DNA of 64,000 nt from Anaerocolumna sp. (GTDB taxonomy: Bacteria > Bacillota > Clostridia > Lachnospirales > Lachnospiraceae), in contig JAQSXJ010000005.1 of assembly GCA_029256725.1 (NCBI GenBank), forward strand, positions 124,001 through 188,000, written 5' to 3'. Shown here in pieces: positions 1 through 64,000 of this stretch. Each line of letters starts with the position of its first letter. Position 1 is the stretch's first letter. The notes under the pieces are model-generated. The model was given only the letters and a program-made list of their open reading frames with translations. It did not search any database and was not told where the DNA came from. The position numbers and the translations under genes are program-made.

Positions 1-1
1 A

Positions 2-1039
2 GAAGCAGGTATCTGCGGAATGGGTGGAGCTGGTTTTCCTGCTTATGCAAAGCTTGATACTGATTTAAGCCAAGGTGGTATGGTAATCATAAATGCTGCG
101 GAATGTGAACCGATTCTTAATCACAACCTTAAACGGATTGCAGCAAGTCCTAAAGAAATAGTAGAAGGTCTGTTAATAGTCCAAAAGATTACAGGTGCGG
201 CAAAAGGCATTATAGCTTTGAAAGAAAAACATTCAAATGAAGTGAAAATATTGAAAGAGCATTTAAAAGAAAATATGGAGTTGGCCCTGCTGCCGGATAT
301 CTATCCTATGGGGGAAGAAAGAGCGATTGTCAGAGAAGTTACAGGTAAGTTATTAGATGCAAATTCCCTGCCTTTGGCAGCTGGTGCCGTAGTAATCAAT
401 CTGGAAACCCTGTACCGAATCTATGAAGCTGTGATTCTCAAAAAACCAGCAATAACAAAAGATCTTACGGTCGGCGGAGCAGTAGAAAAGGGAATCACAG
501 TACTGCTTGATGTGCCGGTTGGCACCCAAGTGGAAAGTCTGCTGCAAGAAGCCGGAGGGTTAAAACCGGATGTAGGAGAACTTATATTAGGAGGACCTTT
601 TACAGGTAAGAGGACTATAAAAGAGGAATATATCAGTAAAACCACAGGAGGAATTATAGCCGCTATGCCCTTCTTACAGGATAAAAGAAATATGGGATTA
701 TTGGTGTGTGCCTGTGGTGCAGGTGAAGAAAGACTTCGCCAGATAGCTGCTTCCATGGGTGCCAAGGTTGTGGGTGTCGAGTTTTGCAAGCAGGCCCATG
801 AAGTAAAAGGTAATCTAAAATGTGATAACCCCGGCAAATGTCCCGGTCAGTCAGCCAAAGTGCTAAAACTGCGAAGTCAAGGTGCCGAGACTTTATTAAT
901 CAGCAATTGTACAGATTGCAGCAACACGGTAATGTCCATTGCTCCGGGACTTAAAATGCCGGTATATCATTGTACCGACGGTGCGCTCAGAGCTGCAGGT
1001 TTACGGTTAGTAAGGAAAGTCCGGTTAGGTGGAGTCTGA
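2..1039 (+). CDS. prdC: Proline reductase-associated electron transfer protein PrdC (5' end outside window)
   Basis: RnfC-like protein thought to pass electrons to D-proline reductase. The frame is open from base 2, so the start and roughly the first fifth of the protein lie upstream; 345 residues are visible. The first visible residues form the glycine-rich GMGGAGFP motif shared with RnfC/NuoF-type flavin and NADH binding proteins. A Cys-rich C-terminal part (visible residues about 230-320, with CACG, a CDNPGKC segment and CTDC) fits PrdC rather than a true Rnf subunit. prdA follows after 158 bases, the usual prd context. A Cys lies just before the GMGGAGFP motif. I recall, but cannot check, that some PrdC proteins carry selenocysteine near there; no in-frame TGA is visible here. 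Function is inferred from family and context. Confidence 0.85.
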   Translation, partial: EAGICGMGGAGFPAYAKLDTDLSQGGMVIINAAECEPILNHNLKRIAASPKEIVEGLLIVQKITGAAKGIIALKEKHSNEVKILKEHLKENMELALLPDIYPMGEERAIVREVTGKLLDANSLPLAAGAVVINLETLYRIYEAVILKKPAITKDLTVGGAVEKGITVLLDVPVGTQVESLLQEAGGLKPDVGELILGGPFTGKRTIKEEYISKTTGGIIAAMPFLQDKRNMGLLVCACGAGEERLRQIAASMGAKVVGVEFCKQAHEVKGNLKCDNPGKCPGQSAKVLKLRSQGAETLLISNCTDCSNTVMSIAPGLKMPVYHCTDGALRAAGLRLVRKVRLGGV

Positions 1040-1098
1040 AATCTCATTGTGTCGTTCTGAACACACTATGAAGTATTCCAGATCACAAAATGGAACCC

Positions 1099-1136
1099 TT
1101 AGCTTAGCATAAGCAGCTTTTAAATATGCCTAAAAA
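1099..1136 (+). repeat. Small intergenic hairpin motif, copy 1
   Basis: Just downstream of prdC the stretch GCATAAGC-N-GC, TTTTAAA and GCCTAA can fold with TTAGCA pairing to TGCCTAA (one bulge). It also contains the short dyad GCTTA-GCA-TAAGC. A very similar stretch lies directly after prdB (4073-4105). It may be an mRNA 3'-end or processing structure; no T-tract makes it a standard terminator. Confidence 0.4.
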
Positions 1137-1138
1137 CA

Positions 1139-1165
1139 ATTGATAATTTATAGATTGATAATTTA
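1139..1165 (+). repeat. Tandem 12-base direct repeat upstream of prdA
   Basis: ATTGATAATTTA occurs twice, at 1139-1150 and 1154-1165, a 15-base period, about 33 bases before the prdA start codon. It could be a regulator site or the AT-rich part of a weak promoter; no good promoter hexamer pair could be assigned. Confidence 0.35.
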
Positions 1166-1197
1166 AAGAATACATTAAATTCAAAGGAGAGTAGCGT

Positions 1198-2415
1198 ATG
1201 TCAATTTCAAAAGAAACATTACAGAAACATCTGAAAGACCCTGCAATATTTTGCTGCCAGAGACAAAAGGGGCTGTTAATCAGCGAGGCGGATCTAGAGG
1301 ATCCCGTTATATTTCCTGATCTTGAGGATTCCGGACTATTAACCCTATCCAAAGAAGGACTAACCATTGAAGCTGTTATCGGAAAAACCTTAAAGAAGAA
1401 TGTAGAAGCACTTACCCCCATAACCGGTGAGATGCTGGTGGAAGGAAACTCTATTGCTAAGGTTTCTGATGAAGCGAATGAGGTTAGTGAAGAAGTAAAT
1501 ACAAGTAAAATAACATTTAACGGAGGAGACGGAATGATTCATCTATCTATTGAAGAACTAAAAGGACTAACCCTTGATATTCCATTAAACAGCCTGACTT
1601 TGCCCTTAGCCGGTATCACCGGAACAACCTTAGTCGGATCTAAGGAGCTCCAAACCACTATGGATATCGTAAATAAGGATAACAAATCTTCTTCTAATAC
1701 TGTAATTCCTGCTAATGCCGTAATTCCTGCTGATAAAATACTACCTACTGATAGAGTGCTCCCTGCTCACAAAGTACTGCGTACATTAGTGAAGAAAGAA
1801 TATAAGGTAAAAGAAGTTATCCTTGGAGATACTACTTCCTTTGACAGCGGAATTCTTACCATTGATAAAGGACTGGTTCAAAAAGCCAAAGACTGTAATC
1901 CGCTGGTGAAAGCCGTAGAACTTGACATTATCACAGTAGAGAACAGGCACATATTTACCAATACCATTATGGATATTATCCCTGTTGCTGCTAAGATAAG
2001 TGGTAAATTAGGAGAAGGAGAGACTGCAGTACTAGATGGTGTGGTATTCTGCTTAACAGGCCTTGATGAAAAAGGGGTACAGATACATGAGTTCGGTTCC
2101 TGCGAAGGATTCATTGATGAAAAAGTTGCCTTTGGAAGACCTGGCTGTCCGGATGAAACAGATATCATGATTCGGGTAAATGTAGTGATTCAGGAAGGCA
2201 CCGGAATGGAGCGAAGAGGTCCCTTTGCCGCTCATTGCGCCTGCGACCTCATTATTCAGGAAATCAGAGAAGTACTCAAAAAAACGACTGCCCCTGTAAT
2301 TTCAGAAGAAGTATTAAAGGATGTACATAAATACGACCGTCCAAGAGTTGTATTAGTAAAAGAGATTATGGGACAGGGTGCTATGCATGATAACATTCTC
2401 CGAATGAAGTATTAG
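1198..2415 (+). CDS. prdA: D-proline reductase proprotein PrdA, N-terminal part (frame breaks before the normal end)
   Basis: PrdA is the proprotein that is cleaved to give the large subunit and the pyruvoyl-bearing subunit of D-proline reductase, the cytoplasmic Stickland enzyme reducing D-proline to 5-aminovalerate. The start has a good ribosome site (AAAGGAGAG, 1182-1190). The N-terminus (FCCQ at residues 18-21, then the LEDSGLLTL stretch) and the RPRVVLVKEIMGQGAMHDN block near the end look like PrdA. The frame stops at 2413-2415, only a few residues after MHDN. The rest of PrdA continues in another frame from about 2400 (see the 2463-2975 entry). Residues about 169-192 are four tandem six-residue units of the type [V/I][I/L]P[A/T][N/D]x, an unusual linker. 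The gene is either broken or mis-sequenced by a base near 2400. Confidence 0.85.
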   Translation: MSISKETLQKHLKDPAIFCCQRQKGLLISEADLEDPVIFPDLEDSGLLTLSKEGLTIEAVIGKTLKKNVEALTPITGEMLVEGNSIAKVSDEANEVSEEVNTSKITFNGGDGMIHLSIEELKGLTLDIPLNSLTLPLAGITGTTLVGSKELQTTMDIVNKDNKSSSNTVIPANAVIPADKILPTDRVLPAHKVLRTLVKKEYKVKEVILGDTTSFDSGILTIDKGLVQKAKDCNPLVKAVELDIITVENRHIFTNTIMDIIPVAAKISGKLGEGETAVLDGVVFCLTGLDEKGVQIHEFGSCEGFIDEKVAFGRPGCPDETDIMIRVNVVIQEGTGMERRGPFAAHCACDLIIQEIREVLKKTTAPVISEEVLKDVHKYDRPRVVLVKEIMGQGAMHDNILRMKY

Positions 2416-2462
2416 ATGGAGGAATACATGCACTTACCTGTATCGGACCTGCCACAAAAGAA

Positions 2463-2975
2463 ATGACCAGACATTATTTCAGAGAACCACTGGTGAAAGA
2501 ACTGGCATTGGATGAGGAACTGGATCTGGTGGGAGTTATTTTTATCGGAAGTCCTCAGGTTAACGATGAGAAGCTTTATGTTTCCGAAAGACTGGGTGCA
2601 CTGGTGGAAACCATGAATCTGGACGGAGCAATCGTTACGACCGAAGGCTTTGGCAACAATCATATAGACTTTGCCAGTAATATAGCTGCTATCGGAAGCC
2701 GTGACATACCGGTGGTAGGCGTTACTTTCTCTGCCTATCAGGGACAGCTGGTGGTCGGCAATAAATATATGGATGCCATGATTGAACTGAATAAAGATTC
2801 GGAAGGTTTTGAAAATGAGATTCTTGGCTGCAGCTCCATATGTCCGGAAGATGCAAAAAGAGCCGTACTTATGTTAAAGACCAAAATGGCTGGAATCCCT
2901 ATTGAAGCAGCGGAAAGAAAATGGTCTCAGGCAGTAATTGACAGCAATCAGAAGCTGGTTGATGCACTTGCCTAA
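2463..2975 (+). CDS. prdA: PrdA C-terminal part (pyruvoyl subunit region), out of frame with the N-terminal part
   Basis: This frame encodes the C-terminal PrdA domain, including the SPQVNDEK, TTEGFGNNHIDFASN and AYQGQLVVGNKYMDAM blocks. Coding sequence in this frame actually starts near 2400, reading PNEVLDGGIHALTC before the ATG at 2463. That ATG therefore need not be a real start and has no good ribosome site. The Thr-Cys pair at 2436-2441 is my candidate for the autocatalytic cleavage point that yields the N-terminal pyruvoyl group. From it to the stop is about 178 residues, somewhat short of the 23-kDa subunit reported for Clostridium sticklandii. Restoring one base (for example a third C in CTCCGA) rejoins the two parts smoothly. 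A small deletion is an alternative, because homologues may have extra residues at this point. Confidence 0.8.
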   Translation: MTRHYFREPLVKELALDEELDLVGVIFIGSPQVNDEKLYVSERLGALVETMNLDGAIVTTEGFGNNHIDFASNIAAIGSRDIPVVGVTFSAYQGQLVVGNKYMDAMIELNKDSEGFENEILGCSSICPEDAKRAVLMLKTKMAGIPIEAAERKWSQAVIDSNQKLVDALA

Positions 2976-2987
2976 AGGGGGTAACTT

Positions 2988-3179
2988 ATGATGCAGGTTG
3001 AATTAATTCCGCAGCTTACAAAAGCGAAAATAGTCGAAATCAACGATACGGCAGTTAGGGTAAGTATTCAGGGGAGATTAGGCGTAATTACGGTACCTTT
3101 AAGGTGGGTAATTACCGAGAAGGAATTACAGCCAGGGCAGGAAGTGGAATTTTATTTCAGCTATATGAATGTAAGATAA
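2988..3179 (+). CDS. Small prd-cluster protein (CBO2463/CBO2479-like domain)
   Basis: A 63-residue protein with a strong ribosome site (AAAGGGGG, 2974-2981) lying 12 bases after prdA. Its size, all-beta look (alternating V/I stretches, KAKIVEINDTAVRVSIQGRLG) and position between prdA and prdB match the small conserved protein found in prd loci of Clostridium botulinum and relatives, known only by locus-style domain names. No catalytic motif, signal peptide or membrane segment is visible. The role is unknown; the conserved position suggests help in assembly or regulation of proline reductase, which is inference. Confidence 0.75.
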   Translation: MMQVELIPQLTKAKIVEINDTAVRVSIQGRLGVITVPLRWVITEKELQPGQEVEFYFSYMNVR

Positions 3180-3346
3180 ACCGGTAATGCATTAAGGAAG
3201 TTTACTGCAACTCATTACTGGAATTTGGTCATAGAAAAGCGGTATCAAGTAACCGCGGTATCTGCAAACAGGCAAGGGGAGTTTCAACTAATTGCTTGCC
3301 TTAATATCAGAATTTTACTATTTGTGAACAAGAATGGAGGAGCTTT
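3180..3346 (+). other. Spacer between the small prd gene and prdB with two weak hairpins
   Basis: The 167-base gap holds AGGCAAG (3270-3276) pairing with CTTGCCT (3295-3301) and an upstream GCGGT/ACCGC-type dyad near 3239-3256. No T-tract follows either, so neither is a standard terminator. The prdB ribosome site (GGAGG) is at its right end. Confidence 0.35.
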
Positions 3347-4072
3347 ATGCAATTAACAACAGCTACAGGATTAAAATCAGAAATATTTGTACCTATTACA
3401 CCGGAGGCAGTATGGACACCCCTTACAAAACCTTTAAGTGAATGCAAGGTTGCTTTTATAACTGCCGGAGGTATCCATCAGAAATCACAGAAACCCTTTA
3501 ATACCGCAGGCGATTATTCCTACAGGGAAATTCCTTCCGATATTCCTACCTCTGAACTTACGGTAACCCATGGCGGTTTTGATAATTCAGACATCAATAA
3601 GGATGCCAATGCCATGTTCCCCTTAGACAGACTCAGGGAGCTGGTTGCAGCAGGAGTTATCGGAAGCCTTGCAGATACCATGTTCGGCTTTATGGGAGGC
3701 GGTGGAAATGTTGAAAAGTTCACCAACGAAACCGGTCCTGAAATAGCCGGAAGGCTGAAAGAACAGGGTGTCGATATCGTAATCTGCACCGGCGGCTGCG
3801 GTACCTGCCACCGCTCTGCGGTTATCGTGGAGCGTGCCTGTGAGAAACTTGGTATGTCAACAATTATTATAGCGGCACTTCCTCCTATTGCCAGACAGCA
3901 GGGTGCACCCCGTATAACAGCCCCTCATGTACCCATTGGTTCAAATGCAGGAGAACCCAATAATAAAGAAATGCAGACTGCTATTCTAATGGATACCCTG
4001 AATGCTTTGGTAGAAATGCAGTCCTTTGGCGAATTGAAAGTACTGCCTTATGAATACAGACACAATGTATAA
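3347..4072 (+). CDS. prdB: D-proline reductase subunit PrdB, cysteine form
   Basis: Catalytic 26-kDa-class subunit of D-proline reductase, 241 residues, a normal length. The GFMGGGGNVEKF block (113-124), the active-site block TGGCGTCHRSAVIV (148-161) and the NAGEPNNKEMQTAIL block identify it. In the characterised enzyme the first residue of the UGTC motif is selenocysteine encoded by TGA. Here it is TGC (Cys151), leaving a plain CGTC. There is therefore no selenocysteine codon in this subunit. A GGAGGAGC ribosome site precedes the ATG by the right distance. The enzyme may still be active with a Cys pair, probably less efficiently; that is inference. Confidence 0.93.
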   Translation: MQLTTATGLKSEIFVPITPEAVWTPLTKPLSECKVAFITAGGIHQKSQKPFNTAGDYSYREIPSDIPTSELTVTHGGFDNSDINKDANAMFPLDRLRELVAAGVIGSLADTMFGFMGGGGNVEKFTNETGPEIAGRLKEQGVDIVICTGGCGTCHRSAVIVERACEKLGMSTIIIAALPPIARQQGAPRITAPHVPIGSNAGEPNNKEMQTAILMDTLNALVEMQSFGELKVLPYEYRHNV

Positions 4073-4105
4073 TCGAGCATAAGCGGTTTTCAAACACGCC
4101 TTAGC
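4073..4105 (+). repeat. Small intergenic hairpin motif, copy 2
   Basis: Directly after the prdB stop, the stretch GCATAAGCGG, TTTTCAAA and CACGCCTTA parallels the stretch after prdC (1099-1136). TAAGCG pairs with CGCCTTA with one bulge. No T-tract follows. Confidence 0.4.
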
Positions 4106-4186
4106 AAGTTTATGAAAGTAGTATCAGTTAAGCTGTAAGTGAGGATAAGCTTCCTACAATTTTAGCAAGTAATTCCGGAGGTAAAT

Positions 4187-4768
4187 ATGGCACAGGAAAG
4201 TATAAAAAAGAAGAAAATCATAGAAACAGCATTTAAGCTTTTTTATGAGCAGGGATACGACTCCACCACCATTGAACAGATCATCAGTGAATGCAAGGTT
4301 TCAAAAGGTACCTTTTATCATTATTTTAATGCTAAGACAGATTTATTCAGTTCCCTGTCCGATCTATTTGATGAACAGTACCAGATTATCCTAAAGGACA
4401 TGAATCCAGAACTGCATAGTTTTGATAAATTAATCTACATGTCAAAGCATTTATTTAAATATATTGAAGATAAGATACCCGTTGATATTCTGGCTTATCT
4501 CTATTCTTCTCAGGTAACCAGCAAAGGAGAGAAATATCTGCTGAATCAGAACCGGTATTATTATAAAGCTCTTATGCGGATTATCGAAGATGGACAGAAG
4601 AAAAAGGAATTAAAGAATGAGCGTTCCTCCAGAGAATTAATGAAGATCTATGCTATGCAGGAACGTTCTATTCTCTATGACTGGTGTATCTGTGAAGGAA
4701 ATTACCCCCTGGCTTCTTACGGTATTGAACTTCTGACAATCTTTATACAGGGATTTCGAGAGAAGTAA
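4187..4768 (+). CDS. TetR/AcrR family transcriptional regulator
   Basis: 193 residues. The N-terminal TetR helix-turn-helix spans about residues 8-55 (KIIETAFKLFYEQGYDSTTI, then VSKGTFYHYFNAKTDLF), followed by an all-helical ligand domain with no recognisable family name. The start has a GGAGG site eight bases upstream. It sits where prd loci often carry the sigma-54 activator PrdR, between prdB and an aminotransferase/dehydrogenase pair. A palindrome over the promoter of that pair (4889-4909) is a natural operator candidate, so it probably represses those genes. The ligand is unknown; 5-aminovalerate or another proline-derived metabolite is a guess. Confidence 0.9.
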   Translation: MAQESIKKKKIIETAFKLFYEQGYDSTTIEQIISECKVSKGTFYHYFNAKTDLFSSLSDLFDEQYQIILKDMNPELHSFDKLIYMSKHLFKYIEDKIPVDILAYLYSSQVTSKGEKYLLNQNRYYYKALMRIIEDGQKKKELKNERSSRELMKIYAMQERSILYDWCICEGNYPLASYGIELLTIFIQGFREK

Positions 4769-4786
4769 GATTAGTAAGATTTATCA

Positions 4787-4887
4787 ATATAAATTGAATA
4801 AAGTTATGGCTTTTATATCTGTACAGGTATGAGAACACCATACTTTCAAGCGTTTATATACTTGGACAGGAAAAATTCAATTTATAT
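4787..4887 (+). repeat. Widely spaced 13-base inverted repeat
   Basis: ATATAAATTGAAT at 4787-4799 is perfectly complementary to ATTCAATTTATAT at 4875-4887. The right half covers the spacer and start of the -10 box of the aminotransferase promoter. It may be a pair of regulator half-sites that could loop, or a hairpin at the end of the tetR transcript. Confidence 0.45.
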
Positions 4888-4890
4888 AAT
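4862..4890 (+). promoter_or_regulatory. Sigma-A type promoter of the aminotransferase-dehydrogenase pair
   Basis: TTGGAC (4862-4867), a 17-base spacer and a perfect TATAAT (4885-4890). The start of transcription would be near 4897, leaving a leader of about 175 bases before the aminotransferase. Confidence 0.75.
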
Positions 4891-4909
4891 ACCAAAATAT
4901 ATGTGGTAT
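4889..4909 (+). promoter_or_regulatory. Candidate TetR operator
   Basis: ATACCA (4889-4894), nine bases, TGGTAT (4904-4909): a perfect six-base dyad overlapping the -10 box and the predicted transcription start. This is the position expected of a repressor operator. The adjacent TetR-family gene is the obvious candidate binder. Confidence 0.5.
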
Positions 4910-5073
4910 CCTCCGGCATTCACATGTATTTTTCATAGGGATTAGAAAGGTTATAAATATATGAAAAAGGATAAGGCAGAAAGTAAATCATAAGGAAAGA
5001 AGCCACAAATCATGCTTTCTGTCTGTTGTTGTGGCCGTAGGGCAGAAGAAACTGCAATACGCAGGAGAGGATA
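4910..5073 (+). other. Leader of the aminotransferase transcript
   Basis: Part of the 305-base gap 4769-5073. After the promoter it contains a possible 10-codon reading frame (ATG 4961, stop TAA 4991-4993) behind a GAAAGG site. A hairpin GCCACAA (5002-5008)/TTGTGGC (5029-5035) follows. The aminotransferase ribosome site (AGGAGAGG) is at the end. Nothing else was recognised. Confidence 0.4.
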
Positions 5074-6288
5074 ATGAAATTAAGTGAAACCGGTAAGTCA
5101 AAAGAGGAGATAAAATCTCTTGTAAAAAAATATATGATCGATACCTATGAACGTTTTGATATGGTTGCCGAAACAGCCAAAGATATGTATATCTATGACG
5201 CAGACGGAGATGCATATCTGGATTTCTATGCAGGCATAGCCGTAAACAGTGCAGGTAACTGCAATGAAAAAGTGGTGGCAGCGGTTACGGACCAGGTAAA
5301 AGATATCATGCATACCTTTAATTATCCCTATACTATTCCTCAGGCACTGCTGGCAGAAAAAATCTGTACCACTATCGGGATGGATAAGATTTTTTATCAG
5401 AACTCAGGAACAGAATCCAACGAAGCCATGATAAAACTGGCAAGAAAATATGGTACAGAAAAATACGGACCGGATAAATATAATATTATTACAGCCAAAA
5501 AGGGTTTCCATGGCAGAAGTTTTGGTTCCATGTCTGCAACAGGACAGCCGGGCTCTGCGATACAAAATGGCTTTGGCGGAATGGTTCCGGGTTTTACTTA
5601 TGCGGATTTTAATGATTTAGAAGCCTTTAAAGCTGCTTATACGGAAAATACCATTGGTATAATGATAGAACCGGTACAAGGGGAAGGCGGTGTACATCCT
5701 GCAACGAAAGAATTCATGTCAGGTCTTCGTGCTTTCTGTGATGAAAAAGGAATACTGCTGTTGCTGGATGAAGTACAGACCGGCTGGTGCAGAACCGGAA
5801 CGGTAATGTGCTATATGCAATACGGAATAAAACCGGATATAGTATCAATGGCAAAAGCTATGGGTGGCGGAATGCCCATCGGTGCCATCTGTACAACGAA
5901 TGAAGTAGCGAAGGCATTTTCTATGGGCTCCCACGGAACCACCTACGGCGGACATCCGGTCAGCTGTGCAGCTGCACTCGCTCAGATTAATGAACTTTTA
6001 GACAGAGATCTGGCAGGGAATGCAGAAAAGATGGGGGAATATTTTAAAGGCCTGCTGGCAAAGCTTCCCCACGTAAAAGAAGTAAGAGGCGCTGGATTAT
6101 TGGTGGGAGCGGAATTTGACGAAACAATCAATGCAGTAGATGTAAAGCACGGCTGCTTTGACCGTAAATTAATTATAACTGCAATCGGAAGTAGTGTTAT
6201 AAGAATGGTACCGCCGCTTATTGTAACCAAAGAGGATTGTGATAAAGCCTATGAGATTATAAAAGAAACCGTCCTGTCATTGGTTTAG
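5074..6288 (+). CDS. Class III PLP-dependent aminotransferase (candidate 5-aminovalerate/4-aminobutyrate type)
   Basis: 404 residues, full length for the acetylornithine/ornithine/4-aminobutyrate aminotransferase family. Visible motifs are NSGTESNEAMIKLAR (110-124, phosphate binding), GFHGRSFGSMSATG (144-157), LDEVQTGWCRTG (231-242) and SMAKAMGGGMPIG, in which Lys261 should bind PLP. The group includes enzymes acting on omega-amino groups. Here the gene follows D-proline reductase, whose product is 5-aminovalerate, and precedes an iron-dependent alcohol dehydrogenase by 13 bases. I therefore infer 5-aminovalerate to glutarate semialdehyde, with 4-aminobutyrate as an alternative. An acetylornithine role is less likely because no arg genes are nearby. 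Confidence 0.9.
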   Translation: MKLSETGKSKEEIKSLVKKYMIDTYERFDMVAETAKDMYIYDADGDAYLDFYAGIAVNSAGNCNEKVVAAVTDQVKDIMHTFNYPYTIPQALLAEKICTTIGMDKIFYQNSGTESNEAMIKLARKYGTEKYGPDKYNIITAKKGFHGRSFGSMSATGQPGSAIQNGFGGMVPGFTYADFNDLEAFKAAYTENTIGIMIEPVQGEGGVHPATKEFMSGLRAFCDEKGILLLLDEVQTGWCRTGTVMCYMQYGIKPDIVSMAKAMGGGMPIGAICTTNEVAKAFSMGSHGTTYGGHPVSCAAALAQINELLDRDLAGNAEKMGEYFKGLLAKLPHVKEVRGAGLLVGAEFDETINAVDVKHGCFDRKLIITAIGSSVIRMVPPLIVTKEDCDKAYEIIKETVLSLV

Positions 6289-6301
6289 AAAAGAGGTATC
6301 T

Positions 6302-7450
6302 ATGAAAATGTTTAATTTTTCTGTTCCTCAGGAGATAATTTTCGGAGAAGGAGCTTTGGCACGTATTGGAGAACTCTTAAAGAAAAGCTCTGCTAAGAAC
6401 CCTTTTCTGATATCCGGTAAGAATCTGACCAGATTGGGTGTGGTGGACAGAGTAGCAAAGCTGGCAGCAGAAGCAGGGTACACTGCAGAGATATTTAATG
6501 ATGTAGAAGCGAATCCTTCTGTGGAAACAGTAGAAAAAGCAGTGAAAGCCTATAAGCTTAGCGGTTGTGACTGTATTATTGCTTTGGGTGGCGGAAGTCC
6601 AATGGACGTTGCAAAAGCAGTAGGTGTAGTTGCAGTATTTGGAGGCAGTATTAAAGATTATGAGGGAGCCGGAAAGGTGCCTGGGAAAATTACTCCGATC
6701 ATAGCAATTCCCACTACAGCCGGTACAGGAAGTGAGGTTACAGCCTTTACTGTTATAACCGACCATGAGCGAAATTATAAATTGACGGTATTTAGTTATG
6801 AGCTGATACCGGAATATGCACTCCTTGACCCTGAACTTATTATGTCCCTTCCCAAATCAGTGGCAGCAGCTACAGGAATTGATGCCCTGGTGCATGCCAT
6901 AGAAGCTTATTTATCCAAAGCCGGTTCACCTTTTACAGATTCCATGGCAGAAAAGGCAATGGAACTGATTGGTGGTAACCTCAGACAATTTGTATCAGAC
7001 AGAAGCAACAGGGAAGCAGCGGCTGCCATGTTGACCGGTTCTATGTTTGCAGGACTGGCCTTTGCCTGGGCAAGGCTTGGAAACGTACATGCCATGGCAC
7101 ATCCGCTGGGCGGGTATTTTGATGTACCTCATGGAGTAGCCAATGCAATCTTACTGCCGGTTGTGATGGAGTTTAACGCCCAGGCCGACCAGGGAAGATA
7201 TCAGAAAATATATAATTATCTGGTACCGGATAAAATTTCAGAAGAGAAATTTGTACCGGAAGTCTTGGTGAAAGAGCTTCAAGAATTGACTGCTTCCCTT
7301 GGTATTCCTCAGAAACTTAAAGAAGTCGGGGTAACAGAAGATAAAATACCGGAGATGGCAGCAGATGCAATGAAGAGCGGTAACATCCTTGTCAATCCGA
7401 GAGAGACAACTCTAGAAGATGTGATAAGCCTATATTTTGAGGCGTTGTAG
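6302..7450 (+). CDS. Iron-containing alcohol dehydrogenase (candidate 5-hydroxyvalerate/4-hydroxybutyrate dehydrogenase)
   Basis: 382 residues, a typical length for the group III metal-dependent alcohol dehydrogenases. The NAD-binding GGGSPMD motif is at residues 96-102 and TTAGTGSE at 138-145. The metal ligands expected for the family are Asp194, His198 (DALVH), His263 (NVHAMAHPLGG) and His277 (VPHG). It starts 13 bases after the aminotransferase with an AGAGGT site, so the two should be co-transcribed. The likely job is to reduce the semialdehyde released by the aminotransferase to the omega-hydroxy acid using NADH. The exact substrate cannot be read from sequence. Confidence 0.9.
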   Translation: MKMFNFSVPQEIIFGEGALARIGELLKKSSAKNPFLISGKNLTRLGVVDRVAKLAAEAGYTAEIFNDVEANPSVETVEKAVKAYKLSGCDCIIALGGGSPMDVAKAVGVVAVFGGSIKDYEGAGKVPGKITPIIAIPTTAGTGSEVTAFTVITDHERNYKLTVFSYELIPEYALLDPELIMSLPKSVAAATGIDALVHAIEAYLSKAGSPFTDSMAEKAMELIGGNLRQFVSDRSNREAAAAMLTGSMFAGLAFAWARLGNVHAMAHPLGGYFDVPHGVANAILLPVVMEFNAQADQGRYQKIYNYLVPDKISEEKFVPEVLVKELQELTASLGIPQKLKEVGVTEDKIPEMAADAMKSGNILVNPRETTLEDVISLYFEAL

Positions 7451-7473
7451 TTGCGTAATGCTTTAGTTGTGAA

Positions 7474-7497
7474 TTTACTGTTACAGTAAAATTTTTT
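7474..7497 (+). terminator. Intrinsic terminator after the alcohol dehydrogenase
   Basis: TTTACTG, loop TTA, CAGTAAA, then ATTTTTT. The seven-base stem with a T-run lies 24 bases after the stop codon. Confidence 0.6.
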
Positions 7498-7625
7498 AGA
7501 ACCCTAAACAGAAAATGGATAATTTTAAACCAAAATCATGGAACATTTCCAAAGACATCTTACCTATATTTTCTGTGCAGGACCCCTCAAGGCAAACACG
7601 TGCAACTAAATATTAGGAATACGCA

Positions 7626-7859
7626 GATAATTGAGGGTTTGGTTTTTTCGTTTTGTATCGAAAGGCTCCCTATGACACTTAAGTGGCAGCTGCCGTGACT
7701 AGCGGAAAAAGTGCCAGTGTTTGAGCAGCTGTAAGCTACCGAAGCCACAGTGCTCCAGCGAGTTTGGCACTTTTTCCGCTTCCAGGAACGGCAGCTGCCG
7801 CTTTAGTGGAATAAGGAGCCTTGAGCAACAAAAACGAAAAAACCAAACCCTCAATTATC
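7626..7859 (+). repeat. Large palindromic element 1 (about 234 bases)
   Basis: The two ends are long imperfect inverted copies with arms of about 90 bases. The outer stem GATAATTGAGGGTTTGG starts at 7626 and is matched exactly at the far end (to 7859), with the inner TTTTTTCGTTTT also paired. A central perfect 16-base stem pairs 7701-7716 with 7765-7780. The apex begins GTTTGAGC (7719-7726) and ends GCGAGTT (7758-7764). The same apex words occur in the second palindrome at 13489-13702. It holds no credible gene. It fills most of the 664-base gap 7451-8114 together with the terminator and promoter listed separately. Confidence 0.8.
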
Positions 7860-7916
7860 GTCCGTTTCCCATATCCCTTATTGATGTATTTCCCCTGCAC
7901 AACTCCTCAGCTGACA

Positions 7917-7945
7917 TTGACAAGGAAAATCCGGTGTTATATAAT
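7917..7945 (+). promoter_or_regulatory. Consensus sigma-A promoter for murE
   Basis: TTGACA (7917-7922), exactly 17 bases, TATAAT (7940-7945): a full match to the sigma-A consensus. It lies about 60 bases after palindromic element 1 and about 170 bases before murE. Confidence 0.85.
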
Positions 7946-7978
7946 GAATAAAAGTATGGGTATTCTATTACCTTGAGA

Positions 7979-8015
7979 TAAAGCCCGTCCGGGTAAGCTT
8001 GGATGGGCTTTTCTG
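7979..8015 (+). terminator. Terminator-like hairpin in the murE leader (possible attenuator)
   Basis: AAAGCCCGTCC pairs with GGATGGGCTTT (one G-T wobble), followed by a short T-rich stretch TTTTCT. It lies roughly 30 bases after the expected transcription start of the murE promoter, so it may attenuate the operon. The T-run is short, so termination may be partial. Confidence 0.45.
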
Positions 8016-8114
8016 TTGGAAAATACAAGGAAGCCCAAAGTATGGAATATGAGTATTTCCCTTTCATATATTATAATAATTCAGCCGTAGAGCAGGGCTA
8101 TGTAGGAGGTATTT

Positions 8115-9596
8115 ATGCAGCTTAAGAAATTATTGGAAAAAACTGAATATACACTGGTAAGAGGGACTTTGGATACGGAAATTCTGGATCTGGTATATGA
8201 TTCCAGAAAAGTAAAACCAAGTTCCGTTTTTGTATGTATCAAGGGATTTAAAATAGACGGGCATGATTTTGCCAGGGAAGTTGTAGAAAAAGGAGCTAAA
8301 GTTCTTGTGGTTTCCCAGGAGGTGGAAGTTGACGGTGAGGTTACGGTAATCCGTGTTGCGGATACCAGACTGGCACTGGCGGAGCTCTCAGCTGCCTATT
8401 TTGATCACCCGGCGGCAAAGCTTAAAACCATCGGTATCACCGGAACCAAAGGTAAAACTACCACCGCCTATATGGTGCGTTCCATCCTGGAAGATGCAGG
8501 TATAAAGACAGGACTTGTGGGAACCATAGAAGTCATTATTGGAGACAATGTCATACCGGCTGCCAATACAACCCCGGAATCCTATCAGATTCAGGAGTAC
8601 TTTGCCAGAATGGTTGAAGAGGGTTGTGAAGCAGTGGTAATGGAAGTCTCTTCACAGGGCTTAATGCTTTCAAGAGTTGGCGGCTTTACCTTTGATTACG
8701 GTATCTTTACAAATATAGAGCCGGATCATATCGGCCCCGATGAACACAAGGATTTTGAAGAATATATGGCTTGCAAGGGGCTTCTCTTTAAACAGTGCCT
8801 GGTGGGAATTGCCAATGCGGATGATTCCCATATGGAGGAGGTATTAAAGGGACATACCTGTAAGCTTGAAACATACAGCCTGGAGAAAGAAGCAGATTTG
8901 ATGGCCTGCAACATAAACCTTCATAGTATGGATGGAAGCCTTGGGGTGAATTATGATCTTAAGGGACTGTTAAACTACTCCGTACATTTAAATCTGCCGG
9001 GTAAATTCAATGTTTACAATTCACTGACTGCCATTGCCATCTGCAGACATTTCGGAATCAGTGAAGAGAATATAAAGAAAGCACTGCTATCCGTTAAAGT
9101 AAAGGGAAGAGTTGAGCCGGTTACCATATCTTCTAATTTTTCCATGATGATTGATTATGCTCATAATGCCATGTCCCTGAAAAGCCTCCTTACGACCATT
9201 AAGGAATATGCGCCCAAAAGACTGGTATGCCTCTTTGGCTGCGGCGGTAACCGTTCCAAGTTAAGAAGATATGAGATGGGCGAAATCTCCTCAAATCTTG
9301 CAGATCTTACTGTTGTAACCTCTGATAACCCCAGATTTGAAGAACCGGAGGAAATCTTGAATGATATTATAACCGGTGTTAAGAAAGGTCAGGGAGAATA
9401 TATAGCAATTATAGACAGGAAAGAAGCCATTAAATATTGTATCGAAAATGCCATTGCAGGTGATGTAATTATCCTTGCCGGAAAAGGTCATGAAGATTAT
9501 CAGGAAATCAAAGGTGTAAAGTATAAAATGGATGAGAGAGATCTGATTCGTCAGGCTGTTGATGAAATCAAAGCAGAAGGCAAAGTTATTTTATAA
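8115..9596 (+). CDS. murE: UDP-N-acetylmuramoyl-L-alanyl-D-glutamate--2,6-diaminopimelate ligase MurE
   Basis: Cytoplasmic Mur ligase that adds the third amino acid to the peptidoglycan stem peptide using ATP. It has 493 residues, full length. The P-loop GTKGKTTTAY lies at residues 110-119, the central ligase block includes the TNIEPDHI segment, and DNPR is at 404-407. DNPR is the signature of enzymes choosing meso-diaminopimelate, so the wall is probably DAP type. The ribosome site GGAGG lies at the right distance before ATG. murF follows after 21 bases. Both lie outside the dcw cluster found 18 kb downstream. Confidence 0.96.
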   Translation: MQLKKLLEKTEYTLVRGTLDTEILDLVYDSRKVKPSSVFVCIKGFKIDGHDFAREVVEKGAKVLVVSQEVEVDGEVTVIRVADTRLALAELSAAYFDHPAAKLKTIGITGTKGKTTTAYMVRSILEDAGIKTGLVGTIEVIIGDNVIPAANTTPESYQIQEYFARMVEEGCEAVVMEVSSQGLMLSRVGGFTFDYGIFTNIEPDHIGPDEHKDFEEYMACKGLLFKQCLVGIANADDSHMEEVLKGHTCKLETYSLEKEADLMACNINLHSMDGSLGVNYDLKGLLNYSVHLNLPGKFNVYNSLTAIAICRHFGISEENIKKALLSVKVKGRVEPVTISSNFSMMIDYAHNAMSLKSLLTTIKEYAPKRLVCLFGCGGNRSKLRRYEMGEISSNLADLTVVTSDNPRFEEPEEILNDIITGVKKGQGEYIAIIDRKEAIKYCIENAIAGDVIILAGKGHEDYQEIKGVKYKMDERDLIRQAVDEIKAEGKVIL

Positions 9597-9617
9597 GACC
9601 GGGAATGGAGAAATAAA

Positions 9618-11111
9618 ATGGATGAATTAAACATTAAGGAAATTATTCTTGCTACGAAAGGAACACTTCTTTGGGGAAATGATGATATTTATATATCTGA
9701 TGTATTAACAAATTCCGGGAAGGCAGTAGCAGGTTCTCTCTTTGTCCCTATTGTCGGTGAAAGGGTGGACGGACATGACTACATTCAGGATGCTTTTTTA
9801 CACGGTGCGGCAGCCTGCCTGTCACACAAGGAATTACCAGAAGTTGAAGGCAAAGTGTGTATCCTGGTAAAAGATACTTTACAGGCGTTACAGGCACTTG
9901 GTACCTATTATAGAGAGAAATTCCCCATTCCGGTGATAGGTATTACCGGCAGTGTTGGCAAGACTACCACAAAAGAAATGGTTGCAGCTGCCCTGGAGGT
10001 ATCCCGTAACGTATTAAAGACCGAAGGAAATATGAACAGCCAGGTAGGGCTTCCCTTAATGATGCTTAAGCTTAAGAAAGAGCATGAACTTGGAGTAATA
10101 GAGATGGGAATGAGTGAAGAAGGCGAAATGGCAAGACTTTGCACCATAGCCCAGCCGGAAGCAGCGGTTATGACCAATATTGGCGTATCCCATATAGCGC
10201 AACTTAAAACCAGGGAAAATATCAGAAAAGAAAAAATGAATATTATCAATTCGTTCTTAAAAGGCAATGTTCTGGTTTTAAACGGAGATGATGATCTGCT
10301 GGGAGAAGCTGCCCTGGTGTGGGAAAAAGGAGATGTTGGTATAGACCTATCTTCCCTTACAGCAGAAAAGCTGAAAGAATGCCAGGTAATAACTTATGGT
10401 ATACAAGGCAGTTATGATTTTACGGCTTCCGATGTTAAAACCATAGCAGAAGAGACTACCTTTCTCGTTACTTATCCAAAGGAGAAAAAAGATTTTAAGA
10501 GAAATATCCTGTCTGAGAAGTATCTGACTGACAGCGAAATAGTCACAGAAACCATCACAGAAGAAGTTGCCCTAAAAGTACCTGGAATTCACAATGTTTA
10601 TAATGCGCTGGCTGCTTTAGCCATAGCCTGGAATTATGGAATTCCTGTAAGCAAAGCAAAAGAAGGACTTAAGAATTACAGACCAATTGCTATGAGAGGA
10701 CAAATTTCAAGCTATAATGGTATTAAAGTAATCGATGATTCCTACAATGCAAGTCCTGATTCCATGAAGAGCGGTATAAGTGTATTAAAAGAACTGGATA
10801 ATGTCACAAGGCATATTGCAGTTCTGGCTGATGTAAAGGAACTGGGAGAAATCTCACAGCAAAGCCATTATGAAGTGGGTGAATATATTGCTGAGGTAAA
10901 CCTTGACTGTGTTGTTACGGTGGGAACAGAAGCCTGCTATATCACAAAGGCAATACAGGATAAGAAAACACAGATTGAGACCCATTCATTTGATAATAAT
11001 GAAGAAGCAGTAACTTTCTTAAAAGGTTACTTAAAGAATGGAGACGGTGTTTTGGTAAAAGGCTCCAGAGGTATGAAGACCGACGAGATAGTAAAAAATC
11101 TGTTACAATAG
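9618..11111 (+). CDS. murF: UDP-N-acetylmuramoyl-tripeptide--D-alanyl-D-alanine ligase MurF
   Basis: Mur ligase that attaches D-Ala-D-Ala to complete the UDP-MurNAc-pentapeptide in the cytoplasm. It has 497 residues. The P-loop GSVGKTTTKE is at residues 111-120, EGNMNSQVGLPLM follows, and the C-terminal domain carries the MurF block DDSYNASPDSM. It is the second gene of the murE-murF-priA operon, with a GGAGA site before ATG. Between about residues 270 and 315 there is a lysine-rich insertion (YPKEKKDFKRN) that looks like a family-variable loop. Confidence 0.96.
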   Translation: MDELNIKEIILATKGTLLWGNDDIYISDVLTNSGKAVAGSLFVPIVGERVDGHDYIQDAFLHGAAACLSHKELPEVEGKVCILVKDTLQALQALGTYYREKFPIPVIGITGSVGKTTTKEMVAAALEVSRNVLKTEGNMNSQVGLPLMMLKLKKEHELGVIEMGMSEEGEMARLCTIAQPEAAVMTNIGVSHIAQLKTRENIRKEKMNIINSFLKGNVLVLNGDDDLLGEAALVWEKGDVGIDLSSLTAEKLKECQVITYGIQGSYDFTASDVKTIAEETTFLVTYPKEKKDFKRNILSEKYLTDSEIVTETITEEVALKVPGIHNVYNALAALAIAWNYGIPVSKAKEGLKNYRPIAMRGQISSYNGIKVIDDSYNASPDSMKSGISVLKELDNVTRHIAVLADVKELGEISQQSHYEVGEYIAEVNLDCVVTVGTEACYITKAIQDKKTQIETHSFDNNEEAVTFLKGYLKNGDGVLVKGSRGMKTDEIVKNLLQ

Positions 11112-11142
11112 AAAAAGAACACAGGAAGGTGGTGGTAAGGTA

Positions 11143-13383
11143 ATGAAATATGCAGATATCATAGTTGACATCTCCCATGAAGATCTGGATCGTACCTATC
11201 AATACCTGATACCGGAAGCGCTTAGAGACAGCGCTTTAATCGGAGCCCAGGTGCTCATCCCCTTCGGAAAAGGAAACAGACAGATAAAGGGATACATTAC
11301 CGGATTGTCCGATAAACCGAAATGGAAGGAAGAAGCCATAAAACCGATTACTTCTCTGGCGGATGATACCTTAATGATCGAAGGTCAGCTTATCAGCCTG
11401 GCAGCCTGGATGCGGAACACTTTTGGCTCTACCATGAATGAGGCTCTTAAAACAGTAATTCCTGTTAAAAAGACAGTAAAGCAAAAAGAAGATAAGAAAA
11501 TTAAGGTGCTTCTAACGATAGAGGAACTAAATGAAGCACTAAATACGGAGAAACGTAAAAATAATAAAGGCAGAATCCGTTTAATAGAAGAGCTGTTAAA
11601 AGGAGAGACACTTGATTATGAATATGTTAGAAATAATCTGAATATCTCTCCCTCTACCATTAAGGATCTTGAGAAGCTGGGTATAATAAAGACAGAAGCT
11701 AATGTCTTATATCGAAATCCAGTCAGTGATTATGAGGTTTCAGAGAAAAATGTAGTACTTAGTGACAGGCAGCAGGAAATAGCGGATGATTTTATTAAGG
11801 ATTACAGAGAAGGAATACGAAGGACCTATCTTTTACATGGTGTTACCGGCAGCGGTAAAACAGAAGTATATATAAATATAATAGAAGAAATGATAAGACT
11901 TGGTAAGCAGGTCATTGTACTGATTCCGGAAATTTCTCTTACTTATCAGACGGTCATGCGTTTCTTTCAAAAATTTGGTGACCGCGTATCAATTATGAAT
12001 TCAAAACTGTCCGGCGGGGAAAAATATGACCAGTATCTCAGAGCCAAAAACGGTGATATAGACATTATCATTGGTCCCAGATCGGCTCTCTTCACCCCTT
12101 TTAAGAACCTTGGACTCATTATTATGGATGAAGAGCATGAAGGCAGTTATAAAAGTGAGAATCCGCCAAAGTATCATGCCAGAGAAACCGCTATTGAAAG
12201 AGCCAGGTTATCCGGTGCCAGTGTACTTTTAGGGTCTGCAACTCCTTCTCTGGAATCCTATAAGAAAGCCCTGGAGGGTGAATATACCCTTTACCGTCTG
12301 GAATCCAGAGAAGGTACCAGACAGATGCCCTCTATTTGGACCGAGGATTTAAGAGAGGAATTAAAAGCCAGGAATAAATCCATTTTCAGCAGAAGGTTAA
12401 AGACCCTTATGGAAGACCGGCTTAAAAAGGGAGAGCAGATAATGCTGTTTATAAACCGCAGAGGTTATGCAGGTTTTATTTCCTGCAGAAGCTGTGGTTT
12501 CGTATTAAAATGCCCTCATTGTGATATTTCTCTTACTTCCCATAACAATGGAAAGATGGTCTGCCATTACTGCGGGCATGAGGAGGATTATCCGAAAACC
12601 TGCCCCTCCTGCGGTTCAAAATATATTGCTGCTTTTGGTACCGGAACCCAGAAAGTAGAGGAAATGGTTCGAAAAGAATTTCCTTACGCCAGAATTCTTC
12701 GAATGGATATGGACACTACGAAAAAAAAAGGTGGACATGAAGAAATACTTGCTGCCTTTTCCAAAGGGCAGGCAGATATTCTGGTTGGAACCCAGATGAT
12801 CGTAAAGGGCCATGACTTTCCTAAAGTTACCTTGGTGGGTATACTGGCAGCAGATTTATCCCTCCATGCAGCAGACTTTCGTGCCTCGGAGAGGACTTTT
12901 CAGCTCCTGACACAGGCAGCAGGCAGAGCCGGGAGAGCAGAACTGCCGGGAGAAGTGGTGATTCAGACTTATCAGCCGGAGCATCATAGCATCGTCTATG
13001 CCGGAAAAGGTGACTACGAAGGCTTTTACAAGCAGGAAATGCTGTTTCGTAAACTGATGGCTTATCCTCCGGCCTCTCATATTCTGGCGGTGCTTATTGC
13101 CTCAAAAGAAGAGGGAAAAGGAATAGAAGCGGCAGAGCTTTTAACGGACAGCTTAAAACAATGGGAAAAGGATGAGGAACTGAAAGAGTATCATATTATC
13201 GGACCTTCACCGGCCAGCCTGTCAAAGGTCAATGATATCTACCGGTTCTGCTTATATATAAAGGAAGAAGATTATAACAGACTAATTACTGCAAAGGATT
13301 TTCTGGACGGATTTTATCGTTTTTCTGATAAATTTCAAGGAATTGTCGTCCAATTTGACTTTGATCCGATGAACAGTTATTGA
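11143..13383 (+). CDS. priA: Primosomal protein PriA (replication restart helicase)
   Basis: Superfamily 2 DNA helicase that reloads the replisome at stalled forks. It has 746 residues. There is an N-terminal 3'-end DNA-binding domain, Walker A GVTGSGKT at 233-240, Walker B DEEH at 329-332, and a zinc module of four CxxC/CxxxC pairs at about residues 448-494 (CRSCG, CPHC, CHYC, CPSCG). A C-terminal helicase half includes VGTQMIVKGHDFP and AAGRAGR. It follows murF by 31 bases with AAGGTGG upstream of ATG. It appears intact and has no unusual features. Confidence 0.96.
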   Translation: MKYADIIVDISHEDLDRTYQYLIPEALRDSALIGAQVLIPFGKGNRQIKGYITGLSDKPKWKEEAIKPITSLADDTLMIEGQLISLAAWMRNTFGSTMNEALKTVIPVKKTVKQKEDKKIKVLLTIEELNEALNTEKRKNNKGRIRLIEELLKGETLDYEYVRNNLNISPSTIKDLEKLGIIKTEANVLYRNPVSDYEVSEKNVVLSDRQQEIADDFIKDYREGIRRTYLLHGVTGSGKTEVYINIIEEMIRLGKQVIVLIPEISLTYQTVMRFFQKFGDRVSIMNSKLSGGEKYDQYLRAKNGDIDIIIGPRSALFTPFKNLGLIIMDEEHEGSYKSENPPKYHARETAIERARLSGASVLLGSATPSLESYKKALEGEYTLYRLESREGTRQMPSIWTEDLREELKARNKSIFSRRLKTLMEDRLKKGEQIMLFINRRGYAGFISCRSCGFVLKCPHCDISLTSHNNGKMVCHYCGHEEDYPKTCPSCGSKYIAAFGTGTQKVEEMVRKEFPYARILRMDMDTTKKKGGHEEILAAFSKGQADILVGTQMIVKGHDFPKVTLVGILAADLSLHAADFRASERTFQLLTQAAGRAGRAELPGEVVIQTYQPEHHSIVYAGKGDYEGFYKQEMLFRKLMAYPPASHILAVLIASKEEGKGIEAAELLTDSLKQWEKDEELKEYHIIGPSPASLSKVNDIYRFCLYIKEEDYNRLITAKDFLDGFYRFSDKFQGIVVQFDFDPMNSY

Positions 13384-13868
13384 TTTTCGGTATAAAAATA
13401 GGTAAAATAAAGGTGTATCATAGAATTACAAGATTAACTGTGGATTAAATGATTGAAGTGGCGAAAGATCAGTCTTTCACAAGGGGACGGCAAATCGCAC
13501 AAACCAGAAAAACTCATGCTTCAATTCCAAGGCATAAGAAGTCCTAATTCTCTGGGAATTTTGTGCTAGGCATATTATAAAACAGATAACTCGCTTCGCT
13601 CAAACAATCTGTTTTATAATATAGCACAATATTTCCAGAGAAAAGGACTTCTAAAGCCTCTTCATAGGCGCATTCGTTCTTTCTGGTTTGCGCAATTTGC
13701 CTGTACTCAAAGGAAATATGGGGTTTAGCACTTAAATCGTTAATATAAGTTAAAATAAGTTTTTATATCATAATAAAATCCATTACTTCTTATATTACTA
13801 TAATTGAAAGAGAAGATGGATGGATTAAAATACTTAAAACTTGTTTTTATAGTTTAAAAGAGAGGATA
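13384..13868 (+). other. priA-def intergenic region
   Basis: This 485-base gap holds a short dyad GAAAGA-TCAG-TCTTTC at about 13463-13478, the palindromic element 13489-13702 and an AT-rich stretch before def. TATAAT occurs at 13799-13804 but has no acceptable -35 hexamer at 16-18 bases, so the def promoter was not assigned. No gene was recognised. Confidence 0.5.
13489..13702 (-). repeat. Large palindromic element 2 (about 214 bases)
   Basis: The outer ends pair GCAAATCGCACAAACCAGAAA with its near-complement at 13680-13700. Middle arms pair around AGAAGTCCT/AGGACTTCT and TGTGCTA/TAGCACA. A perfect inner 14-base stem pairs 13574-13587 with 13607-13620. The apex on the minus strand reads GTTTGAGCGAAGCGAGTT (13588-13605); its ends are the same words as the apex of element 1, although the arms are unrelated. 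The apex contains GCGAAGC, a sequence known to form an unusually stable DNA mini-hairpin. It lies between priA and def. Confidence 0.8.
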
Positions 13869-14348
13869 ATGGAAATGGCAATTCGCAATATTAGAAAAAT
13901 CGGAGATTCCATCTTAAATAAGAGATCAAAAGAAATTACGGAAATGACCCCGAAAATTAAGACTTTGATTCAGGATATGATAGATACCATGTATGATGCT
14001 TACGGTGTCGGTCTTGCCGCCCCTCAGGTGGGGATTTTGAAACGTCTTATCGTGATTGATGTTTCAGAAGATGGTGATTCGCCTATAATACTTATAAATC
14101 CTGAAATTTTAGAAACCGATGGCGAGCAGGTGGGTGAAGAAGGCTGTCTTAGTGTTCCTGGAAAATCAGGGGTAGTAAAAAGACCCAACTATGCCAAAGT
14201 AAAAGCTTTAAATGAAAATATGGAAGAAATTACAGTAGAAGGAACAGAATTGTTAGCAAGGGCTCTCTGCCATGAAATCGATCATTTAAATGGTGAGCTT
14301 TATGTAGATAAGGTAATTGGAGAGCTTCATTCCAACACTGAAGAATAA
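13869..14348 (+). CDS. def: Peptide deformylase
   Basis: Metal-dependent enzyme that removes the formyl group from new polypeptides at the ribosome exit. It has 159 residues. All three family motifs are present: [10 protein letters not shown] (46-55), EGCLSVP (91-97) and HEIDH (135-139), giving the Cys and two His metal ligands and the catalytic Glu. The first ATG follows an AGAGAGG site; ATG at 13875 is an alternative start. fmt follows by 15 bases, the classic def-fmt pairing. Confidence 0.96.
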
Positions 14349-14363
14349 AGGAGTACCAATCAC

Positions 14364-15293
14364 ATGAATATTGTTTATATGGGAACACCGGAGATTGCAG
14401 CGGTTATTTTAAAAGCCCTTCATGAAGCCGGTCATACTATTATAGGTGCTGTAACACAGCAGGATAAGCCTAAGGGCAGAGGTAATCAGGTGCAATTTCC
14501 GGCAGTGAAGGAAATGGCATTAAGTCTTGACATACCGGTGTATCAGCCAAGACGGGTGAAAGAACCGGAATTTATTGAGGTATTAAAACAGTTAAATCCT
14601 GATGTTATTGTAGTAGCGGCCTTTGGGCAAATCCTGTCAAAGGTTATTTTGGAACTTCCGAAATTCGGTTGTATTAATGTACATGCATCTTTACTTCCCG
14701 ATTACAGGGGATCAGCACCCATTCAATGGAGTATCATTGACGGAGAAGAAAAAACCGGTATTACCATAATGCATATGGATGAGGGAATTGATACCGGTGA
14801 TATGATCAGTAAAAAAGAAATTATTCTTTCACCCAAAGAGACCTTTGGAACGTTACATGATAAATTGGCAGAAGCAGCAGGGCCTTTATTAATTAAGGCA
14901 CTAGCGGATATCGAAGCCGGAAGGGCAACAAGAACCAAGCAGGGGGACAGCAAATCAAGATATGCCATGATTCTTGATAAATCTCTGGGGCACATTGATT
15001 TCTTTCAGCCGGCCGTTAAGATTGAAAGACTTATCAGGGGATTGAATCCCTGGCCCAGCGCATATACTTCCCTTGAAGGGAAAATGCTTAAAATCTGGGA
15101 TGCAGATGTTGAGCCTGCACAAGCAAATGGCGTACCTGGGGAAATTATAGCAGTAAGAAAAGATGCTTTGTTGGTTCAGACAGGGGAAGGTATTCTTGCT
15201 GTAAAGGAACTGCAGTTAGAGGGAAAGAAAAGGATGACTACGGAAAGTTTTCTGAGGGGATATGAAGTAAAAGCAAAGATTGTTTTGCAGTAA
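14364..15293 (+). CDS. fmt: Methionyl-tRNA formyltransferase
   Basis: Formylates initiator Met-tRNA using 10-formyltetrahydrofolate. It has 309 residues, full length. The N-terminal formyltransferase domain has NVHASLLPDYRGSAPIQW (105-122), with the catalytic Asn-His pair, and GIDTGD (141-146). The smaller C-terminal tRNA-binding domain starts near residue 205. It is part of a long run of translation and RNA-modification genes (def-fmt-peptidase-rsmB-rlmN). Confidence 0.96.
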   Translation: MNIVYMGTPEIAAVILKALHEAGHTIIGAVTQQDKPKGRGNQVQFPAVKEMALSLDIPVYQPRRVKEPEFIEVLKQLNPDVIVVAAFGQILSKVILELPKFGCINVHASLLPDYRGSAPIQWSIIDGEEKTGITIMHMDEGIDTGDMISKKEIILSPKETFGTLHDKLAEAAGPLLIKALADIEAGRATRTKQGDSKSRYAMILDKSLGHIDFFQPAVKIERLIRGLNPWPSAYTSLEGKMLKIWDADVEPAQANGVPGEIIAVRKDALLVQTGEGILAVKELQLEGKKRMTTESFLRGYEVKAKIVLQ

Positions 15294-15378
15294 AGTCTAA
15301 TAAGCAGTTTACCATAGCGGACAGATAGTTTCACTGGAGGTCTGTTTTGGAACTGTTTTAGGAAAAGGAGGAATTTAT

Positions 15379-16080
15379 ATGTTTCCACATTTTTATGGAC
15401 TGGATCCCACATATATTTTAGTTATAATAGGTGCAGTACTTGTGCTGGGTGCCTCAGCTTTAGTGAATTCAACCTTTCGTAAATATTCTGCTGTCAGAAG
15501 CTTGTCAGGAATGACAGGTGCACAGGCAGCACAGCGTATTTTAAATCAGGCAGGTATCTATGATGTTACCATAGAACACATAAACGGCAAATTAACAGAC
15601 CATTATGATCCGTCAAATAAAGTACTAAGACTGTCTGACAGTGTATACGGCTCATCTTCTGTAGCGGCTATTGGTGTTGCCGCCCATGAGTGCGGGCATG
15701 CCATCCAGCACCAGCACGGATATGTACCGCTTCGTTTAAGGACTGCTATCGTGCCTCTTGCAAATTTTGGTTCGAAGATATCCTGGCCGTTGATTATCTT
15801 AGGTGTTTTCTTAAGTATGTCACAGACATTAATTTATGCCGGAATTATACTCTTTTCCTTTGCCGTGTTATTCCAGATCGTAACCTTGCCGGTTGAGTTT
15901 AACGCTTCCAGGAGGGCAGTCAAGATATTGGATGATTCAGGAATATTATATGGTGAAGAAGTACAAATAACAAAGAAAGTTCTTGGCACCGCAGCTCTTA
16001 CTTATGTTGCAGGTGCAGCAGCATCGGTACTACAGCTGCTGAGGTTAATTAGAATATTCGGAGGCAATAACCGTGACTGA
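15379..16080 (+). CDS. Membrane zinc metallopeptidase (YugP family)
   Basis: 233-residue integral membrane protein. It has a hydrophobic N-terminal helix (about 10-30), a HECGH zinc-binding motif (His103, Glu104, His107), two or three further membrane helices (about 125-175) and a C-terminal hydrophobic segment. This fits the YugP-like neutral zinc metallopeptidase family, whose substrates are not known. A GGAGG site precedes the ATG. Its end overlaps the rsmB start by eight bases, so translation is probably coupled. It commonly sits between fmt and rsmB in clostridia. Confidence 0.88.
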   Translation: MFPHFYGLDPTYILVIIGAVLVLGASALVNSTFRKYSAVRSLSGMTGAQAAQRILNQAGIYDVTIEHINGKLTDHYDPSNKVLRLSDSVYGSSSVAAIGVAAHECGHAIQHQHGYVPLRLRTAIVPLANFGSKISWPLIILGVFLSMSQTLIYAGIILFSFAVLFQIVTLPVEFNASRRAVKILDDSGILYGEEVQITKKVLGTAALTYVAGAAASVLQLLRLIRIFGGNNRD

Positions 16081-17452
16081 TACAAAAGTGGTTACAAGAA
16101 ATACCAGGGAAATTGCTCTGGATATACTCATAGAGATTCTGGAAAAAGGAGATTTCAGCCATACGCTTCTTAACAGAACCTTAAAAATGTATTCTGATCT
16201 TACAAAACAAGACAGAAGCTTTATAACAAGACTGGTAGAGGGGACCCTTGAGAGGCTGTTAACCCTGGACTTTTATATCAACAGTTATTCCAGTGTAAAA
16301 GTCGGGAAAATGAAGCCATTAATAAGGACCCTTCTTCGTCTTTCTGTCTATCAGCTAAAATATATGGATCAGGTTCCGGACAGTGCTGTCTGCAATGAGG
16401 CAGTTAAGCTGGCTGGAAAACGAGGTTTTAAGAGCCTTTCAGGTTTTATGAACGGGGTACTTAGAAATATAGCCAGAAATACCAAAGAAGATTACCATTC
16501 CCTTGAGAAAAAGGACCGGACAGGATATCTGGAAGTAGCTTATTCAACACCTCGGTGGATAATTGAGAAATGGCTGAAGGAGTACTCTTATGAGACAGTA
16601 AAAGCTATGCTTGCAGCTCAGTTTGAAGAAAGCAGGGGAACCACTGTAAGGGTTAATCAGTCTCTTAATACCACAGAGGAATTATTAGAGATATTAAAGA
16701 AAGAAAATATAACAGCAGTAAAGGGCGATTATAATGATACTGCTTTAAAACTGCTAAGCTATGAAACTATGGATTCCATCAAAGCTTTCTCTGAGGGCAG
16801 ATTTACAGTACAGGATGAGAGTTCCATGCTTATCGGGCTTATTTCTGGGGTGAAAGAAGGAAATTATATTATAGATGTCTGTGCAGCACCGGGTGGTAAA
16901 TCTCTGCACATCGCTGATCTTCTTAATGGTTCAGGTAATGTAGATGCCAGGGACCTTACCGAATATAAGGCTGCTTTAATGAATGAAAACATTTTAAGAA
17001 TGGGCTTTCACAATATAACTACAAGCTGTAGGGACGCCAAAGAGCTGGACGAAGAAAGCATTGGAAAAGCTGATATTCTTATAGCTGATCTTCCTTGTTC
17101 AGGACTTGGTGTTATAGGAAAGAAACCTGACATAAAGTATAATATGACGGAAGAAAAACAAAAGGAACTGGTCAAACTGCAAAGGGAAATTCTAACAACT
17201 GTCAGCCAGTATGTAAAAGAGGAAGGAACCTTGATATATAGCACCTGCACAGTTAATAAAGAGGAAAATCTGGATAATGCCCTGTGGTTTGTTGACAATT
17301 TTCCTTTTCAATTAGAGAGTATTGAACAATACCTTCCAGAGAATATCAGTTCTGATACAAAAGATAAGGGGTATTTGCAATTAATACCGGGAATACACAA
17401 TACAGACGGTTTTTTTATGGCAAGACTTAAAAAAACAGGAATATCAAATTGA
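16073..17452 (+). CDS. rsmB: 16S rRNA (cytosine-967-C5)-methyltransferase RsmB
   Basis: SAM-dependent enzyme methylating 16S rRNA. It has 459 residues and starts at GTG behind GGAGG. The N-terminal NusB-like RNA-binding domain covers about residues 1-140. The methyltransferase domain carries the SAM motif CAAPGGKSLH (about 271-280), DLPCSGLG and the catalytic STCT. Where related enzymes usually have an acidic-D-x-x-x-x-(K/R) stretch this protein has DARDLTEYKAAL, a normal variant. Its stop codon is inside a perfect hairpin shared with the rlmN leader. Confidence 0.95.
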   Translation: MTDTKVVTRNTREIALDILIEILEKGDFSHTLLNRTLKMYSDLTKQDRSFITRLVEGTLERLLTLDFYINSYSSVKVGKMKPLIRTLLRLSVYQLKYMDQVPDSAVCNEAVKLAGKRGFKSLSGFMNGVLRNIARNTKEDYHSLEKKDRTGYLEVAYSTPRWIIEKWLKEYSYETVKAMLAAQFEESRGTTVRVNQSLNTTEELLEILKKENITAVKGDYNDTALKLLSYETMDSIKAFSEGRFTVQDESSMLIGLISGVKEGNYIIDVCAAPGGKSLHIADLLNGSGNVDARDLTEYKAALMNENILRMGFHNITTSCRDAKELDEESIGKADILIADLPCSGLGVIGKKPDIKYNMTEEKQKELVKLQREILTTVSQYVKEEGTLIYSTCTVNKEENLDNALWFVDNFPFQLESIEQYLPENISSDTKDKGYLQLIPGIHNTDGFFMARLKKTGISN

Positions 17453-17468
17453 AAAATTTGATATTCAC
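17441..17468 (+). promoter_or_regulatory. Perfect hairpin across the rsmB stop, just before rlmN
   Basis: GAATATCAAATT, loop GAAA, AATTTGATATTC: a 12-base perfect stem (base 17440 onward) with a GAAA loop. It ends a few bases before the rlmN ribosome site AGAGGTTA. The right arm plus the ribosome site is nearly repeated before rpe (22428-22451). It could affect rlmN translation or mark an RNA processing site. Confidence 0.55.
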
Positions 17469-17481
17469 AAGAGAGGTTAAA

Positions 17482-18525
17482 ATGGATAAAACAGATATTA
17501 AATCCTTAAATCTGGAGGAATTAAAGAAATTTATAACAAAAGCTGGAGAGAAACCTTTCAGAGCTTCACAAATATACGAATGGCTGCATGTAAAACTGGC
17601 CTGGGATTTTGAAGAGATGACAAACGTTTCTAAGTCTTTGAGGACATACCTGACAGAGAATGCAGAGCTTAAGAAACTGACCCTTGTCAGGACCCTTACT
17701 TCCAAAACTGGTGAAACCTCTAAGTTCTTATTTCAGTTAGAGGATGGCAACCTTTTAGAATGTGTACTTATGAAGTATCACTACGGAAACAGTGTATGCA
17801 TCTCCTCTCAGGTTGGCTGTAAGATGGGTTGCAGATTCTGTGCTTCGACACTCAACGGCTTTGAGAGAAATCTCACTGCTTCTGAAATGTTGAATCAGAT
17901 ATATATGATACAGAGGATAACCGGTGAAAGGGTTTCTAATGTGGTGGTTATGGGAACCGGAGAACCACTTGATAATTACGATAATCTGGTTTCCTTTATT
18001 AAGATTTTAACGGATGATAAGGGGCTTCATATCAGCCAGAGAAATATTACCGTATCAACCTGCGGACTGGCAGATAAGATCAGGCAATTAGCGGAAGAGG
18101 AGCTGCAAATAACACTGGCACTTTCCCTCCATGCTTCAAACGATACAACAAGAAAAGAATTAATGCCCATAGCTAACCGGTATTCTATTGCTGAGGTTTT
18201 AGCAGCCTGTGATTACTATTTTGAAAAGACCGGCAGAAGAATGACCTTCGAATATAGTCTAATAGCAGGTGAGAATGATAAAGAAGAGCAGGCAAGAGAA
18301 CTCTCCAAGCTGTTAAAGGGAAAAAATGCACATGTGAATCTTATACCGGTAAACCCGATTAAAGAGCGTAATTACAAGCAATCACAGGTCGAAAGTATCC
18401 AGAAATTCAAATTAATACTTGAAAAATACGGAATAAATGTTACTATTAGAAGAGAAATGGGAACAGATATAGACGCTGCCTGTGGACAATTAAGAAAAAG
18501 TTACATGGAAGAAACTTCCGGTTAA
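17482..18525 (+). CDS. rlmN: 23S rRNA/tRNA adenine-C2 methyltransferase RlmN
   Basis: Radical SAM enzyme that methylates A2503 of 23S rRNA and A37 of some tRNAs. It has 347 residues from the ATG at 17482, chosen over an upstream in-frame TTG because AGAGGTTA lies just before it. The iron-sulfur motif CxxxCxxC is at Cys113, Cys117 and Cys120. The catalytic C-terminal Cys is near residue 334 (DAACGQL). The phosphatase gene follows by 29 bases. No anomalies were seen. Confidence 0.96.
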   Translation: MDKTDIKSLNLEELKKFITKAGEKPFRASQIYEWLHVKLAWDFEEMTNVSKSLRTYLTENAELKKLTLVRTLTSKTGETSKFLFQLEDGNLLECVLMKYHYGNSVCISSQVGCKMGCRFCASTLNGFERNLTASEMLNQIYMIQRITGERVSNVVVMGTGEPLDNYDNLVSFIKILTDDKGLHISQRNITVSTCGLADKIRQLAEEELQITLALSLHASNDTTRKELMPIANRYSIAEVLAACDYYFEKTGRRMTFEYSLIAGENDKEEQARELSKLLKGKNAHVNLIPVNPIKERNYKQSQVESIQKFKLILEKYGINVTIRREMGTDIDAACGQLRKSYMEETSG

Positions 18526-18554
18526 AGCCGAAAGGAAGTTAAGGAGGTGCAGAC

Positions 18555-19280
18555 ATGAAATCATTTTCGATAACAGATACAGGAATAGCCAGGCTTGTCA
18601 ATCAGGATTATGTTTATGCCAATGAAGATGGAATTGGTGAACTACCGAATTTATTTATTGTTGCCGATGGCATGGGAGGACACAATGCCGGCGATTATGC
18701 CTCCAGATTCTGTGTAGAGACTTTTGCTGAAATTATCAAAAAAACAGAGATTAGCCAGCCGGTAGGAGCTATGTCCCAGGGGATCCTGTTAACAAATGAG
18801 AAACTGTTAAAGGAAGCTGATACAAAACCAGAATTAAAAGGTATGGGAACTACCTTTGTTGTAGCAACCGTAATAAATAACAACCTTTATGTAGCAAATG
18901 TTGGCGACAGCCGCTTGTATTTAATTAGGAACAAGGATATAAGGCAGATTACAGAGGATCATTCCCTCGTTGAGGAAATGGTGAAAAACGGCGAAATAGA
19001 ACGGGATAAGATGCGTTTTCATCCCAATAAAAATATTATCACAAGAGCACTTGGAGCTGGTGAGTCAGTAATACCGGATTACTTTGAGGTGGAATTAAGT
19101 CCTGAGGATGTGGTGTTAATGTGTTCTGACGGTCTTTCCAATATGATGGATGATATGGATATTCTGTCAATTGTGAATTGCTATAATGAGGATTTAAAAA
19201 GTGCCTGTTTGGAACTTGTAAACAAAGCCAATGAAAACGGCGGAAATGACAATATTTCCGTGGTTATGCTAAAATTGTAA
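18555..19280 (+). CDS. prpC: PP2C-family Ser/Thr protein phosphatase (PrpC/Stp)
   Basis: Manganese-dependent phosphatase that reverses the action of the adjacent PASTA kinase. It has 241 residues. The PP2C motifs are DGMGGHNAGDYAS (about 38-50), NVGDSRLYL (about 115-123), a CSDGLSNMMDD block and NGGNDNISVV near the C-terminus, which together supply the metal-binding aspartates. It lies 14 bases before the kinase, the standard Firmicute phosphatase-kinase pair. The protein is cytoplasmic with no membrane segment. Confidence 0.95.
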   Translation: MKSFSITDTGIARLVNQDYVYANEDGIGELPNLFIVADGMGGHNAGDYASRFCVETFAEIIKKTEISQPVGAMSQGILLTNEKLLKEADTKPELKGMGTTFVVATVINNNLYVANVGDSRLYLIRNKDIRQITEDHSLVEEMVKNGEIERDKMRFHPNKNIITRALGAGESVIPDYFEVELSPEDVVLMCSDGLSNMMDDMDILSIVNCYNEDLKSACLELVNKANENGGNDNISVVMLKL

Positions 19281-19294
19281 GAAGAGGTGAGAAC

Positions 19295-21469
19295 ATGTTA
19301 AAACCGGGTATGTATATCAGCGACCGCTACGAAATAATAGACAAAGTAGGTTCCGGTGGTATGGCAGATGTTTATAAAGCCAAGTGCCATCGGTTAAACC
19401 GTTATGTAGCTATTAAAGTTCTTAAACCGGAATTCAGTGATGACACGAATTTCGTTAAGAAATTCAGAGGAGAAGCTCAGTCTGCAGCAGGTTTGTCCCA
19501 CCCTAATATCGTAAGTGTGTATGATGTAGGAGAAGATAACGGCCTATATTATATTGTAATGGAATTAGTTGAGGGTATAACTTTAAAACACTTTATAGAA
19601 AGAAAGGGTAAACTGGAAGTGAAAGAAGCTGTGGGTATTGCCATACAGATAGCAATGGGTATGGAAGCAGCTCATTTAAATCATATTATCCATAGAGATA
19701 TTAAACCGCAGAATATCATTATTTCCAAGGAAGGTAAAGTTAAGGTTACTGATTTCGGTATTGCAAAAGCCACCAATTCCAATACAATTACCTCTAATGC
19801 AATGGGGTCTGTACATTATCTTTCACCGGAGCAGGCCAGAGGTGGTTACAGTGATGAGAAAAGTGATATCTATTCACTTGGTATAACCATGTATGAAATG
19901 TTGTCCGGAGAAGTACCTTTCGTCGGAGATAATACAGTTTCAGTAGCTCTTTTACACATACAAGGGGAAGCTATTCCCTTAAGAGAGATTGACCCGTCCA
20001 TACCACCAAGTATAGAAAAGATAATTCAAAAATGTATGCAGAAGAAACCGGAGCGAAGGTATCTTTCTGCTTCTGAGTTGATAACGGACTTAAAGCGTTC
20101 CATCTCCAATCCAAATGGAGATTTTGTTGTGATTCCAGCAGCAGCTGTCTCAGATTCTCCTACTATTACTATTTCAGAGGATGAAGTAAGCCATATTAAA
20201 TCAGCGTCCACGCAACCTGGCAGAAATACTGGGAATCTGGAGGGGAATAAGAATATTACCAATACCAACCCTGATTTAAAACATACTTCGACTAATTTGA
20301 ATTCCAAATCCAAAGAAGAAGATGATGAGGATATTGATCAGGTTGATCCAAGAGTAGAGAAAATTATATTTATCGGTTCAATAGTTGCAGGTGTAATCCT
20401 TGTAATATTGATTATTTTCTTTGTGATAAACATATTCCATCTCTTCCCCGGGAATAAAGACAACAATCTTCCCTCAGACGAAATAACAACAACAGTTACT
20501 CCTTCTGCAGAACCGACAGATGAAGCGGTTACTACTGTTATTATGCCTTCCGTTATGGGATATTCCTTAGCAGATGCTGAAAAGAGGCTGGATGCGAAAT
20601 CAGAAGATCTGCAAATTAAGACGGAGGAGAAGACTTCTGATAAATATGAAAAGGGAATAGTTATGGAACAATACCCGGCTCCAGAGGCTGAATTAGACAG
20701 CGATGGTGAAGTAAGATTGGTTGTCAGCTTAGGACCGGAAACTTTCTCACTTCCTGATGTGTATAATTTAAATGACAATCAGGCTTCAACTACATTAACT
20801 GACAGAGGTCTTGAAGTAAAACATGAATATGCCTTTGATGATACTATTGCAGAAGGTAATGTTATTTCTACAGAACCTGTAAAGGGTACTTCCGTTAAAA
20901 AGGGAGATACAGTAATATTAATCATGAGTAAAGGACCTGAAAAGACTACTGTTCTGGTTCCTGATGTACTAAATTCAAGTAAAGCAGATGCTATTGCCAA
21001 GTTAAAGGATAATAACCTGGTCGAAGGGAATATTACAGAAGATTATTCTGACACTTATGCTAAGGGTAAGGTCATGGGACAGAGCCAGAGCGGCGGAGCT
21101 GAAGTGACCAGAGGAACGGCCATTGACCTTGTTATCAGTTTAGGACCTGATTCAAGACCGACTTCCTATACCGGTTCAGTAACCATAGATGAAAATCCTT
21201 TTGATTATCCGGGAGACAGTGGAATAGTTCTGTTCCAGATGTTTCAGAATGGAAAAACTACCGATTTAGAGAAGAGAACAATGAACTACGATAGCTTTCC
21301 TGTTACACTGCCTATTACCAGCAGCAGCGGTTCTGACGCAACTGTATCTATGATGATAGGTAGAGATGCCGAGGAGGGTGACTCCGGAGCAGTCTTAGAT
21401 GGCGGACGATGGGTGGTTTACGAAGAATACGGAACCGCTTGGGATGTAGAATTTACGGCGGAGCGATAA
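19295..21469 (+). CDS. prkC: PASTA-domain Ser/Thr protein kinase (PrkC/PknB/Stk)
   Basis: Membrane kinase that senses cell-wall fragments. It has 724 residues. The cytoplasmic kinase domain carries the glycine loop VGSGGMADVY (18-27), catalytic Lys41 in VAIKVLK, HRDIKPQN and DFGIAKA. An acidic linker leads to one membrane helix at about residues 352-375. Three extracellular PASTA repeats follow at about 412-480, 483-550 and 553-620. A C-terminal beta-rich domain of about 95 residues comes last and has no name I recognise. It is co-transcribed with the phosphatase and rsgA. It probably controls wall growth and spore germination, as in relatives. Confidence 0.95.
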   Translation: MLKPGMYISDRYEIIDKVGSGGMADVYKAKCHRLNRYVAIKVLKPEFSDDTNFVKKFRGEAQSAAGLSHPNIVSVYDVGEDNGLYYIVMELVEGITLKHFIERKGKLEVKEAVGIAIQIAMGMEAAHLNHIIHRDIKPQNIIISKEGKVKVTDFGIAKATNSNTITSNAMGSVHYLSPEQARGGYSDEKSDIYSLGITMYEMLSGEVPFVGDNTVSVALLHIQGEAIPLREIDPSIPPSIEKIIQKCMQKKPERRYLSASELITDLKRSISNPNGDFVVIPAAAVSDSPTITISEDEVSHIKSASTQPGRNTGNLEGNKNITNTNPDLKHTSTNLNSKSKEEDDEDIDQVDPRVEKIIFIGSIVAGVILVILIIFFVINIFHLFPGNKDNNLPSDEITTTVTPSAEPTDEAVTTVIMPSVMGYSLADAEKRLDAKSEDLQIKTEEKTSDKYEKGIVMEQYPAPEAELDSDGEVRLVVSLGPETFSLPDVYNLNDNQASTTLTDRGLEVKHEYAFDDTIAEGNVISTEPVKGTSVKKGDTVILIMSKGPEKTTVLVPDVLNSSKADAIAKLKDNNLVEGNITEDYSDTYAKGKVMGQSQSGGAEVTRGTAIDLVISLGPDSRPTSYTGSVTIDENPFDYPGDSGIVLFQMFQNGKTTDLEKRTMNYDSFPVTLPITSSSGSDATVSMMIGRDAEEGDSGAVLDGGRWVVYEEYGTAWDVEFTAER

Positions 21470-21470
21470 G

Positions 21471-22352
21471 ATGAAGGGAAAGATATTAAAAGGCATCGGC
21501 GGTTTTTATTATGTATTCGCTGAGAATGAACAGCTTTATGAGTGCAAAGCAAAAGGAATTTTCCGTAATCAGAATATAAAACCTCTGGTCGGAGATAACG
21601 TGGATATGGACATTCTGGACGAGGTGATGAATAAAGGAAATATTATTAATATCCTTGAGCGCACAAATGACCTTATCCGCCCTGCTGTAGCGAATGTGGA
21701 CCAGGCAATGATAATTTTTGCCGCTGCCAAGCCTACCCCGAATCTAAATCTGCTGGATCGTTTTTTAATTCTGATGCTTCAGCAGAATGTTGAAACTATA
21801 ATATGCTTTAATAAAACCGATGTTGTTACGGAAAAAGAACTTGCTCTATTAGAAGAAACTTACCGTAACTGTGGTTATAAGACATTGTTTACCAGCACCT
21901 TTACAGAGGAAGGGATTACCTCTGTAAAGGAATTACTGACTCATAAGACTACAGTACTTGCGGGACCCTCCGGTGTTGGCAAATCCTCAATTATTAATCT
22001 GCTGTCTCCCGAGGCTAATACGAAAACCGGTGAAATCAGTGAAAAGATACAAAGAGGTAAACATACGACGAGGCACTCTGAACTTATTGCTGTCGGTGAA
22101 GAGACTTTTGTTATGGATACACCGGGATTTAGTTCTCTGTATCTTGAAGGTCTTGAAAAAGATGAATTAAAGGAGTTTTTTCCTGAATTTAAGGAATACG
22201 CTTTACAGTGCAGATTTTTAGGTTGTATGCATCTAAATGAACCGGACTGCAAAGTGAAAGAAGCTCTGGAGGAGGATAAAATCAGCAAAATCCGTTATAA
22301 AAATTATAAAGATTTATTCGAAGAATTAAATCACAAAAAAAAGAAATTTTAG
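21471..22352 (+). CDS. rsgA: Small ribosomal subunit biogenesis GTPase RsgA
   Basis: Circularly permuted GTPase that checks 30S subunit maturation. It has 293 residues, starting one base after the kinase stop. There is an N-terminal OB-fold (about 1-65), then G4 FNKTDVV, G1 GPSGVGKSS and G3 DTPGF in the permuted order. A C-terminal zinc site follows, with CRFLGCMH and a further Cys. The stop codon TAG is inside a perfect 11-base hairpin. This is the usual neighbour of prkC in Firmicutes. Confidence 0.96.
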   Translation: MKGKILKGIGGFYYVFAENEQLYECKAKGIFRNQNIKPLVGDNVDMDILDEVMNKGNIINILERTNDLIRPAVANVDQAMIIFAAAKPTPNLNLLDRFLILMLQQNVETIICFNKTDVVTEKELALLEETYRNCGYKTLFTSTFTEEGITSVKELLTHKTTVLAGPSGVGKSSIINLLSPEANTKTGEISEKIQRGKHTTRHSELIAVGEETFVMDTPGFSSLYLEGLEKDELKEFFPEFKEYALQCRFLGCMHLNEPDCKVKEALEEDKISKIRYKNYKDLFEELNHKKKKF

Positions 22353-22374
22353 GGTGCAGATCAGCACCCTAAAA
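22347..22374 (+). other. Perfect hairpin over the rsgA stop codon
   Basis: TTTTAGGGTGC (22347-22357) pairs fully with GCACCCTAAAA (22364-22374) around a six-base loop. No T-run follows on the + strand, so it is not a normal terminator for rsgA; the A-rich left flank would give a T-run only on the - strand. An RNA stability or processing role is possible. Confidence 0.5.
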
Positions 22375-22453
22375 TGCCGCTAAACAGTGGTGGATTATAG
22401 GGATAAACGAACAATATTCAATTAGAAATTTGATATTCAGAAAAGAGGTTATT

Positions 22454-23119
22454 ATGTATAAATTAGCACCTTCAATTCTGGCTGCTGACTTCTGGAGACT
22501 TGGTGAGTATATCAAGGAAGCAGAAGAAGCCGGAGTAGAATACCTTCACATTGATGTAATGGATGGGGAGTTTGTTCCCAGTATTTCATTTGGAACTCCG
22601 ATAATAAAATCCATAAGAAAGAAATCCAAGCTTGTCTTTGATGTACATCTTATGGTAGAAGAACCGATACGTTATCTGGAGGATTTCAAAGAAGCAGGTG
22701 CTGACATTATAACTGTTCACGCAGAGGCTTGCAAGCATCTTCACAGAACAGTTACTAGGATTAAAGAACTAGGACTAAAAGCTGGTGTTTCTCTTAATCC
22801 GGCAACGCCTCTCGCTGAACTTGAATACATTCTGGACGAGGTAGATATGATTCTTATCATGAGTGTAAATCCAGGTTATGGCGGACAAGCGTTCCTGCCC
22901 CTTTCATTGAATAAAATAAAGAGCCTGAAAGAAATTCTTGATGAGAAACAGTTAAAGGCAGACATTGAAGTTGACGGAGGAATCAGTGCTTTAAATGTTG
23001 ATGAAGTAATAAGAGCAGGGGCTAATGTGATTGTTGCAGGAACTGCTGTATTTGGAGGTAATATCACTGAAAACGTAAATGCCTTTAAGAAAGTATTTCA
23101 TGAGTTTGAGATAGATTGA
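22454..23119 (+). CDS. rpe: Ribulose-phosphate 3-epimerase
   Basis: Interconverts ribulose-5-phosphate and xylulose-5-phosphate in the pentose phosphate pathway. It has 221 residues from the ATG at 22454, which follows AAAAGAGGTT. The TIM-barrel motifs are SILAADFWRLG, HIDVMDGEFVPSISFG, DVHLMVEEP, MSVNPGYGGQAF and EVDGGI, containing the metal-binding His and Asp residues. Its place after rsgA and before thiN is conserved in many Firmicutes. Confidence 0.96.
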   Translation: MYKLAPSILAADFWRLGEYIKEAEEAGVEYLHIDVMDGEFVPSISFGTPIIKSIRKKSKLVFDVHLMVEEPIRYLEDFKEAGADIITVHAEACKHLHRTVTRIKELGLKAGVSLNPATPLAELEYILDEVDMILIMSVNPGYGGQAFLPLSLNKIKSLKEILDEKQLKADIEVDGGISALNVDEVIRAGANVIVAGTAVFGGNITENVNAFKKVFHEFEID

Positions 23120-23141
23120 TAATAATTGTAAGGATGATATT

Positions 23142-23798
23142 GTGATGGGTGATAAAATACTTATAATCACTGGAGGTGAGATTACCTTCCCTTTTGTGGC
23201 GGAGTATCTTGCTGACAAAGCTTTTAATAAAGTGATAGCAGTAGATAAAGGACTTATGGCAGCAAAACAACTAAACCTGAAGGTTGATTATGCAGTAGGA
23301 GATTTTGATTCTGTATCGGAGGAAGTTATATCTTATTATAAGCAGTTAAGCGGCGTTCAGGTTGTGGAATACAACCCTATGAAAGATGCTACTGACACGG
23401 AACTTGCTCTTAATCTGGCTATATCTTTAGAACCGGAACATATTCTTATTCTTGGTGCTACGGGAACCAGAGCTGACCATATGCTTGCTAACATAGCACT
23501 TTTATATGCTCCGTTAACAAAGAAGATCAGAACGACTCTGGTTGATAAAAATAATAAAATATATATGATAAATCATGATGCGGTTATAGACCGTAACAAA
23601 CTTCATGGTCCCAATGTATCCCTGCTACCCTTTACCGAGACGGTAGATAAAATTACTCTGAAGGGCTTTAAGTATCCGCTTGATGAATATACCTTTAGAT
23701 TAGGCAGCAGCATTGGAATCAGTAATGAAGTAACGGAAGAAAGAGCAGAAATCATATTGGGGTCCGGTATCCTTATCGTGATTGAAGCAAAAGACTGA
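23142..23798 (+). CDS. thiN: Thiamine diphosphokinase
   Basis: Transfers pyrophosphate from ATP to thiamine. It has 218 residues from GTG 23142 (217 from the overlapping ATG at 23145); AAGGA at about 23130-23134 suits either. The N-terminal catalytic domain has VDKGLMAAKQL, DYAVGDFDS and DATDTELAL. The GATGTRADHMLANI block and the beta-rich C-terminal substrate-binding domain complete the family pattern. It is adjacent to rpe, as in Bacillus. Confidence 0.92.
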   Translation: MMGDKILIITGGEITFPFVAEYLADKAFNKVIAVDKGLMAAKQLNLKVDYAVGDFDSVSEEVISYYKQLSGVQVVEYNPMKDATDTELALNLAISLEPEHILILGATGTRADHMLANIALLYAPLTKKIRTTLVDKNNKIYMINHDAVIDRNKLHGPNVSLLPFTETVDKITLKGFKYPLDEYTFRLGSSIGISNEVTEERAEIILGSGILIVIEAKD

Positions 23799-23811
23799 AA
23801 GGAAGAAATAT

Positions 23812-24909
23812 ATGAAACTAGGTATAGTAGGTTTACCCAATGTAGGTAAAAGCACACTCTTTAATTCTCTCACAAAAGCAGGAGCAGAATCCGCGAATTA
23901 TCCCTTTTGCACCATTGATCCTAACGTAGGAATTGTTGCAGTACCGGATGAAAGATTGAAAGTATTAGGTGATCTTTATCATACTGAAAAAATTGTTCCC
24001 GCAGCAATTGAATTTGTAGACATTGCAGGTCTTGTTAAGGGAGCGTCAAAAGGTGAAGGTCTTGGAAACCAGTTTCTCTCAAATATCAGAGAAGTAGATG
24101 CTATTGTTCACGTTGTTCGTTGCTTTGAAGACAGTAATATAATTCATGTTGATGGCAGTGTAGAACCATTAAGAGATATTGAGACGATTAATCTGGAATT
24201 AATTTTCTCAGATATGGAGATAATTGAAAGAAGGATAGCAAGAACTTCAAAGGGCGCCAAAAATGATAAAGCACTTGCAAAAGAACTGGAGCTTCTGGAA
24301 AGACTTAAAAGTCATCTGGAAGAAGGCAATCTTGCCAAGAGTTTTGAGATTTCTGATGAGGAAGAAGCAGTGCTTGTTACATCATTTAACCTGCTTACCT
24401 ATAAACCTGTAATTTATGCAGCTAATGTAAAAGAAGAGGATCTTTCTGATGATGGCGTGAATAATAACCAGGTAGCTCAGGTCAGAGATTTCGCTGCAAA
24501 GGAAGGTTCAGAATTGTTTGTTATCTGTGCACAGATAGAACAGGAAATAGCTGAACTTGATGAGGAAGAAAAGAAAATGTTCTTAGAGGATCTGGGACTT
24601 AAAGAATCCGGTCTTGAGAAACTGATTGCAGCCAGTTATCATATTCTGGGACTGATCAGCTATTTGACTGCAGGACCGAAAGAAACCAAAGCCTGGACAA
24701 TAGAAAGAGGTACCAAAGCACCTCAGGCGGCTGGTAAGATCCATTCAGATTTTGAACGAGGTTTTATACGCGCAGAAATCGTCAGCTATACAAATCTTAT
24801 TGAATGCGGTAACTTTAATCTTGCAAAGGAAAAAGGTTTGGTACGTTCAGAAGGTAAAGAATACGTAGTGCAGGATGGAGATGTTGTTCTATTCCGGTTT
24901 AATGTTTAA
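23812..24909 (+). CDS. ychF: Redox-regulated ribosome-binding ATPase YchF (Obg family)
   Basis: P-loop protein of the Obg family that prefers ATP and binds ribosomes. It has 365 residues from the ATG at 23812 (site AAAGGAAG). The N-terminus is G1 [16 protein letters not shown]3 is [20 protein letters not shown], and a coiled-coil insertion covers about residues 130-200. A C-terminal TGS domain has [23 protein letters not shown]. It is full length and ordinary. Confidence 0.97.
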
Positions 24910-24923
24910 GAAAGCGGTGATGT

Positions 24924-25859
24924 ATGATGCTATTAAATGCTGGTACGAATATTAATTTTCCGAATTTGGGAATCAAACTAAACGATGTTGGCTCATCTAT
25001 TAACTTATTTGGCTTTTCCATTGCATATTACGGTATTGCTATTGCAATTGGAATGGTGGTTGGGTATCTTGTAGCAGAATGGCAGGCGAAAAGAACTGGA
25101 CAAAATAAGGATTTATATCTGGATTTTGCTTTGTATGCAATAATTCTGTCTGTAATAGGTGCGAGAGTTTATTATGTAATATTCAACTGGAATGAGTACA
25201 AAGATGCCCCGCTTCAGGTGTTTAATATACGAAACGGCGGTCTTGCAATTTATGGTGGTATCATAACTGCTGTTATTACCGCACTTGTTTATACGAAAGT
25301 TAAGAAAGTATCTTTTGGACTTTTAGCAGATACTGCCGTTCTGGGACTTATAGCAGGACAGATCATTGGTAGATGGGGCAATTTTTTTAACAGGGAAGCA
25401 TTTGGTGAGTATTCGAATGGATTATTTGCCATGCAGCTTAATCTTAAGGATGTCAGCAGTGATTACACCATGTCTGTAGCGCAGTTGGCGCAAAAGTTTG
25501 CCGGTAAGGAACAAGCATACCAGAAAATATTGGAAATCCGAAACAATGCTGTTAATATAGAAGGTATCTCATATATTCAAGTTCAACCAACTTTTTTATA
25601 TGAATCTGTATGGAATCTAATCTTACTGATGATACTTATCGCTTATTCAAAACATAAGAAATTTGATGGTGAAATCTTACTTCTCTATTTCTTTGGTTAT
25701 GGATTGGGTCGTTTATGGATAGAAGGATATCGTACTGATCAGTTATTTCTTTTTAACACTCCTCTGGCTGTATCACAGTTGTTATCAGGAATCCTGGTAA
25801 TAGCTGCAGGAGTCATTATTATAGTTGAAAGACGTCGAAAAGCAAAGAAAACTGTATAA
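24924..25859 (+). CDS. lgt: Prolipoprotein diacylglyceryl transferase Lgt
   Basis: Membrane enzyme that attaches diacylglycerol to lipobox cysteines. It has 311 residues with about seven membrane helices. Family signatures are the RNGGLAIYGG segment (about residues 106-115) and GRWGNFFNREAFG (about 150-162). Two adjacent ATG codons (24924, 24927) are possible starts and the ribosome site is weak. The last gene before a strong terminator, it closes the def-to-lgt run. The window also encodes a likely lipoprotein substrate at 42717-43814. Confidence 0.95.
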   Translation: MMLLNAGTNINFPNLGIKLNDVGSSINLFGFSIAYYGIAIAIGMVVGYLVAEWQAKRTGQNKDLYLDFALYAIILSVIGARVYYVIFNWNEYKDAPLQVFNIRNGGLAIYGGIITAVITALVYTKVKKVSFGLLADTAVLGLIAGQIIGRWGNFFNREAFGEYSNGLFAMQLNLKDVSSDYTMSVAQLAQKFAGKEQAYQKILEIRNNAVNIEGISYIQVQPTFLYESVWNLILLMILIAYSKHKKFDGEILLLYFFGYGLGRLWIEGYRTDQLFLFNTPLAVSQLLSGILVIAAGVIIIVERRRKAKKTV

Positions 25860-25890
25860 AAATGCAATTTTATATCTGTAAATAGCTATT

Positions 25891-25924
25891 AGAGAATAGG
25901 ACGATTTTCCTATTCTCTTTTTTT
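25891..25924 (+). terminator. Intrinsic terminator after lgt
   Basis: AGAGAATAGG (25891-25900), loop, CCTATTCTCT (25909-25918), then a run of Ts to 25924. The ten-base perfect stem cleanly separates the lgt operon from the dcw cluster. Confidence 0.9.
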
Positions 25925-26049
25925 GCCTTTTTCAGAGCAAATCATGGTGCCTGAAATACTGGTTATACTAGATATTGTAGGTAATAAATTACATTACACA
26001 AAAATTCCAAAAAAAGTAAAATCTGGAAAGTAAAAATATTCAGAAATAC

Positions 26050-26078
26050 TTGCCATATGAGGAAAAGTGGTATAGAAT
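26050..26078 (+). promoter_or_regulatory. Promoter of the dcw cluster (Pmra)
   Basis: TTGCCA (26050-26055), 17 bases, TAGAAT (26073-26078). It is directly followed by the MraZ-box array and mraZ. Confidence 0.75.
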
Positions 26079-26088
26079 AGCCTTATAA

Positions 26089-26135
26089 GTGGTGCAAAGT
26101 GGTGGAAAGTGGTGCTAAGTGGTGGACGGGTGGTG
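26089..26135 (+). promoter_or_regulatory. MraZ-box array (five GTGGTG hexamers)
   Basis: GTGGTG occurs at 26089, 26099, 26109 and 26119, each exactly ten bases apart, and again at 26130, eleven bases on. A degenerate GTGGTA lies in the promoter spacer at 26067. Direct repeats of this type upstream of mraZ are the known binding site of MraZ itself, so the cluster is probably autoregulated. The last copy overlaps the mraZ ribosome site. Confidence 0.85.
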
Positions 26136-26141
26136 AGATTC

Positions 26142-26570
26142 ATGTTCATGGGAGAGTATAACCATACAATCGATACAAAAGGAAGAATTATAATGCCCTC
26201 CAAATTCAGAGATGAATTAGGAGATAATTTTGTAGTTACCCAAGGGTTAGATGGGTGTCTTTTTGTATATCCTAATGAAGAATGGATGAATTTCGTCAAC
26301 CAGCTAAAGAATCTTCCAGGTACTAAAGATGCCAGACAATTACAGCGATACTTTATGGCTGGAGCGGCTGATTGCGAAGTGGACAAGCAGGGCAGAGTAT
26401 TAATACCGGCTAAACTAAGAGAAACAGCAGCTCTTGAAAAAGATATTGTATTTGTCGGAGTGTTAAGTAAGATTGAAATCTGGTCCAAAGAGAGATGGGA
26501 TAGTAATAATAATTATGAAAATATGGATCAGGTAGCTGAGCATATGGCAGATTTCGGATTAAGTTTTTAA
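26142..26570 (+). CDS. mraZ: Transcriptional regulator MraZ
   Basis: Ring-forming AbrB-like DNA-binding protein at the head of dcw clusters. It has 142 residues from the ATG at 26142, chosen because [15 protein letters not shown] is the family's usual N-terminus; an upstream in-frame start would run through the MraZ boxes. It contains two SpoVT/AbrB-type repeats, each with a DxKGRxxxPxxxR motif: [13 protein letters not shown] (about 10-22) and [13 protein letters not shown] (about 82-94). rsmH follows after 17 bases. Confidence 0.96.
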
Positions 26571-26587
26571 TATGGGAGATTTTAAAA

Positions 26588-27544
26588 ATGGATATGGAAA
26601 ATAAACAAATAGAATTTAAGCATATATCAGTATTGCTGCAAGAGACCATTGACATGTTAAACATCCGTGGAGACGGAATATATGTAGATGGAACTTTAGG
26701 CGGTGGGGGCCACTCCTATGAAATATGTAAAAGGCTTGAAAAGGGAGGCAGACTGATTGGTATCGATCAGGATGAAGCCGCTATACAAGCAGCCAGTTTG
26801 CGCCTTGAGAATTTTAAGGACAAAGTTACTATAATAAGAAGTAATTACGTCAATATGAAGAAGGTATTAGAAGAACAGGGAATCGATAAGGTAGACGGAA
26901 TTATGCTGGATCTTGGTGTATCCTCACATCAGCTTGATACAACCGCCAGAGGATTCTCCTATAAGGAAGACGCACCTTTGGATATGCGTATGGATACCAG
27001 AATGGATATCACAGCAAAAGATATCGTTAACGACTACAGTGAATTCGATTTGTATCGTATTATCAGAGACTACGGTGAAGATAAATTTGCAAAAAATATT
27101 GCAAAACATATTGTTAGGGTCAGAGAAGAGCAGCCTATTGAAACAACCGGTCAACTGACAGAAGCAATCAAAGCTGCAATTCCTGCAAAGCTTCGGGTTA
27201 ACGGACATCCTGGCAAAAAGACTTTTCAGGCTATCAGAATTGAGTTGAACAAAGAGCTTGAAGTATTAAGCAGTGCTCTTGAGGATATGATAAATCTGCT
27301 TAATGATAATGGAAGACTTTGCATTATCACTTTTCATTCCCTTGAGGATAGAATCGTGAAGTCATTTTTTAGAAACAAAGAAAACCCATGTACCTGTCCA
27401 CCCAGTTTTCCGGTGTGTGTATGCGGTAATAAAAGTCTTGGAAAGGTTGTAACGCGAAAAGCCTTATTACCTACAGAAGAAGAGATTTTAAATAACAAAA
27501 GATCAAAGAGCGCTAAACTCAGAGTGTTTGAGCGCCACATATAA
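26588..27544 (+). CDS. rsmH: 16S rRNA (cytosine-1402-N4)-methyltransferase RsmH
   Basis: SAM-dependent methyltransferase modifying 16S rRNA C1402, long known as MraW. It has 318 residues. The N-terminal [13 protein letters not shown] is followed by the SAM loop [10 protein letters not shown] (about 33-42). Further blocks are [26 protein letters not shown] and, near the C-terminus, [15 protein letters not shown]. It is the standard second gene of the dcw cluster. Confidence 0.97.
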
Positions 27545-27580
27545 AAGACAAAAGTGAAAGACATAAAAGGGGGAGAAAAT

Positions 27581-28102
27581 ATGGAGGAGAATAAGCGAAT
27601 GTATAACCGGCAAAACAGCTACTATGACGGAAATGCGGTCAGAAAACTGCAGTACGTGGCACAGCCGGATGACGACAGAGAAGAAACAAGAAACGTTCCT
27701 AATGTTAAGCCGAAACCGGCAGTTAGAAGAAGAACAAAACGTAAGCCGGCTATGAATTTGTTTTCTGTACTTTTTCTGACAGCAGCAATCGGAATAACCG
27801 TTTATTCCTGTATTGGTTACCTGAATGTTCAGACACAGATAACTAAGAAGCATAATGAAATTGCTGTTCTTGAGCGCGACCTTGCTAAAATGCAGAATGA
27901 TAATGATGCTAATCTGGCAAAAATTGATACTTCCATTGATTTGAAGTATATATACGAGTATGCTACCAGCAAGTTGGGCATGGTCTATCCAGATGATAAT
28001 CAGGTTATATTGTATGAGAGTAATGTCAGTGACTATGTTAAACAATACAAAGACATACCGGAGGCAGAAGACAATTCCTTATTGGGCAAGCTGAAGAAGT
28101 AA
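27581..28102 (+). CDS. ftsL: FtsL-like cell division protein
   Basis: 173-residue bitopic membrane protein from the ATG at 27581 (GGGGGAG site). A basic cytoplasmic N-terminus (about 1-60, KPAVRRRTKRKP) is followed by one membrane helix (about 67-87) and then a coiled-coil-rich outer domain with regularly spaced Leu/Ile (about 90-130). Sequence is poorly conserved, as normal for FtsL/DivIC. Identification rests on topology and on position between rsmH and the class B PBP gene. Confidence 0.8.
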   Translation: MEENKRMYNRQNSYYDGNAVRKLQYVAQPDDDREETRNVPNVKPKPAVRRRTKRKPAMNLFSVLFLTAAIGITVYSCIGYLNVQTQITKKHNEIAVLERDLAKMQNDNDANLAKIDTSIDLKYIYEYATSKLGMVYPDDNQVILYESNVSDYVKQYKDIPEAEDNSLLGKLKK

Positions 28103-28192
28103 AAATAGCGACCCAGTGTGAAAGTTTAGTGTATTTCACATTTCTTATATAGGAAGTATTACGGACTTTACGTGATACCAACAGGAGTAAAT

Positions 28193-29971
28193 ATGGCTAA
28201 TCAAGGAATGAAACAAAGAAGAATAAAAAAGATTAAGAAGTTTACCAATCGTATGAGCAGCAGATTACTGTTTGTATTTTCAATTGTACTTATATTTATG
28301 ACAGTACTTATAGGACGAATCGTTTATTTAAATCATACAGACGGAGTACGTTATGAAAAGAAAGTTCTGTCACAGCAGACGTATACAAGTACTTCGATAC
28401 CTTACCAGAGAGGAAGCATACTCGATCGTAACGGTACTGTATTAGCTTATAGTGAGAAAGTTTATAATGTTATTTTAGATGTTTATTATGCTTTATCGGA
28501 GAAAGAATATGCGGAGCCGACGAAAAAGGCACTTATTAATTCCTTTAAAGGAATAACGGAAGAACAAATTAATAAGCTTTATAATGAAAAGAAGACCAGC
28601 AGATACAGTATAATGATAAAGAGTATATCTTACGAGGATATGGAGAAATTCCAAGAGCTGGCGAAAGCAGATAAAAATATACAGGGAGTCTGGTTTGAAG
28701 AAGATTATAAGCGCAGATATCCTTATGAAACCTTAGCATCAAGTGTTTTGGGATTTACAACAAGTGATAATAATGGTAATTGGGGTATTGAGCAGTATTA
28801 TAATGATACCTTAAACGGTACTAATGGTATTGAATTCGGTTATATGGATTCTGAACTGAAATTAGAAAAGAATGTAAAACCTTCCATTAACGGTAATACC
28901 GTAGTATCAACCATAGATGCCAATGTACAGAGAATTGTTCAAGATCATATAAAAGCGTATATAACAGAATATGATCCGGATAATATGGGAGTCATTGTAA
29001 TGAATCCCAATAACGGTGAAATTCTAGCTATGGCTTCCAACGAAGAGTATAATTTAAATAAACCTACAGATCTTACACCTTTCTTTACAAAAGATGAAAT
29101 AAAGGGTATGACTGAAAAAGAAAAAATGACTTTTTTAAATAACTTATGGAGAAATTATACGATTAGTAATTCGATAGAACCTGGTTCGACTTTTAAGCCT
29201 TTTACTATAGCTGCTGCACTGGAAGAAAATTTGATAAAACCTAGCGATACTTTTTATTGTGATGGTGGCGAAAATATAATGGGAACTTTTGTTGGTTGTT
29301 CTAAGAAAACAGGGCATGGAGAGATTACATTAACTCAAGCGCTTATGGTATCCTGTAATGATGCGTTAATGCAGATAGTAGAAAAAGAAGGTGCAAAATT
29401 ATTTACAAGCTATCAGAAATATTTTGGATTTGGTGGAAGAACAGGAATAGATCTTCCAGGTGAAGAATCAGGAATTCTTTTTGCAAATGATAAATTATCC
29501 AAGCTTGACCTTGCTATCAGCAGTTTTGGACAGACTTTTAATGTAACTATGATACAGATGGCAGCAGGTTATTCCTCATTGGTTAATGGCGGATATTACT
29601 ACGAACCTCATATAGTGAAAGAAGTATTAAACTCTGGTGGTAGTGTCGTATCGACTAATGACAAAAAGCTTGCAAAGTTATCTGTTTCCAGCACGACATC
29701 TGACTTCTTAAAGGAAGCATTGTTTAAGACCGTAGATGAAGGAACAGCTCATGGTGCAAAGGTAGCTGGTTATGAAATAGGAGGCAAAACTGGCACAGCT
29801 CAGACTTTACCTAGAGCTGCTGAAGAAAAACTTTTATCATTTATTGGAAGTGTTCCTGCAAAAGACCCCCAATTGGTTGTTTATGTTGTTATACATAATC
29901 CCAAAAAAATAGATAAGAAATTGCAAAGCAGTGCATTAGCAACAACACGGGAAAAAGTACTGATGCCGTAA
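28193..29971 (+). CDS. Class B penicillin-binding protein (FtsI/PBP2B type), reading frame lost near the 3' end
   Basis: Septal transpeptidase candidate. It has 592 residues from the ATG at 28193 (AGGAG site). It has a membrane helix at about 25-45, a dimerisation domain with RGSILDRNG, then transpeptidase motifs: SxxK in EPGSTFKPF, SCN in VSCNDALMQI, and KTG in GGKTGTAQTLPR. The stop at 29969-29971 cuts the protein soon after NPKKIDKK. The next 88 codons in another frame, to TAA at 30232-30234, encode an acidic Asn/Gly/Glu-rich tail. Adding one A in the GAAAAAG run at about 29951-29957 joins them. Either the gene has lost its tail or a base is missing in the assembly. The catalytic domain is complete. 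Confidence 0.88.
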   Translation: MANQGMKQRRIKKIKKFTNRMSSRLLFVFSIVLIFMTVLIGRIVYLNHTDGVRYEKKVLSQQTYTSTSIPYQRGSILDRNGTVLAYSEKVYNVILDVYYALSEKEYAEPTKKALINSFKGITEEQINKLYNEKKTSRYSIMIKSISYEDMEKFQELAKADKNIQGVWFEEDYKRRYPYETLASSVLGFTTSDNNGNWGIEQYYNDTLNGTNGIEFGYMDSELKLEKNVKPSINGNTVVSTIDANVQRIVQDHIKAYITEYDPDNMGVIVMNPNNGEILAMASNEEYNLNKPTDLTPFFTKDEIKGMTEKEKMTFLNNLWRNYTISNSIEPGSTFKPFTIAAALEENLIKPSDTFYCDGGENIMGTFVGCSKKTGHGEITLTQALMVSCNDALMQIVEKEGAKLFTSYQKYFGFGGRTGIDLPGEESGILFANDKLSKLDLAISSFGQTFNVTMIQMAAGYSSLVNGGYYYEPHIVKEVLNSGGSVVSTNDKKLAKLSVSSTTSDFLKEALFKTVDEGTAHGAKVAGYEIGGKTGTAQTLPRAAEEKLLSFIGSVPAKDPQLVVYVVIHNPKKIDKKLQSSALATTREKVLMP

Positions 29972-30234
29972 ACACAGAAAACGCTGGGAATGCTGAAAAA
30001 ACTGATAACAGCTCCAATCAGGAAAACGATCAGGAAACTACTGCCCAGGGTAATGAAACACAAGACAATGCCCAGGATGACGAGCAAGGGACTGAAGATG
30101 GATTTCCTTTTGAAGATAATATAGATCCGCTGCCAAATGCAATAGGTGATAACACTGGAGATAAAACAACTGGGGCTGGTGATGATTCAGAAGACAATAA
30201 TTCAGAGGAAAATTCGCCCGGAGGCAATGAATAA
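29958..30234 (+). pseudogene. Orphaned acidic C-terminal tail of the upstream PBP
   Basis: Open frame reading TDAVNTENAGNAEKTD onward for about 88 codons, rich in Asp, Glu, Asn, Gly and Thr, ending NSPGGNE and a TAA. It has no ribosome site or start codon at its beginning. It makes sense only as a continuation of the PBP at 28193. Acidic low-complexity tails are common on these proteins in Lachnospiraceae (my recollection, not checked). Confidence 0.6.
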
Positions 30235-30368
30235 AGAAATTCGTTAAGCTTTAGGATGATTGCTTCAATATTATATACATAGACAACTTTAATCACATTG
30301 CTATTATTATACATAACCTATAAAGGATTGTCATAAAATGAAACAATCATATAAATGAGGCATCCTTT

Positions 30369-32318
30369 ATGGCAAGAAATAAAACCTTTAACCGCAGGAA
30401 TGTATTTATCGTAGTTGCGGTAATTGTAATTGCAGCTACACTCCTAACAGTAAGACTGGCATATTTAATGATTGCCAAATCAGCGGATTATGCTGAAAGA
30501 GCTCAGAAGCTTCATGAGAGAGAAAGAGCTATTAAAGCAGAAAGAGGAATAATTTATGACAGGAACGGTATTATTTTAGCAGATAATAAGCCTGTCAGTA
30601 CCATATCCGTAATACATAGCCAGATTAAAGAACCTGAAAAGGTAATTAAATTTCTCTCTGAGACCTTAGGTCTAAGTGAAGCCTATGTTCGTAAGAGAGT
30701 GGAGAAGAATTCTTCTATTGAAAGAATTAAATCCAATGTAGATAAAACTATAGCAGATACAATCAGAGAATATGATTTAGAAGGCGTTATGGTTGATGAA
30801 GATTACAAAAGATATTACCCCTATGGTGATTTAGCTTCTAAGGTAATAGGCTTTACAGGCGGAGATAATCAAGGAATTATTGGTCTGGAAGTCGAGTATG
30901 ATGATTATTTAAAAGGTATCGATGGTACCATACTAACTCTTACAACAGCATACGGAGTTGAGATAGATAACGCGGCAGAGGACAGAATTGAACCTGTTGG
31001 CGGAAAAGATCTGTATACCAGTATCGATGTTAATATACAAAAGTATGCCGAGCAGGCAGCTATGAAAGTATTGGAAGCCAAAAATGCAAATAATGTTAAG
31101 ATGATTCTAATGAATCCGCAAAATGGCGAGATATACGCCTGCGTTAATGTACCGGAGTTTGATCTTAATGATCCTTATACTTTGACAGAATCTGCATTGA
31201 ATGGCTTAGATGTTTCTACTTTAACAGATAAACAGAAAAATGACCTTCTTAATAATATGTGGAGAAATGCAAGTATTAGTGACACCTATGAACCTGGTTC
31301 AACATTTAAAGTTGTTACAGCAACAGCAGCATTAGAAGAGAAGGTTGTAAAACTGACAGATAGATTTCACTGCCCGGGATTTAAAATAGTGGAAGACCGC
31401 AGAATCCGCTGCCACAAGGCTGGCGGACATGGCAGTGAAGATTTTATAGATGGTATCAAGAACTCCTGTAACCCTGTCTTTATGGAAATTGGGGCAAGGG
31501 TAGGAGTAACTAATATGTATAAGTATTTTGATAGATTGGGACTGTTTCGTAAAACAGGTGTGGACCTTCCCGGTGAAGCAAAGTCTATTATGCATAAACC
31601 GGATAATGTTGGTGCGGTAGAACTGGCTACCATTTCCTTTGGACAGTCATTTCAGATAACGCCCTTACAGCTTTTAGTAGCTGCCAGCGCTATCGTAAAT
31701 GGAGGGAAAATTGTAACGCCCCATTTCGGTGTAGAAGTCAAAGGGAAAGATGGAACGGTAGTAAAGACTCTGAAATATGAGGAACAGGAAAATGCTGTCT
31801 CGAAAGAAACCTCTGATTTAATGAAGCAACTTCTTGAAACAGTTGTATCTGATGGTACCGGCAACCGTGCTTACCTGGCAGGTTATCACATTGGTGGAAA
31901 AACTGCAACCTCTGAGAAATTACCAAGAAGCAGCAACAAATACATATCATCATTTCTTGGCTTTGCTCCTGCCGATAATCCGCAGATCATCGGTATTGTT
32001 CTAATAGATGAACCGGAAGGTATATATTATGGCGGAACTATAGCAGCTCCGGTTATAGCGGAAGTATATGAAAATGCACTTCCCTACCTTGGTATCGAAC
32101 CTGTATATACAGAGGAGGAAATCAAGGAGAATAATATTGGAACAATGATAATGCCGGAATTGACCGGGTTATCAAAAGCAGAGGTGAAGAAGCTTTTAAA
32201 AGACTATACTTTTAAGGAAGTATATTATGATGGTGAGGGAGAAAAGGTAAAAAGCCAATTTCCATTAAAAGGTGAAGAGATTAATAACAACAGCAACTTG
32301 ATTCTGTATATGGAATAG
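30369..32318 (+). CDS. spoVD: Class B penicillin-binding protein with PASTA domain, SpoVD-like
   Basis: 649 residues. There is an N-terminal membrane helix (about 12-32), a dimerisation domain (AERGIIYDRNG near residue 58), then transpeptidase motifs: SxxK in EPGSTFKVV, SCN in NSCNPVFMEI, and KTA in GGKTATSEKLPR, where most PBPs have KTG. One C-terminal PASTA domain spans about 595-649. The PASTA domain and its place beside a second class B PBP match SpoVD, the spore-cortex transpeptidase. A vegetative PBP2 role cannot be excluded. Confidence 0.88.
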   Translation: MARNKTFNRRNVFIVVAVIVIAATLLTVRLAYLMIAKSADYAERAQKLHERERAIKAERGIIYDRNGIILADNKPVSTISVIHSQIKEPEKVIKFLSETLGLSEAYVRKRVEKNSSIERIKSNVDKTIADTIREYDLEGVMVDEDYKRYYPYGDLASKVIGFTGGDNQGIIGLEVEYDDYLKGIDGTILTLTTAYGVEIDNAAEDRIEPVGGKDLYTSIDVNIQKYAEQAAMKVLEAKNANNVKMILMNPQNGEIYACVNVPEFDLNDPYTLTESALNGLDVSTLTDKQKNDLLNNMWRNASISDTYEPGSTFKVVTATAALEEKVVKLTDRFHCPGFKIVEDRRIRCHKAGGHGSEDFIDGIKNSCNPVFMEIGARVGVTNMYKYFDRLGLFRKTGVDLPGEAKSIMHKPDNVGAVELATISFGQSFQITPLQLLVAASAIVNGGKIVTPHFGVEVKGKDGTVVKTLKYEEQENAVSKETSDLMKQLLETVVSDGTGNRAYLAGYHIGGKTATSEKLPRSSNKYISSFLGFAPADNPQIIGIVLIDEPEGIYYGGTIAAPVIAEVYENALPYLGIEPVYTEEEIKENNIGTMIMPELTGLSKAEVKKLLKDYTFKEVYYDGEGEKVKSQFPLKGEEINNNSNLILYME

Positions 32319-32441
32319 CTTATAATAATCCGTGGTCGTACAAAGGAGTAACTACATAATTTGAAAGCTGCTTAGAATGAGTTCTATTCAATTTGTGTAT
32401 AAGAATAAGAGTAATAGGCCATTGTACGGAGGAAACAAGAA

Positions 32442-33410
32442 ATGGATTCTAGGCAAGTAATGCCCGTTGTAATAGCTTTTGTTATTAGCTTAACTTTATG
32501 CCCTATAATCATTCCATTTCTAAAGAGGCTTAAATGGGGGCAATATGTTAGAAACAACGGTCCCAAAAGCCATCTGCGCAAAACAGGTACACCCACAATG
32601 GGCGGTATAGTTATCTTACTTGGTATAGTCTTAACCTCAGTCATATACCTTAAGGATAATAAAGACATTATACCGGTTTTGTTTGCTACAGTGGGCTTTG
32701 GCTTAATCGGATTTCTGGATGACTATCTGAAGATTGTTATGAAAAGATCAATGGGACTTAAGGTTTGGCAGAAATTATTAGGACAGATACTGGTAACAAT
32801 AATTTTTGTGATTTATTTCACATATTATACGGAGGTAGGAACTTCTGTATTAATCCCCTTTTCAGGAGGTTTTGAAGAAGGGTATTATCTGGAAACCGGC
32901 ATATGTTTTGTTCCAATGATGATCTTTATTATGATTGGAACTGTAAATGGAGCTAACTTTACTGACGGACTGGATGGTCTGGCGGCTAGTGTTACACTGC
33001 AGATAACTACATTTTTCTCTGTTGCAGCGATTGTGGTAGGCAGCAGCATATCACCAATAACAAATGCAGCAGCAGGCAGTCTGTTAGGGTTTCTGGTTTT
33101 TAACATATATCCTGCAAGGGTATTTATGGGAGATACCGGTTCTTTAGCATTAGGCGGTTTTGTAGCTGCTTCAGCATTTATGCTGAAAATGCCATTATTT
33201 CTGATAATAGTAGGTTTAATTTATCTCATTGAGGTAATTTCAGTAATATTACAAATAGTATACTTTAGGATTACAGGGGGAAAGAGAATATTTCGTATGG
33301 CTCCTATTCACCATCATTTTGAACTTTGCGGTTGGTCAGAAATGAAAGTAGTATCTGTATTCTCTATAGCAACTGCCCTTTGCTGTATTATTGCTCTGCT
33401 TGGTATCTGA
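32442..33410 (+). CDS. mraY: Phospho-N-acetylmuramoyl-pentapeptide-transferase MraY
   Basis: Polytopic membrane enzyme making lipid I from UDP-MurNAc-pentapeptide and undecaprenyl phosphate. It has 322 residues and about ten membrane helices. Motifs are SHLRKTGTPTMGG (about 44-56), GFLDDYLK, NGANFTDGLDGLA with catalytic aspartates (about 169-181) and the C-terminal APIHHHFELCG. A GGAGG site precedes ATG. It is ordinary and intact. Confidence 0.97.
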   Translation: MDSRQVMPVVIAFVISLTLCPIIIPFLKRLKWGQYVRNNGPKSHLRKTGTPTMGGIVILLGIVLTSVIYLKDNKDIIPVLFATVGFGLIGFLDDYLKIVMKRSMGLKVWQKLLGQILVTIIFVIYFTYYTEVGTSVLIPFSGGFEEGYYLETGICFVPMMIFIMIGTVNGANFTDGLDGLAASVTLQITTFFSVAAIVVGSSISPITNAAAGSLLGFLVFNIYPARVFMGDTGSLALGGFVAASAFMLKMPLFLIIVGLIYLIEVISVILQIVYFRITGGKRIFRMAPIHHHFELCGWSEMKVVSVFSIATALCCIIALLGI

Positions 33411-33474
33411 TACGGCCAAAGAAAACATAAGGTGAAAACCGGATTACAACAGCAAGAAAGAAGGATATATTAAG

Positions 33475-34830
33475 ATGAAACTGGATAATAGAACCGTATT
33501 GGTGTTTGGGACCGGATTAAGCGGTATTTCAGCCATTCGTTTCCTAGAAGGAATTACGGATAAGGTAATTGTTTATGATACCAACGTAAGCCTGGATATA
33601 GAGGCTATCAGAGAAAAGCTTACTGCTTCTTTTGCCGGAGAAATTGTATTAGGGGAATTGACAAATGAATATTTGGAGGCCGTTGAGTTGGTTATTCTCA
33701 GCCCTGGCGTCCCTATAGACCTTCCTGTCGTAAATAGAATCAGGGAGAAGAATATCCCAATCTGGGGTGAAATAGAGCTGGCATATTATAAAGCCAAAGG
33801 AAAAGTAGCTGCTATAACCGGAACCAACGGTAAGACGACGACTACCTCTCTGGTGGGTGATATTATGAAGGCATATTTTAAAGAAGTATTTGTTGTCGGT
33901 AATATTGGCATACCATATACAGATATAGTCAGTAAGACCTCAGAGGATTCTGTTACCGTAATTGAAATGAGCAGCTTTCAGTTGGAAACTATCATAGATT
34001 TTAAACCTCAAGTCAGTGCAATTCTTAATATAACGCCGGATCATCTAAACCGCCATCATACCATGGAGAACTATATTGCTGCCAAGTTAAATATAGCAAA
34101 AAATCAAGGACTTGAAGAGGTATGCGTACTAAATTATGAAGATGAGGTCTTAAGGGAAGCAGGTAAAGAATTAAAGACAAACGTTATGTATTTCAGTAGT
34201 CTTAGAAAGTTAGAGAAGGGAATATATCTGGAAGGTGACAATATAATGTACAGTGACGGAAATAATACAGTAACTGTCGTTGACGTTACCCAAATGAATA
34301 TTTTTGGAAGACATAATTATGAAAACACTATGGCTGGAATAGGCATTGCTTTGTCCCTTAATGTTCCTGTAGAGGTCATTAATAAAGCAGTCAGAGACTT
34401 TGTTGCGGTGGAGCACCGTATTGAATTCGTTACTACCAAAAATGGTGTGAAATACTATAATGATTCTAAAGGAACCAATCCGGATGCTTCCATTAAAGCT
34501 ATCGAATCAATGCCTGCACCGACTTGTCTTATAGCAGGCGGATATGACAAGGGTTCGGAATATGATGAGTGGATGGAAGCTTTTAAAGGTAAGATAAAAG
34601 CTTTGGTGCTGATAGGTCAGACAAAAGATAAAATTGCAGAAACAGCCAGAACTCATGGCTTTCATGATATTTATATATCAGATACTTTACAAGAAGCTGT
34701 GGAAATCTGCCACAGACTCTCCCAGGAAGGGGATTGTGTACTTCTGTCTCCAGCCTGTGCGAGTTGGGATATGTTCCCCAATTATGAAGAAAGAGGCCGT
34801 CTCTTTAAAGAATACGTAAGAAATTTATAA
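33475..34830 (+). CDS. murD: UDP-N-acetylmuramoylalanine--D-glutamate ligase MurD
   Basis: Cytoplasmic Mur ligase adding D-glutamate. It has 451 residues. There is an N-terminal Rossmann fold with VFGTGLSGISA, a P-loop GTNGKTTTTS (about 118-127), the NITPDHLNRH block and a C-terminal domain with NDSKGTNPDAS and SPACASWDMF. It is followed by the ftsW/spoVE gene after 24 bases, matching dcw order. Confidence 0.97.
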   Translation: MKLDNRTVLVFGTGLSGISAIRFLEGITDKVIVYDTNVSLDIEAIREKLTASFAGEIVLGELTNEYLEAVELVILSPGVPIDLPVVNRIREKNIPIWGEIELAYYKAKGKVAAITGTNGKTTTTSLVGDIMKAYFKEVFVVGNIGIPYTDIVSKTSEDSVTVIEMSSFQLETIIDFKPQVSAILNITPDHLNRHHTMENYIAAKLNIAKNQGLEEVCVLNYEDEVLREAGKELKTNVMYFSSLRKLEKGIYLEGDNIMYSDGNNTVTVVDVTQMNIFGRHNYENTMAGIGIALSLNVPVEVINKAVRDFVAVEHRIEFVTTKNGVKYYNDSKGTNPDASIKAIESMPAPTCLIAGGYDKGSEYDEWMEAFKGKIKALVLIGQTKDKIAETARTHGFHDIYISDTLQEAVEICHRLSQEGDCVLLSPACASWDMFPNYEERGRLFKEYVRNL

Positions 34831-34854
34831 GACAAGAATCAAAGTGAGGTCTGC

Positions 34855-36000
34855 ATGACAAGGGAAGAGAGAGATAAAGGAAAATCCAGAAAACTTCATA
34901 GTTACTATGATTACAATCTACTGTTTCTTACGATTTTTCTGGTGTGCTTTGGATTGGTTATGGTTTATAGCACCAGTTCCTATAATGCAGCCAGAAAATA
35001 CTTAAATCCTGCGTACTATCTGGAAAAACAAGGTGCCTTTGCAATTCTTGGAATCGTTGTAATGCTGATTGTTTCAAAGATTGATTACCGAATATATAAA
35101 CTTAAGTTTCCGGTTATAAAGCTAAGACCAGTTGTGGTTTTATACTTTTTGTGTATAATCCTGCAGATATGCGTTTTACTATTTGCCAAAGAGATTAATG
35201 GCTCAAAAAGATGGCTGTCCTTAGGACCCCTTGGAACCTTCCAGCCTTCTGAGCTTTCCAAGGTTGCTATTATCTTGTTTACTGCCTATATCGTCTGTCT
35301 GTCGCCAAAGCGGCTGGATAAATTTACAGGCTTTTTGCGAATAGCTGCATATGTTGTTCCTCTAATAGGACTTGTATTATCTCAGAATTTTAGTACTGCA
35401 CTGGTAATGGGACTTATTATGGTAGCAATATGTTTTGTGGCCAGTAGAAAGAAACTTTATTTTATTGTTTCTGGTGGTCTTATGGTGGCTATCGGTGCCA
35501 TATTTATTTTCTTTGTAAGTTACCGAAGTGAAAGAATCACGGTATGGCTGAATGTAGAGACTCATGATAAAGGTTACCAGATACTGCAGGGGCTCTATGC
35601 CATTGCCTCCGGCCGGATATTTGGTAAAGGGCTTGGAGAGAGTATGCAAAAGCTGGGTTTTATTCCGGAATCTCATAATGATATGATATTTGCGGTAATT
35701 TGTGAAGAGCTGGGACTCTTTGGAGCAGTAGCAGTAATTTTGCTCTTTGTACTGGTTATTTGGCGACTTTTTATAATTGCGGTAAATGCACCGGATCTTT
35801 TTGGAGGGTTGATCGCCACCGGGGTATTAACACATATAGCAGCGCAGGTACTCATTAACATTGCTGTAGTTACCAATACAATTCCTTCTACAGGAATACC
35901 ATTACCCTTTATATCATATGGAGGAACGTCACTTCTGGTGTTGTTAACCGAAATGGGAATTGTATTAAGTGTATCCAATCAGATTAAGTATGAAAAATAG
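34855..36000 (+). CDS. SEDS-family glycan polymerase FtsW/SpoVE
   Basis: 381-residue membrane protein of the SEDS family, which polymerises glycan strands together with class B PBPs. About ten membrane helices are visible. Family blocks are VYSTSSYNA, GSKRWLSLGPLGTFQPSE (about 118-135), GKGLGES and the C-terminal GIPLPFISYGGTSLL. The protein could be the vegetative FtsW or the sporulation-specific SpoVE; position between murD and murA does not decide. Two class B PBPs encoded 3-7 kb upstream are possible partners. Confidence 0.92.
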   Translation: MTREERDKGKSRKLHSYYDYNLLFLTIFLVCFGLVMVYSTSSYNAARKYLNPAYYLEKQGAFAILGIVVMLIVSKIDYRIYKLKFPVIKLRPVVVLYFLCIILQICVLLFAKEINGSKRWLSLGPLGTFQPSELSKVAIILFTAYIVCLSPKRLDKFTGFLRIAAYVVPLIGLVLSQNFSTALVMGLIMVAICFVASRKKLYFIVSGGLMVAIGAIFIFFVSYRSERITVWLNVETHDKGYQILQGLYAIASGRIFGKGLGESMQKLGFIPESHNDMIFAVICEELGLFGAVAVILLFVLVIWRLFIIAVNAPDLFGGLIATGVLTHIAAQVLINIAVVTNTIPSTGIPLPFISYGGTSLLVLLTEMGIVLSVSNQIKYEK

Positions 36001-36081
36001 GTATTTGCTTCCCTATTTAGCTGCAAGCACAAATAAAATTAAATTACATATAGTAATACTATATTAGGTTTGAGGTGTACC

Positions 36082-37338
36082 ATGGCATATATTGAAATTG
36101 TTGGTGGTAAACAGCTAAGCGGTGAAGTTAACATACAAGGTTCTAAAAATACCGTATTACCAATTTTAGCAGCTACATTATTAATAAACGGTGTTACAAA
36201 GCTGAATCATTGTCCGAGAATTCTGGATGTGGAGCATATGATAGAGATTCTTATTGACATCGGCTGTACCGTTACCTGGGAGGGTTCCTCCATAATCGTT
36301 GATGCAAGAGGTTTATCAACAGATATCGTTCCCACGGAGCTTGTCAAAAAGATGCGCTCTTCCATTATTTTAATGGGAGCTCTTTTAGGAAGAACCCACA
36401 GCGCAGTCATATCTTATCCGGGTGGTTGTACCATTGGCGCAAGACCTATCAATTTTCATTTGGATGCTTTTAAACAGATGAATGTTGTTCTGGAAGAAGA
36501 GGACGGGCTGATAAAATGTGTGACAGGTGGGATCACGGGAGCAGATATTTCTTTCCCTTCCCCTAGTGTGGGAGCAACAGAGAATGTTATTCTTGCAGCG
36601 GTTTTAGGTAGTGGCAAGACCAGAATCTTTAATGCAGCCAGAGAGCCGGAAATATTGGAATTATGTAAGTTCTTAATTTCGGCAGGAGCTAAGATATATG
36701 GTTCAGGTACTGGCAGAATTGAAATTGAAGGAGTTACGGCCTTGCATCAGACGGAATATACAGCACCTTCTGATCGAATTGTAGCAGGTACTTATCTGGC
36801 AGCAGCTGCCGGTGCGGGAGGAGATGTAGTACTAAAAGGTATTGGCTGCGGCAGTCTTTATGTTGTCATACAGACCTTAAAGAAAATGGGAAGCCGTATT
36901 AAATGCAGAGAGGATTCCATCTCAATTCATTCCGATGGAACCGTAAGGGCTGTACCAGAGATTATAACAGAACCGTATCCGGGATTTCCTACGGATATGC
37001 AGTCACAAATCATGTCGGTGCTTATGAAAGCATCCGGTGATAGCAAAATAGTGGAAGAAATATTTGAGGGCAGATATCAGAATGTTCCGGAACAGGCCAG
37101 ATTTGGTGCGCAGATTTGTTTACAGGACAGAGTAGCGCATATAACAGGTGTTCCTACTTTAAAAGCTTCTGAAGTATCCGCAGGTGAGTTAAGGGGGGGA
37201 GCAGCACTTGTGATAGCCGGTTTAATGGCAGAGGGTAAAACAATTGTTAATAATCCATATCATATCCAGAGGGGATATGAGGATATATGCAGAGACTTAA
37301 GAGCTTTGGGGGCACAGATTGAATATAAAAATGAGTAA
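36082..37338 (+). CDS. murA: UDP-N-acetylglucosamine 1-carboxyvinyltransferase MurA
   Basis: First committed step of peptidoglycan synthesis, transferring enolpyruvate from PEP to UDP-GlcNAc. It has 418 residues from the ATG at 36082, preferred over an upstream TTG because GAGGTG precedes it. The catalytic Cys is Cys116 in GGCTIGARP, so the protein should be fosfomycin sensitive. QGSKNTVLP at the N-terminus and LRGGAAL near the C-terminus complete the family pattern. Its placement inside the dcw cluster is a clostridial arrangement. Confidence 0.95.
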   Translation: MAYIEIVGGKQLSGEVNIQGSKNTVLPILAATLLINGVTKLNHCPRILDVEHMIEILIDIGCTVTWEGSSIIVDARGLSTDIVPTELVKKMRSSIILMGALLGRTHSAVISYPGGCTIGARPINFHLDAFKQMNVVLEEEDGLIKCVTGGITGADISFPSPSVGATENVILAAVLGSGKTRIFNAAREPEILELCKFLISAGAKIYGSGTGRIEIEGVTALHQTEYTAPSDRIVAGTYLAAAAGAGGDVVLKGIGCGSLYVVIQTLKKMGSRIKCREDSISIHSDGTVRAVPEIITEPYPGFPTDMQSQIMSVLMKASGDSKIVEEIFEGRYQNVPEQARFGAQICLQDRVAHITGVPTLKASEVSAGELRGGAALVIAGLMAEGKTIVNNPYHIQRGYEDICRDLRALGAQIEYKNE

Positions 37339-37387
37339 CTGATGAGAACTTTAAGGAGTAAATAATTGCTAGGAAGGATAAGGTGCT

Positions 37388-38140
37388 TTGAGAATGCGAC
37401 AGGATAAAAACAGCAAAACGATAATAACCCCCCTGGGGAAACTGCTGCTGTTTGGCCTTCTTGTTTTTCTTGCGGTAATCCTGCTTTATATAACCTGTAA
37501 TCTGAAGTCGGTTACGATAATCGGCAGCACTCACTACAGTGAAGATGAGTTAAAGCAGGAATTACTGACAAGTAAAACCGATAGCAATACCATACTTTTT
37601 TACCTGAGGCTGATGTATGGCAAAAAAGAACCGATTCCCTTTGTTGAAAAAGTTACAGCAACACTTGTGGACAGGCATACCATTAAGCTGCATGTCTATG
37701 AAAAATCGGTAATCGGCTGTATTCAGTATATGGGTAGTTACATGTATTTTGATAAGGATGGTATAGTCGTGGAAACTTCTCAGGAAAAACTTGAGGGAGT
37801 ACCATTTATAACAGGGCTGAATTTTAACAGTTTTATACTGCACGATAAGATGGAAACAGAAAACCCGGAGCTTTTCCCGGTTATACTTAAGATTACTCAA
37901 CTAATTCAGAAGTTTGAACTGGACATTAATACCATTCAGTTTAACGAGGATTATGAGGTGACATTAAAAAGTGGACAAAGTATAGTGCTTTTAGGGAAAA
38001 GGGATTCCTATGATGAGCAGATTGCAAATCTGAAGGGGCTATTGCCGACAGTACCACAGAAAAACGGAAAGATTCTTTCTATTGACCTTAAGAATTATAT
38101 GGAAGGTCAGGAAAAAATTGTTGCAAAGCCTGTCAAATAA
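37388..38140 (+). CDS. ftsQ: FtsQ/DivIB-like cell division protein
   Basis: 250 residues from a TTG at 37388; an in-frame ATG at 37394 is also possible, and AAGGATAAGGTG lies just upstream. A short basic cytoplasmic N-terminus leads to one membrane helix (about 16-36), then a POTRA domain (about 38-110, LKSVTIIGSTHYSEDELK) and a beta-rich outer domain. It stabilises the division complex with FtsL and DivIC. Identification comes from POTRA topology and position before ftsZ. Confidence 0.88.
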   Translation: MRMRQDKNSKTIITPLGKLLLFGLLVFLAVILLYITCNLKSVTIIGSTHYSEDELKQELLTSKTDSNTILFYLRLMYGKKEPIPFVEKVTATLVDRHTIKLHVYEKSVIGCIQYMGSYMYFDKDGIVVETSQEKLEGVPFITGLNFNSFILHDKMETENPELFPVILKITQLIQKFELDINTIQFNEDYEVTLKSGQSIVLLGKRDSYDEQIANLKGLLPTVPQKNGKILSIDLKNYMEGQEKIVAKPVK

Positions 38141-38226
38141 AACGTTAAAAAAAGGTTGATTATTTAGTAGATTAAAGATATGATATTTATTAGAATAACC
38201 AGTCTTATATTACTAGAAGCTCAATG

Positions 38227-38255
38227 TTGAATAAGAAAATGGAATCGTATATAAT
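38227..38255 (+). promoter_or_regulatory. Promoter of ftsZ
   Basis: TTGAAT (38227-38232), 17 bases, TATAAT (38250-38255), about 40 bases before the ftsZ start. It allows ftsZ to be expressed apart from the rest of the cluster. Confidence 0.75.
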
Positions 38256-38293
38256 TAATATAATTTTAGGTGTATAGTGAAGGAGGAAGTACC

Positions 38294-39487
38294 TTGCTTG
38301 AAATAAGAACGAGTGAAACAGAATCTACTGCAAAAATACTAGTTATCGGAGTAGGCGGAGCAGGAAATAATGCTGTAAATAGAATGGTTGAGCAGAATAT
38401 CAAAGGTGTTGAATTTGTTTGTATCAATACGGACAAGCAGCATTTAAAGAATTGTAAGGCTCCTCAATGTGTTCAAATTGGTGAGAAGCTTACAAAAGGT
38501 CTTGGTGCAGGAGCTCAACCGGAAATTGGAGCTCAGGCGGCAGAAGAGAGCAAGGAAGAACTGCTAGAGATAATCAGAGGTTCCGATATGGTATTCGTAA
38601 CCTGCGGTATGGGCGGTGGAACCGGTACGGGAGCAGCACCTGTAGTTGCGCAGTTAGCTAAAGATATGGGAATCCTTACAGTAGGTATTGTAACAAAACC
38701 CTTTAAATTTGAAGCAAAAGCACGTATGAACAACGCCCTTGGTGGTATTGAGCGATTAAAAGAACATGTGGACACATTGATTGTGATCCCTAATGATAAA
38801 TTAATGGAAATAGTGGACAGACGTACAACCATACCTGATGCACTTAAGAAAGCCGATGAGGTTCTTCAGCAAGGTGTTCAAGGTATTACTGACCTGATTA
38901 ATGTACCTGGTCTTATTAACTTGGATTTTGCAGATGTTCAGACTGTTATGAAAGATAAAGGAGTTGCTCATATCGGTATCGGTATTGGCAAAGGAGATGA
39001 TAAATGTATTAGTGCTGTCAATCAGGCTATTACAAGTCCACTTCTTGAGACTACTATATCAGGAGCTTCCCATGTTATTATTAATATTTCAGGTGATATC
39101 AGCTTGATAGAAGTCAATGAGGCAGCAACCATGGTGCAGGAGCTTGCAGGTGAAAATGCCAATATTATCTTTGGTGCTATGTATGATGATGCTACCACAG
39201 ATTATGTTACTATTACCGTAATAGCAACCGGACTTGATGGAGAAGCAGGCAATAAAGGTGAAGCAAAAGGACCCAGCTTCTTAAAACAGCCTGTGGCCAG
39301 ACCTGATTATAAATTTAATAATCAACAATCTCCTTTTGAAAGAGCTCAGTCTCAGGTGGCAGCTACGCAATCTTCTCCTACACCTCCCTATACCGGAAGT
39401 TCTACTCATTATCCGAACAGGGACGCCAATGAAGTGGGTAGTATTAAAATACCAGAGTTCTTGCAGAAAAATAAAAACCATAAATAA
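38294..39487 (+). CDS. ftsZ: Cell division protein FtsZ
   Basis: Tubulin-like GTPase forming the division ring. It has 397 residues from a TTG at 38294, chosen because AAGGAGG lies seven bases before it. [12 protein letters not shown] is near residue 18, the tubulin signature [10 protein letters not shown] at about 108-117, and NVDFADV-type T7 loop INLDFADVQ near 205. A variable linker leads to the C-terminal peptide SIKIPEFLQ that binds partner proteins. No ftsA is next to it. Confidence 0.97.
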
Positions 39488-39505
39488 ATTTAATAAAAAG
39501 CTTTA

Positions 39506-39547
39506 AATAGCCTGTATTCGAGATATCGAATGCAGGCTATTTTTTTT
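39506..39547 (+). terminator. Intrinsic terminator after ftsZ
   Basis: A 16-base stem, 39506-39521 with 39526-39541 (one G-T pair), a four-base loop and a T-run to 39547. Confidence 0.9.
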
Positions 39548-39857
39548 ATGTAATTTGAAATTGCATCCAATTGCATAAAGAGCTCTGCGGGGTGGGATGT
39601 ACATGAAGCGTTTTAGTAAGATTGTCATTTTTACTTTGATATATCCTAAAACTTTATTAAATTCCCTAGAAGCATTGCTGAATTAACATATATTTACAAA
39701 ACAATAAAAATTATAACAGGATTATATATTATGTCGTTGAAATGGAGGGGATATTGTAAGTGAGAGTAAATGAAAACAGGTTCGACTATTCCAGTTTTTG
39801 ACAAATTAAACAGACATCAACAGCTATAATAGGATTTATTATAAATGAAATGAGGGG
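39548..39857 (+). other. ftsZ-spoIIGA intergenic region
   Basis: After the ftsZ terminator about 310 AT-rich bases remain. They hold the spoIIGA promoter listed separately and no recognisable gene. A 0A-like box (TGTCGTT, 39732-39738) and a reverse-strand 0A-like box (TTCGACT, 39781-39787) lie upstream of the promoter. Confidence 0.45.
39798..39830 (+). promoter_or_regulatory. Candidate Spo0A-activated promoter of spoIIGA-sigE
   Basis: TTGACA (39798-39803), a 21-base spacer, TATAAT (39825-39830). The overlong spacer recalls the Bacillus subtilis spoIIG promoter, which has good hexamers 22 bases apart and needs Spo0A. The -35 itself, TTTGACA, reads TGTCAAA on the other strand, one base off the 0A box TGTCGAA. 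TTCGACT lies just upstream. Confidence 0.6.
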
Positions 39858-40784
39858 GTGGCTTTGTATTTAGATGTCTATGTTGATGTTATTTTTATCA
39901 TAAATTTCATCATGGATTTTATTCTCTTAACAGTAATAAAAAAGATACTAAGATATACAGGTTCACCTTTAAGAAGCTGCCTGGGAGCTGCTGCAGGAGC
40001 TATGGGAGCTTGTGTGTTTGCAGTAATTCCGTATTTAAATCATTTCATTCAATTTTTAACTGCTTACATTTTGTTAAGCTGCCTGTTAGTTAAGATATCC
40101 TTTGGTAAAAGGAACCTAAAGGAATTTCTAAAAGCGGTAGGACTTCTTTATATAACCACCTTTTTTTTAGGAGGATTATTGAACAGCCTGTATTACTATA
40201 CCGGTTTTGGATATTATTTTAGAGAACTAATCCAGGGGAGATTGCTTTCAAAGCATGGATATCAATATTTTTATCTGGCAGTTTTGGCAGGGACTATCGG
40301 TTTAATTATTTTTATAAGCCTTTTAAAACGGCTTCGGTATAAGGAAACAGACTATTATAGGACAGAACTTTTTTTAAATGAAAGAACTGTCAAAGCTGTA
40401 GGATTTATGGATACCGGAAATTGCTTAAAAGACCCGTATTTCGGGAAACCGGTAATTGTAGCGGAATATACGGTGATTGAACCCTTATTGACGGATTCTC
40501 AGAATTATATGCTGTGTAATCTGTTTGACGATTTTAGTAATTGCACTTCTTTGCCTTGCAATAAAGAGGTTAAAGTGCAACCGGACGAATATCTTCCTCT
40601 TCGGATGATTCCCTTTCAATCAGTTGGCAGAAAGGGAATATTACCGGCTATTGTACTTGATAAAATCATCCTCTGGGAAGGGAAAGAAGAGACGGTCAGG
40701 GAAAAAGTTCTAACTGCCATCAGCAGGGAGGATGTATCCGTACGTAAGGACTATCAGATCATTTTACATAGGGAGGTTATGTGA
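39858..40784 (+). CDS. spoIIGA: Sigma-E processing peptidase SpoIIGA
   Basis: Membrane aspartic protease that activates pro-sigma-E in the mother cell. It has 308 residues from GTG 39858; the TTG at 39864 is better spaced from GAGGGGG and may be the true start. Five hydrophobic helices lie in the N-terminal half (about 5-160). The cytoplasmic protease domain carries the catalytic motif DTGN (about residues 191-194, [11 protein letters not shown]). sigE starts 22 bases downstream, so processor and substrate share an operon, as in Bacillus. Confidence 0.94.
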
Positions 40785-40806
40785 TGGAAAGGGAGGAAAG
40801 AGATTA

Positions 40807-41547
40807 ATGCTGTTAAAAATAACAATCCCGAATAAGTTTACATTTCGGTTGATACCTGATTTCAGAAGTATTCTGTTCAACGGTCGCGGTGAGATACATT
40901 ATATCGGCGGGGCTGAGGTTCTTCCTGCGCCCCTTGATGCAGTCAGGGAGGCAGAAGAAATTGCGCGGCTTGGTACGGAAGATGATACCCAGGCTAAATC
41001 TATACTGGTAGAGCATAATCTCCGATTGGTTGTGTACATAGCAAAAAAATTTGATAATACAGGAGTAGGTGTTGAGGATTTGATTTCGATAGGTACCATA
41101 GGACTTATCAAAGCTATCAATACGTATAATCCGGATAAAAATATTAAGCTTGCTACCTATGCCTCCAGATGCATTGAAAATGAAATACTTATGTATCTGA
41201 GGAGGAATAATAAGACAAAACTGGAAGTGTCAATTGATGAGCCCCTTAATGTGGATTGGGACGGTAACGAACTCCTTTTATCCGATATACTTGGTACGGA
41301 GGAGGATGTTATATATCGAAATATCGAAGAAGAAGTGGACAGAAAACTTCTTGGTAAAGCTCTTTCAAAGCTAAGTGAGAGAGAACGTATTATTGTACAG
41401 CTGCGATTCGGAATCAATACAGAGGACGGTAATGAAAGGACACAAAAGGAGGTAGCTGATCTTCTGGGCATTTCTCAATCCTACATATCCAGATTAGAAA
41501 AAAAGATTATAAAGCGTTTAAAAAAGGAAATGCTGCGTTTGGAATAA
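40807..41547 (+). CDS. sigE: RNA polymerase sporulation sigma factor SigE
   Basis: Early mother-cell sigma factor. It has 246 residues from ATG 40807 behind GGGAGG. A hydrophobic pro-sequence of about 30 residues ends near [10 protein letters not shown], where SpoIIGA should cut. Region 2 includes [17 protein letters not shown] and the -10 recognition stretch [14 protein letters not shown]. Region 4 carries the helix-turn-helix [21 protein letters not shown] at the C-terminus. Confidence 0.96.
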
Positions 41548-41751
41548 ATACACATATTTAATTTAACAAAAAAGGAAATTATTACATCTAATTTAACCGT
41601 ATAAAGATGCCTTTAATAGTGAATCATTTACTTATGCAAAGAGTAGAAATGGATAGAGAAAACTTCTATAATATATGAAGTTATTTCTATGCGTTGAAGG
41701 ATTTCAATATAGCACTTTTGTGTTATTCGAAATTTTTTTCTGCCCTGTATA

Positions 41752-41780
41752 CATGTACTGTACACATGGATTTGTACATG
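41752..41780 (+). promoter_or_regulatory. Dyad upstream of sigG
   Basis: CATGTAC (41752-41758) pairs with GTACATG (41774-41780), with a further TGTACA between. It lies 29 bases before the sigG start in a 261-base gap that otherwise shows nothing clear. I looked for sigma-F/G promoter pairs and could not assign one with confidence. Confidence 0.35.
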
Positions 41781-41808
41781 AAGAAAAAAATGATTTGGAG
41801 GTTTTCAT

Positions 41809-42588
41809 ATGGCTCTTTATAAGGTAGAAATTTGTGGTGTTAATACATCTAAGTTGCCATTACTGAACAATAGTGAAAAGGAAGAATTATTTAAACGTAT
41901 CCTAGAGGGAGATAAAGAGGCAAGGGAATTGTATATCAAGGGTAATCTGCGTCTTGTACTTAGTATAATTCAAAGATTTTCTGGCAGTAATGAAAATGTT
42001 GATGATTTATTTCAGATTGGCTGCATTGGTCTTATGAAAGCAATTGATAATTTTGATATAACACAAAATGTGAAATTCTCCACCTATGCAGTTCCTATGA
42101 TCATCGGTGAAATAAGAAGATATCTTAGAGATAATAACAGCATACGGGTCAGTAGATCATTACGTGATACTGCTTATAAAGCTATCTATACAAAAGAAGC
42201 ATTGCTTAAGAAAAATGACAAAGAACCTACCGTAATGGAAATTGCTTCGGAAATCGGAATTTCAAAGGAGGATGTGGTTTACGCACTGGATGCCATTCAA
42301 AGTCCAGTATCACTTTATGAGCCTGTTTATTCGGAAGGTGGAGACACCCTTTATATAATGGATCAGGTCAGTGACAAAAAGAATAAAGAAGAAAACTGGA
42401 TTGAAGAGATTGCATTAAAAGAAGCTCTTTCAAAACTTACTGACAGAGAAAGAGGAATCATAGAACTTCGGTTTTATGAAGGGAAAACCCAAATGGAAGT
42501 TGCAAAAGAAATATGTATATCTCAGGCACAGGTATCCAGACTGGAAAAATCAGCTCTAAAGAATATGAAAAATTATCTGAGTCAATAA
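41809..42588 (+). CDS. sigG: RNA polymerase sporulation sigma factor SigG
   Basis: Late forespore sigma factor. It has 259 residues. The N-terminal YKVEICGVNTSKLP is the family's usual start and carries the anti-sigma contact region. Region 2 is DDLFQIGCIGLMKAIDNFD with FSTYAVPMIIGEIRRYL. Region 3 lies in the middle, and region 4 ends with TQMEVAKEICISQAQVSRLEKSAL. There is no pro-sequence. It follows sigE, the standard Firmicute spoIIGA-sigE-sigG order. TTGGAGG precedes ATG. Confidence 0.96.
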   Translation: MALYKVEICGVNTSKLPLLNNSEKEELFKRILEGDKEARELYIKGNLRLVLSIIQRFSGSNENVDDLFQIGCIGLMKAIDNFDITQNVKFSTYAVPMIIGEIRRYLRDNNSIRVSRSLRDTAYKAIYTKEALLKKNDKEPTVMEIASEIGISKEDVVYALDAIQSPVSLYEPVYSEGGDTLYIMDQVSDKKNKEENWIEEIALKEALSKLTDRERGIIELRFYEGKTQMEVAKEICISQAQVSRLEKSALKNMKNYLSQ

Positions 42589-42600
42589 AATTATGTTTTG

Positions 42601-42641
42601 CACCTTAACAATAACTGATGTTTTGTTAGGGTGTATTTTTT
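42601..42641 (+). terminator. Intrinsic terminator after sigG
   Basis: CACCTTAACAA (42601-42611) pairs with TTGTTAGGGTG (42623-42633) with one T-G wobble, then a T-rich run. Confidence 0.85.
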
Positions 42642-42716
42642 ATTAATTTATATTGATTTTTTTGGAAACCTCTAGTAAGCTATTAGAGCATTTAATAGAG
42701 GAGGACTTAAGGGAAT

Positions 42717-43814
42717 ATGAAAAATAAAATATTTCAAAGCCTTATACATATTTTAAGGATATCTTTTGTATTGGCTTTCATTCTTGTATTATCAGGTTGT
42801 GCAGTTGAGGTAAATAACAATGATTCAAGCAGCGATTTAAAGGTTATGTATCTGGATGTTGGACAGGGAGATGCTATATTAATACAATCACAAGGAGAGT
42901 CCATGCTTATAGATGCCGGTGAAAAGGATCAAGGAAGCACCGTTATCAATTATCTGGAGCAAGAAAATATAGAATCTCTTAAATACATTATCTGTACACA
43001 TCCTCATAGCGATCATATTGGAGGAATGGCAGAGGTCATTAATGAATATAAAGCAGAAGAAATATTTCTAGGGAAGCAGAAGTACGACACAGATACTTAC
43101 AATAATTTAATCCACCTGGTAGAGAAAAGAAAAATAACAAAGAAATATCCCAAAGCAGGAGACACTTATAAGCTTGGGGATTCGTCGTTTGAATTTCTGA
43201 CACCATTAGAGAAGGATTATGGTGATAATACCAATAATTACTCTCTGGTAATAAAGATGACCAATGGTAAGAATTCTTTTCTGTTTACCGGAGATATGGA
43301 AGAGGAAGCAGAAAAAGATTTGTTATCAGGAAATATCAAGCTGGAGGCAGATGTATTAAAAGTCGGACATCATGGTTCTCTAACCAGCAGCAGTATAGAA
43401 TTCTTAAGAGAAGTCGATCCTGTTTACGCAGTAATTTCAGTTGGGAAAGATAATTCCTATGGACATCCATCTAGTATTACGCTAGCCAATCTGGAGGATG
43501 AGGATGTACAGGTGTACCGGACAGATGTAATGGGAACAGTTATTGTAAATAGTGATGGCGATAATATTACGGTTAAAACGGAAAATACATATATAAAGGA
43601 AGCATCTGGAACAGGTGAAGGAAAAACTGATACTGCTCCGGCTAAACAGGACAAACCTTCTAATGTAAAACCTGAGAAATATGTATATATAACGGCAACA
43701 GGTTCAAAATACCATAAAAAAGATTGTCAGTACGTAAAGGATAATGGCAAAGCTATCCTAAGGGAAGAGGCAACAGAACAGGGATATGAACCCTGTAATG
43801 TCTGTAAACCTTAA
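42717..43814 (+). CDS. ComEC/Rec2-like metallo-beta-lactamase lipoprotein
   Basis: 365 residues. A signal peptide ending in the lipobox LSGC (Cys near residue 28) predicts an outer-face lipoprotein processed by Lgt. The metallo-beta-lactamase fold has DVGQGDAILI (about 47-56), HPHSDHIGG metal ligands (about 98-106), FTGDMEEEAE and KVGHHGS. This matches the soluble hydrolase domain of ComEC and its stand-alone relatives. The last 45 residues contain a small Cys/His module, with the spacing HxKxxC then CxxC (residues about 335-363), that may bind zinc. It could be an extracellular nuclease or phosphodiesterase; the substrate is unknown. No other ComEC domain is nearby, but dprA and a comM-like gene lie downstream. 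Confidence 0.88.
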   Translation: MKNKIFQSLIHILRISFVLAFILVLSGCAVEVNNNDSSSDLKVMYLDVGQGDAILIQSQGESMLIDAGEKDQGSTVINYLEQENIESLKYIICTHPHSDHIGGMAEVINEYKAEEIFLGKQKYDTDTYNNLIHLVEKRKITKKYPKAGDTYKLGDSSFEFLTPLEKDYGDNTNNYSLVIKMTNGKNSFLFTGDMEEEAEKDLLSGNIKLEADVLKVGHHGSLTSSSIEFLREVDPVYAVISVGKDNSYGHPSSITLANLEDEDVQVYRTDVMGTVIVNSDGDNITVKTENTYIKEASGTGEGKTDTAPAKQDKPSNVKPEKYVYITATGSKYHKKDCQYVKDNGKAILREEATEQGYEPCNVCKP

Positions 43815-43822
43815 GGAAATGC

Positions 43823-44086
43823 TTAGATATAAGCTGATTTTATAAGTACCTTTTCAGCATCAATATCAACAAGAATTACATCGGTACCAATCTGTTTGAT
43901 GCAGTTATAATTTATTACATATTCCTGGTCTCTGCCTAAGAAACCCCAGATTTTACAAGGACCCGGTACGATAATATGCGTTATAATACCAGTGTTGACA
44001 TCGAATTCCAAATCACAGACAAATCCAATTCTTTCGCCGTCTCTGCAGTTAATTACTTCTTTTTGTTTTAAATCACATAGTCTCAT
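43823..44086 (-). CDS. YlmC/YmxH-family sporulation protein (PRC-barrel)
   Basis: The only - strand gene recognised. It has 87 residues from ATG at 44084-44086, behind a very strong AGGAGGCC ribosome site on that strand. The start MRLCDLKQKEVINCRDGERIG and the PRC-barrel-like beta pattern match the YlmC/YmxH family, small proteins expressed during sporulation in Bacillus and clostridia with unclear function. It converges on the metallo-beta-lactamase gene with eight bases between stops. No terminator is visible between them. Confidence 0.88.
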   Translation of the reverse strand: MRLCDLKQKEVINCRDGERIGFVCDLEFDVNTGIITHIIVPGPCKIWGFLGRDQEYVINYNCIKQIGTDVILVDIDAEKVLIKSAYI

Positions 44087-44278
44087 GGGGCCTCCTTTTT
44101 CAATTATTATTTGAAGGTGGAATATAATGTACATAGTTTATGACAATTGCAGTATTTAACTTGATTGCGTTGTTATACAGGAAAGGCTGTCTTATACTCT
44201 ATGGTATTAATAGGGATCAACAAGTATCAGAAATGACTTATCTAAATTAATATATGAAAAAAGTAGTATTAAAATATC

Positions 44279-44307
44279 TTGACCGATTGAATATCTTTCA
44301 ATATAAT
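44279..44307 (+). promoter_or_regulatory. Promoter of nrdR
   Basis: TTGACC (44279-44284), 17 bases, TATAAT (44302-44307), about 40 bases before nrdR. Confidence 0.75.
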
Positions 44308-44346
44308 CAACTTAAAGAAGTTTGAGGGAAGGATAAGGTACAAAAT

Positions 44347-44808
44347 ATGAGATGTCCATTTTGCGGAGATGAGAATACAAGAGTTATCGACTCAAGACCG
44401 GCAGACGATGGCAGTTCCATTCGAAGAAGACGTCAATGTGATGAATGCTCAAAGCGTTTTACTACTTACGAAAAAGTAGAGACTATTCCTTTGGTGGTTA
44501 TAAAGAAAGATAATAATCGTGAGCCTTATGACAGGTCTAAAATTGAAGCAGGTGTTTTTCGCTCGTGCCATAAAAGACCTATTTCTGTTGATCAGATGAA
44601 AGCTCTGGTAGATGAAGTGGAGAATACCATATTTAATATGGAAGAAAAAGAAATCAAGAGTTCAATTATCGGTGAAATCCTAATGGACAAGCTGAAGGAT
44701 CTTGATGCAGTTGCTTATGTTAGATTTGCTTCGGTTTATCGTGAATTTAAGGATGTAAATACCTTTGTGGATGAACTTAAGAAGATATTAGATGCGAAAC
44801 AAGGGTAA
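44347..44808 (+). CDS. nrdR: Transcriptional repressor NrdR
   Basis: Nucleotide-sensing repressor of ribonucleotide reductase genes. It has 153 residues, a typical length. An N-terminal zinc ribbon has MRCPFCG (Cys3, Cys6) and CDEC, followed by the RRRRQC basic patch. An ATP-cone domain (about 49-139) senses ATP/dATP. It is flanked by its own promoter and a strong terminator, so it is monocistronic. No ribonucleotide reductase gene is in the window. Confidence 0.97.
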   Translation: MRCPFCGDENTRVIDSRPADDGSSIRRRRQCDECSKRFTTYEKVETIPLVVIKKDNNREPYDRSKIEAGVFRSCHKRPISVDQMKALVDEVENTIFNMEEKEIKSSIIGEILMDKLKDLDAVAYVRFASVYREFKDVNTFVDELKKILDAKQG

Positions 44809-44850
44809 GCTTTTATTTCTACAACAGAATTGGATATATAATTGATATAG

Positions 44851-44907
44851 CAGCAGCTGGAGGTCTAAGTACTACATCGTCTTACCTCTGGCTGCTGTTT
44901 ATTTATT
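44851..44907 (+). terminator. Intrinsic terminator after nrdR
   Basis: CAGCAGCTGGAGGT (44851-44864) pairs with ACCTCTGGCTGCTG (44884-44897), with two G-T wobbles, then TTTATTTATT. Confidence 0.8.
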
Positions 44908-44921
44908 ACATGAGGTAATTA

Positions 44922-44950
44922 TTGCCAGAATCCTTATTTTTTGTTATAAT
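44922..44950 (+). promoter_or_regulatory. Promoter of the comM-like gene
   Basis: TTGCCA (44922-44927), 17 bases, TATAAT (44945-44950), about 48 bases before the start codon at 44998. Confidence 0.75.
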
Positions 44951-44997
44951 CATCATGGATGATGCTTCTGCCCTTGGAGAGAAAGGGAAGGAGCAAT

Positions 44998-46527
44998 ATG
45001 TTTAGTAAAGTTTACAGCGGAACGGTTTTAGGAATTGATAGCAGGAGAGTTACAGTAGAGGCTGATATCAGTGACGGGCTTCCGGTCTTTGACCTTGTGG
45101 GATATCTTGGTTCAGAGGTAAGGGAAGCTAGAGAACGTGTTCGTATTTCTTTGAAAAATTCTGGTTATCGTTTGCCGGCGAAACGAATAACCATTAATCT
45201 ATCACCGGCTGATATGCGCAAGGAGGGAACAGCGTTTGATCTTCCGATTGCCATATCCGTTCTGGCAGCTCTTGGTCTGCTCATGGAAGAAAGTCTTGAA
45301 GATACCCTGTTTATAGGTGAATTAAGTTTGAATGGAGAAATAAAAAAGGTAAATGGAGTACTGCCAATTGTATATATGGCATATGAGCAGGGCTTCAAAA
45401 GATGTGTTGTCCCCTCCTGTAATGTAAAAGAAGGTGCTGTAGTTAAGGGGATTGAAGTGTATGGAGTGGATACCTTGACGCAGGTTGCAGATTTTATAGG
45501 CGGAAAGCTGCATCTGGATCCATGCCTCTTAAAAGCAGAAGAGTTAAAGCCAACCAGGGAAGATACTATATATGACTTTTCTGATATCGTTGGCCAGGAG
45601 CTGGCGAAAAGGGCAATTGAAATTGCTGCCTGTGGTATGCATAACATTCTTTTAATCGGACCACCTGGTTCTGGTAAGACAATGCTTGCCAGAAGGATAC
45701 CTTCTATACTTCCCGAACTTTCCTTTGAAGAAAGTCTTGAAATTTCTAAAATCTATAGTGTTTCTGGATTATTAGATAATAATCAGTCTCTGATTCTTAA
45801 TCGTCCTTTTCGTTCCCCGCATCATACGATTACAACTACTGCATTAACCGGAGGTGGGAGATTTCCTATGCCTGGAGAGATAAGTCTGGCTCATATGGGT
45901 GTTCTTTTCTTGGATGAATTTCCAGAGTTCAACCGCAAAACCATTGAAATTCTAAGGCAGCCCCTGGAAGAAAATGAAATAACAATTACAAGATTAAACG
46001 GTACCTTTCGGTACCCGGCTAATCTGATGCTCTGTACAGCGATGAATCCTTGTAATTGTGGTTATTACCCTGATAGGAATAAATGCCATTGCTCGTTGTC
46101 TCAGGTAAGGAGTTATCTGGGTAAAATCAGCCGCCCCCTACTGGACAGAATAGACATTAGTATTGAAGTACCACAGGCTGATTACAAAGAATTGAATAAG
46201 AAGGGAGGAAGAGAGACCTCTGCTGTGATAAGAGAGAGGGTAATGAAAGGAAGAGTGATCCAAGCTAATCGCTACAAAAAAGATAAGATTCATTTTAATT
46301 CTCAGCTTACTACCAGAATGCTGCAAGAATATTGTTCTTTGGGAAAAAGGGAGGAGAAATTGATGGAGGAAGCTTATACCAGATTAAACCTTAGTGCCAG
46401 AGCGTATCACAGGGTGTTAAAGGTAGCCAGGACTATTGCAGATTTAGATGGCAGCGAGGAGATTAAAGAGAAGCATTTAAGTGAAGCAATCTGTTATCGC
46501 AGTATGGATAAAAAGTATTGGGAATAA
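44998..46527 (+). CDS. YifB/ComM family Mg-chelatase-like ATPase
   Basis: AAA+ ATPase. The ComM member of the family is a branch-migration helicase used in natural transformation. It has 509 residues from ATG 44998 (GGGAAGGAG site). There is an N-terminal Lon-protease-like fold (about 1-170), Walker A GPPGSGKTMLARR (about 221-233), LFLDEFPEF Walker B, a zinc-like CNCGYYPDRNKCHC block and a C-terminal helical domain. It lies directly before dprA, another DNA-processing gene, suggesting joint use in DNA uptake or recombination. Confidence 0.93.
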   Translation: MFSKVYSGTVLGIDSRRVTVEADISDGLPVFDLVGYLGSEVREARERVRISLKNSGYRLPAKRITINLSPADMRKEGTAFDLPIAISVLAALGLLMEESLEDTLFIGELSLNGEIKKVNGVLPIVYMAYEQGFKRCVVPSCNVKEGAVVKGIEVYGVDTLTQVADFIGGKLHLDPCLLKAEELKPTREDTIYDFSDIVGQELAKRAIEIAACGMHNILLIGPPGSGKTMLARRIPSILPELSFEESLEISKIYSVSGLLDNNQSLILNRPFRSPHHTITTTALTGGGRFPMPGEISLAHMGVLFLDEFPEFNRKTIEILRQPLEENEITITRLNGTFRYPANLMLCTAMNPCNCGYYPDRNKCHCSLSQVRSYLGKISRPLLDRIDISIEVPQADYKELNKKGGRETSAVIRERVMKGRVIQANRYKKDKIHFNSQLTTRMLQEYCSLGKREEKLMEEAYTRLNLSARAYHRVLKVARTIADLDGSEEIKEKHLSEAICYRSMDKKYWE

Positions 46528-46593
46528 AGTATTGGAAGAGAACGGATAAAGGTAGCCAAAGAACTTAAGATTCAAATTATAAGGAGGTTTCAA

Positions 46594-47679
46594 ATGACAA
46601 AGAAAGAATGCTGGTACTGGTTATGCGGATTAGAGGTAAGTTTAAAGAAGAAGAACTTAATCTTATCCTTCTTTTCTTCAATTGAAGAGGTGTTTTACGA
46701 AGATATTGAGAAATTTAGCAATATACCAGAATTAAATGAAAAGGATCTGGAACGTATCAACAAAACCAGACAGGTAAATAAGGTTCTGGAAAGCTATGCT
46801 AAATTAAAAGAGAAAGGCATATATTTTGTATCAATAGAGGACGAAGAGTATCCTGGAAAATTAAGAAATATATATGAGGCACCCCTTGGACTATTTTATA
46901 AAGGAAAACTTCCGGAGGAAGATAAGGTCAATATTGCAGTTATCGGTGCAAGGAACTGCTCGGATTACGGAAGGGAGACTGCTATACTGTTTTCGAAAGA
47001 GTTAGCAAGGGCCGGAATTGGAACCATCAGCGGACTTGCAGCAGGAATCGATGGGGCTGCCCACGCAGGCAGTTTGTCGGTATCAGGAAATACTTATGCA
47101 ATCCTTGGGTGCGGCGTTGATATTTGTTATCCCATAGAAAATTTTAATATCTATTTAGATACAGCTGAAAATGGGGGGATTATTTCTGAATATGTGCAGG
47201 GGACAGGGCCAAGAGCATATCATTTCCCTATGAGGAATCGTATTATAAGCGGATTGGCAGATGGAATCCTTGTGGTTGAAGCCAGAGAAAAAAGTGGTTC
47301 TTTAATAACTGTTGATTACGGATTGGAGCAAGGGCGGAATATCTATGCTGTTCCTGGAAGGCCGGGAGATATTCTTAGCAATGGATGTAATAATCTGCTA
47401 AAGATGGGGGCTAAATTATGCACAGAACCTGAGGATATAATAGAGGATTACATGAATTTCTGTAAAAATATACCTAAAATCACGAAAAAAAATGATAAAT
47501 TACTTGAAGACAGGGAAAAAATAGTGTATGCTTGTTTAAGTCGTATCCCAAAACACCTGAATGATATAGCCTCTGAAACAAATTTGGCTATCGGAGAATT
47601 GGCTCAATTACTATTTCAGTTGGAATGGAAGAATTTTATTAAACAAACTAGAGCAAATTATTATATAACAGATATTTGA
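46594..47679 (+). CDS. dprA: DNA-processing protein DprA
   Basis: Loads RecA onto incoming single-stranded DNA. It has 361 residues with an AAGGAGG site. An N-terminal helical domain (about 1-75) is followed by the Rossmann-like DprA core with IGARNCSDYG (about 110-119), SGLAAGIDGAAHAGSL (about 148-163), ILGCGVDICYP and GSLITVDYGLEQGRNIYAVPG. A C-terminal winged-helix segment (about 300-361) completes it. It sits between the comM-like gene and topA, the usual Firmicute arrangement. Confidence 0.96.
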   Translation: MTKKECWYWLCGLEVSLKKKNLILSFFSSIEEVFYEDIEKFSNIPELNEKDLERINKTRQVNKVLESYAKLKEKGIYFVSIEDEEYPGKLRNIYEAPLGLFYKGKLPEEDKVNIAVIGARNCSDYGRETAILFSKELARAGIGTISGLAAGIDGAAHAGSLSVSGNTYAILGCGVDICYPIENFNIYLDTAENGGIISEYVQGTGPRAYHFPMRNRIISGLADGILVVEAREKSGSLITVDYGLEQGRNIYAVPGRPGDILSNGCNNLLKMGAKLCTEPEDIIEDYMNFCKNIPKITKKNDKLLEDREKIVYACLSRIPKHLNDIASETNLAIGELAQLLFQLEWKNFIKQTRANYYITDI

Positions 47680-47748
47680 CAAAGGGAGCTTTATTAATTG
47701 CTCTCCTTTGAAAAAAATAGAAATAGTTTACCAGATAGGGGAGTGCAC

Positions 47749-49803
47749 ATGAATCTAGTTATTGTTGAATCACCAGCAAAAGCTAAAACGATTAAAAAAT
47801 TTTTGGGTGCTAACTATGAAGTGGTGGCTTCAAACGGACATGTTAGAGACTTACCAAAAAGTCAGCTAGGTATTGATACTACAAATGATTATGAACCGAA
47901 ATATATTACTATAAGAGGTAAAGGTGATCTTCTTGCGAAGCTCAGAAAAGAAGTGAAAAAAGCAGATAAAATTTATCTTGCAACTGACCCTGACCGTGAA
48001 GGGGAGGCAATTTCCTGGCACCTTACAAAGACTTTAAAGCTTGATGATATTGCCTGCAGCAGGATAACCTTTAATGAAATAACGAAAAATGCAGTAAAAG
48101 CCTCTATTAAACAGGCTAGAGATATTGATATGAATCTTGTGGATTCTCAGCAGACCAGAAGAATGCTTGACCGAATGGTAGGTTACAGTATCAGTCCTCT
48201 CCTTTGGGCAAAAGTAAAAAGAGGTCTGAGTGCTGGACGTGTTCAATCCGTTGCTCTTCGCATTATCTGCGACAGAGAAGATGAAATTAATGCTTTTGTA
48301 CCGGAAGAGTATTGGTCATTAGAAGGCAGCTTTCAGGTAGAAGGTGAGAAGAAACCCTTAACAGCCAAACTGATTACCTCATCCTTAGAAAAAAAGAGTA
48401 TTACCTCAGAAGACGAATTAAATGGAATATTAAAGGATCTTGATAAAGCGAAATATAAGATTTCAGAAATAAAAAGAGGTGAGAGACAAAAGAAGCCACC
48501 TCTGCCTTTTACTACCAGTACGTTGCAGCAGGAAGCTGCCAAGACATTGAATTTTTCAACTTCTAAGACAATGAGACTGGCACAGCAGCTTTATGAAGGT
48601 ATTGATATAAAAGGTCATGGTACGATAGGTTTAATAACCTATTTAAGAACTGATTCTGTTCGTATATCCGAAGAAGCAGAAAGTCTTGCACGTGAATTTA
48701 TTGAGAAGAACTATGGCAGCAACTACAATACAGTAACAGAAGATAAAAAAAGTACAGGAAAGAAAATACAGGATGCCCATGAAGCAATCAGGCCTACCTA
48801 TACAGATTTAACACCTGTTATTGTAAAAGAATCCTTAAGCAGAGATTTATTCAGACTTTACCAGCTTATATGGAAACGATTCGTAGGCAGCAGAATGGCG
48901 CCGGCAAGATACGAGACCATTAATGTTAAAATAGATGCAAAAGGATATAAATTTAGTACATCTGCATCAAAAATGATTTTTGACGGTTATCTTAGCGTTT
49001 ATTCGGAAGAAGAAGAAAATGAAAGTCATGCAATGTTAAAAGATATTTCAGAAGAATCCAAAGTGAAACTTCTGGAGTTTAATCCTTCTCAGCATTTTAC
49101 TCAGGCACCTCCTCACTATACAGAAGCGTCCTTGGTTAAGACACTAGAGGAATTGGGAATAGGAAGGCCTAGTACTTATTCGCCTACCATTTCTACAATT
49201 TTAGCCAGAAGGTATATTGTTAAAGAAAATAAGAACCTCTATGTAACGGAACTTGGTGAAGTTGTTAATAATATTATGAAAGAGGCTTTTTCTACAATTG
49301 TTGATGTGAATTTTACGGCTAATTTGGAATCTCTTTTGGATAAAGTGGAAGATGGCAGTGTTTATTGGAAAACTGTTGTAAGAAATTTCTATCCGGATTT
49401 GGATGAAGCGGTAAATAAAGCCAAGGATAGTCTTGAAGAAATCAAGATTGAAGATGAGAAGACTGATATTATCTGTGAAGAATGCGGAAGAAATATGGTA
49501 ATTAAATATGGACCCCATGGAAAGTTCTTAGCGTGTCCAGGTTTTCCAGAGTGCAGGAATACAAAACCTTATCTTGAAAAAATTGGTGTAGCATGCCCGC
49601 TGTGCGGTAAGGATGTTGTTATCCGTAAGACCAAGAAGGGTCGTAAGTATTACGGTTGCGAGAATAATCCGGAATGTGAATTTATGTCCTGGCAGAAGCC
49701 CACGAATCAAAAATGTCCTAAATGTGGAAATGTGCTTATTGAAAAGGGTAATTCTTTAGTATGTCTGGATGATAAATGTGGCGGTATTGTTGTGAAAAAA
49801 TAA
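47749..49803 (+). CDS. topA: DNA topoisomerase I
   Basis: Type IA topoisomerase that relaxes negative supercoils. It has 684 residues from ATG 47749, since MNLVIVESPAKAKTIKKFLG is the standard N-terminus. A TOPRIM domain contains DPDREGEAISWHL (about 82-94). The catalytic Tyr is Tyr298 in LITYLRTDSVRIS. The C-terminus has three zinc-ribbon modules, at about residues 566-592, 604-632 and 645-680, each with Cys pairs. It is full length and follows dprA as in Bacillus. Confidence 0.97.
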   Translation: MNLVIVESPAKAKTIKKFLGANYEVVASNGHVRDLPKSQLGIDTTNDYEPKYITIRGKGDLLAKLRKEVKKADKIYLATDPDREGEAISWHLTKTLKLDDIACSRITFNEITKNAVKASIKQARDIDMNLVDSQQTRRMLDRMVGYSISPLLWAKVKRGLSAGRVQSVALRIICDREDEINAFVPEEYWSLEGSFQVEGEKKPLTAKLITSSLEKKSITSEDELNGILKDLDKAKYKISEIKRGERQKKPPLPFTTSTLQQEAAKTLNFSTSKTMRLAQQLYEGIDIKGHGTIGLITYLRTDSVRISEEAESLAREFIEKNYGSNYNTVTEDKKSTGKKIQDAHEAIRPTYTDLTPVIVKESLSRDLFRLYQLIWKRFVGSRMAPARYETINVKIDAKGYKFSTSASKMIFDGYLSVYSEEEENESHAMLKDISEESKVKLLEFNPSQHFTQAPPHYTEASLVKTLEELGIGRPSTYSPTISTILARRYIVKENKNLYVTELGEVVNNIMKEAFSTIVDVNFTANLESLLDKVEDGSVYWKTVVRNFYPDLDEAVNKAKDSLEEIKIEDEKTDIICEECGRNMVIKYGPHGKFLACPGFPECRNTKPYLEKIGVACPLCGKDVVIRKTKKGRKYYGCENNPECEFMSWQKPTNQKCPKCGNVLIEKGNSLVCLDDKCGGIVVKK

Positions 49804-49912
49804 GAAATATACGAAAAACAGATATATTATAATAAAATGTGCGTCAAAAAGAAGAAATAGCTATTGTTTTTATGAAAAAGGTATGATACTATTTATCTAA
49901 TGTTAATACAAC

Positions 49913-49964
49913 TTATCAGAAATAGTGCTTCTGGTTTCTGATAAAGACAGTTTTTGTTACTGTC
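49913..49964 (+). promoter_or_regulatory. Two dyads in the codY leader
   Basis: TTATCAGAAA (49913-49922) pairs perfectly with TTTCTGATAA (49935-49944). Directly after it GACAG (49946-49950) pairs with CTGTC (49960-49964). They lie about 105-155 bases before codY and could be a regulator site or the end of the topA transcript. A clear CodY box was not seen. Confidence 0.45.
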
Positions 49965-50067
49965 GTGTATCCAAGATTTAAATGGCCGGTATCTTAACTA
50001 TTGCGAATTAATTACTGGTTATTTAGAAGAATCAGATAAACAAGCGGGGGTACTGGGAGGTTATTTC

Positions 50068-50838
50068 ATGAGTGTACAGTTGCTCGATAAGACGAGAAAG
50101 ATTAATAAGCTATTGCACAACAACAATTCACATAAGGTAGTTTTTAATGATATCTGTGAGGTGTTAAGCGAGATTCTGGAATCCAATATTCTGGTAATCA
50201 GCAAAAAAGGTAAAGTTCTAGGTATTAAAAACAGAGATGATATTGTAGAAATCAAGGAATTAATCAAGGATGCCGTAGGTGGTTATATTGATCAGATGTT
50301 AAATGAACGTCTGCTTAATATCCTATCTACCAAAGAGAATGTTAATCTATTGACACTTGGATTTGAACTTGATACAGATATTAGCTATCAGGCGATTATC
50401 ATTCCTATCGATATTGCAGGGGAGAGGCTTGGGACATTGTTTTTATATAAGAGCATAAAGCCTTATGATCTTGATGATATTATTCTCAGTGAATATGGTA
50501 CCACAGTTGTTGGACTTGAAATGATGCGTTCTGTAAATGAGGAGAATGCAGAAGAAAGTCGTAAAGTTCAGATTGTTAAGTCAGCAATCAGTACATTGTC
50601 CTTTTCTGAATTAGAAGCAATTATTCACATCTTTGAAGAGCTGGAAGGTAATGAAGGTATTCTGGTAGCAAGCAAGATAGCTGACAGAGTTGGTATAACC
50701 AGATCGGTGATTGTTAATGCACTTCGTAAGTTTGAAAGTGCTGGAGTTATTGAATCTCGTTCTTCTGGTATGAAGGGTACTTATATCAAAGTACTTAATG
50801 ATGTTGTTTTCGATGAGTTGAAAAAGCTTAACAAGTAA
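50068..50838 (+). CDS. codY: GTP-sensing transcriptional pleiotropic regulator CodY
   Basis: Global repressor that responds to GTP and branched-chain amino acids. It has 256 residues from ATG 50068 (GGGAGG site), matching the usual length. The N-terminal GAF domain covers about 1-155. The C-terminal winged helix carries ASKIADRVGITRSVIVNALRKFESAG (about 203-228). It lies between topA and the flagellar operon. CodY of relatives controls proline-reductase, motility and sporulation genes, so several loci in this window could be targets; that is inference. Confidence 0.96.
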   Translation: MSVQLLDKTRKINKLLHNNNSHKVVFNDICEVLSEILESNILVISKKGKVLGIKNRDDIVEIKELIKDAVGGYIDQMLNERLLNILSTKENVNLLTLGFELDTDISYQAIIIPIDIAGERLGTLFLYKSIKPYDLDDIILSEYGTTVVGLEMMRSVNEENAEESRKVQIVKSAISTLSFSELEAIIHIFEELEGNEGILVASKIADRVGITRSVIVNALRKFESAGVIESRSSGMKGTYIKVLNDVVFDELKKLNK

Positions 50839-50885
50839 ATTATTAAAATATTACATTATTTTAACAAAATAGTTAGAAGATTAAT

Positions 50886-50931
50886 AAAATGGATTTATAA
50901 ATTGTATACAATTTATAAATCCATTTTTTAT
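50886..50931 (+). terminator. Perfectly palindromic terminator after codY
   Basis: A 42-base perfect palindrome, 50886-50906 against 50907-50927, running into a T-run. The symmetry means it could stop transcription from both directions. Confidence 0.85.
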
Positions 50932-51044
50932 GCAATATATTCGCTATATATGCAAAAATGTCGAAAATTAGGAACACGAATTAACAGTATTCATAGGATT
51001 TAGACAAAAAGCTTTCCCGCATAAATAGTGCATTTGAGCTATAT

Positions 51045-51073
51045 TTCGAATAATTTACAATATATGATATAAT
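51045..51073 (+). promoter_or_regulatory. Promoter of the flagellar operon
   Basis: TTCGAA (51045-51050), 17 bases, TATAAT (51068-51073). The -10 is perfect and the -35 weak, so an activator may be needed. The predicted start near 51080 leaves a leader of about 220 bases before flgB. Confidence 0.6.
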
Positions 51074-51079
51074 AGTACT

Positions 51080-51300
51080 AATTTATAAAAATTAGCTTGT
51101 TTTTTTGTCGTAATATATTTATAATTGAAGCTAGTTACGAGAGATGTGTGAGATTGTTGAAGCTATTCCACTAAGTTTTCACACAACACCCATGTAAATC
51201 GCAAGCTGGCTTGCGGTACTGCTTGAATAATTAATGTGAAATGCATTTTTATTTCATACATTATCAAGTTGTAGAATTGATAAGCGGGAAAGAGGTAAGT
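51080..51300 (+). promoter_or_regulatory. Structured leader of the flagellar operon
   Basis: With the promoter this fills the codY-flgB gap (50839-51300). Four dyads follow one another: TGTGTGA (51145-51151)/TCACACA (51179-51185); CGCAAGC (51200-51206)/GCTTGCG (51209-51215); AATGTGAAAT/ATTTC-ATACATT near 51233-51263; and TTATCAA/TTGATAA near 51263-51285. I compared it by eye with the known cyclic-di-GMP riboswitch cores and saw no match. Confidence 0.45.
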
Positions 51301-51690
51301 ATGATTAATTCGGATTTATTCAATTATGTGAACGTACTGAATAAGGCAGCAGATGCAATGTGGACAAGGGGCCAGCTGCTAGCTAATAATTTATCTAATG
51401 TCAGTACACCAGGATATAAAAGACAGGATATTGAATTCCAGACTTATTTAGCCAATGCACTTCAGGGATCTGGCAATCTCGACCGGAAAGTTGCTGGTAT
51501 AGACTTGGCATCAATACAATCAACTGTCTATACGGATAATTCATCCTTAAGCTACAGACTGGACGGTAATAATGTTGATATAGATACGGAATCTGCTAAT
51601 GTAGCAGAAAACCAAATTAACCATAGTGCGATGCTTGAAGCTATGTCACATGAATTCAGCAGAATAAGAACAGCATTGTCTAACAATTAG
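51301..51690 (+). CDS. flgB: Flagellar basal-body rod protein FlgB
   Basis: Proximal rod subunit exported by the flagellar type III apparatus. It has 129 residues from ATG 51301 (AAAGAGG site). The N-terminal motif of rod and hook proteins, NNLSNVSTPGYKRQDIEF (about 31-48), and the C-terminal helix with ENQINHSAMLEAMSHEF are both present. First gene of the operon; flgC follows by 11 bases. Confidence 0.95.
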   Translation: MINSDLFNYVNVLNKAADAMWTRGQLLANNLSNVSTPGYKRQDIEFQTYLANALQGSGNLDRKVAGIDLASIQSTVYTDNSSLSYRLDGNNVDIDTESANVAENQINHSAMLEAMSHEFSRIRTALSNN

Positions 51691-51701
51691 GAGGAAGTTA
51701 A

Positions 51702-52142
51702 ATGTCAGTTATTGATGCAATGAATATAAGTGCCAGCGGTATGACAGCACAAAGGCTTCGTATGGATGTCATATCGCAAAATATTGCTAATGTCAATACT
51801 ACTAGAGATGAAAATGGAAATGTAGTAAGACGTAAGATAGTAGTCTTTGAGGAACGTAACCAAAGTCCCTTCTCTAAAATTCTTGGAGGAAAGATAAATG
51901 AGGCTATGGGAAATGGTGTGAAGGTTACAGAAGTTAAGGATGACACTACAACACCAATGAATGTTGTTTATGATCCGTCACATCCGGATGCTGATGAAGA
52001 AGGTTATGTGACTTATCCAAATATTAATACTGTAACAGAAATGGCAAATATGATTGATGCTTCCAGAGCATATGATGCCAACGTTACAGCTTTTAACTCA
52101 ATAAAAAGTATGGCATTAAAGGGATTGGAAGTAGGAAAATAA
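51702..52142 (+). CDS. flgC: Flagellar basal-body rod protein FlgC
   Basis: Proximal rod subunit. It has 146 residues. The N-terminus MSVIDAMNISASGMTAQRLRMDVISQNIANVNTT contains the ANVNTT rod signature, and the C-terminal helix contains MIDASRAYDANVTAFNSIK. A GGAGGAAG site precedes ATG. Order flgB-flgC-fliE is the standard operon start. Confidence 0.96.
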   Translation: MSVIDAMNISASGMTAQRLRMDVISQNIANVNTTRDENGNVVRRKIVVFEERNQSPFSKILGGKINEAMGNGVKVTEVKDDTTTPMNVVYDPSHPDADEEGYVTYPNINTVTEMANMIDASRAYDANVTAFNSIKSMALKGLEVGK

Positions 52143-52158
52143 CAGGGGGGACTAATTG

Positions 52159-52470
52159 ATGGATATTACACTGCTTAATGGAATATCGGGTTTAAATGCA
52201 TATAGTACTAACAATACAGGGGTGGAGAAGACCACAAGGAATGATGCGTTTGATAGTGTATTCCAATCTGCTCTTTCTATGTTAAATGAAACAAATGATT
52301 TATCAAATGCTGCAAAAGAAGCCGAGGTTTCCTTTGCGTTAGGGCTGTCTAATAACACTTATGACCTTCAGGTTGCGCAGGAAAAAGCTAACCTGTCACT
52401 ACAGTACACTGTTCAAGTGAGAAATAAGGTAATAGAAGCTTATAAAGAGATTATGAATCTCCAATTCTAA
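52159..52470 (+). CDS. fliE: Flagellar hook-basal body complex protein FliE
   Basis: Small adaptor joining the MS ring to the rod. It has 103 residues from ATG 52159 (GGGGGG upstream; a TTG three bases earlier is possible). The C-terminal half, including QVAQEKANLSLQYTVQVRNK and the final AYKEIMNLQF, matches FliE. It is small and poorly conserved elsewhere; position between flgC and fliF confirms it. Confidence 0.93.
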   Translation: MDITLLNGISGLNAYSTNNTGVEKTTRNDAFDSVFQSALSMLNETNDLSNAAKEAEVSFALGLSNNTYDLQVAQEKANLSLQYTVQVRNKVIEAYKEIMNLQF

Positions 52471-52494
52471 TGATGGAACTGAAGGAGCTGTAAT

Positions 52495-54090
52495 ATGATT
52501 GACAGACTAAAGCAAGTACCGGTTCAGTTGCTTAACCAATGGAATAAATACACCAGCAAACAGAAAACGATTATTATTGGAGTTGTTGCTACTATTTTTC
52601 TGGCGCTTGTCATATTGGTTACCGTAATGAACAGAACTGAATATAAAGAGTTATTTACAGGCGAAAATAAAAAAGATGTTAGCACTATTGCAGGTCTGTT
52701 AAAAGATGAAGCAATCGCCTATAAATTAAGCAGTGATGGTATGACTATCGATGTGGATAAGGACAAATTCTCTGATGCGCTTTTACTGGTGTACAGCAGT
52801 GATGTTCCCACAACAGGATTAACCATGGACCAGTTGGTGAAAAATGATTTGAGTACAACCAACAGTGATCGTAATTTAAAGAATCATTTATATGTGCAGA
52901 CAGAAATCAGAAATTACCTTATTAAGATGAAAGGTATTAAAGATGCTCAGGTAACTTATGTGCCATCTGATACGACATACAGCGTTTTGACCGAAAAGAC
53001 GGATTTACCGGCCAGTGTGGCCTTGACCATAACAGATGAATTTGATGTTGCTAATGCTACTGCTGTTGCAGAATATGTAGCTGCGGCTATTGGAAATGAG
53101 TCTACAGATAAAATCAAGATAATAGATCAGAATGGAGCACTTTTATTTGGCGGTAAAGATGACCTTTACACGGGAACTGCCAATTCTGTACTGGAATATA
53201 AAGAAAAGCTTCAAAACACTTATAACAACAATATTTACATGTTAATGTTAAAACTTGGGTATACAGATGTACAGCCAATGTTCAATTGGAAACTTAATAT
53301 GGATAAAGTTACTCAATTGTATAATGAAAAGATTCCGGCAGATGGTCAGGATCAAGGTTTATACGGTGAGTATTATTCTTATGACACTAAGAACACCAAT
53401 GAAACCAGTGGTGGTACCCCTGGAACAGATTCCAATGATGAAACCGCTTATGAAGTTGATAACGGTACTGGCAGTGATTCTTCGTCCTCTACTGTACAAA
53501 TCAAGTACCTGCCCAGTGAAAGGGTAACCAATACTGAATATGAAGTAGGTGCTGTAATACCGGAAGAATCTTCAGGCAGTATTATTATGACAAAAGTGGT
53601 TACGGTTACTGAAGAAGAATTAAAGCTCAGAGGTGATCTTGCTGACAAGACTTTTGATCAGTATGCAATAGAAAATAAGGAACCTGTTAAAATAACCGTA
53701 GATGAAGAGGTGTATAATGCGGTTTCATTGGCAACAGGTATATCCACTGATAAAATTTCGATTATAGCATATCAGCAGTCAGTCTTTGTCCCCACACAAA
53801 CGACTCCAAGAGACTGGTCCTTCTATCTGCAGATTCTTCTTGCAGTGGGTATTGTTGGTCTGTTGATATTTGTAGTCTTTAAAGGAACAGCACCTGCTGA
53901 GGTTACAGAGCTTGAGCCCGAACTTTCTGTAGAACAGCTGTTAGCAACAACTAAGGAAAATCAATCTTTAGAAGATATCGAGTTCAGCGAGAAATCAGAA
54001 GCAAAGAAGATGATCGAGAAATTTGTGGACGAGAACCCGGATGCGGTTGCTCAGTTGCTGCGTAACTGGCTAAACGACGAATGGGGTTGA
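52495..54090 (+). CDS. fliF: Flagellar M-ring protein FliF
   Basis: Membrane ring on which the flagellum is built. It has 531 residues. There is one helix near the N-terminus (about 24-45) and one near the C-terminus (about 442-462), with the large outer domain between them. Early ring-building motifs include YKLSSDGMTIDVDKDK. An acidic Ser/Thr/Asp-rich low-complexity stretch (about 300-335) is a variable loop. The C-terminal tail binds FliG. Its stop overlaps the extended fliG frame but not the likely fliG start. Confidence 0.95.
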   Translation: MIDRLKQVPVQLLNQWNKYTSKQKTIIIGVVATIFLALVILVTVMNRTEYKELFTGENKKDVSTIAGLLKDEAIAYKLSSDGMTIDVDKDKFSDALLLVYSSDVPTTGLTMDQLVKNDLSTTNSDRNLKNHLYVQTEIRNYLIKMKGIKDAQVTYVPSDTTYSVLTEKTDLPASVALTITDEFDVANATAVAEYVAAAIGNESTDKIKIIDQNGALLFGGKDDLYTGTANSVLEYKEKLQNTYNNNIYMLMLKLGYTDVQPMFNWKLNMDKVTQLYNEKIPADGQDQGLYGEYYSYDTKNTNETSGGTPGTDSNDETAYEVDNGTGSDSSSSTVQIKYLPSERVTNTEYEVGAVIPEESSGSIIMTKVVTVTEEELKLRGDLADKTFDQYAIENKEPVKITVDEEVYNAVSLATGISTDKISIIAYQQSVFVPTQTTPRDWSFYLQILLAVGIVGLLIFVVFKGTAPAEVTELEPELSVEQLLATTKENQSLEDIEFSEKSEAKKMIEKFVDENPDAVAQLLRNWLNDEWG

Positions 54091-54101
54091 TGGAGGGGAA
54101 T

Positions 54102-55112
54102 ATGTCAAAGAATTTAGAAATATCAGGCGTACAAAAAGCTGCAGTTCTCCTTATAGCCTTAGGACCAGAGAAATCAGCAAGTATCTTTAAACATTTAAAA
54201 GAAGATGAAATAGAGCAATTAACATTAGAAATAGCAAATACCAGAAGTGTTAACCCCTCAACCAAAGAACAGGTTCTGGATGAATTTTATGAAATCTGTC
54301 TGGCGCAGCAATACATTGCAGAAGGTGGTATTGCATATGCAAAAGAGTTGTTGGAAAAAGCACTTGGAGAAGATAAAGCAAAGGATGTTATTGGTAAGCT
54401 TACAGCATCCTTGCAGGTTAGACCTTTTGAATTTGTCAGAAAAGCAGATGCAAGTCAAATGCTTAACTTTATACAAGATGAACATCCTCAGACCATTGCA
54501 TTAATTCTTTCTTATTTATCATCTGGACAGGCTTCTGCTATTATCTCGGCGCTTGCACCGGATAAGCAGGCAGATGTTGCGAAACGTATCGCTCAGATGG
54601 ATCGTACATCACCTGATGTTATAAAAGAAGTGGAAAGAGTACTGGAACGTAAGTTATCCTCACTTGTTAATCAGGATTACACCATTGTCGGCGGTGTTGA
54701 TTCTATTGTATCAATCTTAAATACAGTTGATAGAGGTACAGAGAAACACATTATGGAAACTCTGGAAATTGAAGAGCCAGAATTAGCTGATGAAATCAGG
54801 AGAAAGATGTTTGTATTTGAAGATATCCTTACCCTGGATGATCGTTCAATTCAGAGAGTGCTTCGTGAAGTTGATAATAATGAATTAGCAGTCGCATTAA
54901 AGGCTTCCAATGAAGAAGTACAGAATGTTGTATTTAATAACCTGTCAAAACGTCTTGCTGCAATGATTAGGGAGGATATGGAATTTATGGGTCCTGTTCG
55001 TCTGAAAGATGTTGAAGAAGCACAGCAGAAGATTGTTAATATTATTAGAAAGTTAGAGGACTCCGCTGAGATTATTATTTCCAGAGGTGGAGGTGATGAG
55101 ATAGTTGTCTAA
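54102..55112 (+). CDS. fliG: Flagellar motor switch protein FliG
   Basis: C-ring protein that couples the stator to rotation. It has 336 residues from ATG 54102, which follows GGAGGGG; two earlier in-frame ATGs would overlap fliF. The N-terminal domain has QKAAVLLIALGPEKSASIFKHL, the middle domain EHPQTIALILS (about 126-136), and the C-terminal domain carries charged motor residues in the DDRSIQRVLREVD block. fliH starts inside its 3' end (eight-base overlap), suggesting coupled translation. Confidence 0.96.
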   Translation: MSKNLEISGVQKAAVLLIALGPEKSASIFKHLKEDEIEQLTLEIANTRSVNPSTKEQVLDEFYEICLAQQYIAEGGIAYAKELLEKALGEDKAKDVIGKLTASLQVRPFEFVRKADASQMLNFIQDEHPQTIALILSYLSSGQASAIISALAPDKQADVAKRIAQMDRTSPDVIKEVERVLERKLSSLVNQDYTIVGGVDSIVSILNTVDRGTEKHIMETLEIEEPELADEIRRKMFVFEDILTLDDRSIQRVLREVDNNELAVALKASNEEVQNVVFNNLSKRLAAMIREDMEFMGPVRLKDVEEAQQKIVNIIRKLEDSAEIIISRGGGDEIVV

Positions 55113-55923
55113 TCTTATTAAATCCAGATATGTAGCATTAACCGGGGAAAATAAGTTTGTAGTTGATTCTAATGAAAGAAGCGAAGAGTTCCGCGTTATC
55201 AATTTCGCAAACAGACCTCAGGTTCAACTTATAAATAAGGAAGAAACTGCAGCAACAACAGAAGGATTTGTCCTTGGTATAGATGCTCCTGTAATTGAAG
55301 AGGAAGAGCCTAAGTTAAGTGAAGAAGAGCTTAGAATTCAGTTGGAGGATATGATAGCTAAGGCTGAAGAAGAAGCAGCTCTTATTCGCAAAACCGCGGA
55401 AGAAGAAAGCCAAGCATATAGTCAGAAACTATATGAAGAAGCTGAAAGAAACGGTTATGAAGAAGGACTCAAAACAGGAATGCAAGAAGCTTTAAAAAAG
55501 CAGAATGAATATGAAGAACTAAAAGTAAAACTTCTTGCAGAATACGAAGAAAAGGCAGCTTCATTGGAACCGGAATTTGCTGGAATAATGGCAAGGTTAA
55601 TAGAAAAAGTAACAAGGGTATCCATTGATGGAAAAAAAGGTGTTATAACTCACTTATTGCATAGAGCAATTTTGCATGGAGATAACAGTAAATTCTATCA
55701 TATAAAGGTATCAAAAGAGGATTATGAAGAGGTTCTGGCATATAAACCAAAGTTGCTTGAAGTTGTAAGCGATAGTATTGAACTGGATATAGCAGTTGAT
55801 AAGAACCTACTTCAAAACCAGTGTATTATAGATATGGAAACTGGTATTTTAGATTGCAGTCTTGATACACAACTGGAAAACTTAAAGAAAGATATAATAT
55901 TACTTTCAAATGACAATTTATAA
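55105..55923 (+). CDS. fliH: Flagellar assembly protein FliH
   Basis: Regulator of the export ATPase FliI. It has 272 residues from TTG 55105 behind GGAGGTGATGAGATAG, overlapping fliG by eight bases. A charged helical central part (about 65-150, rich in Glu, Lys and Ala) precedes a FliH/YscL C-terminal domain (about 155-265). Sequence conservation is low, as usual; the place between fliG and fliI supports the call. Confidence 0.9.
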   Translation: MSNLIKSRYVALTGENKFVVDSNERSEEFRVINFANRPQVQLINKEETAATTEGFVLGIDAPVIEEEEPKLSEEELRIQLEDMIAKAEEEAALIRKTAEEESQAYSQKLYEEAERNGYEEGLKTGMQEALKKQNEYEELKVKLLAEYEEKAASLEPEFAGIMARLIEKVTRVSIDGKKGVITHLLHRAILHGDNSKFYHIKVSKEDYEEVLAYKPKLLEVVSDSIELDIAVDKNLLQNQCIIDMETGILDCSLDTQLENLKKDIILLSNDNL

Positions 55924-56002
55924 TATTTATGAATGCATGTACTGATTACGGGTAAGTATTAACGACTTCATGGACAAATATGATATGCGGGAAAGAGGTT
56001 AT

Positions 56003-57313
56003 ATGAGTTTAGCTACCTTAGATAAATATGATATTTTGTTGGATAGAACCTATGAGAAACAATTGGGTAAAGTAGTTAAGGTTGTAGGTCTTACAATTGA
56101 ATCCATTGGACCTAAAGCGAATTTAAATGACCTTTGTATCATTGTTTCTTCAGATAAATCCCAGACCATTATGGCTGAGGTGGTAGGATTTCGTGAAAAT
56201 CGTATTCTGCTTATGCCTTATGATAGTATTGAAGGCGTGGGTGTCGGCAGTACGGTTGAATCCACAGGCAGACCTTTAAATGTTGCAGTAGGTGATGATC
56301 TGCTGGGAAAGACATTGGATGGCTTGGGAAGAACTATAGATAAGACAGAACTGAAAGCTACTGCAGAGTATTCTGTTGAAGCACAACCTCCAGACCCGTT
56401 AATGAGAAAGATTATAGACGAGGTATTGCCCTTAGGTGTAAAAGCGGTGGATGGTATGATAACCGTCGGAAAGGGACAAAGGATAGGAATCTTTGCCGGT
56501 AGTGGTGTTGGTAAGAGTACTCTTATGGGGATGTTTGCTAGAAATACAAAAGCAGATATTAATGTTATAGCTCTTATTGGCGAGCGTGGCAGGGAAGTAA
56601 GAGAGTTTTTGGAAAGAGATCTGGGCGAAGAAGGTATGCGCCGTTCAGTGGTTGTGGTAGCAACTTCCGATAAACCAGCCCTAATAAGAAATAAAGCAGC
56701 TAAAACAGCAACAGCAATAGCAGAGTATTTCAGGGATCAAGGTAAAGATGTTCTCTTTATGATGGATAATCTCACACGATTTTCCATGGCTCAGCGAGAA
56801 ATTGGTCTTGCCTCTGGTGAGCCGCCTGTATCCAGAGGGTATCCACCAAGTGTTTATTCAGAAATGCCCAAGTTATTAGAACGAGCAGGTAACTCAGATA
56901 AGGGTTCTATTACAGGACTGTATGCAGTTTTAGTAGATGGCGATGATTTCAACGAACCAATTACTGATACGGCCAGAGGTATCCTTGACGGTCATATAAT
57001 GTTGACTAGAAAGATGGCCAATAAGAATCATTATCCTGCAATTGATGTCCTGCAGAGTATCTCGCGTGTTATGTCCTCCGTAGCGGCTTCAGAACATAAA
57101 GAAGCAGCAGGCAAGCTAAAGAACGTACTGGCTACGTATACAGAAGCAGAAGATTTAATCAATATAGGTGCTTATAAAAACGGCTCCAACAAAAATATTG
57201 ATTATGCAATAACAAAGATAGAAGCAGTTAACAACTTTTTAAGACAGGGTGTTCATGAGAAATTTGATTTTGACACGATAACAGAGGAGCTTCTAAGTTT
57301 ATTTGAAGATTAG
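56003..57313 (+). CDS. fliI: Flagellum-specific ATP synthase FliI
   Basis: ATPase of the flagellar type III export apparatus. It has 436 residues from ATG 56003, which follows GAAAGAGG; an ATG at 55970 is also in frame. A beta-barrel N-terminal domain is followed by Walker A GSGVGKST (about 166-173), the ALIGERGREVREF block, Walker B DVLFMMDNLTRF and the F1/Rho-family signature PSVYSEMPKLLERAG. It has normal length and intact catalytic motifs. Confidence 0.96.
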   Translation: MSLATLDKYDILLDRTYEKQLGKVVKVVGLTIESIGPKANLNDLCIIVSSDKSQTIMAEVVGFRENRILLMPYDSIEGVGVGSTVESTGRPLNVAVGDDLLGKTLDGLGRTIDKTELKATAEYSVEAQPPDPLMRKIIDEVLPLGVKAVDGMITVGKGQRIGIFAGSGVGKSTLMGMFARNTKADINVIALIGERGREVREFLERDLGEEGMRRSVVVVATSDKPALIRNKAAKTATAIAEYFRDQGKDVLFMMDNLTRFSMAQREIGLASGEPPVSRGYPPSVYSEMPKLLERAGNSDKGSITGLYAVLVDGDDFNEPITDTARGILDGHIMLTRKMANKNHYPAIDVLQSISRVMSSVAASEHKEAAGKLKNVLATYTEAEDLINIGAYKNGSNKNIDYAITKIEAVNNFLRQGVHEKFDFDTITEELLSLFED

Positions 57314-57345
57314 TATACTAGGCTCTTATCGGGAAAGGTCGTTTT

Positions 57346-57792
57346 ATGGCGAAGTTTATATATAAGATGGAGAATATCCTGGGCATCAAATACAAAATGG
57401 AAGATCAAGCGAAAACTGCATATGGTCATGCCAGAAGAAAACTTATGAAAGAGGAAGAAAAGCTTCTTTATTTAAAAAATTTATTGGATGAATACGTAAA
57501 TACAAATAAAGAGTTAAGAATGAAGAAGCTTGATATAAAGAAGTTAAGAGAATATACAGAGGCTGCAGAATCAGTAAAAAAAGATATAAAATTGCAGGAA
57601 CTGGCAGTGAAAAAAGCAGAACAGCAGGTTGAACTTGCAAGGCAGAAACTAAATCTTGCAATGCTGGAAAGAAAAACCCATGAAAAACTCAAGGAAAATG
57701 CCAAAGAAGTATTTTTCATGGAACTTGCTTCAGTGGAACGAAAAGAAGTTGATGAGCTGGTAAGCTTTAAATATAATAATCCTACCAATTAG
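57346..57792 (+). CDS. fliJ: Flagellar export protein FliJ
   Basis: Coiled-coil chaperone-escort protein that works with FliI. It has 148 residues, almost entirely helical with heptad-like Leu/Lys/Glu patterning. The family start FIYKMENILGIKYKMEDQAK is visible. The ORF is highly charged, with no membrane segment. Position directly after fliI is conserved. Confidence 0.9.
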   Translation: MAKFIYKMENILGIKYKMEDQAKTAYGHARRKLMKEEEKLLYLKNLLDEYVNTNKELRMKKLDIKKLREYTEAAESVKKDIKLQELAVKKAEQQVELARQKLNLAMLERKTHEKLKENAKEVFFMELASVERKEVDELVSFKYNNPTN

Positions 57793-57803
57793 GAGGAATG
57801 GAA

Positions 57804-58580
57804 ATGGCAAAGAAAAACGAAGGGGCAGAAGGCTCCGAGAAAGAAAGAAGTATCGGTAGCAGGATAATAGTTGCCTTAATTGTATTTTCTGTAATATTAA
57901 TCTGGCTGGTTGTATTTGCTCTTTTGGTTAAATTAGACGTTAACGGACTAGGTTCCTCTGTTCTTAGACCATTGATTAAAGACATACCTGTAGTTAATAA
58001 GATTCTTCCTGATATTACGGAAGAACAGATGGCATATGAAAATGATTATCCTTATACCTCTTTAGAAGAGGCGATAGATCGCATAAAAGAATTAGAAGGT
58101 GAAGTCGAAGATTTGACTGGTAGCAAAGAAGCATCTGATAAGACAGTAACCGACCAGCAGGCTGAAATCGAAAAGCTCAAAGTCTATGAAGCTGACCAGG
58201 AAGCGTTTGAAGCAAGAGTAAAAGAATTTGATGAAAAGGTTGTATTTGCCGATCAGGCACCTAGTATAGAAGAGTATAAAGCTTATTATGAAAGCATAGA
58301 TCCCGCTAATGCGGAAGAAATCTACAGACAGGTTGTAGAACAGCTGCAATATTCCGAAGCCATTAAAGAAAAGGCTGAAATCTACAGGAAAATGAAACCA
58401 GATGCAGCAGCTCAGATATTAGAAACAATGACGGCAGATATTGAAACGGTAGCACAAATGTTGTTAAGTATGAGAGCTTCAGAAAGTTCTTCCATACTAG
58501 CTGCTATGGACACAACAGCTGCAGCAAAGATTACCAAGAAAATGATAGATATGGATGCGCAGCTGGCAGGTGATAACTAG
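57804..58580 (+). CDS. MotE-like membrane protein with MgtE-N-type C-terminal domain
   Basis: 258 residues from ATG 57804, which is seven bases after AGGAGG (an ATG at 57798 is too close). A short charged N-terminus leads to one membrane helix (about 21-42), then a coiled coil (about 85-140, EELEGEV-type heptads) and a C-terminal helical domain with KMKPDAAAQILETM and LLSMRASESSSILAAMD. That repeat pattern resembles the intracellular N domain of MgtE and of MotE, the MotC chaperone. In clostridia such a gene often sits between fliJ and fliK. Its role in hook or stator assembly is inferred. Confidence 0.8.
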   Translation: MAKKNEGAEGSEKERSIGSRIIVALIVFSVILIWLVVFALLVKLDVNGLGSSVLRPLIKDIPVVNKILPDITEEQMAYENDYPYTSLEEAIDRIKELEGEVEDLTGSKEASDKTVTDQQAEIEKLKVYEADQEAFEARVKEFDEKVVFADQAPSIEEYKAYYESIDPANAEEIYRQVVEQLQYSEAIKEKAEIYRKMKPDAAAQILETMTADIETVAQMLLSMRASESSSILAAMDTTAAAKITKKMIDMDAQLAGDN

Positions 58581-58581
58581 G

Positions 58582-58629
58582 CTTAAGGTCTGTGCGGTCT
58601 CATTAGATTAAAGACTGCACTTGCTTAAG
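58582..58629 (+). other. Intercistronic hairpin before fliK
   Basis: CTTAAG (58582-58587) and GTGCGGTCT (58592-58600) pair with AGACTGCAC (58612-58620) and CTTAAG (58624-58629), with one G-T wobble. No T-run follows, so an RNA stability or processing role is more likely than termination. Confidence 0.5.
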
Positions 58630-58663
58630 TATAAATAATATTAGAAGAAAGGAGGAACTAAGT

Positions 58664-60058
58664 ATGATGCAAAATGTAAAGGCTAATTTTACGCAAATAT
58701 TCGCTGGCACAAGCAGTGGAAGTTCAGTAAAAAATTCAGTAAAAACCAGTCAGAAGTCTTTTGATGATGTGATTGCAGGGAGCTTAAAAAGTAATAAAAA
58801 AAATCTGGCAAGTAATGGACCGGATGAAAAAGCTGCTATAAAAGAATCTTCAGGTACTTTAGATAATAAACAACCACAGACAAAAGTACTGAATCAGGAA
58901 AACAAAGCACCTGGTAATGAAACAGTTAATACTGCTGCCCCGAATACAGATGTTGTTGCAGAGAATATTGATCAGCTTGAAGAGGTTACTGAAACTGACA
59001 GTAGTGATACGGATGCAGCACAGTTATTAAATCTTCAAAATTTAGGATTACCAAGTATAGAAGATATTCTTAATGCAATAAAAAGCAGCATTCAGAAGAA
59101 ACTGGGTATTTCAGAGGAAGATATGGATAAAGCATTGGAGGCTCTGGGATTTACTCCTTTAAATCTGCTGGATGTTAACAATCTGAAGCAATTTCTCTTA
59201 CAGGTAAGCAACAGTGATGATAGTATGGCTTTTTTGACGAATGAAGAGTTGAGCAATAACTTAAAAGAGCTACTGAATGTATGCGATACCATCAAAGAAC
59301 AATTTTCTATTTCTAAAGAGCAGCTTCCCCTCTTAACACAACAAGCAGCGCAGATCAATACTGTTAATAGTGCGATAAAAACTGAAACTACTGCAGAAAA
59401 TTTAGCAGGACAGGAAGAGTTTGATATTACTGTTGTCAAAACAGTTAATACAGAAACAGCTGTTAGTTCAGAGGGCAACAAAAAAGCTGGTGACAATAAA
59501 GCTGAGCATAATTTATCAGCTTCAGAACTAATGATACAGAATCTGGCTGTTAATACAACTACACAAGATGTTTCCTTTAATGATCAACTGGCTAGAACCC
59601 AGCAAATCAGAGAAGTAACCAGTCAAATTTTAGAAGCTATTCGAATTAACATTAAACCTGATCAAACTTCAATGGAGCTTCAGTTAAATCCTGAAAATCT
59701 TGGAAGAATCAATCTTACGGTAGTATCAAAAGATGGAATCCTTACTGCTAAGTTTGTTACTGGAACTGAAACAGCAAAAGAAGCTATTGAGAGCCAGTTG
59801 CAGGTATTTAAGGAGAATTTAAATAATCAAGGCTTAAAAGTTGAAAATGTAGAAGTTACGGTATCTTATTCTGCATTTGACCGCAAAAATCAAGAGTTTA
59901 GCGATGGAAGTGGTAAAGAAGAACAGAATAAGCAAAAGAATAAGTTGTTTAAAGATATCAGTCAGCTTAATGATACGTTCTCTGATATTGATGAGAATGA
60001 TTCCATGGGAATAAACGACCTGGATGAAAACACAAGCAGCATTAACTATACCGTATAA
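58664..60058 (+). CDS. fliK: Flagellar hook-length control protein FliK
   Basis: Molecular ruler that sets hook length and switches export specificity. It has 464 residues (AAAGGAGG site). A long polar, low-complexity ruler region (about 1-290) precedes the conserved C-terminal domain (about 330-420) with TSMELQLNPENLGRINLTVV. A charged tail ends the protein. A second ATG three bases on is an alternative start. flgD follows by 18 bases. Confidence 0.93.
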   Translation: MMQNVKANFTQIFAGTSSGSSVKNSVKTSQKSFDDVIAGSLKSNKKNLASNGPDEKAAIKESSGTLDNKQPQTKVLNQENKAPGNETVNTAAPNTDVVAENIDQLEEVTETDSSDTDAAQLLNLQNLGLPSIEDILNAIKSSIQKKLGISEEDMDKALEALGFTPLNLLDVNNLKQFLLQVSNSDDSMAFLTNEELSNNLKELLNVCDTIKEQFSISKEQLPLLTQQAAQINTVNSAIKTETTAENLAGQEEFDITVVKTVNTETAVSSEGNKKAGDNKAEHNLSASELMIQNLAVNTTTQDVSFNDQLARTQQIREVTSQILEAIRINIKPDQTSMELQLNPENLGRINLTVVSKDGILTAKFVTGTETAKEAIESQLQVFKENLNNQGLKVENVEVTVSYSAFDRKNQEFSDGSGKEEQNKQKNKLFKDISQLNDTFSDIDENDSMGINDLDENTSSINYTV

Positions 60059-60076
60059 GAAAAAGAAGGAGGAAGC

Positions 60077-60889
60077 ATGAGCGTTCTCGGAGTAACAAAT
60101 GGTAAAGTTGTTGACACCAGTTCATCGGCAACAACTAATACAACAGGAACTTCATCACTTGACAAAAATGCATTTTTACAGCTTTTAGTTACCCAGATGA
60201 AATATCAGGATCCTTTGAATCCTAGTACGGATACGCAGTTTGTTCAACAGTTGGCAACCTTTTCCCAATTAGAGCAAATGCAGAACCTAAATTTAACAAC
60301 AACCAACAATCAGGCCTTTGGTCTTATGGGTATGGAAGTTGAGGTTAGTACAAAAGATTCTGCCGGTAAAGTTACAACAAAGACCGGTACAGTGGATTAT
60401 GTGGTCATGAATAATGGGACTGCAAAACTTGCCATAGATGGTAGTTTGTATACCCTTGATCAAGTTACAACAGTTCTTGACAGTACTTATTTATTTGAAA
60501 AGGGACTCCCTTATATCACTAAGAAAGTTGATACAACTTTTGATAAAGAGAAACCGGAAGATGTTAGCTTTACGGTAGATTTAGGATCCGGTAAAACCGT
60601 AGCAACAGATGTTGCGGTAATCATTAATAATACAGTTGTCGATTCTAAATATGTGAAGTTAGATGGTACGAAAGTTACAATCAGCAAAGAAGCATTAGCA
60701 AAACTGGAAAATGGCACTTATAAACCTACGATTATGTTTAATGATGCGAACTATACAGTAGCATCAAATCAGATTTCAATAACGGTAAAAGGAACTGTAG
60801 AAGAGGAAAAGCCTGATGAAACCGGGGATGGTTCCGGAAATGAAGGAGATGGTACTGATGATACAGGGAAAACCGGTACAGAAGATTAA
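60077..60889 (+). CDS. flgD: Flagellar hook assembly protein FlgD
   Basis: Hook-capping scaffold. It has 270 residues. The N-terminal export and capping region contains LDKNAFLQLLVTQMKYQDPLNP (about 28-49) and TQFVQQLATFSQLEQM, the FlgD signature. A beta-rich middle follows. The last 30 residues are an acidic Gly/Asp/Glu/Thr tail, which is not part of the family core. GGAGGAAG precedes ATG. Confidence 0.94.
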   Translation: MSVLGVTNGKVVDTSSSATTNTTGTSSLDKNAFLQLLVTQMKYQDPLNPSTDTQFVQQLATFSQLEQMQNLNLTTTNNQAFGLMGMEVEVSTKDSAGKVTTKTGTVDYVVMNNGTAKLAIDGSLYTLDQVTTVLDSTYLFEKGLPYITKKVDTTFDKEKPEDVSFTVDLGSGKTVATDVAVIINNTVVDSKYVKLDGTKVTISKEALAKLENGTYKPTIMFNDANYTVASNQISITVKGTVEEEKPDETGDGSGNEGDGTDDTGKTGTED

Positions 60890-60986
60890 AGTGGATGAAG
60901 GAATGGATTCCGGAGCCAATATAACATAAGACTCAATAACTATTTACAGAATGCCCACATGGAAGTAGGCATAGAAAGAGGCTTAT

Positions 60987-61382
60987 ATGAATCAAATATC
61001 ACAAACTAAATACTCTTCCATCGAGCAGATGACAGGACAGTTGCTTAAGGGAAGACCGGTTAAGCAATCAAGTCAGCAGGATGCTAAAGTTTCCTTTCAA
61101 AAGATTTTGGAAAGTCAGTATGTTGAACAAAATGCCGGCTTAAAATTTTCAAAGCATGCCAATGAAAGACTACAGAGCAGAAACATTGATCTGTCTGATG
61201 AACAGCTTGAAAAACTGACAGCAGGAACAAAGAAAGCACAGGAAAAAGGAATATCAGAGTCCCTTGTAGTAGTTGATAACATCGCTTTCATTGTTAATGT
61301 AAAAAACAGTACTGTTATAACCGCGCTTGATGAAGGAGAGGACAAAATATTTACTAACATAGACGGTGCCGTAATTATGTAA
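60987..61382 (+). CDS. Conserved flagellar operon protein (TIGR02530 type)
   Basis: 131 residues. The central motif KFSKHANERLQSRNIDLSDEQLEKL (about 54-78) and the C-terminal VVVDNIAFIVNVKNSTVITALD match the small uncharacterised protein that clostridial and bacillar flagellar operons carry between flgD and flgE. No membrane or export signal is evident. Function is unknown; conserved position suggests a hook-assembly role. AAAGAGG precedes ATG. Confidence 0.88.
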   Translation: MNQISQTKYSSIEQMTGQLLKGRPVKQSSQQDAKVSFQKILESQYVEQNAGLKFSKHANERLQSRNIDLSDEQLEKLTAGTKKAQEKGISESLVVVDNIAFIVNVKNSTVITALDEGEDKIFTNIDGAVIM

Positions 61383-61387
61383 ATGCC

Positions 61388-61412
61388 GGACCTTAGGGAG
61401 GCAATAAGGTCC
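61388..61412 (+). other. Intercistronic hairpin before flgE
   Basis: GGACCTTA (61388-61395) pairs exactly with TAAGGTCC (61405-61412). No T-run follows. It sits in the short gap before flgE, whose product is needed in many copies, so it may stabilise or define the 5' end of a processed flgE message. Confidence 0.5.
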
Positions 61413-61459
61413 TTGACTGACAGAGAGGACAGGCACATTAATAAGGAGGTCATTTCATT

Positions 61460-62941
61460 ATGATGAGATCATTATATTCCGGAATTTCCGGATTAAGTGT
61501 TCACCAGACAAAGATGGATGTAATTGGTAATAATATTGCAAACGTTAATACAGTTGGTTTTAAGGCAAGCAGAGTATCTTTCTCTGATGTATTCTATCAG
61601 ACAGTTCAGGGTGCTACAGGCCCTAATGAATCAACAGGTGCTGCTGGGCAGAACGCCATGCAGATTGGTTTAGGCAGTACAGTTTCTTCTATTGTTTCAT
61701 CTCCTACCAAAACAGGTGGCGCACAGAGAACAGACGACCCCTTTGATATTATGATAAACGGAGATTCATTCTTTGTTGTAAATCAAGGTGGAACTAACTA
61801 TTTTACAAAGGCTGGTAATTTTAAGATTGATGCGAATGGTACCTTAGCTACCGCTAGTGGTGGTACTGTGATGGGATGGCAAGTTGATCCGAATGATCCA
61901 ACAAAAACAGTAGCTGATGTAGTATCGCCTTTAAAAATCATGTCTCCTGAAAACTTATATTCAACGCCAGTTGCAACTACGGCAGTAACTATAAGCGGAA
62001 ATATTGACAACAAAGATACACAGCTTGCTATTGGTGGAAGTGGAAAGACAATTAATATAGCTTTTTACGATAATTTGGGACAGGCGTATAATGCTACAGT
62101 AAAATTAATGCATAATACTACTGGAACAGCTCCAAATCAGACAGATGTAGATAACCAATATACAATGCAGCTTGTTGATGTGCTGGATGCAAATGGTAAA
62201 AGTATTTACAAAACTGGATCTGGCACTACTGCAGATCCGTATAAGGATACCTCTATAAAACCTATAAGTTTTGGTGGTGTTGATTATACACTGGATACAG
62301 CAACTGGAAAGCTTACTACAACAGGTACCTTGCCGGTAGTTACATTTAATGCTACTACTGGTAAATTTGTAAGTGCCATAGGTTCAGGCACTGATAATGG
62401 CACTGGAACTGATAGCAATAAAAGCTTAAATTTTTCAATTACAGATACATCCACAGCAGGCAGCCCCTTCCGTAATATAACTGTAGATTTATCAACGATT
62501 ACCATGTTTGGTGGTAGCGGTAAAACTACCCTTGAGTTTACCCCTGGTGATCTGGAGAATAAAGGAGGAGGACGTAAAGCTGGTAACATGAGCGGTATCA
62601 GTGTTGATACTTCTGGTAAAATTTACGGAACTTATGACAATGGAGATAATAGACTTTTAGGTCAAATTGCTGTTGCATCTTTTTCAAATCCGGCTGGTCT
62701 TGAAGCAGTTGGTGGAAATCTATTTGCGCAAACCCAGAATTCAGGTAAGTTTGATGGCATTGGAAAGGATGTATCAAGTGACGGTGGCAGCTTTACTACC
62801 GGCGTTCTTGAAATGTCAAACGTAGACTTGGCTTCTGAATTTACAGAAATGATAACAACCCAGAGAGGCTTCCAGGCTAACTCAAGAATTATAACAACCT
62901 CTGATACTTTATTAGAGGAACTGATTAATCTTAAACGATAG
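61460..62941 (+). CDS. flgE: Flagellar hook protein FlgE
   Basis: Main subunit of the hook. It has 493 residues (AAGGAGG site). The N-terminal motif MRSLYSGISGLSVHQTKMDVIGNNIANVNTVGFKASR holds the ANVNTVGFK rod/hook signature. Central variable domains (about 130-380) are rich in Gly, Thr and Asp. The C-terminal helix contains NVDLASEFTEMITTQRGFQANSRII. It is longer than the Salmonella protein, as is common in clostridia. Confidence 0.95.
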   Translation: MMRSLYSGISGLSVHQTKMDVIGNNIANVNTVGFKASRVSFSDVFYQTVQGATGPNESTGAAGQNAMQIGLGSTVSSIVSSPTKTGGAQRTDDPFDIMINGDSFFVVNQGGTNYFTKAGNFKIDANGTLATASGGTVMGWQVDPNDPTKTVADVVSPLKIMSPENLYSTPVATTAVTISGNIDNKDTQLAIGGSGKTINIAFYDNLGQAYNATVKLMHNTTGTAPNQTDVDNQYTMQLVDVLDANGKSIYKTGSGTTADPYKDTSIKPISFGGVDYTLDTATGKLTTTGTLPVVTFNATTGKFVSAIGSGTDNGTGTDSNKSLNFSITDTSTAGSPFRNITVDLSTITMFGGSGKTTLEFTPGDLENKGGGRKAGNMSGISVDTSGKIYGTYDNGDNRLLGQIAVASFSNPAGLEAVGGNLFAQTQNSGKFDGIGKDVSSDGGSFTTGVLEMSNVDLASEFTEMITTQRGFQANSRIITTSDTLLEELINLKR

Positions 62942-63076
62942 TAGTTTATAAGCAAATGGCAGTAGTTTGTGACTGCTGCCATTTATCTAAAACGTGGAGT
63001 GAAAACAAACTCGTCGAAAAGTTAATAATTTATCCCGATAATAATAGATTTACCGGAATGAAGGAGAAAAATAAGT

Positions 63077-63292
63077 ATGATAAATGTAACCAAGTTAAGC
63101 GGTGTCGAAATTTCCCTGAATTGCGACTTAATCGAGACAATTGAAGAGGTACCAGAAACTGTTATTACACTTAACAATGGGAAAAAAATACTGGTAAAAG
63201 AGAGTAGACAAGTTGTAACTAATCTTATAAAATGTTACAAGAAAGAACTTTTTTCCCAATATATTTCCTTTAATGACGAGAAAAAAGACTAA
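63077..63292 (+). CDS. flbD: Flagellar protein FlbD
   Basis: 71-residue protein of the FlbD family (not the Caulobacter regulator of the same name). MINVTKLSGVEISLNCDLIETIEEVPETVITL is followed by NGKKILVKES, the family's core. GAAGGAG precedes ATG. It lies between flgE and motA, as in most Firmicutes. Its function is not established. An overlapping frame at 62956-63144 is a shadow. Confidence 0.93.
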   Translation: MINVTKLSGVEISLNCDLIETIEEVPETVITLNNGKKILVKESRQVVTNLIKCYKKELFSQYISFNDEKKD

Positions 63293-63309
63293 TAAGGTAG
63301 GTGAAAAAT

Positions 63310-64000
63310 TTGAATTTATCATCCATTATAGGTTTGATGACCGGAATTTTTTTAGTAGTTTTCGGTATTGCTTTTAATCAAACTACAATGAGTGTACAAC
63401 TTGGAACATTAGGAAACTTTTTTGATATTCCATCGATTATTATTACGATAGGTGGTACCTTTACAACTTTGCTAACAATGGAGAAAAGTGTACAAAATTA
63501 TTTGGCTAAATTGAAATCCATTCGTTTGATATTTAAAAACCCCTCAAATAATGTAAATGAATCAATTGCTCGTATAATTGAATTATCTAACTCGGCAAGA
63601 AAAGAAGGTTTATTATCTTTGGAAGAATCTGCCGGAAATCTAGATGATGATTTCTTAAAAAGAGGAGTTATGTTAATTGTAGATGGAACTGATCCTGAAC
63701 TTGTTCGTAAAATATTAGAGACTGAACTAAGTTATATAGAGTCAAGGCATAATGAGACAATTACATTTTGGAAAAGGGTTGCTTCAATGGGACCAGCTTG
63801 GGGTATGATTGGTACTTTGATTGGGCTTGTAAATATGTTAAAGAACATGTCTGATGCATCAAGTATCGGCGGTGATATGGCAGTAGCATTAATTACAACT
63901 TTTTATGGATCGGTATTAGCCAATCTGTTGGGAATCCCTATAGCTAATAAGCTGAAGCTGCTTCATGATGTAGAAATTCAGGAAAAAGAGTTAATGGTAG
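63310..64000 (+). CDS. motA: Flagellar motor stator protein MotA (3' end outside window)
   Basis: Proton channel subunit of the motor. The frame starts at TTG 63310 after AGGTAGGTGAAAAA and stays open to the window end, giving about 230 residues. An N-terminal membrane helix pair (about 5-60) carries the early glycine-rich block ITIGGTFTTL. The conserved cytoplasmic loop covers about 75-150. A third helix region follows, with RVASMGPAWGMIGTLIGLVNMLKNM (about 154-178) and AVALITTFYGSVLANLLGIPIANKL. The full protein is about 260-270 residues, so roughly 30-40 are missing. Confidence 0.93.
   Translation, partial: MNLSSIIGLMTGIFLVVFGIAFNQTTMSVQLGTLGNFFDIPSIIITIGGTFTTLLTMEKSVQNYLAKLKSIRLIFKNPSNNVNESIARIIELSNSARKEGLLSLEESAGNLDDDFLKRGVMLIVDGTDPELVRKILETELSYIESRHNETITFWKRVASMGPAWGMIGTLIGLVNMLKNMSDASSIGGDMAVALITTFYGSVLANLLGIPIANKLKLLHDVEIQEKELMV

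Follow-up and report, generated by a model that had tools for sequence, protein, structure and literature searches.

Does proline fermentation at this locus stop at 5-aminovalerate, usually taken to be the excreted end of the proline Stickland fermentation, or go further? The window, by which we mean the whole stretch of DNA analyzed, spans 64,000 nt of Anaerocolumna sp. (draft assembly GCA_029256725.1, contig JAQSXJ010000005.1, positions 124,001 to 188,000, forward strand) and opens with proline reductase (prd) genes followed by an aminotransferase gene (AT) and an iron-dependent alcohol dehydrogenase gene (ADH). Its key gene prdA is broken in this assembly; the stretch otherwise looks able to take up proline-rich peptides and convert hydroxyproline and proline to 5-aminovalerate without selenium, and probably to turn 5-aminovalerate into 5-hydroxyvalerate. 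To this whole explanation, in which the locus forms the downstream part of a single reductive cluster for hydroxyproline/proline catabolism and the chain is cut at prdA in the source genome as assembled, we give a probability of about 0.55. It builds on gene content and order, the prdA break, and the recurrence of AT with Cys-type prd genes, all directly observed.

Gene content of the locus and its upstream neighbors

All genes of the locus lie on the + strand. The first-pass annotation, made from the window alone, had read prdC and prdB here, followed by a TetR regulator, an aminotransferase-family gene, and an iron ADH, and profile searches confirm each. The 3′ part of prdC (2..1039) scores 508.8 bits against TIGR04481 (cut-off 490); read across the window edge, the full gene starts upstream (in L009) and encodes 431 aa. 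The two prdA fragments follow, then a small open reading frame of 63 aa (2988..3179) that matched nothing in a Pfam search and for which tblastn finds relatives in the prdA-prdB interval of many prd loci, and then prdB (3347..4072; TIGR04483, 451.1 bits, cut-off 300). Downstream lie the TetR-family gene (4187..4768; PF00440), the class-III AT (5074..6288; PF00202), and, 13 bases on, the ADH (6302..7450; PF00465 and PF25137). An Rfam scan of positions 1-8200 at gathering thresholds returned no elements. Consensus scans gave 19 promoter-like sites (19.9 expected from shuffles) and 7 terminator-like sites (6.0 expected); these counts resemble shuffled sequence, and we therefore place no weight on the scan.

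Hydroxyproline and proline genes lie upstream, outside the window, and had been overlooked. In L009 they include HypD (NF043068, 1481.6 bits, cut-off 1100), the HypD activase (NF043069, 427.7 bits, cut-off 425), and ProC, the pyrroline-5-carboxylate (P5C) reductase (TIGR00112, 291.2 bits, cut-off 196.75), which together match the trans-4-hydroxyproline dehydratase pathway. A proline racemase-like gene scores 530.3 bits, just below the cut-off of 556, and its product has both Cys motifs, which we take to be catalytic; an Opp-type permease and an Xaa-Pro aminopeptidase-like protein match their families below equivalog cut-offs. The same core, with an intact prdA and then TetR, AT, and ADH, occurs in Anaerocolumna sp. 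AGMB13025 (G405), while a further member of the genus (G406) has the hyp-prd cluster with no adjacent AT-ADH pair. HypD, activase, and ProC are likewise adjacent in C. difficile and commensal Clostridia, as PMC9044972 describes their hypD-proC genes; here, the same stretch also holds racemase, prd genes, AT, and ADH.

The prdA break and the cysteine form of the reductase

A working prdA that helps to make 5-aminovalerate had been assumed in the first-pass annotation, and this part is not confirmed. The 5′ fragment (1198..2415, 405 aa) matches TIGR04480 positions 1-375 with 421.8 bits and the 3′ fragment (2463..2975, 170 aa from its first ATG) positions 422-587 with 300.2 bits, each under the 700-bit cut-off; in the genome profile search, the 3′ part reaches 353.5 bits for positions 399-587. 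The second frame stays open 5′ of its first ATG, and its translation there holds the Thr-Cys processing site (2436-2441) that becomes the pyruvoyl group of PrdA. DNA comparison with L012 and G406 places the junction at 2398..2403, where a net 76-base deletion relative to AGMB13025, just 5′ of the Thr-Cys site, shifts the frame. PrdA is whole in both congeners, G405 and G406, and reaches the TIGR04480 cut-off in each. As assembled, the break thus interrupts the proposed chain at proline reductase in the source genome. Reading the two frames as prdD and prdE is unlikely, as the first scores 208.9 bits against the PrdD model (cut-off 320), compared to 421.8 for PrdA.

It is quite possible, though not the better bet, that the break is an assembly error and that the chain functions in the source strain, which would be compatible with the main explanation. 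Relative to L012, dN/dS is low on either side of the break (0.14 and 0.02, with synonymous sites near saturation), the remaining genes of the locus are open, and the draft comprises 176 contigs with a contamination estimate of 6.18%. However, 76 bases are lost cleanly and the junction shows, by our reading of the alignment, possible microhomology of ∼4 bases; this resembles a true deletion, and the source-genome search found no second prdA copy.

PrdB carries a Cys codon in CTGGCGTCHRS, with no TGA, and the C-terminal center of PrdC is CxxC in place of the CxxU of C. sticklandii (PMC3091704). Together with a source-genome search for selA that gave no match, this makes the prd set selenium-free. 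That PrdB has Cys instead of Sec had escaped the first-pass annotation. In the PrdB tree, a single branch (support 100) splits 20 Cys-PrdB from 24 Sec-PrdB sequences. This Cys clade coexists with Sec-PrdB in some genomes (e.g. G038, G150, G814, G843, and G928), and 9 of its 20 loci, none of them AT-linked, encode one more protein, PrdA/GrdE-like and 414-445 aa long, so the clade may contain more than one enzyme. The Cys form might accordingly be a paralogous reductase for another substrate, with AT and ADH handling a different product; yet PrdA and PrdB of intact relatives exceed the D-proline reductase cut-offs, and proline racemase, ProC, and HypD adjoin the Cys-form prd genes, and we consider that reading very improbable. 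We infer that the substrate is D-proline and the product 5-aminovalerate, the product expected of the D-proline reductase operon (PMC3091704).

The locus shares PrdC, PrdA, PrdB, and racemase homologs with the prd operon of C. sticklandii and C. difficile (prdC, prdA, prdB, prdD, prdE, and prdF). It differs in its Cys PrdB, its CxxC PrdC, and its broken prdA, and in having no separate PrdD/PrdE in the stretch examined at the locus; moreover, 5-aminovalerate would here be processed further instead of being excreted. C. botulinum, according to PMC3091704, has a second set of D-proline reductase genes from which prdD and prdE are likewise missing.

Identity of AT and ADH, and their placement beside prd genes

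AT exceeds the subfamily cut-offs of TIGR00707 (417.7 bits, cut-off 410.05) and PRK01278 (398.2 bits, cut-off 372), falls below the equivalog cut-offs of PRK02936, PRK03244, and PRK04260, and contains an HTFNYPYT segment; among solved proteins, it is nearest to acetylornithine aminotransferases. We rejected AT as the biosynthetic ArgD, since the source genome has a further ArgD-like copy (41% identity) next to an ArgB-like gene (names taken from translations). In ADH, the motif GIDALVHAIEAY starts at residue 192 and VHAMAHPLGGYFDVPHG at residue 262; we take their metal-binding residues to be the Asp-His-His-His ligands, in agreement with the four ligands first noted. Its nearest solved relatives are methanol and 1,3-propanediol dehydrogenases, and it reaches no NCBIfam equivalog (ErcA, 390.5 bits, cut-off 550; lactaldehyde reductase, 357.7, cut-off 523.15; 4-hydroxybutyrate dehydrogenase, 283.9, cut-off 500).

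Because AT belongs to the ArgD/OAT-type family, it could instead be an ornithine δ-aminotransferase feeding P5C to ProC and hence proline to the reductase, acting upstream of prd with ADH unrelated. Gene order at the G712 locus (L209), prdF-ProC-AT-ADH, and the ProC and PrdF relatives near AT in L024 and in L023, which is the G712 record again, favor this, as does the capacity of C. sticklandii to reduce ornithine via D-proline (PMC3091704). Against it, AT scores 293.9 bits for the ornithine aminotransferase model TIGR01885 (cut-off 378.4), a ProC relative lies near AT in 3 of the 80 AT loci found in genome contigs as opposed to an Fe-ADH in 65, and ADH would be left without a job. The Tyr presumably typical of such enzymes also seems absent from AT, a further point against an ornithine role, which we regard as improbable.

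The proposal that AT acts on 5-aminovalerate comes from its recurrence beside prd genes. Among 20 Cys-PrdB genomes examined, 10 lack an AT orthologue at the thresholds applied, 3 have one elsewhere, and 7 have one near prd on the same strand (G000, G405, G170, G380, G153, G712, and G1047, in which the sister pairs G000/G405 and G153/G712 are not independent). AT-prd adjacency is therefore not a chance of one genome. By coordinates alone, AT is near prd in none of the 18 Sec-PrdB genomes that have it (35 examined, family draw), most of these drafts having AT and prdB on different contigs and some having AT near a contig end (e.g. L142 and L149); the genome draws are samples. The spacing from AT to prdF is 20-28 bases in G380, G170, and G153, and that to ADH is 23 bases in G1047. 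G170 and G380 have no ADH adjacent to AT, and in G1047, from another order, the operon ADH belongs to a different Fe-ADH subfamily (32% identity to the window ADH). The AT tree has 123 rows (an earlier tree of 121 rows, with identical ATs entered once, to which three were added and from which one distant paralogue was dropped). It requires four changes of the “prd-linked” label, three of them forced by starred branches; prd-linked ATs are partly clustered on it (0 of 500 shuffles as low), so the seven linked cases represent fewer independent events.

The wider picture is different: 79 of the 80 AT loci have no prd gene within ∼6 kb. The first-pass annotation had proposed a search for the pair beside prd in other genomes and named a pair mostly away from prd as evidence against itself; adjacency does recur in seven genomes, and the latter outcome is literally what the 80 loci give. 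The AT-ADH pair thus has a wider role. Near AT, an Fe-ADH occurs in 65 of the 80, an amino-acid transporter in 62, a GabT-like gene in 18, and prd in 1, the transporter and ADH counts being lower bounds because some loci end within a few kilobases of AT. These neighbors, and the lack of an NCBIfam equivalog fitting ADH, would suit a general ω-amino acid module (4-aminobutyrate, β-alanine, several chain lengths) that takes semialdehydes to hydroxy acids, its place beside prd reflecting broad use and 5-aminovalerate being at most a minor substrate. We find this unlikely: that AT sits repeatedly in prd loci sharing a single PrdB clade, and that the G1047 operon has a different Fe-ADH, is hard to explain without a link to the product.

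The AT clade seen in genomes with Sec-PrdB (18 rows, 17 genomes, 15 of them with PrdB over cut-off) resembled functional co-occurrence, but we give it little weight; it is a single clade, and the neighbors at its one annotated locus (L158) are metH-like, asnA, hydrogenase, and alaS genes. Six more distant AT relatives (58-62% identity) were grouped as argH-linked, with argH annotated beside one (L167).

Proposed fate of 5-aminovalerate, and the TetR regulator

The preferred route would begin with peptides entering via the oligopeptide-type transporter and being cut by the Xaa-Pro peptidase. HypD would convert trans-4-hydroxyproline to pyrroline-5-carboxylate, ProC would reduce this to L-proline, the racemase would supply D-proline, and the Cys-form, selenium-free reductase would open the ring to 5-aminovalerate. 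AT, as a putative 5-aminovalerate:2-oxo acid aminotransferase, would then use a 2-oxo acid as amino acceptor, and the glutarate semialdehyde so formed would be reduced by ADH, a putative glutarate semialdehyde reductase (5-hydroxyvalerate dehydrogenase), to 5-hydroxyvalerate for excretion. Both substrates, the direction, and the end product are predictions from gene context. The recurrence of AT in Cys-type prd loci supports the last two steps; of the module first proposed here, linkage in 7 of 10 genomes and the separate ArgD speak for it, while the broken prdA and the 79 loci away from prd speak against it.

An aminotransferase, glutamate dehydrogenase, and an alcohol dehydrogenase are redox-neutral overall, and by this standard stoichiometry the second electron-consuming step once suggested does not follow. 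The net effect of AT and ADH would be release of amino nitrogen, redox-neutral if glutamate is re-oxidized; only if that nitrogen instead left as, for example, alanine would the pair be an electron sink. The source genome has no match to HpaB (PF03241), the acyl-CoA dehydrogenase N-domain (PF02771), or AcetylCoA_hyd_C (PF13336, the one CoA-transferase family covered), families that we take to serve 5-hydroxyvalerate conversion in C. viride; on this basis, 5-hydroxyvalerate would probably be an end product. C. viride, once assigned to C. aminovalericum, deaminates 5-aminovalerate to 5-hydroxyvalerate; as PMC8473912 describes it, the 5-aminovalerate comes from a different organism and the 5-hydroxyvalerate continues to valerate. 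The present locus differs in having 5-aminovalerate-making genes next door and in lacking those three matches. The layout had been judged unlike described prd loci, and we likewise found no description of prd genes with an AT-ADH pair in the open-access literature.

More tentatively, AT and iron ADH may form a widespread 5-aminovalerate-to-5-hydroxyvalerate module. It might be tied to amino-acid uptake in Lachnospiraceae, Oscillospiraceae, Acetobacterium, and Treponema and there scavenge the Stickland end product of neighbors; in some lineages it might have been joined, more than once, to a selenium-free proline reductase, letting a single organism go the whole way from hydroxyproline to 5-hydroxyvalerate. 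If the pair, linked as it is to a clade of selenium-free proline reductases and in certain genomes to the use of hydroxyproline, does remove 5-aminovalerate, its recurrence would change how the fate of that compound is modeled in anaerobic communities and would open a path to 5-hydroxyvalerate that starts from collagen or from hydroxyproline proteins of plants. It would also give a testable substrate to a common pair so far without an assigned one.

An operator common to prd and AT was sought upstream of AT, and no prdF-type operator-like site was found near it. The TetR gene belongs with prd loci and not with AT. Its relatives occur at 42-47% identity in 10 Sec-type prd loci without adjacent AT, at 45% and 57% in L126, and at 85% in G406, an association with AT-less loci that had been overlooked. 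A dedicated AT-ADH regulator was accordingly rejected, with relatives in 12 prd loci without AT and the gene missing from five of the seven AT-linked loci (G170, G380, G153, G712, and G1047).

Gene order at the start of the window and the break in prdA

The window opens with a run of forward-strand genes: the 3′ part of prdC (2–1039), prdA in two fragments (1198–2415 and 2463–2975), a small open reading frame (ORF; 2988–3179), prdB (3347–4072), a TetR regulator (4187–4768), a class-III aminotransferase (AT; 5074–6288) and an iron-dependent alcohol dehydrogenase (ADH; 6302–7450). The first-pass annotation is thus confirmed in part, in gene content and order though not in an intact prdA, and its interpretation is likewise partly supported. 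The next ORF after ADH, from 8115, is murE-like, a name read off its translation rather than from a family search; between the two lies a long inverted repeat (7626–7859) whose outer arms match perfectly over 29 bases.

By profile match the 5′ prdA ORF covers positions 1–375 of the PrdA model and the 3′ ORF positions 422–587, both scoring far under the 700-bit PrdA cut-off. The translation of the 3′ part in its own reading frame starts HSPNEVLDGGIHALTCIGPATKE, and the Thr–Cys processing site is present in that frame, but upstream of its first ATG. Compared to Anaerocolumna sp. AGMB13025 (L012), the window prdA has a net loss of 76 bases. No second prdA copy was found in a search of the source genome (5.53 Mb in 176 contigs); prdA was detected in three of the 15 genomes of the genus, and scores above the cut-off in the other two. 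Because dN/dS relative to L012 is low on either side of the break (0.14 and 0.02, with synonymous sites near saturation), the break either happened recently or comes from faulty assembly. If the assembly is right, the route from proline stops at prdA in this strain; AT and ADH could still use 5-aminovalerate supplied from outside.

The reductase genes form a selenium-free set. Cysteine occupies the selenocysteine (Sec) position of the window PrdB, and the C-terminal end of the window PrdC reads CxxC, where Clostridium sticklandii PrdC is given as CxxU (PMC3091704); selA had no match in the source genome. A passage in one review terms Sec-to-Cys substitution rare (PMC13188914). In our family draw of 397 genomes, 43 have PrdB over the cut-off, eight of them in the Cys form, and two of these eight additionally carry the Sec form. 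A single branch with support of 100 splits the 44-sequence PrdB tree into 20 Cys and 24 Sec forms.

The aminotransferase–dehydrogenase pair beside and away from prd genes

The first-pass annotation did not recognise this arrangement among described prd loci, and we likewise found no description of AT–ADH beside proline reductase genes in the open-access titles and abstract openings listed by our searches. We examined 20 Cys-PrdB genomes (eight from the family draw, two from the genus, two from an order draw and eight more from a class draw), ten of which have an AT orthologue (at least 70% identity); in seven of these ten it lies close to prd on the same strand. The source genome and its relative AGMB13025/G405 share the window-type order, G170 and G380 have prdF–AT, and G153 has prdF–AT–ADH. 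G712, whose locus is like that of G153 of a Pseudobutyrivibrio type, has prdF–ProC–AT–ADH; its prdB is on the same contig, ∼18 kb away, and the hydroxyproline dehydratase gene HypD and ABC transporters occupy the space between. G1047, a member of another taxonomic order, has prdC–prdA–prdB–prdF–ADH–AT, and its ADH is from a different iron-ADH subfamily, with 32% identity to the window ADH and 57% to the reference of that subfamily. AT is located elsewhere in G150, G038 and the genus member G406. Of the 35 Sec-PrdB genomes of the family draw, 18 carry AT (E-value 1e-160 or better), in none of them near prdB as judged by coordinates.

On the AT tree the prd-linked label needs four changes, of which the starred branches force three, and it is clustered, none of 500 shuffles being as low. 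In our reading, one and the same pair of steps became linked to this reductase on more than one occasion, and the likely substrate of the pair is then 5-aminovalerate, the compound that the reductase makes. The strongest evidence is the recurrence of the pair beside Cys-type prd genes; the enzyme substrates are putative. Against this reading, the other ten Cys-PrdB genomes have no AT orthologue, and nine of the 20 Cys-type loci (L126, L190:5871–7151, L198:8065–9312, L199, L200:8496–9758 and L201–L204) hold an additional protein of 414–445 aa that is PrdA/GrdE-like and belongs to the PrdA/glycine reductase B family (one checked with Pfam). Since this protein occurs in none of the seven AT-linked loci, the Cys clade may comprise more than one enzyme type.

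Among the best 80 of 235 confirmed AT stretches in genome_contigs (75–86% identity), prd lies within ∼6 kb of AT at only one; at a second, L023, prd is ∼18 kb off, as seen in the matching genome G712. Over the same distance, 65 of the 80 have an iron ADH, 62 an amino-acid ABC transporter or APC permease, and 57 a cytidylate kinase-like gene. The AT–ADH pair is thus first of all a common module, whose role we infer from its neighbours to be the uptake of an amino acid and its conversion to an alcohol; Treponema saccharophilum and Acetobacterium wieringae are examples of organisms in which the AT module is linked to a transporter. Permease–ADH fusions, found in nine of these best 80 loci, suggest that uptake and ADH are parts of one pathway. 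One such fusion, an amino-acid permease–iron ADH protein of 884 aa, adjoins AT at L019:11843–14497. The cytidylate kinase-like protein (PF13189) accompanies AT modules and also some prd loci (e.g. L064:9285–9950 and L125:11919–12515).

All seven prd-linked ATs carry the segment HTFNYPYT, as do 79 of the 91 other module ATs and all 18 ATs of the Sec-genome clade. None of six more distant relatives has it and neither does ArgD; it marks a subfamily, not a substrate. Two other identities were considered for the window AT. ArgD of the arginine pathway was rejected, since the genome has an ArgD-like copy at another place, next to an ArgB-like gene; ornithine aminotransferase is unlikely, its model scoring the window AT under the cut-off.

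Proposed chemistry and fate of the product

Most likely, AT would convert 5-aminovalerate and a 2-oxo acid to glutarate semialdehyde, which the iron ADH would in turn reduce to 5-hydroxyvalerate. The first-pass annotation proposed this as a possible second electron-consuming step on the way from proline. Were the glutamate re-oxidised, AT and ADH together would consume no net electrons, and the benefit would lie in ammonium released from an amine that is otherwise a dead end; the proposal would stand only if the amino group were exported as an amino acid. Clostridium viride has a valerate branch, according to a passage in PMC8473912. A branch of that type seems unlikely here, since searches of the source genome gave no match to HpaB, to the acyl-CoA dehydrogenase N-domain or to AcetylCoA_hyd_C.

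Upstream hydroxyproline and proline genes

The 20 kb upstream of the window (L009) hold oligopeptide-type transporter genes, a second TetR, ProC, a HypD activase, HypD and a proline racemase-like gene, with an Xaa-Pro aminopeptidase-like gene on the opposite strand; the transporter, peptidase and racemase matches all fall under their equivalog cut-offs. The core ProC–activase–HypD–racemase–prdC–prdA–prdB–TetR is common, in the same order, to AGMB13025/G405 and G406. In both of these genus members a GH127-type β-L-arabinofuranosidase gene (L188:13867–17214; L186:8401–10800) sits between HypD and the racemase, the interval examined, where the source genome has none. The position of the GH127-type gene suggests arabinosylated plant cell-wall proteins, of the extensin type, as the source of the hydroxyproline.

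No operator-like palindrome of the type CTAGAACGTAGTCTAG was found near AT. This palindrome precedes the racemase in the source genome, AGMB13025/G405 and G406, and may be a mark of the prd TetR regulon. With up to three mismatches, L009 has four sites compared to 0.06 expected from shuffling; the palindrome and its variants lie before the oligopeptide-type transporter genes (L009:4181–4220), at the 5′ end of the Xaa-Pro peptidase ORF (12927–12942) and before the racemase (17925–17940).
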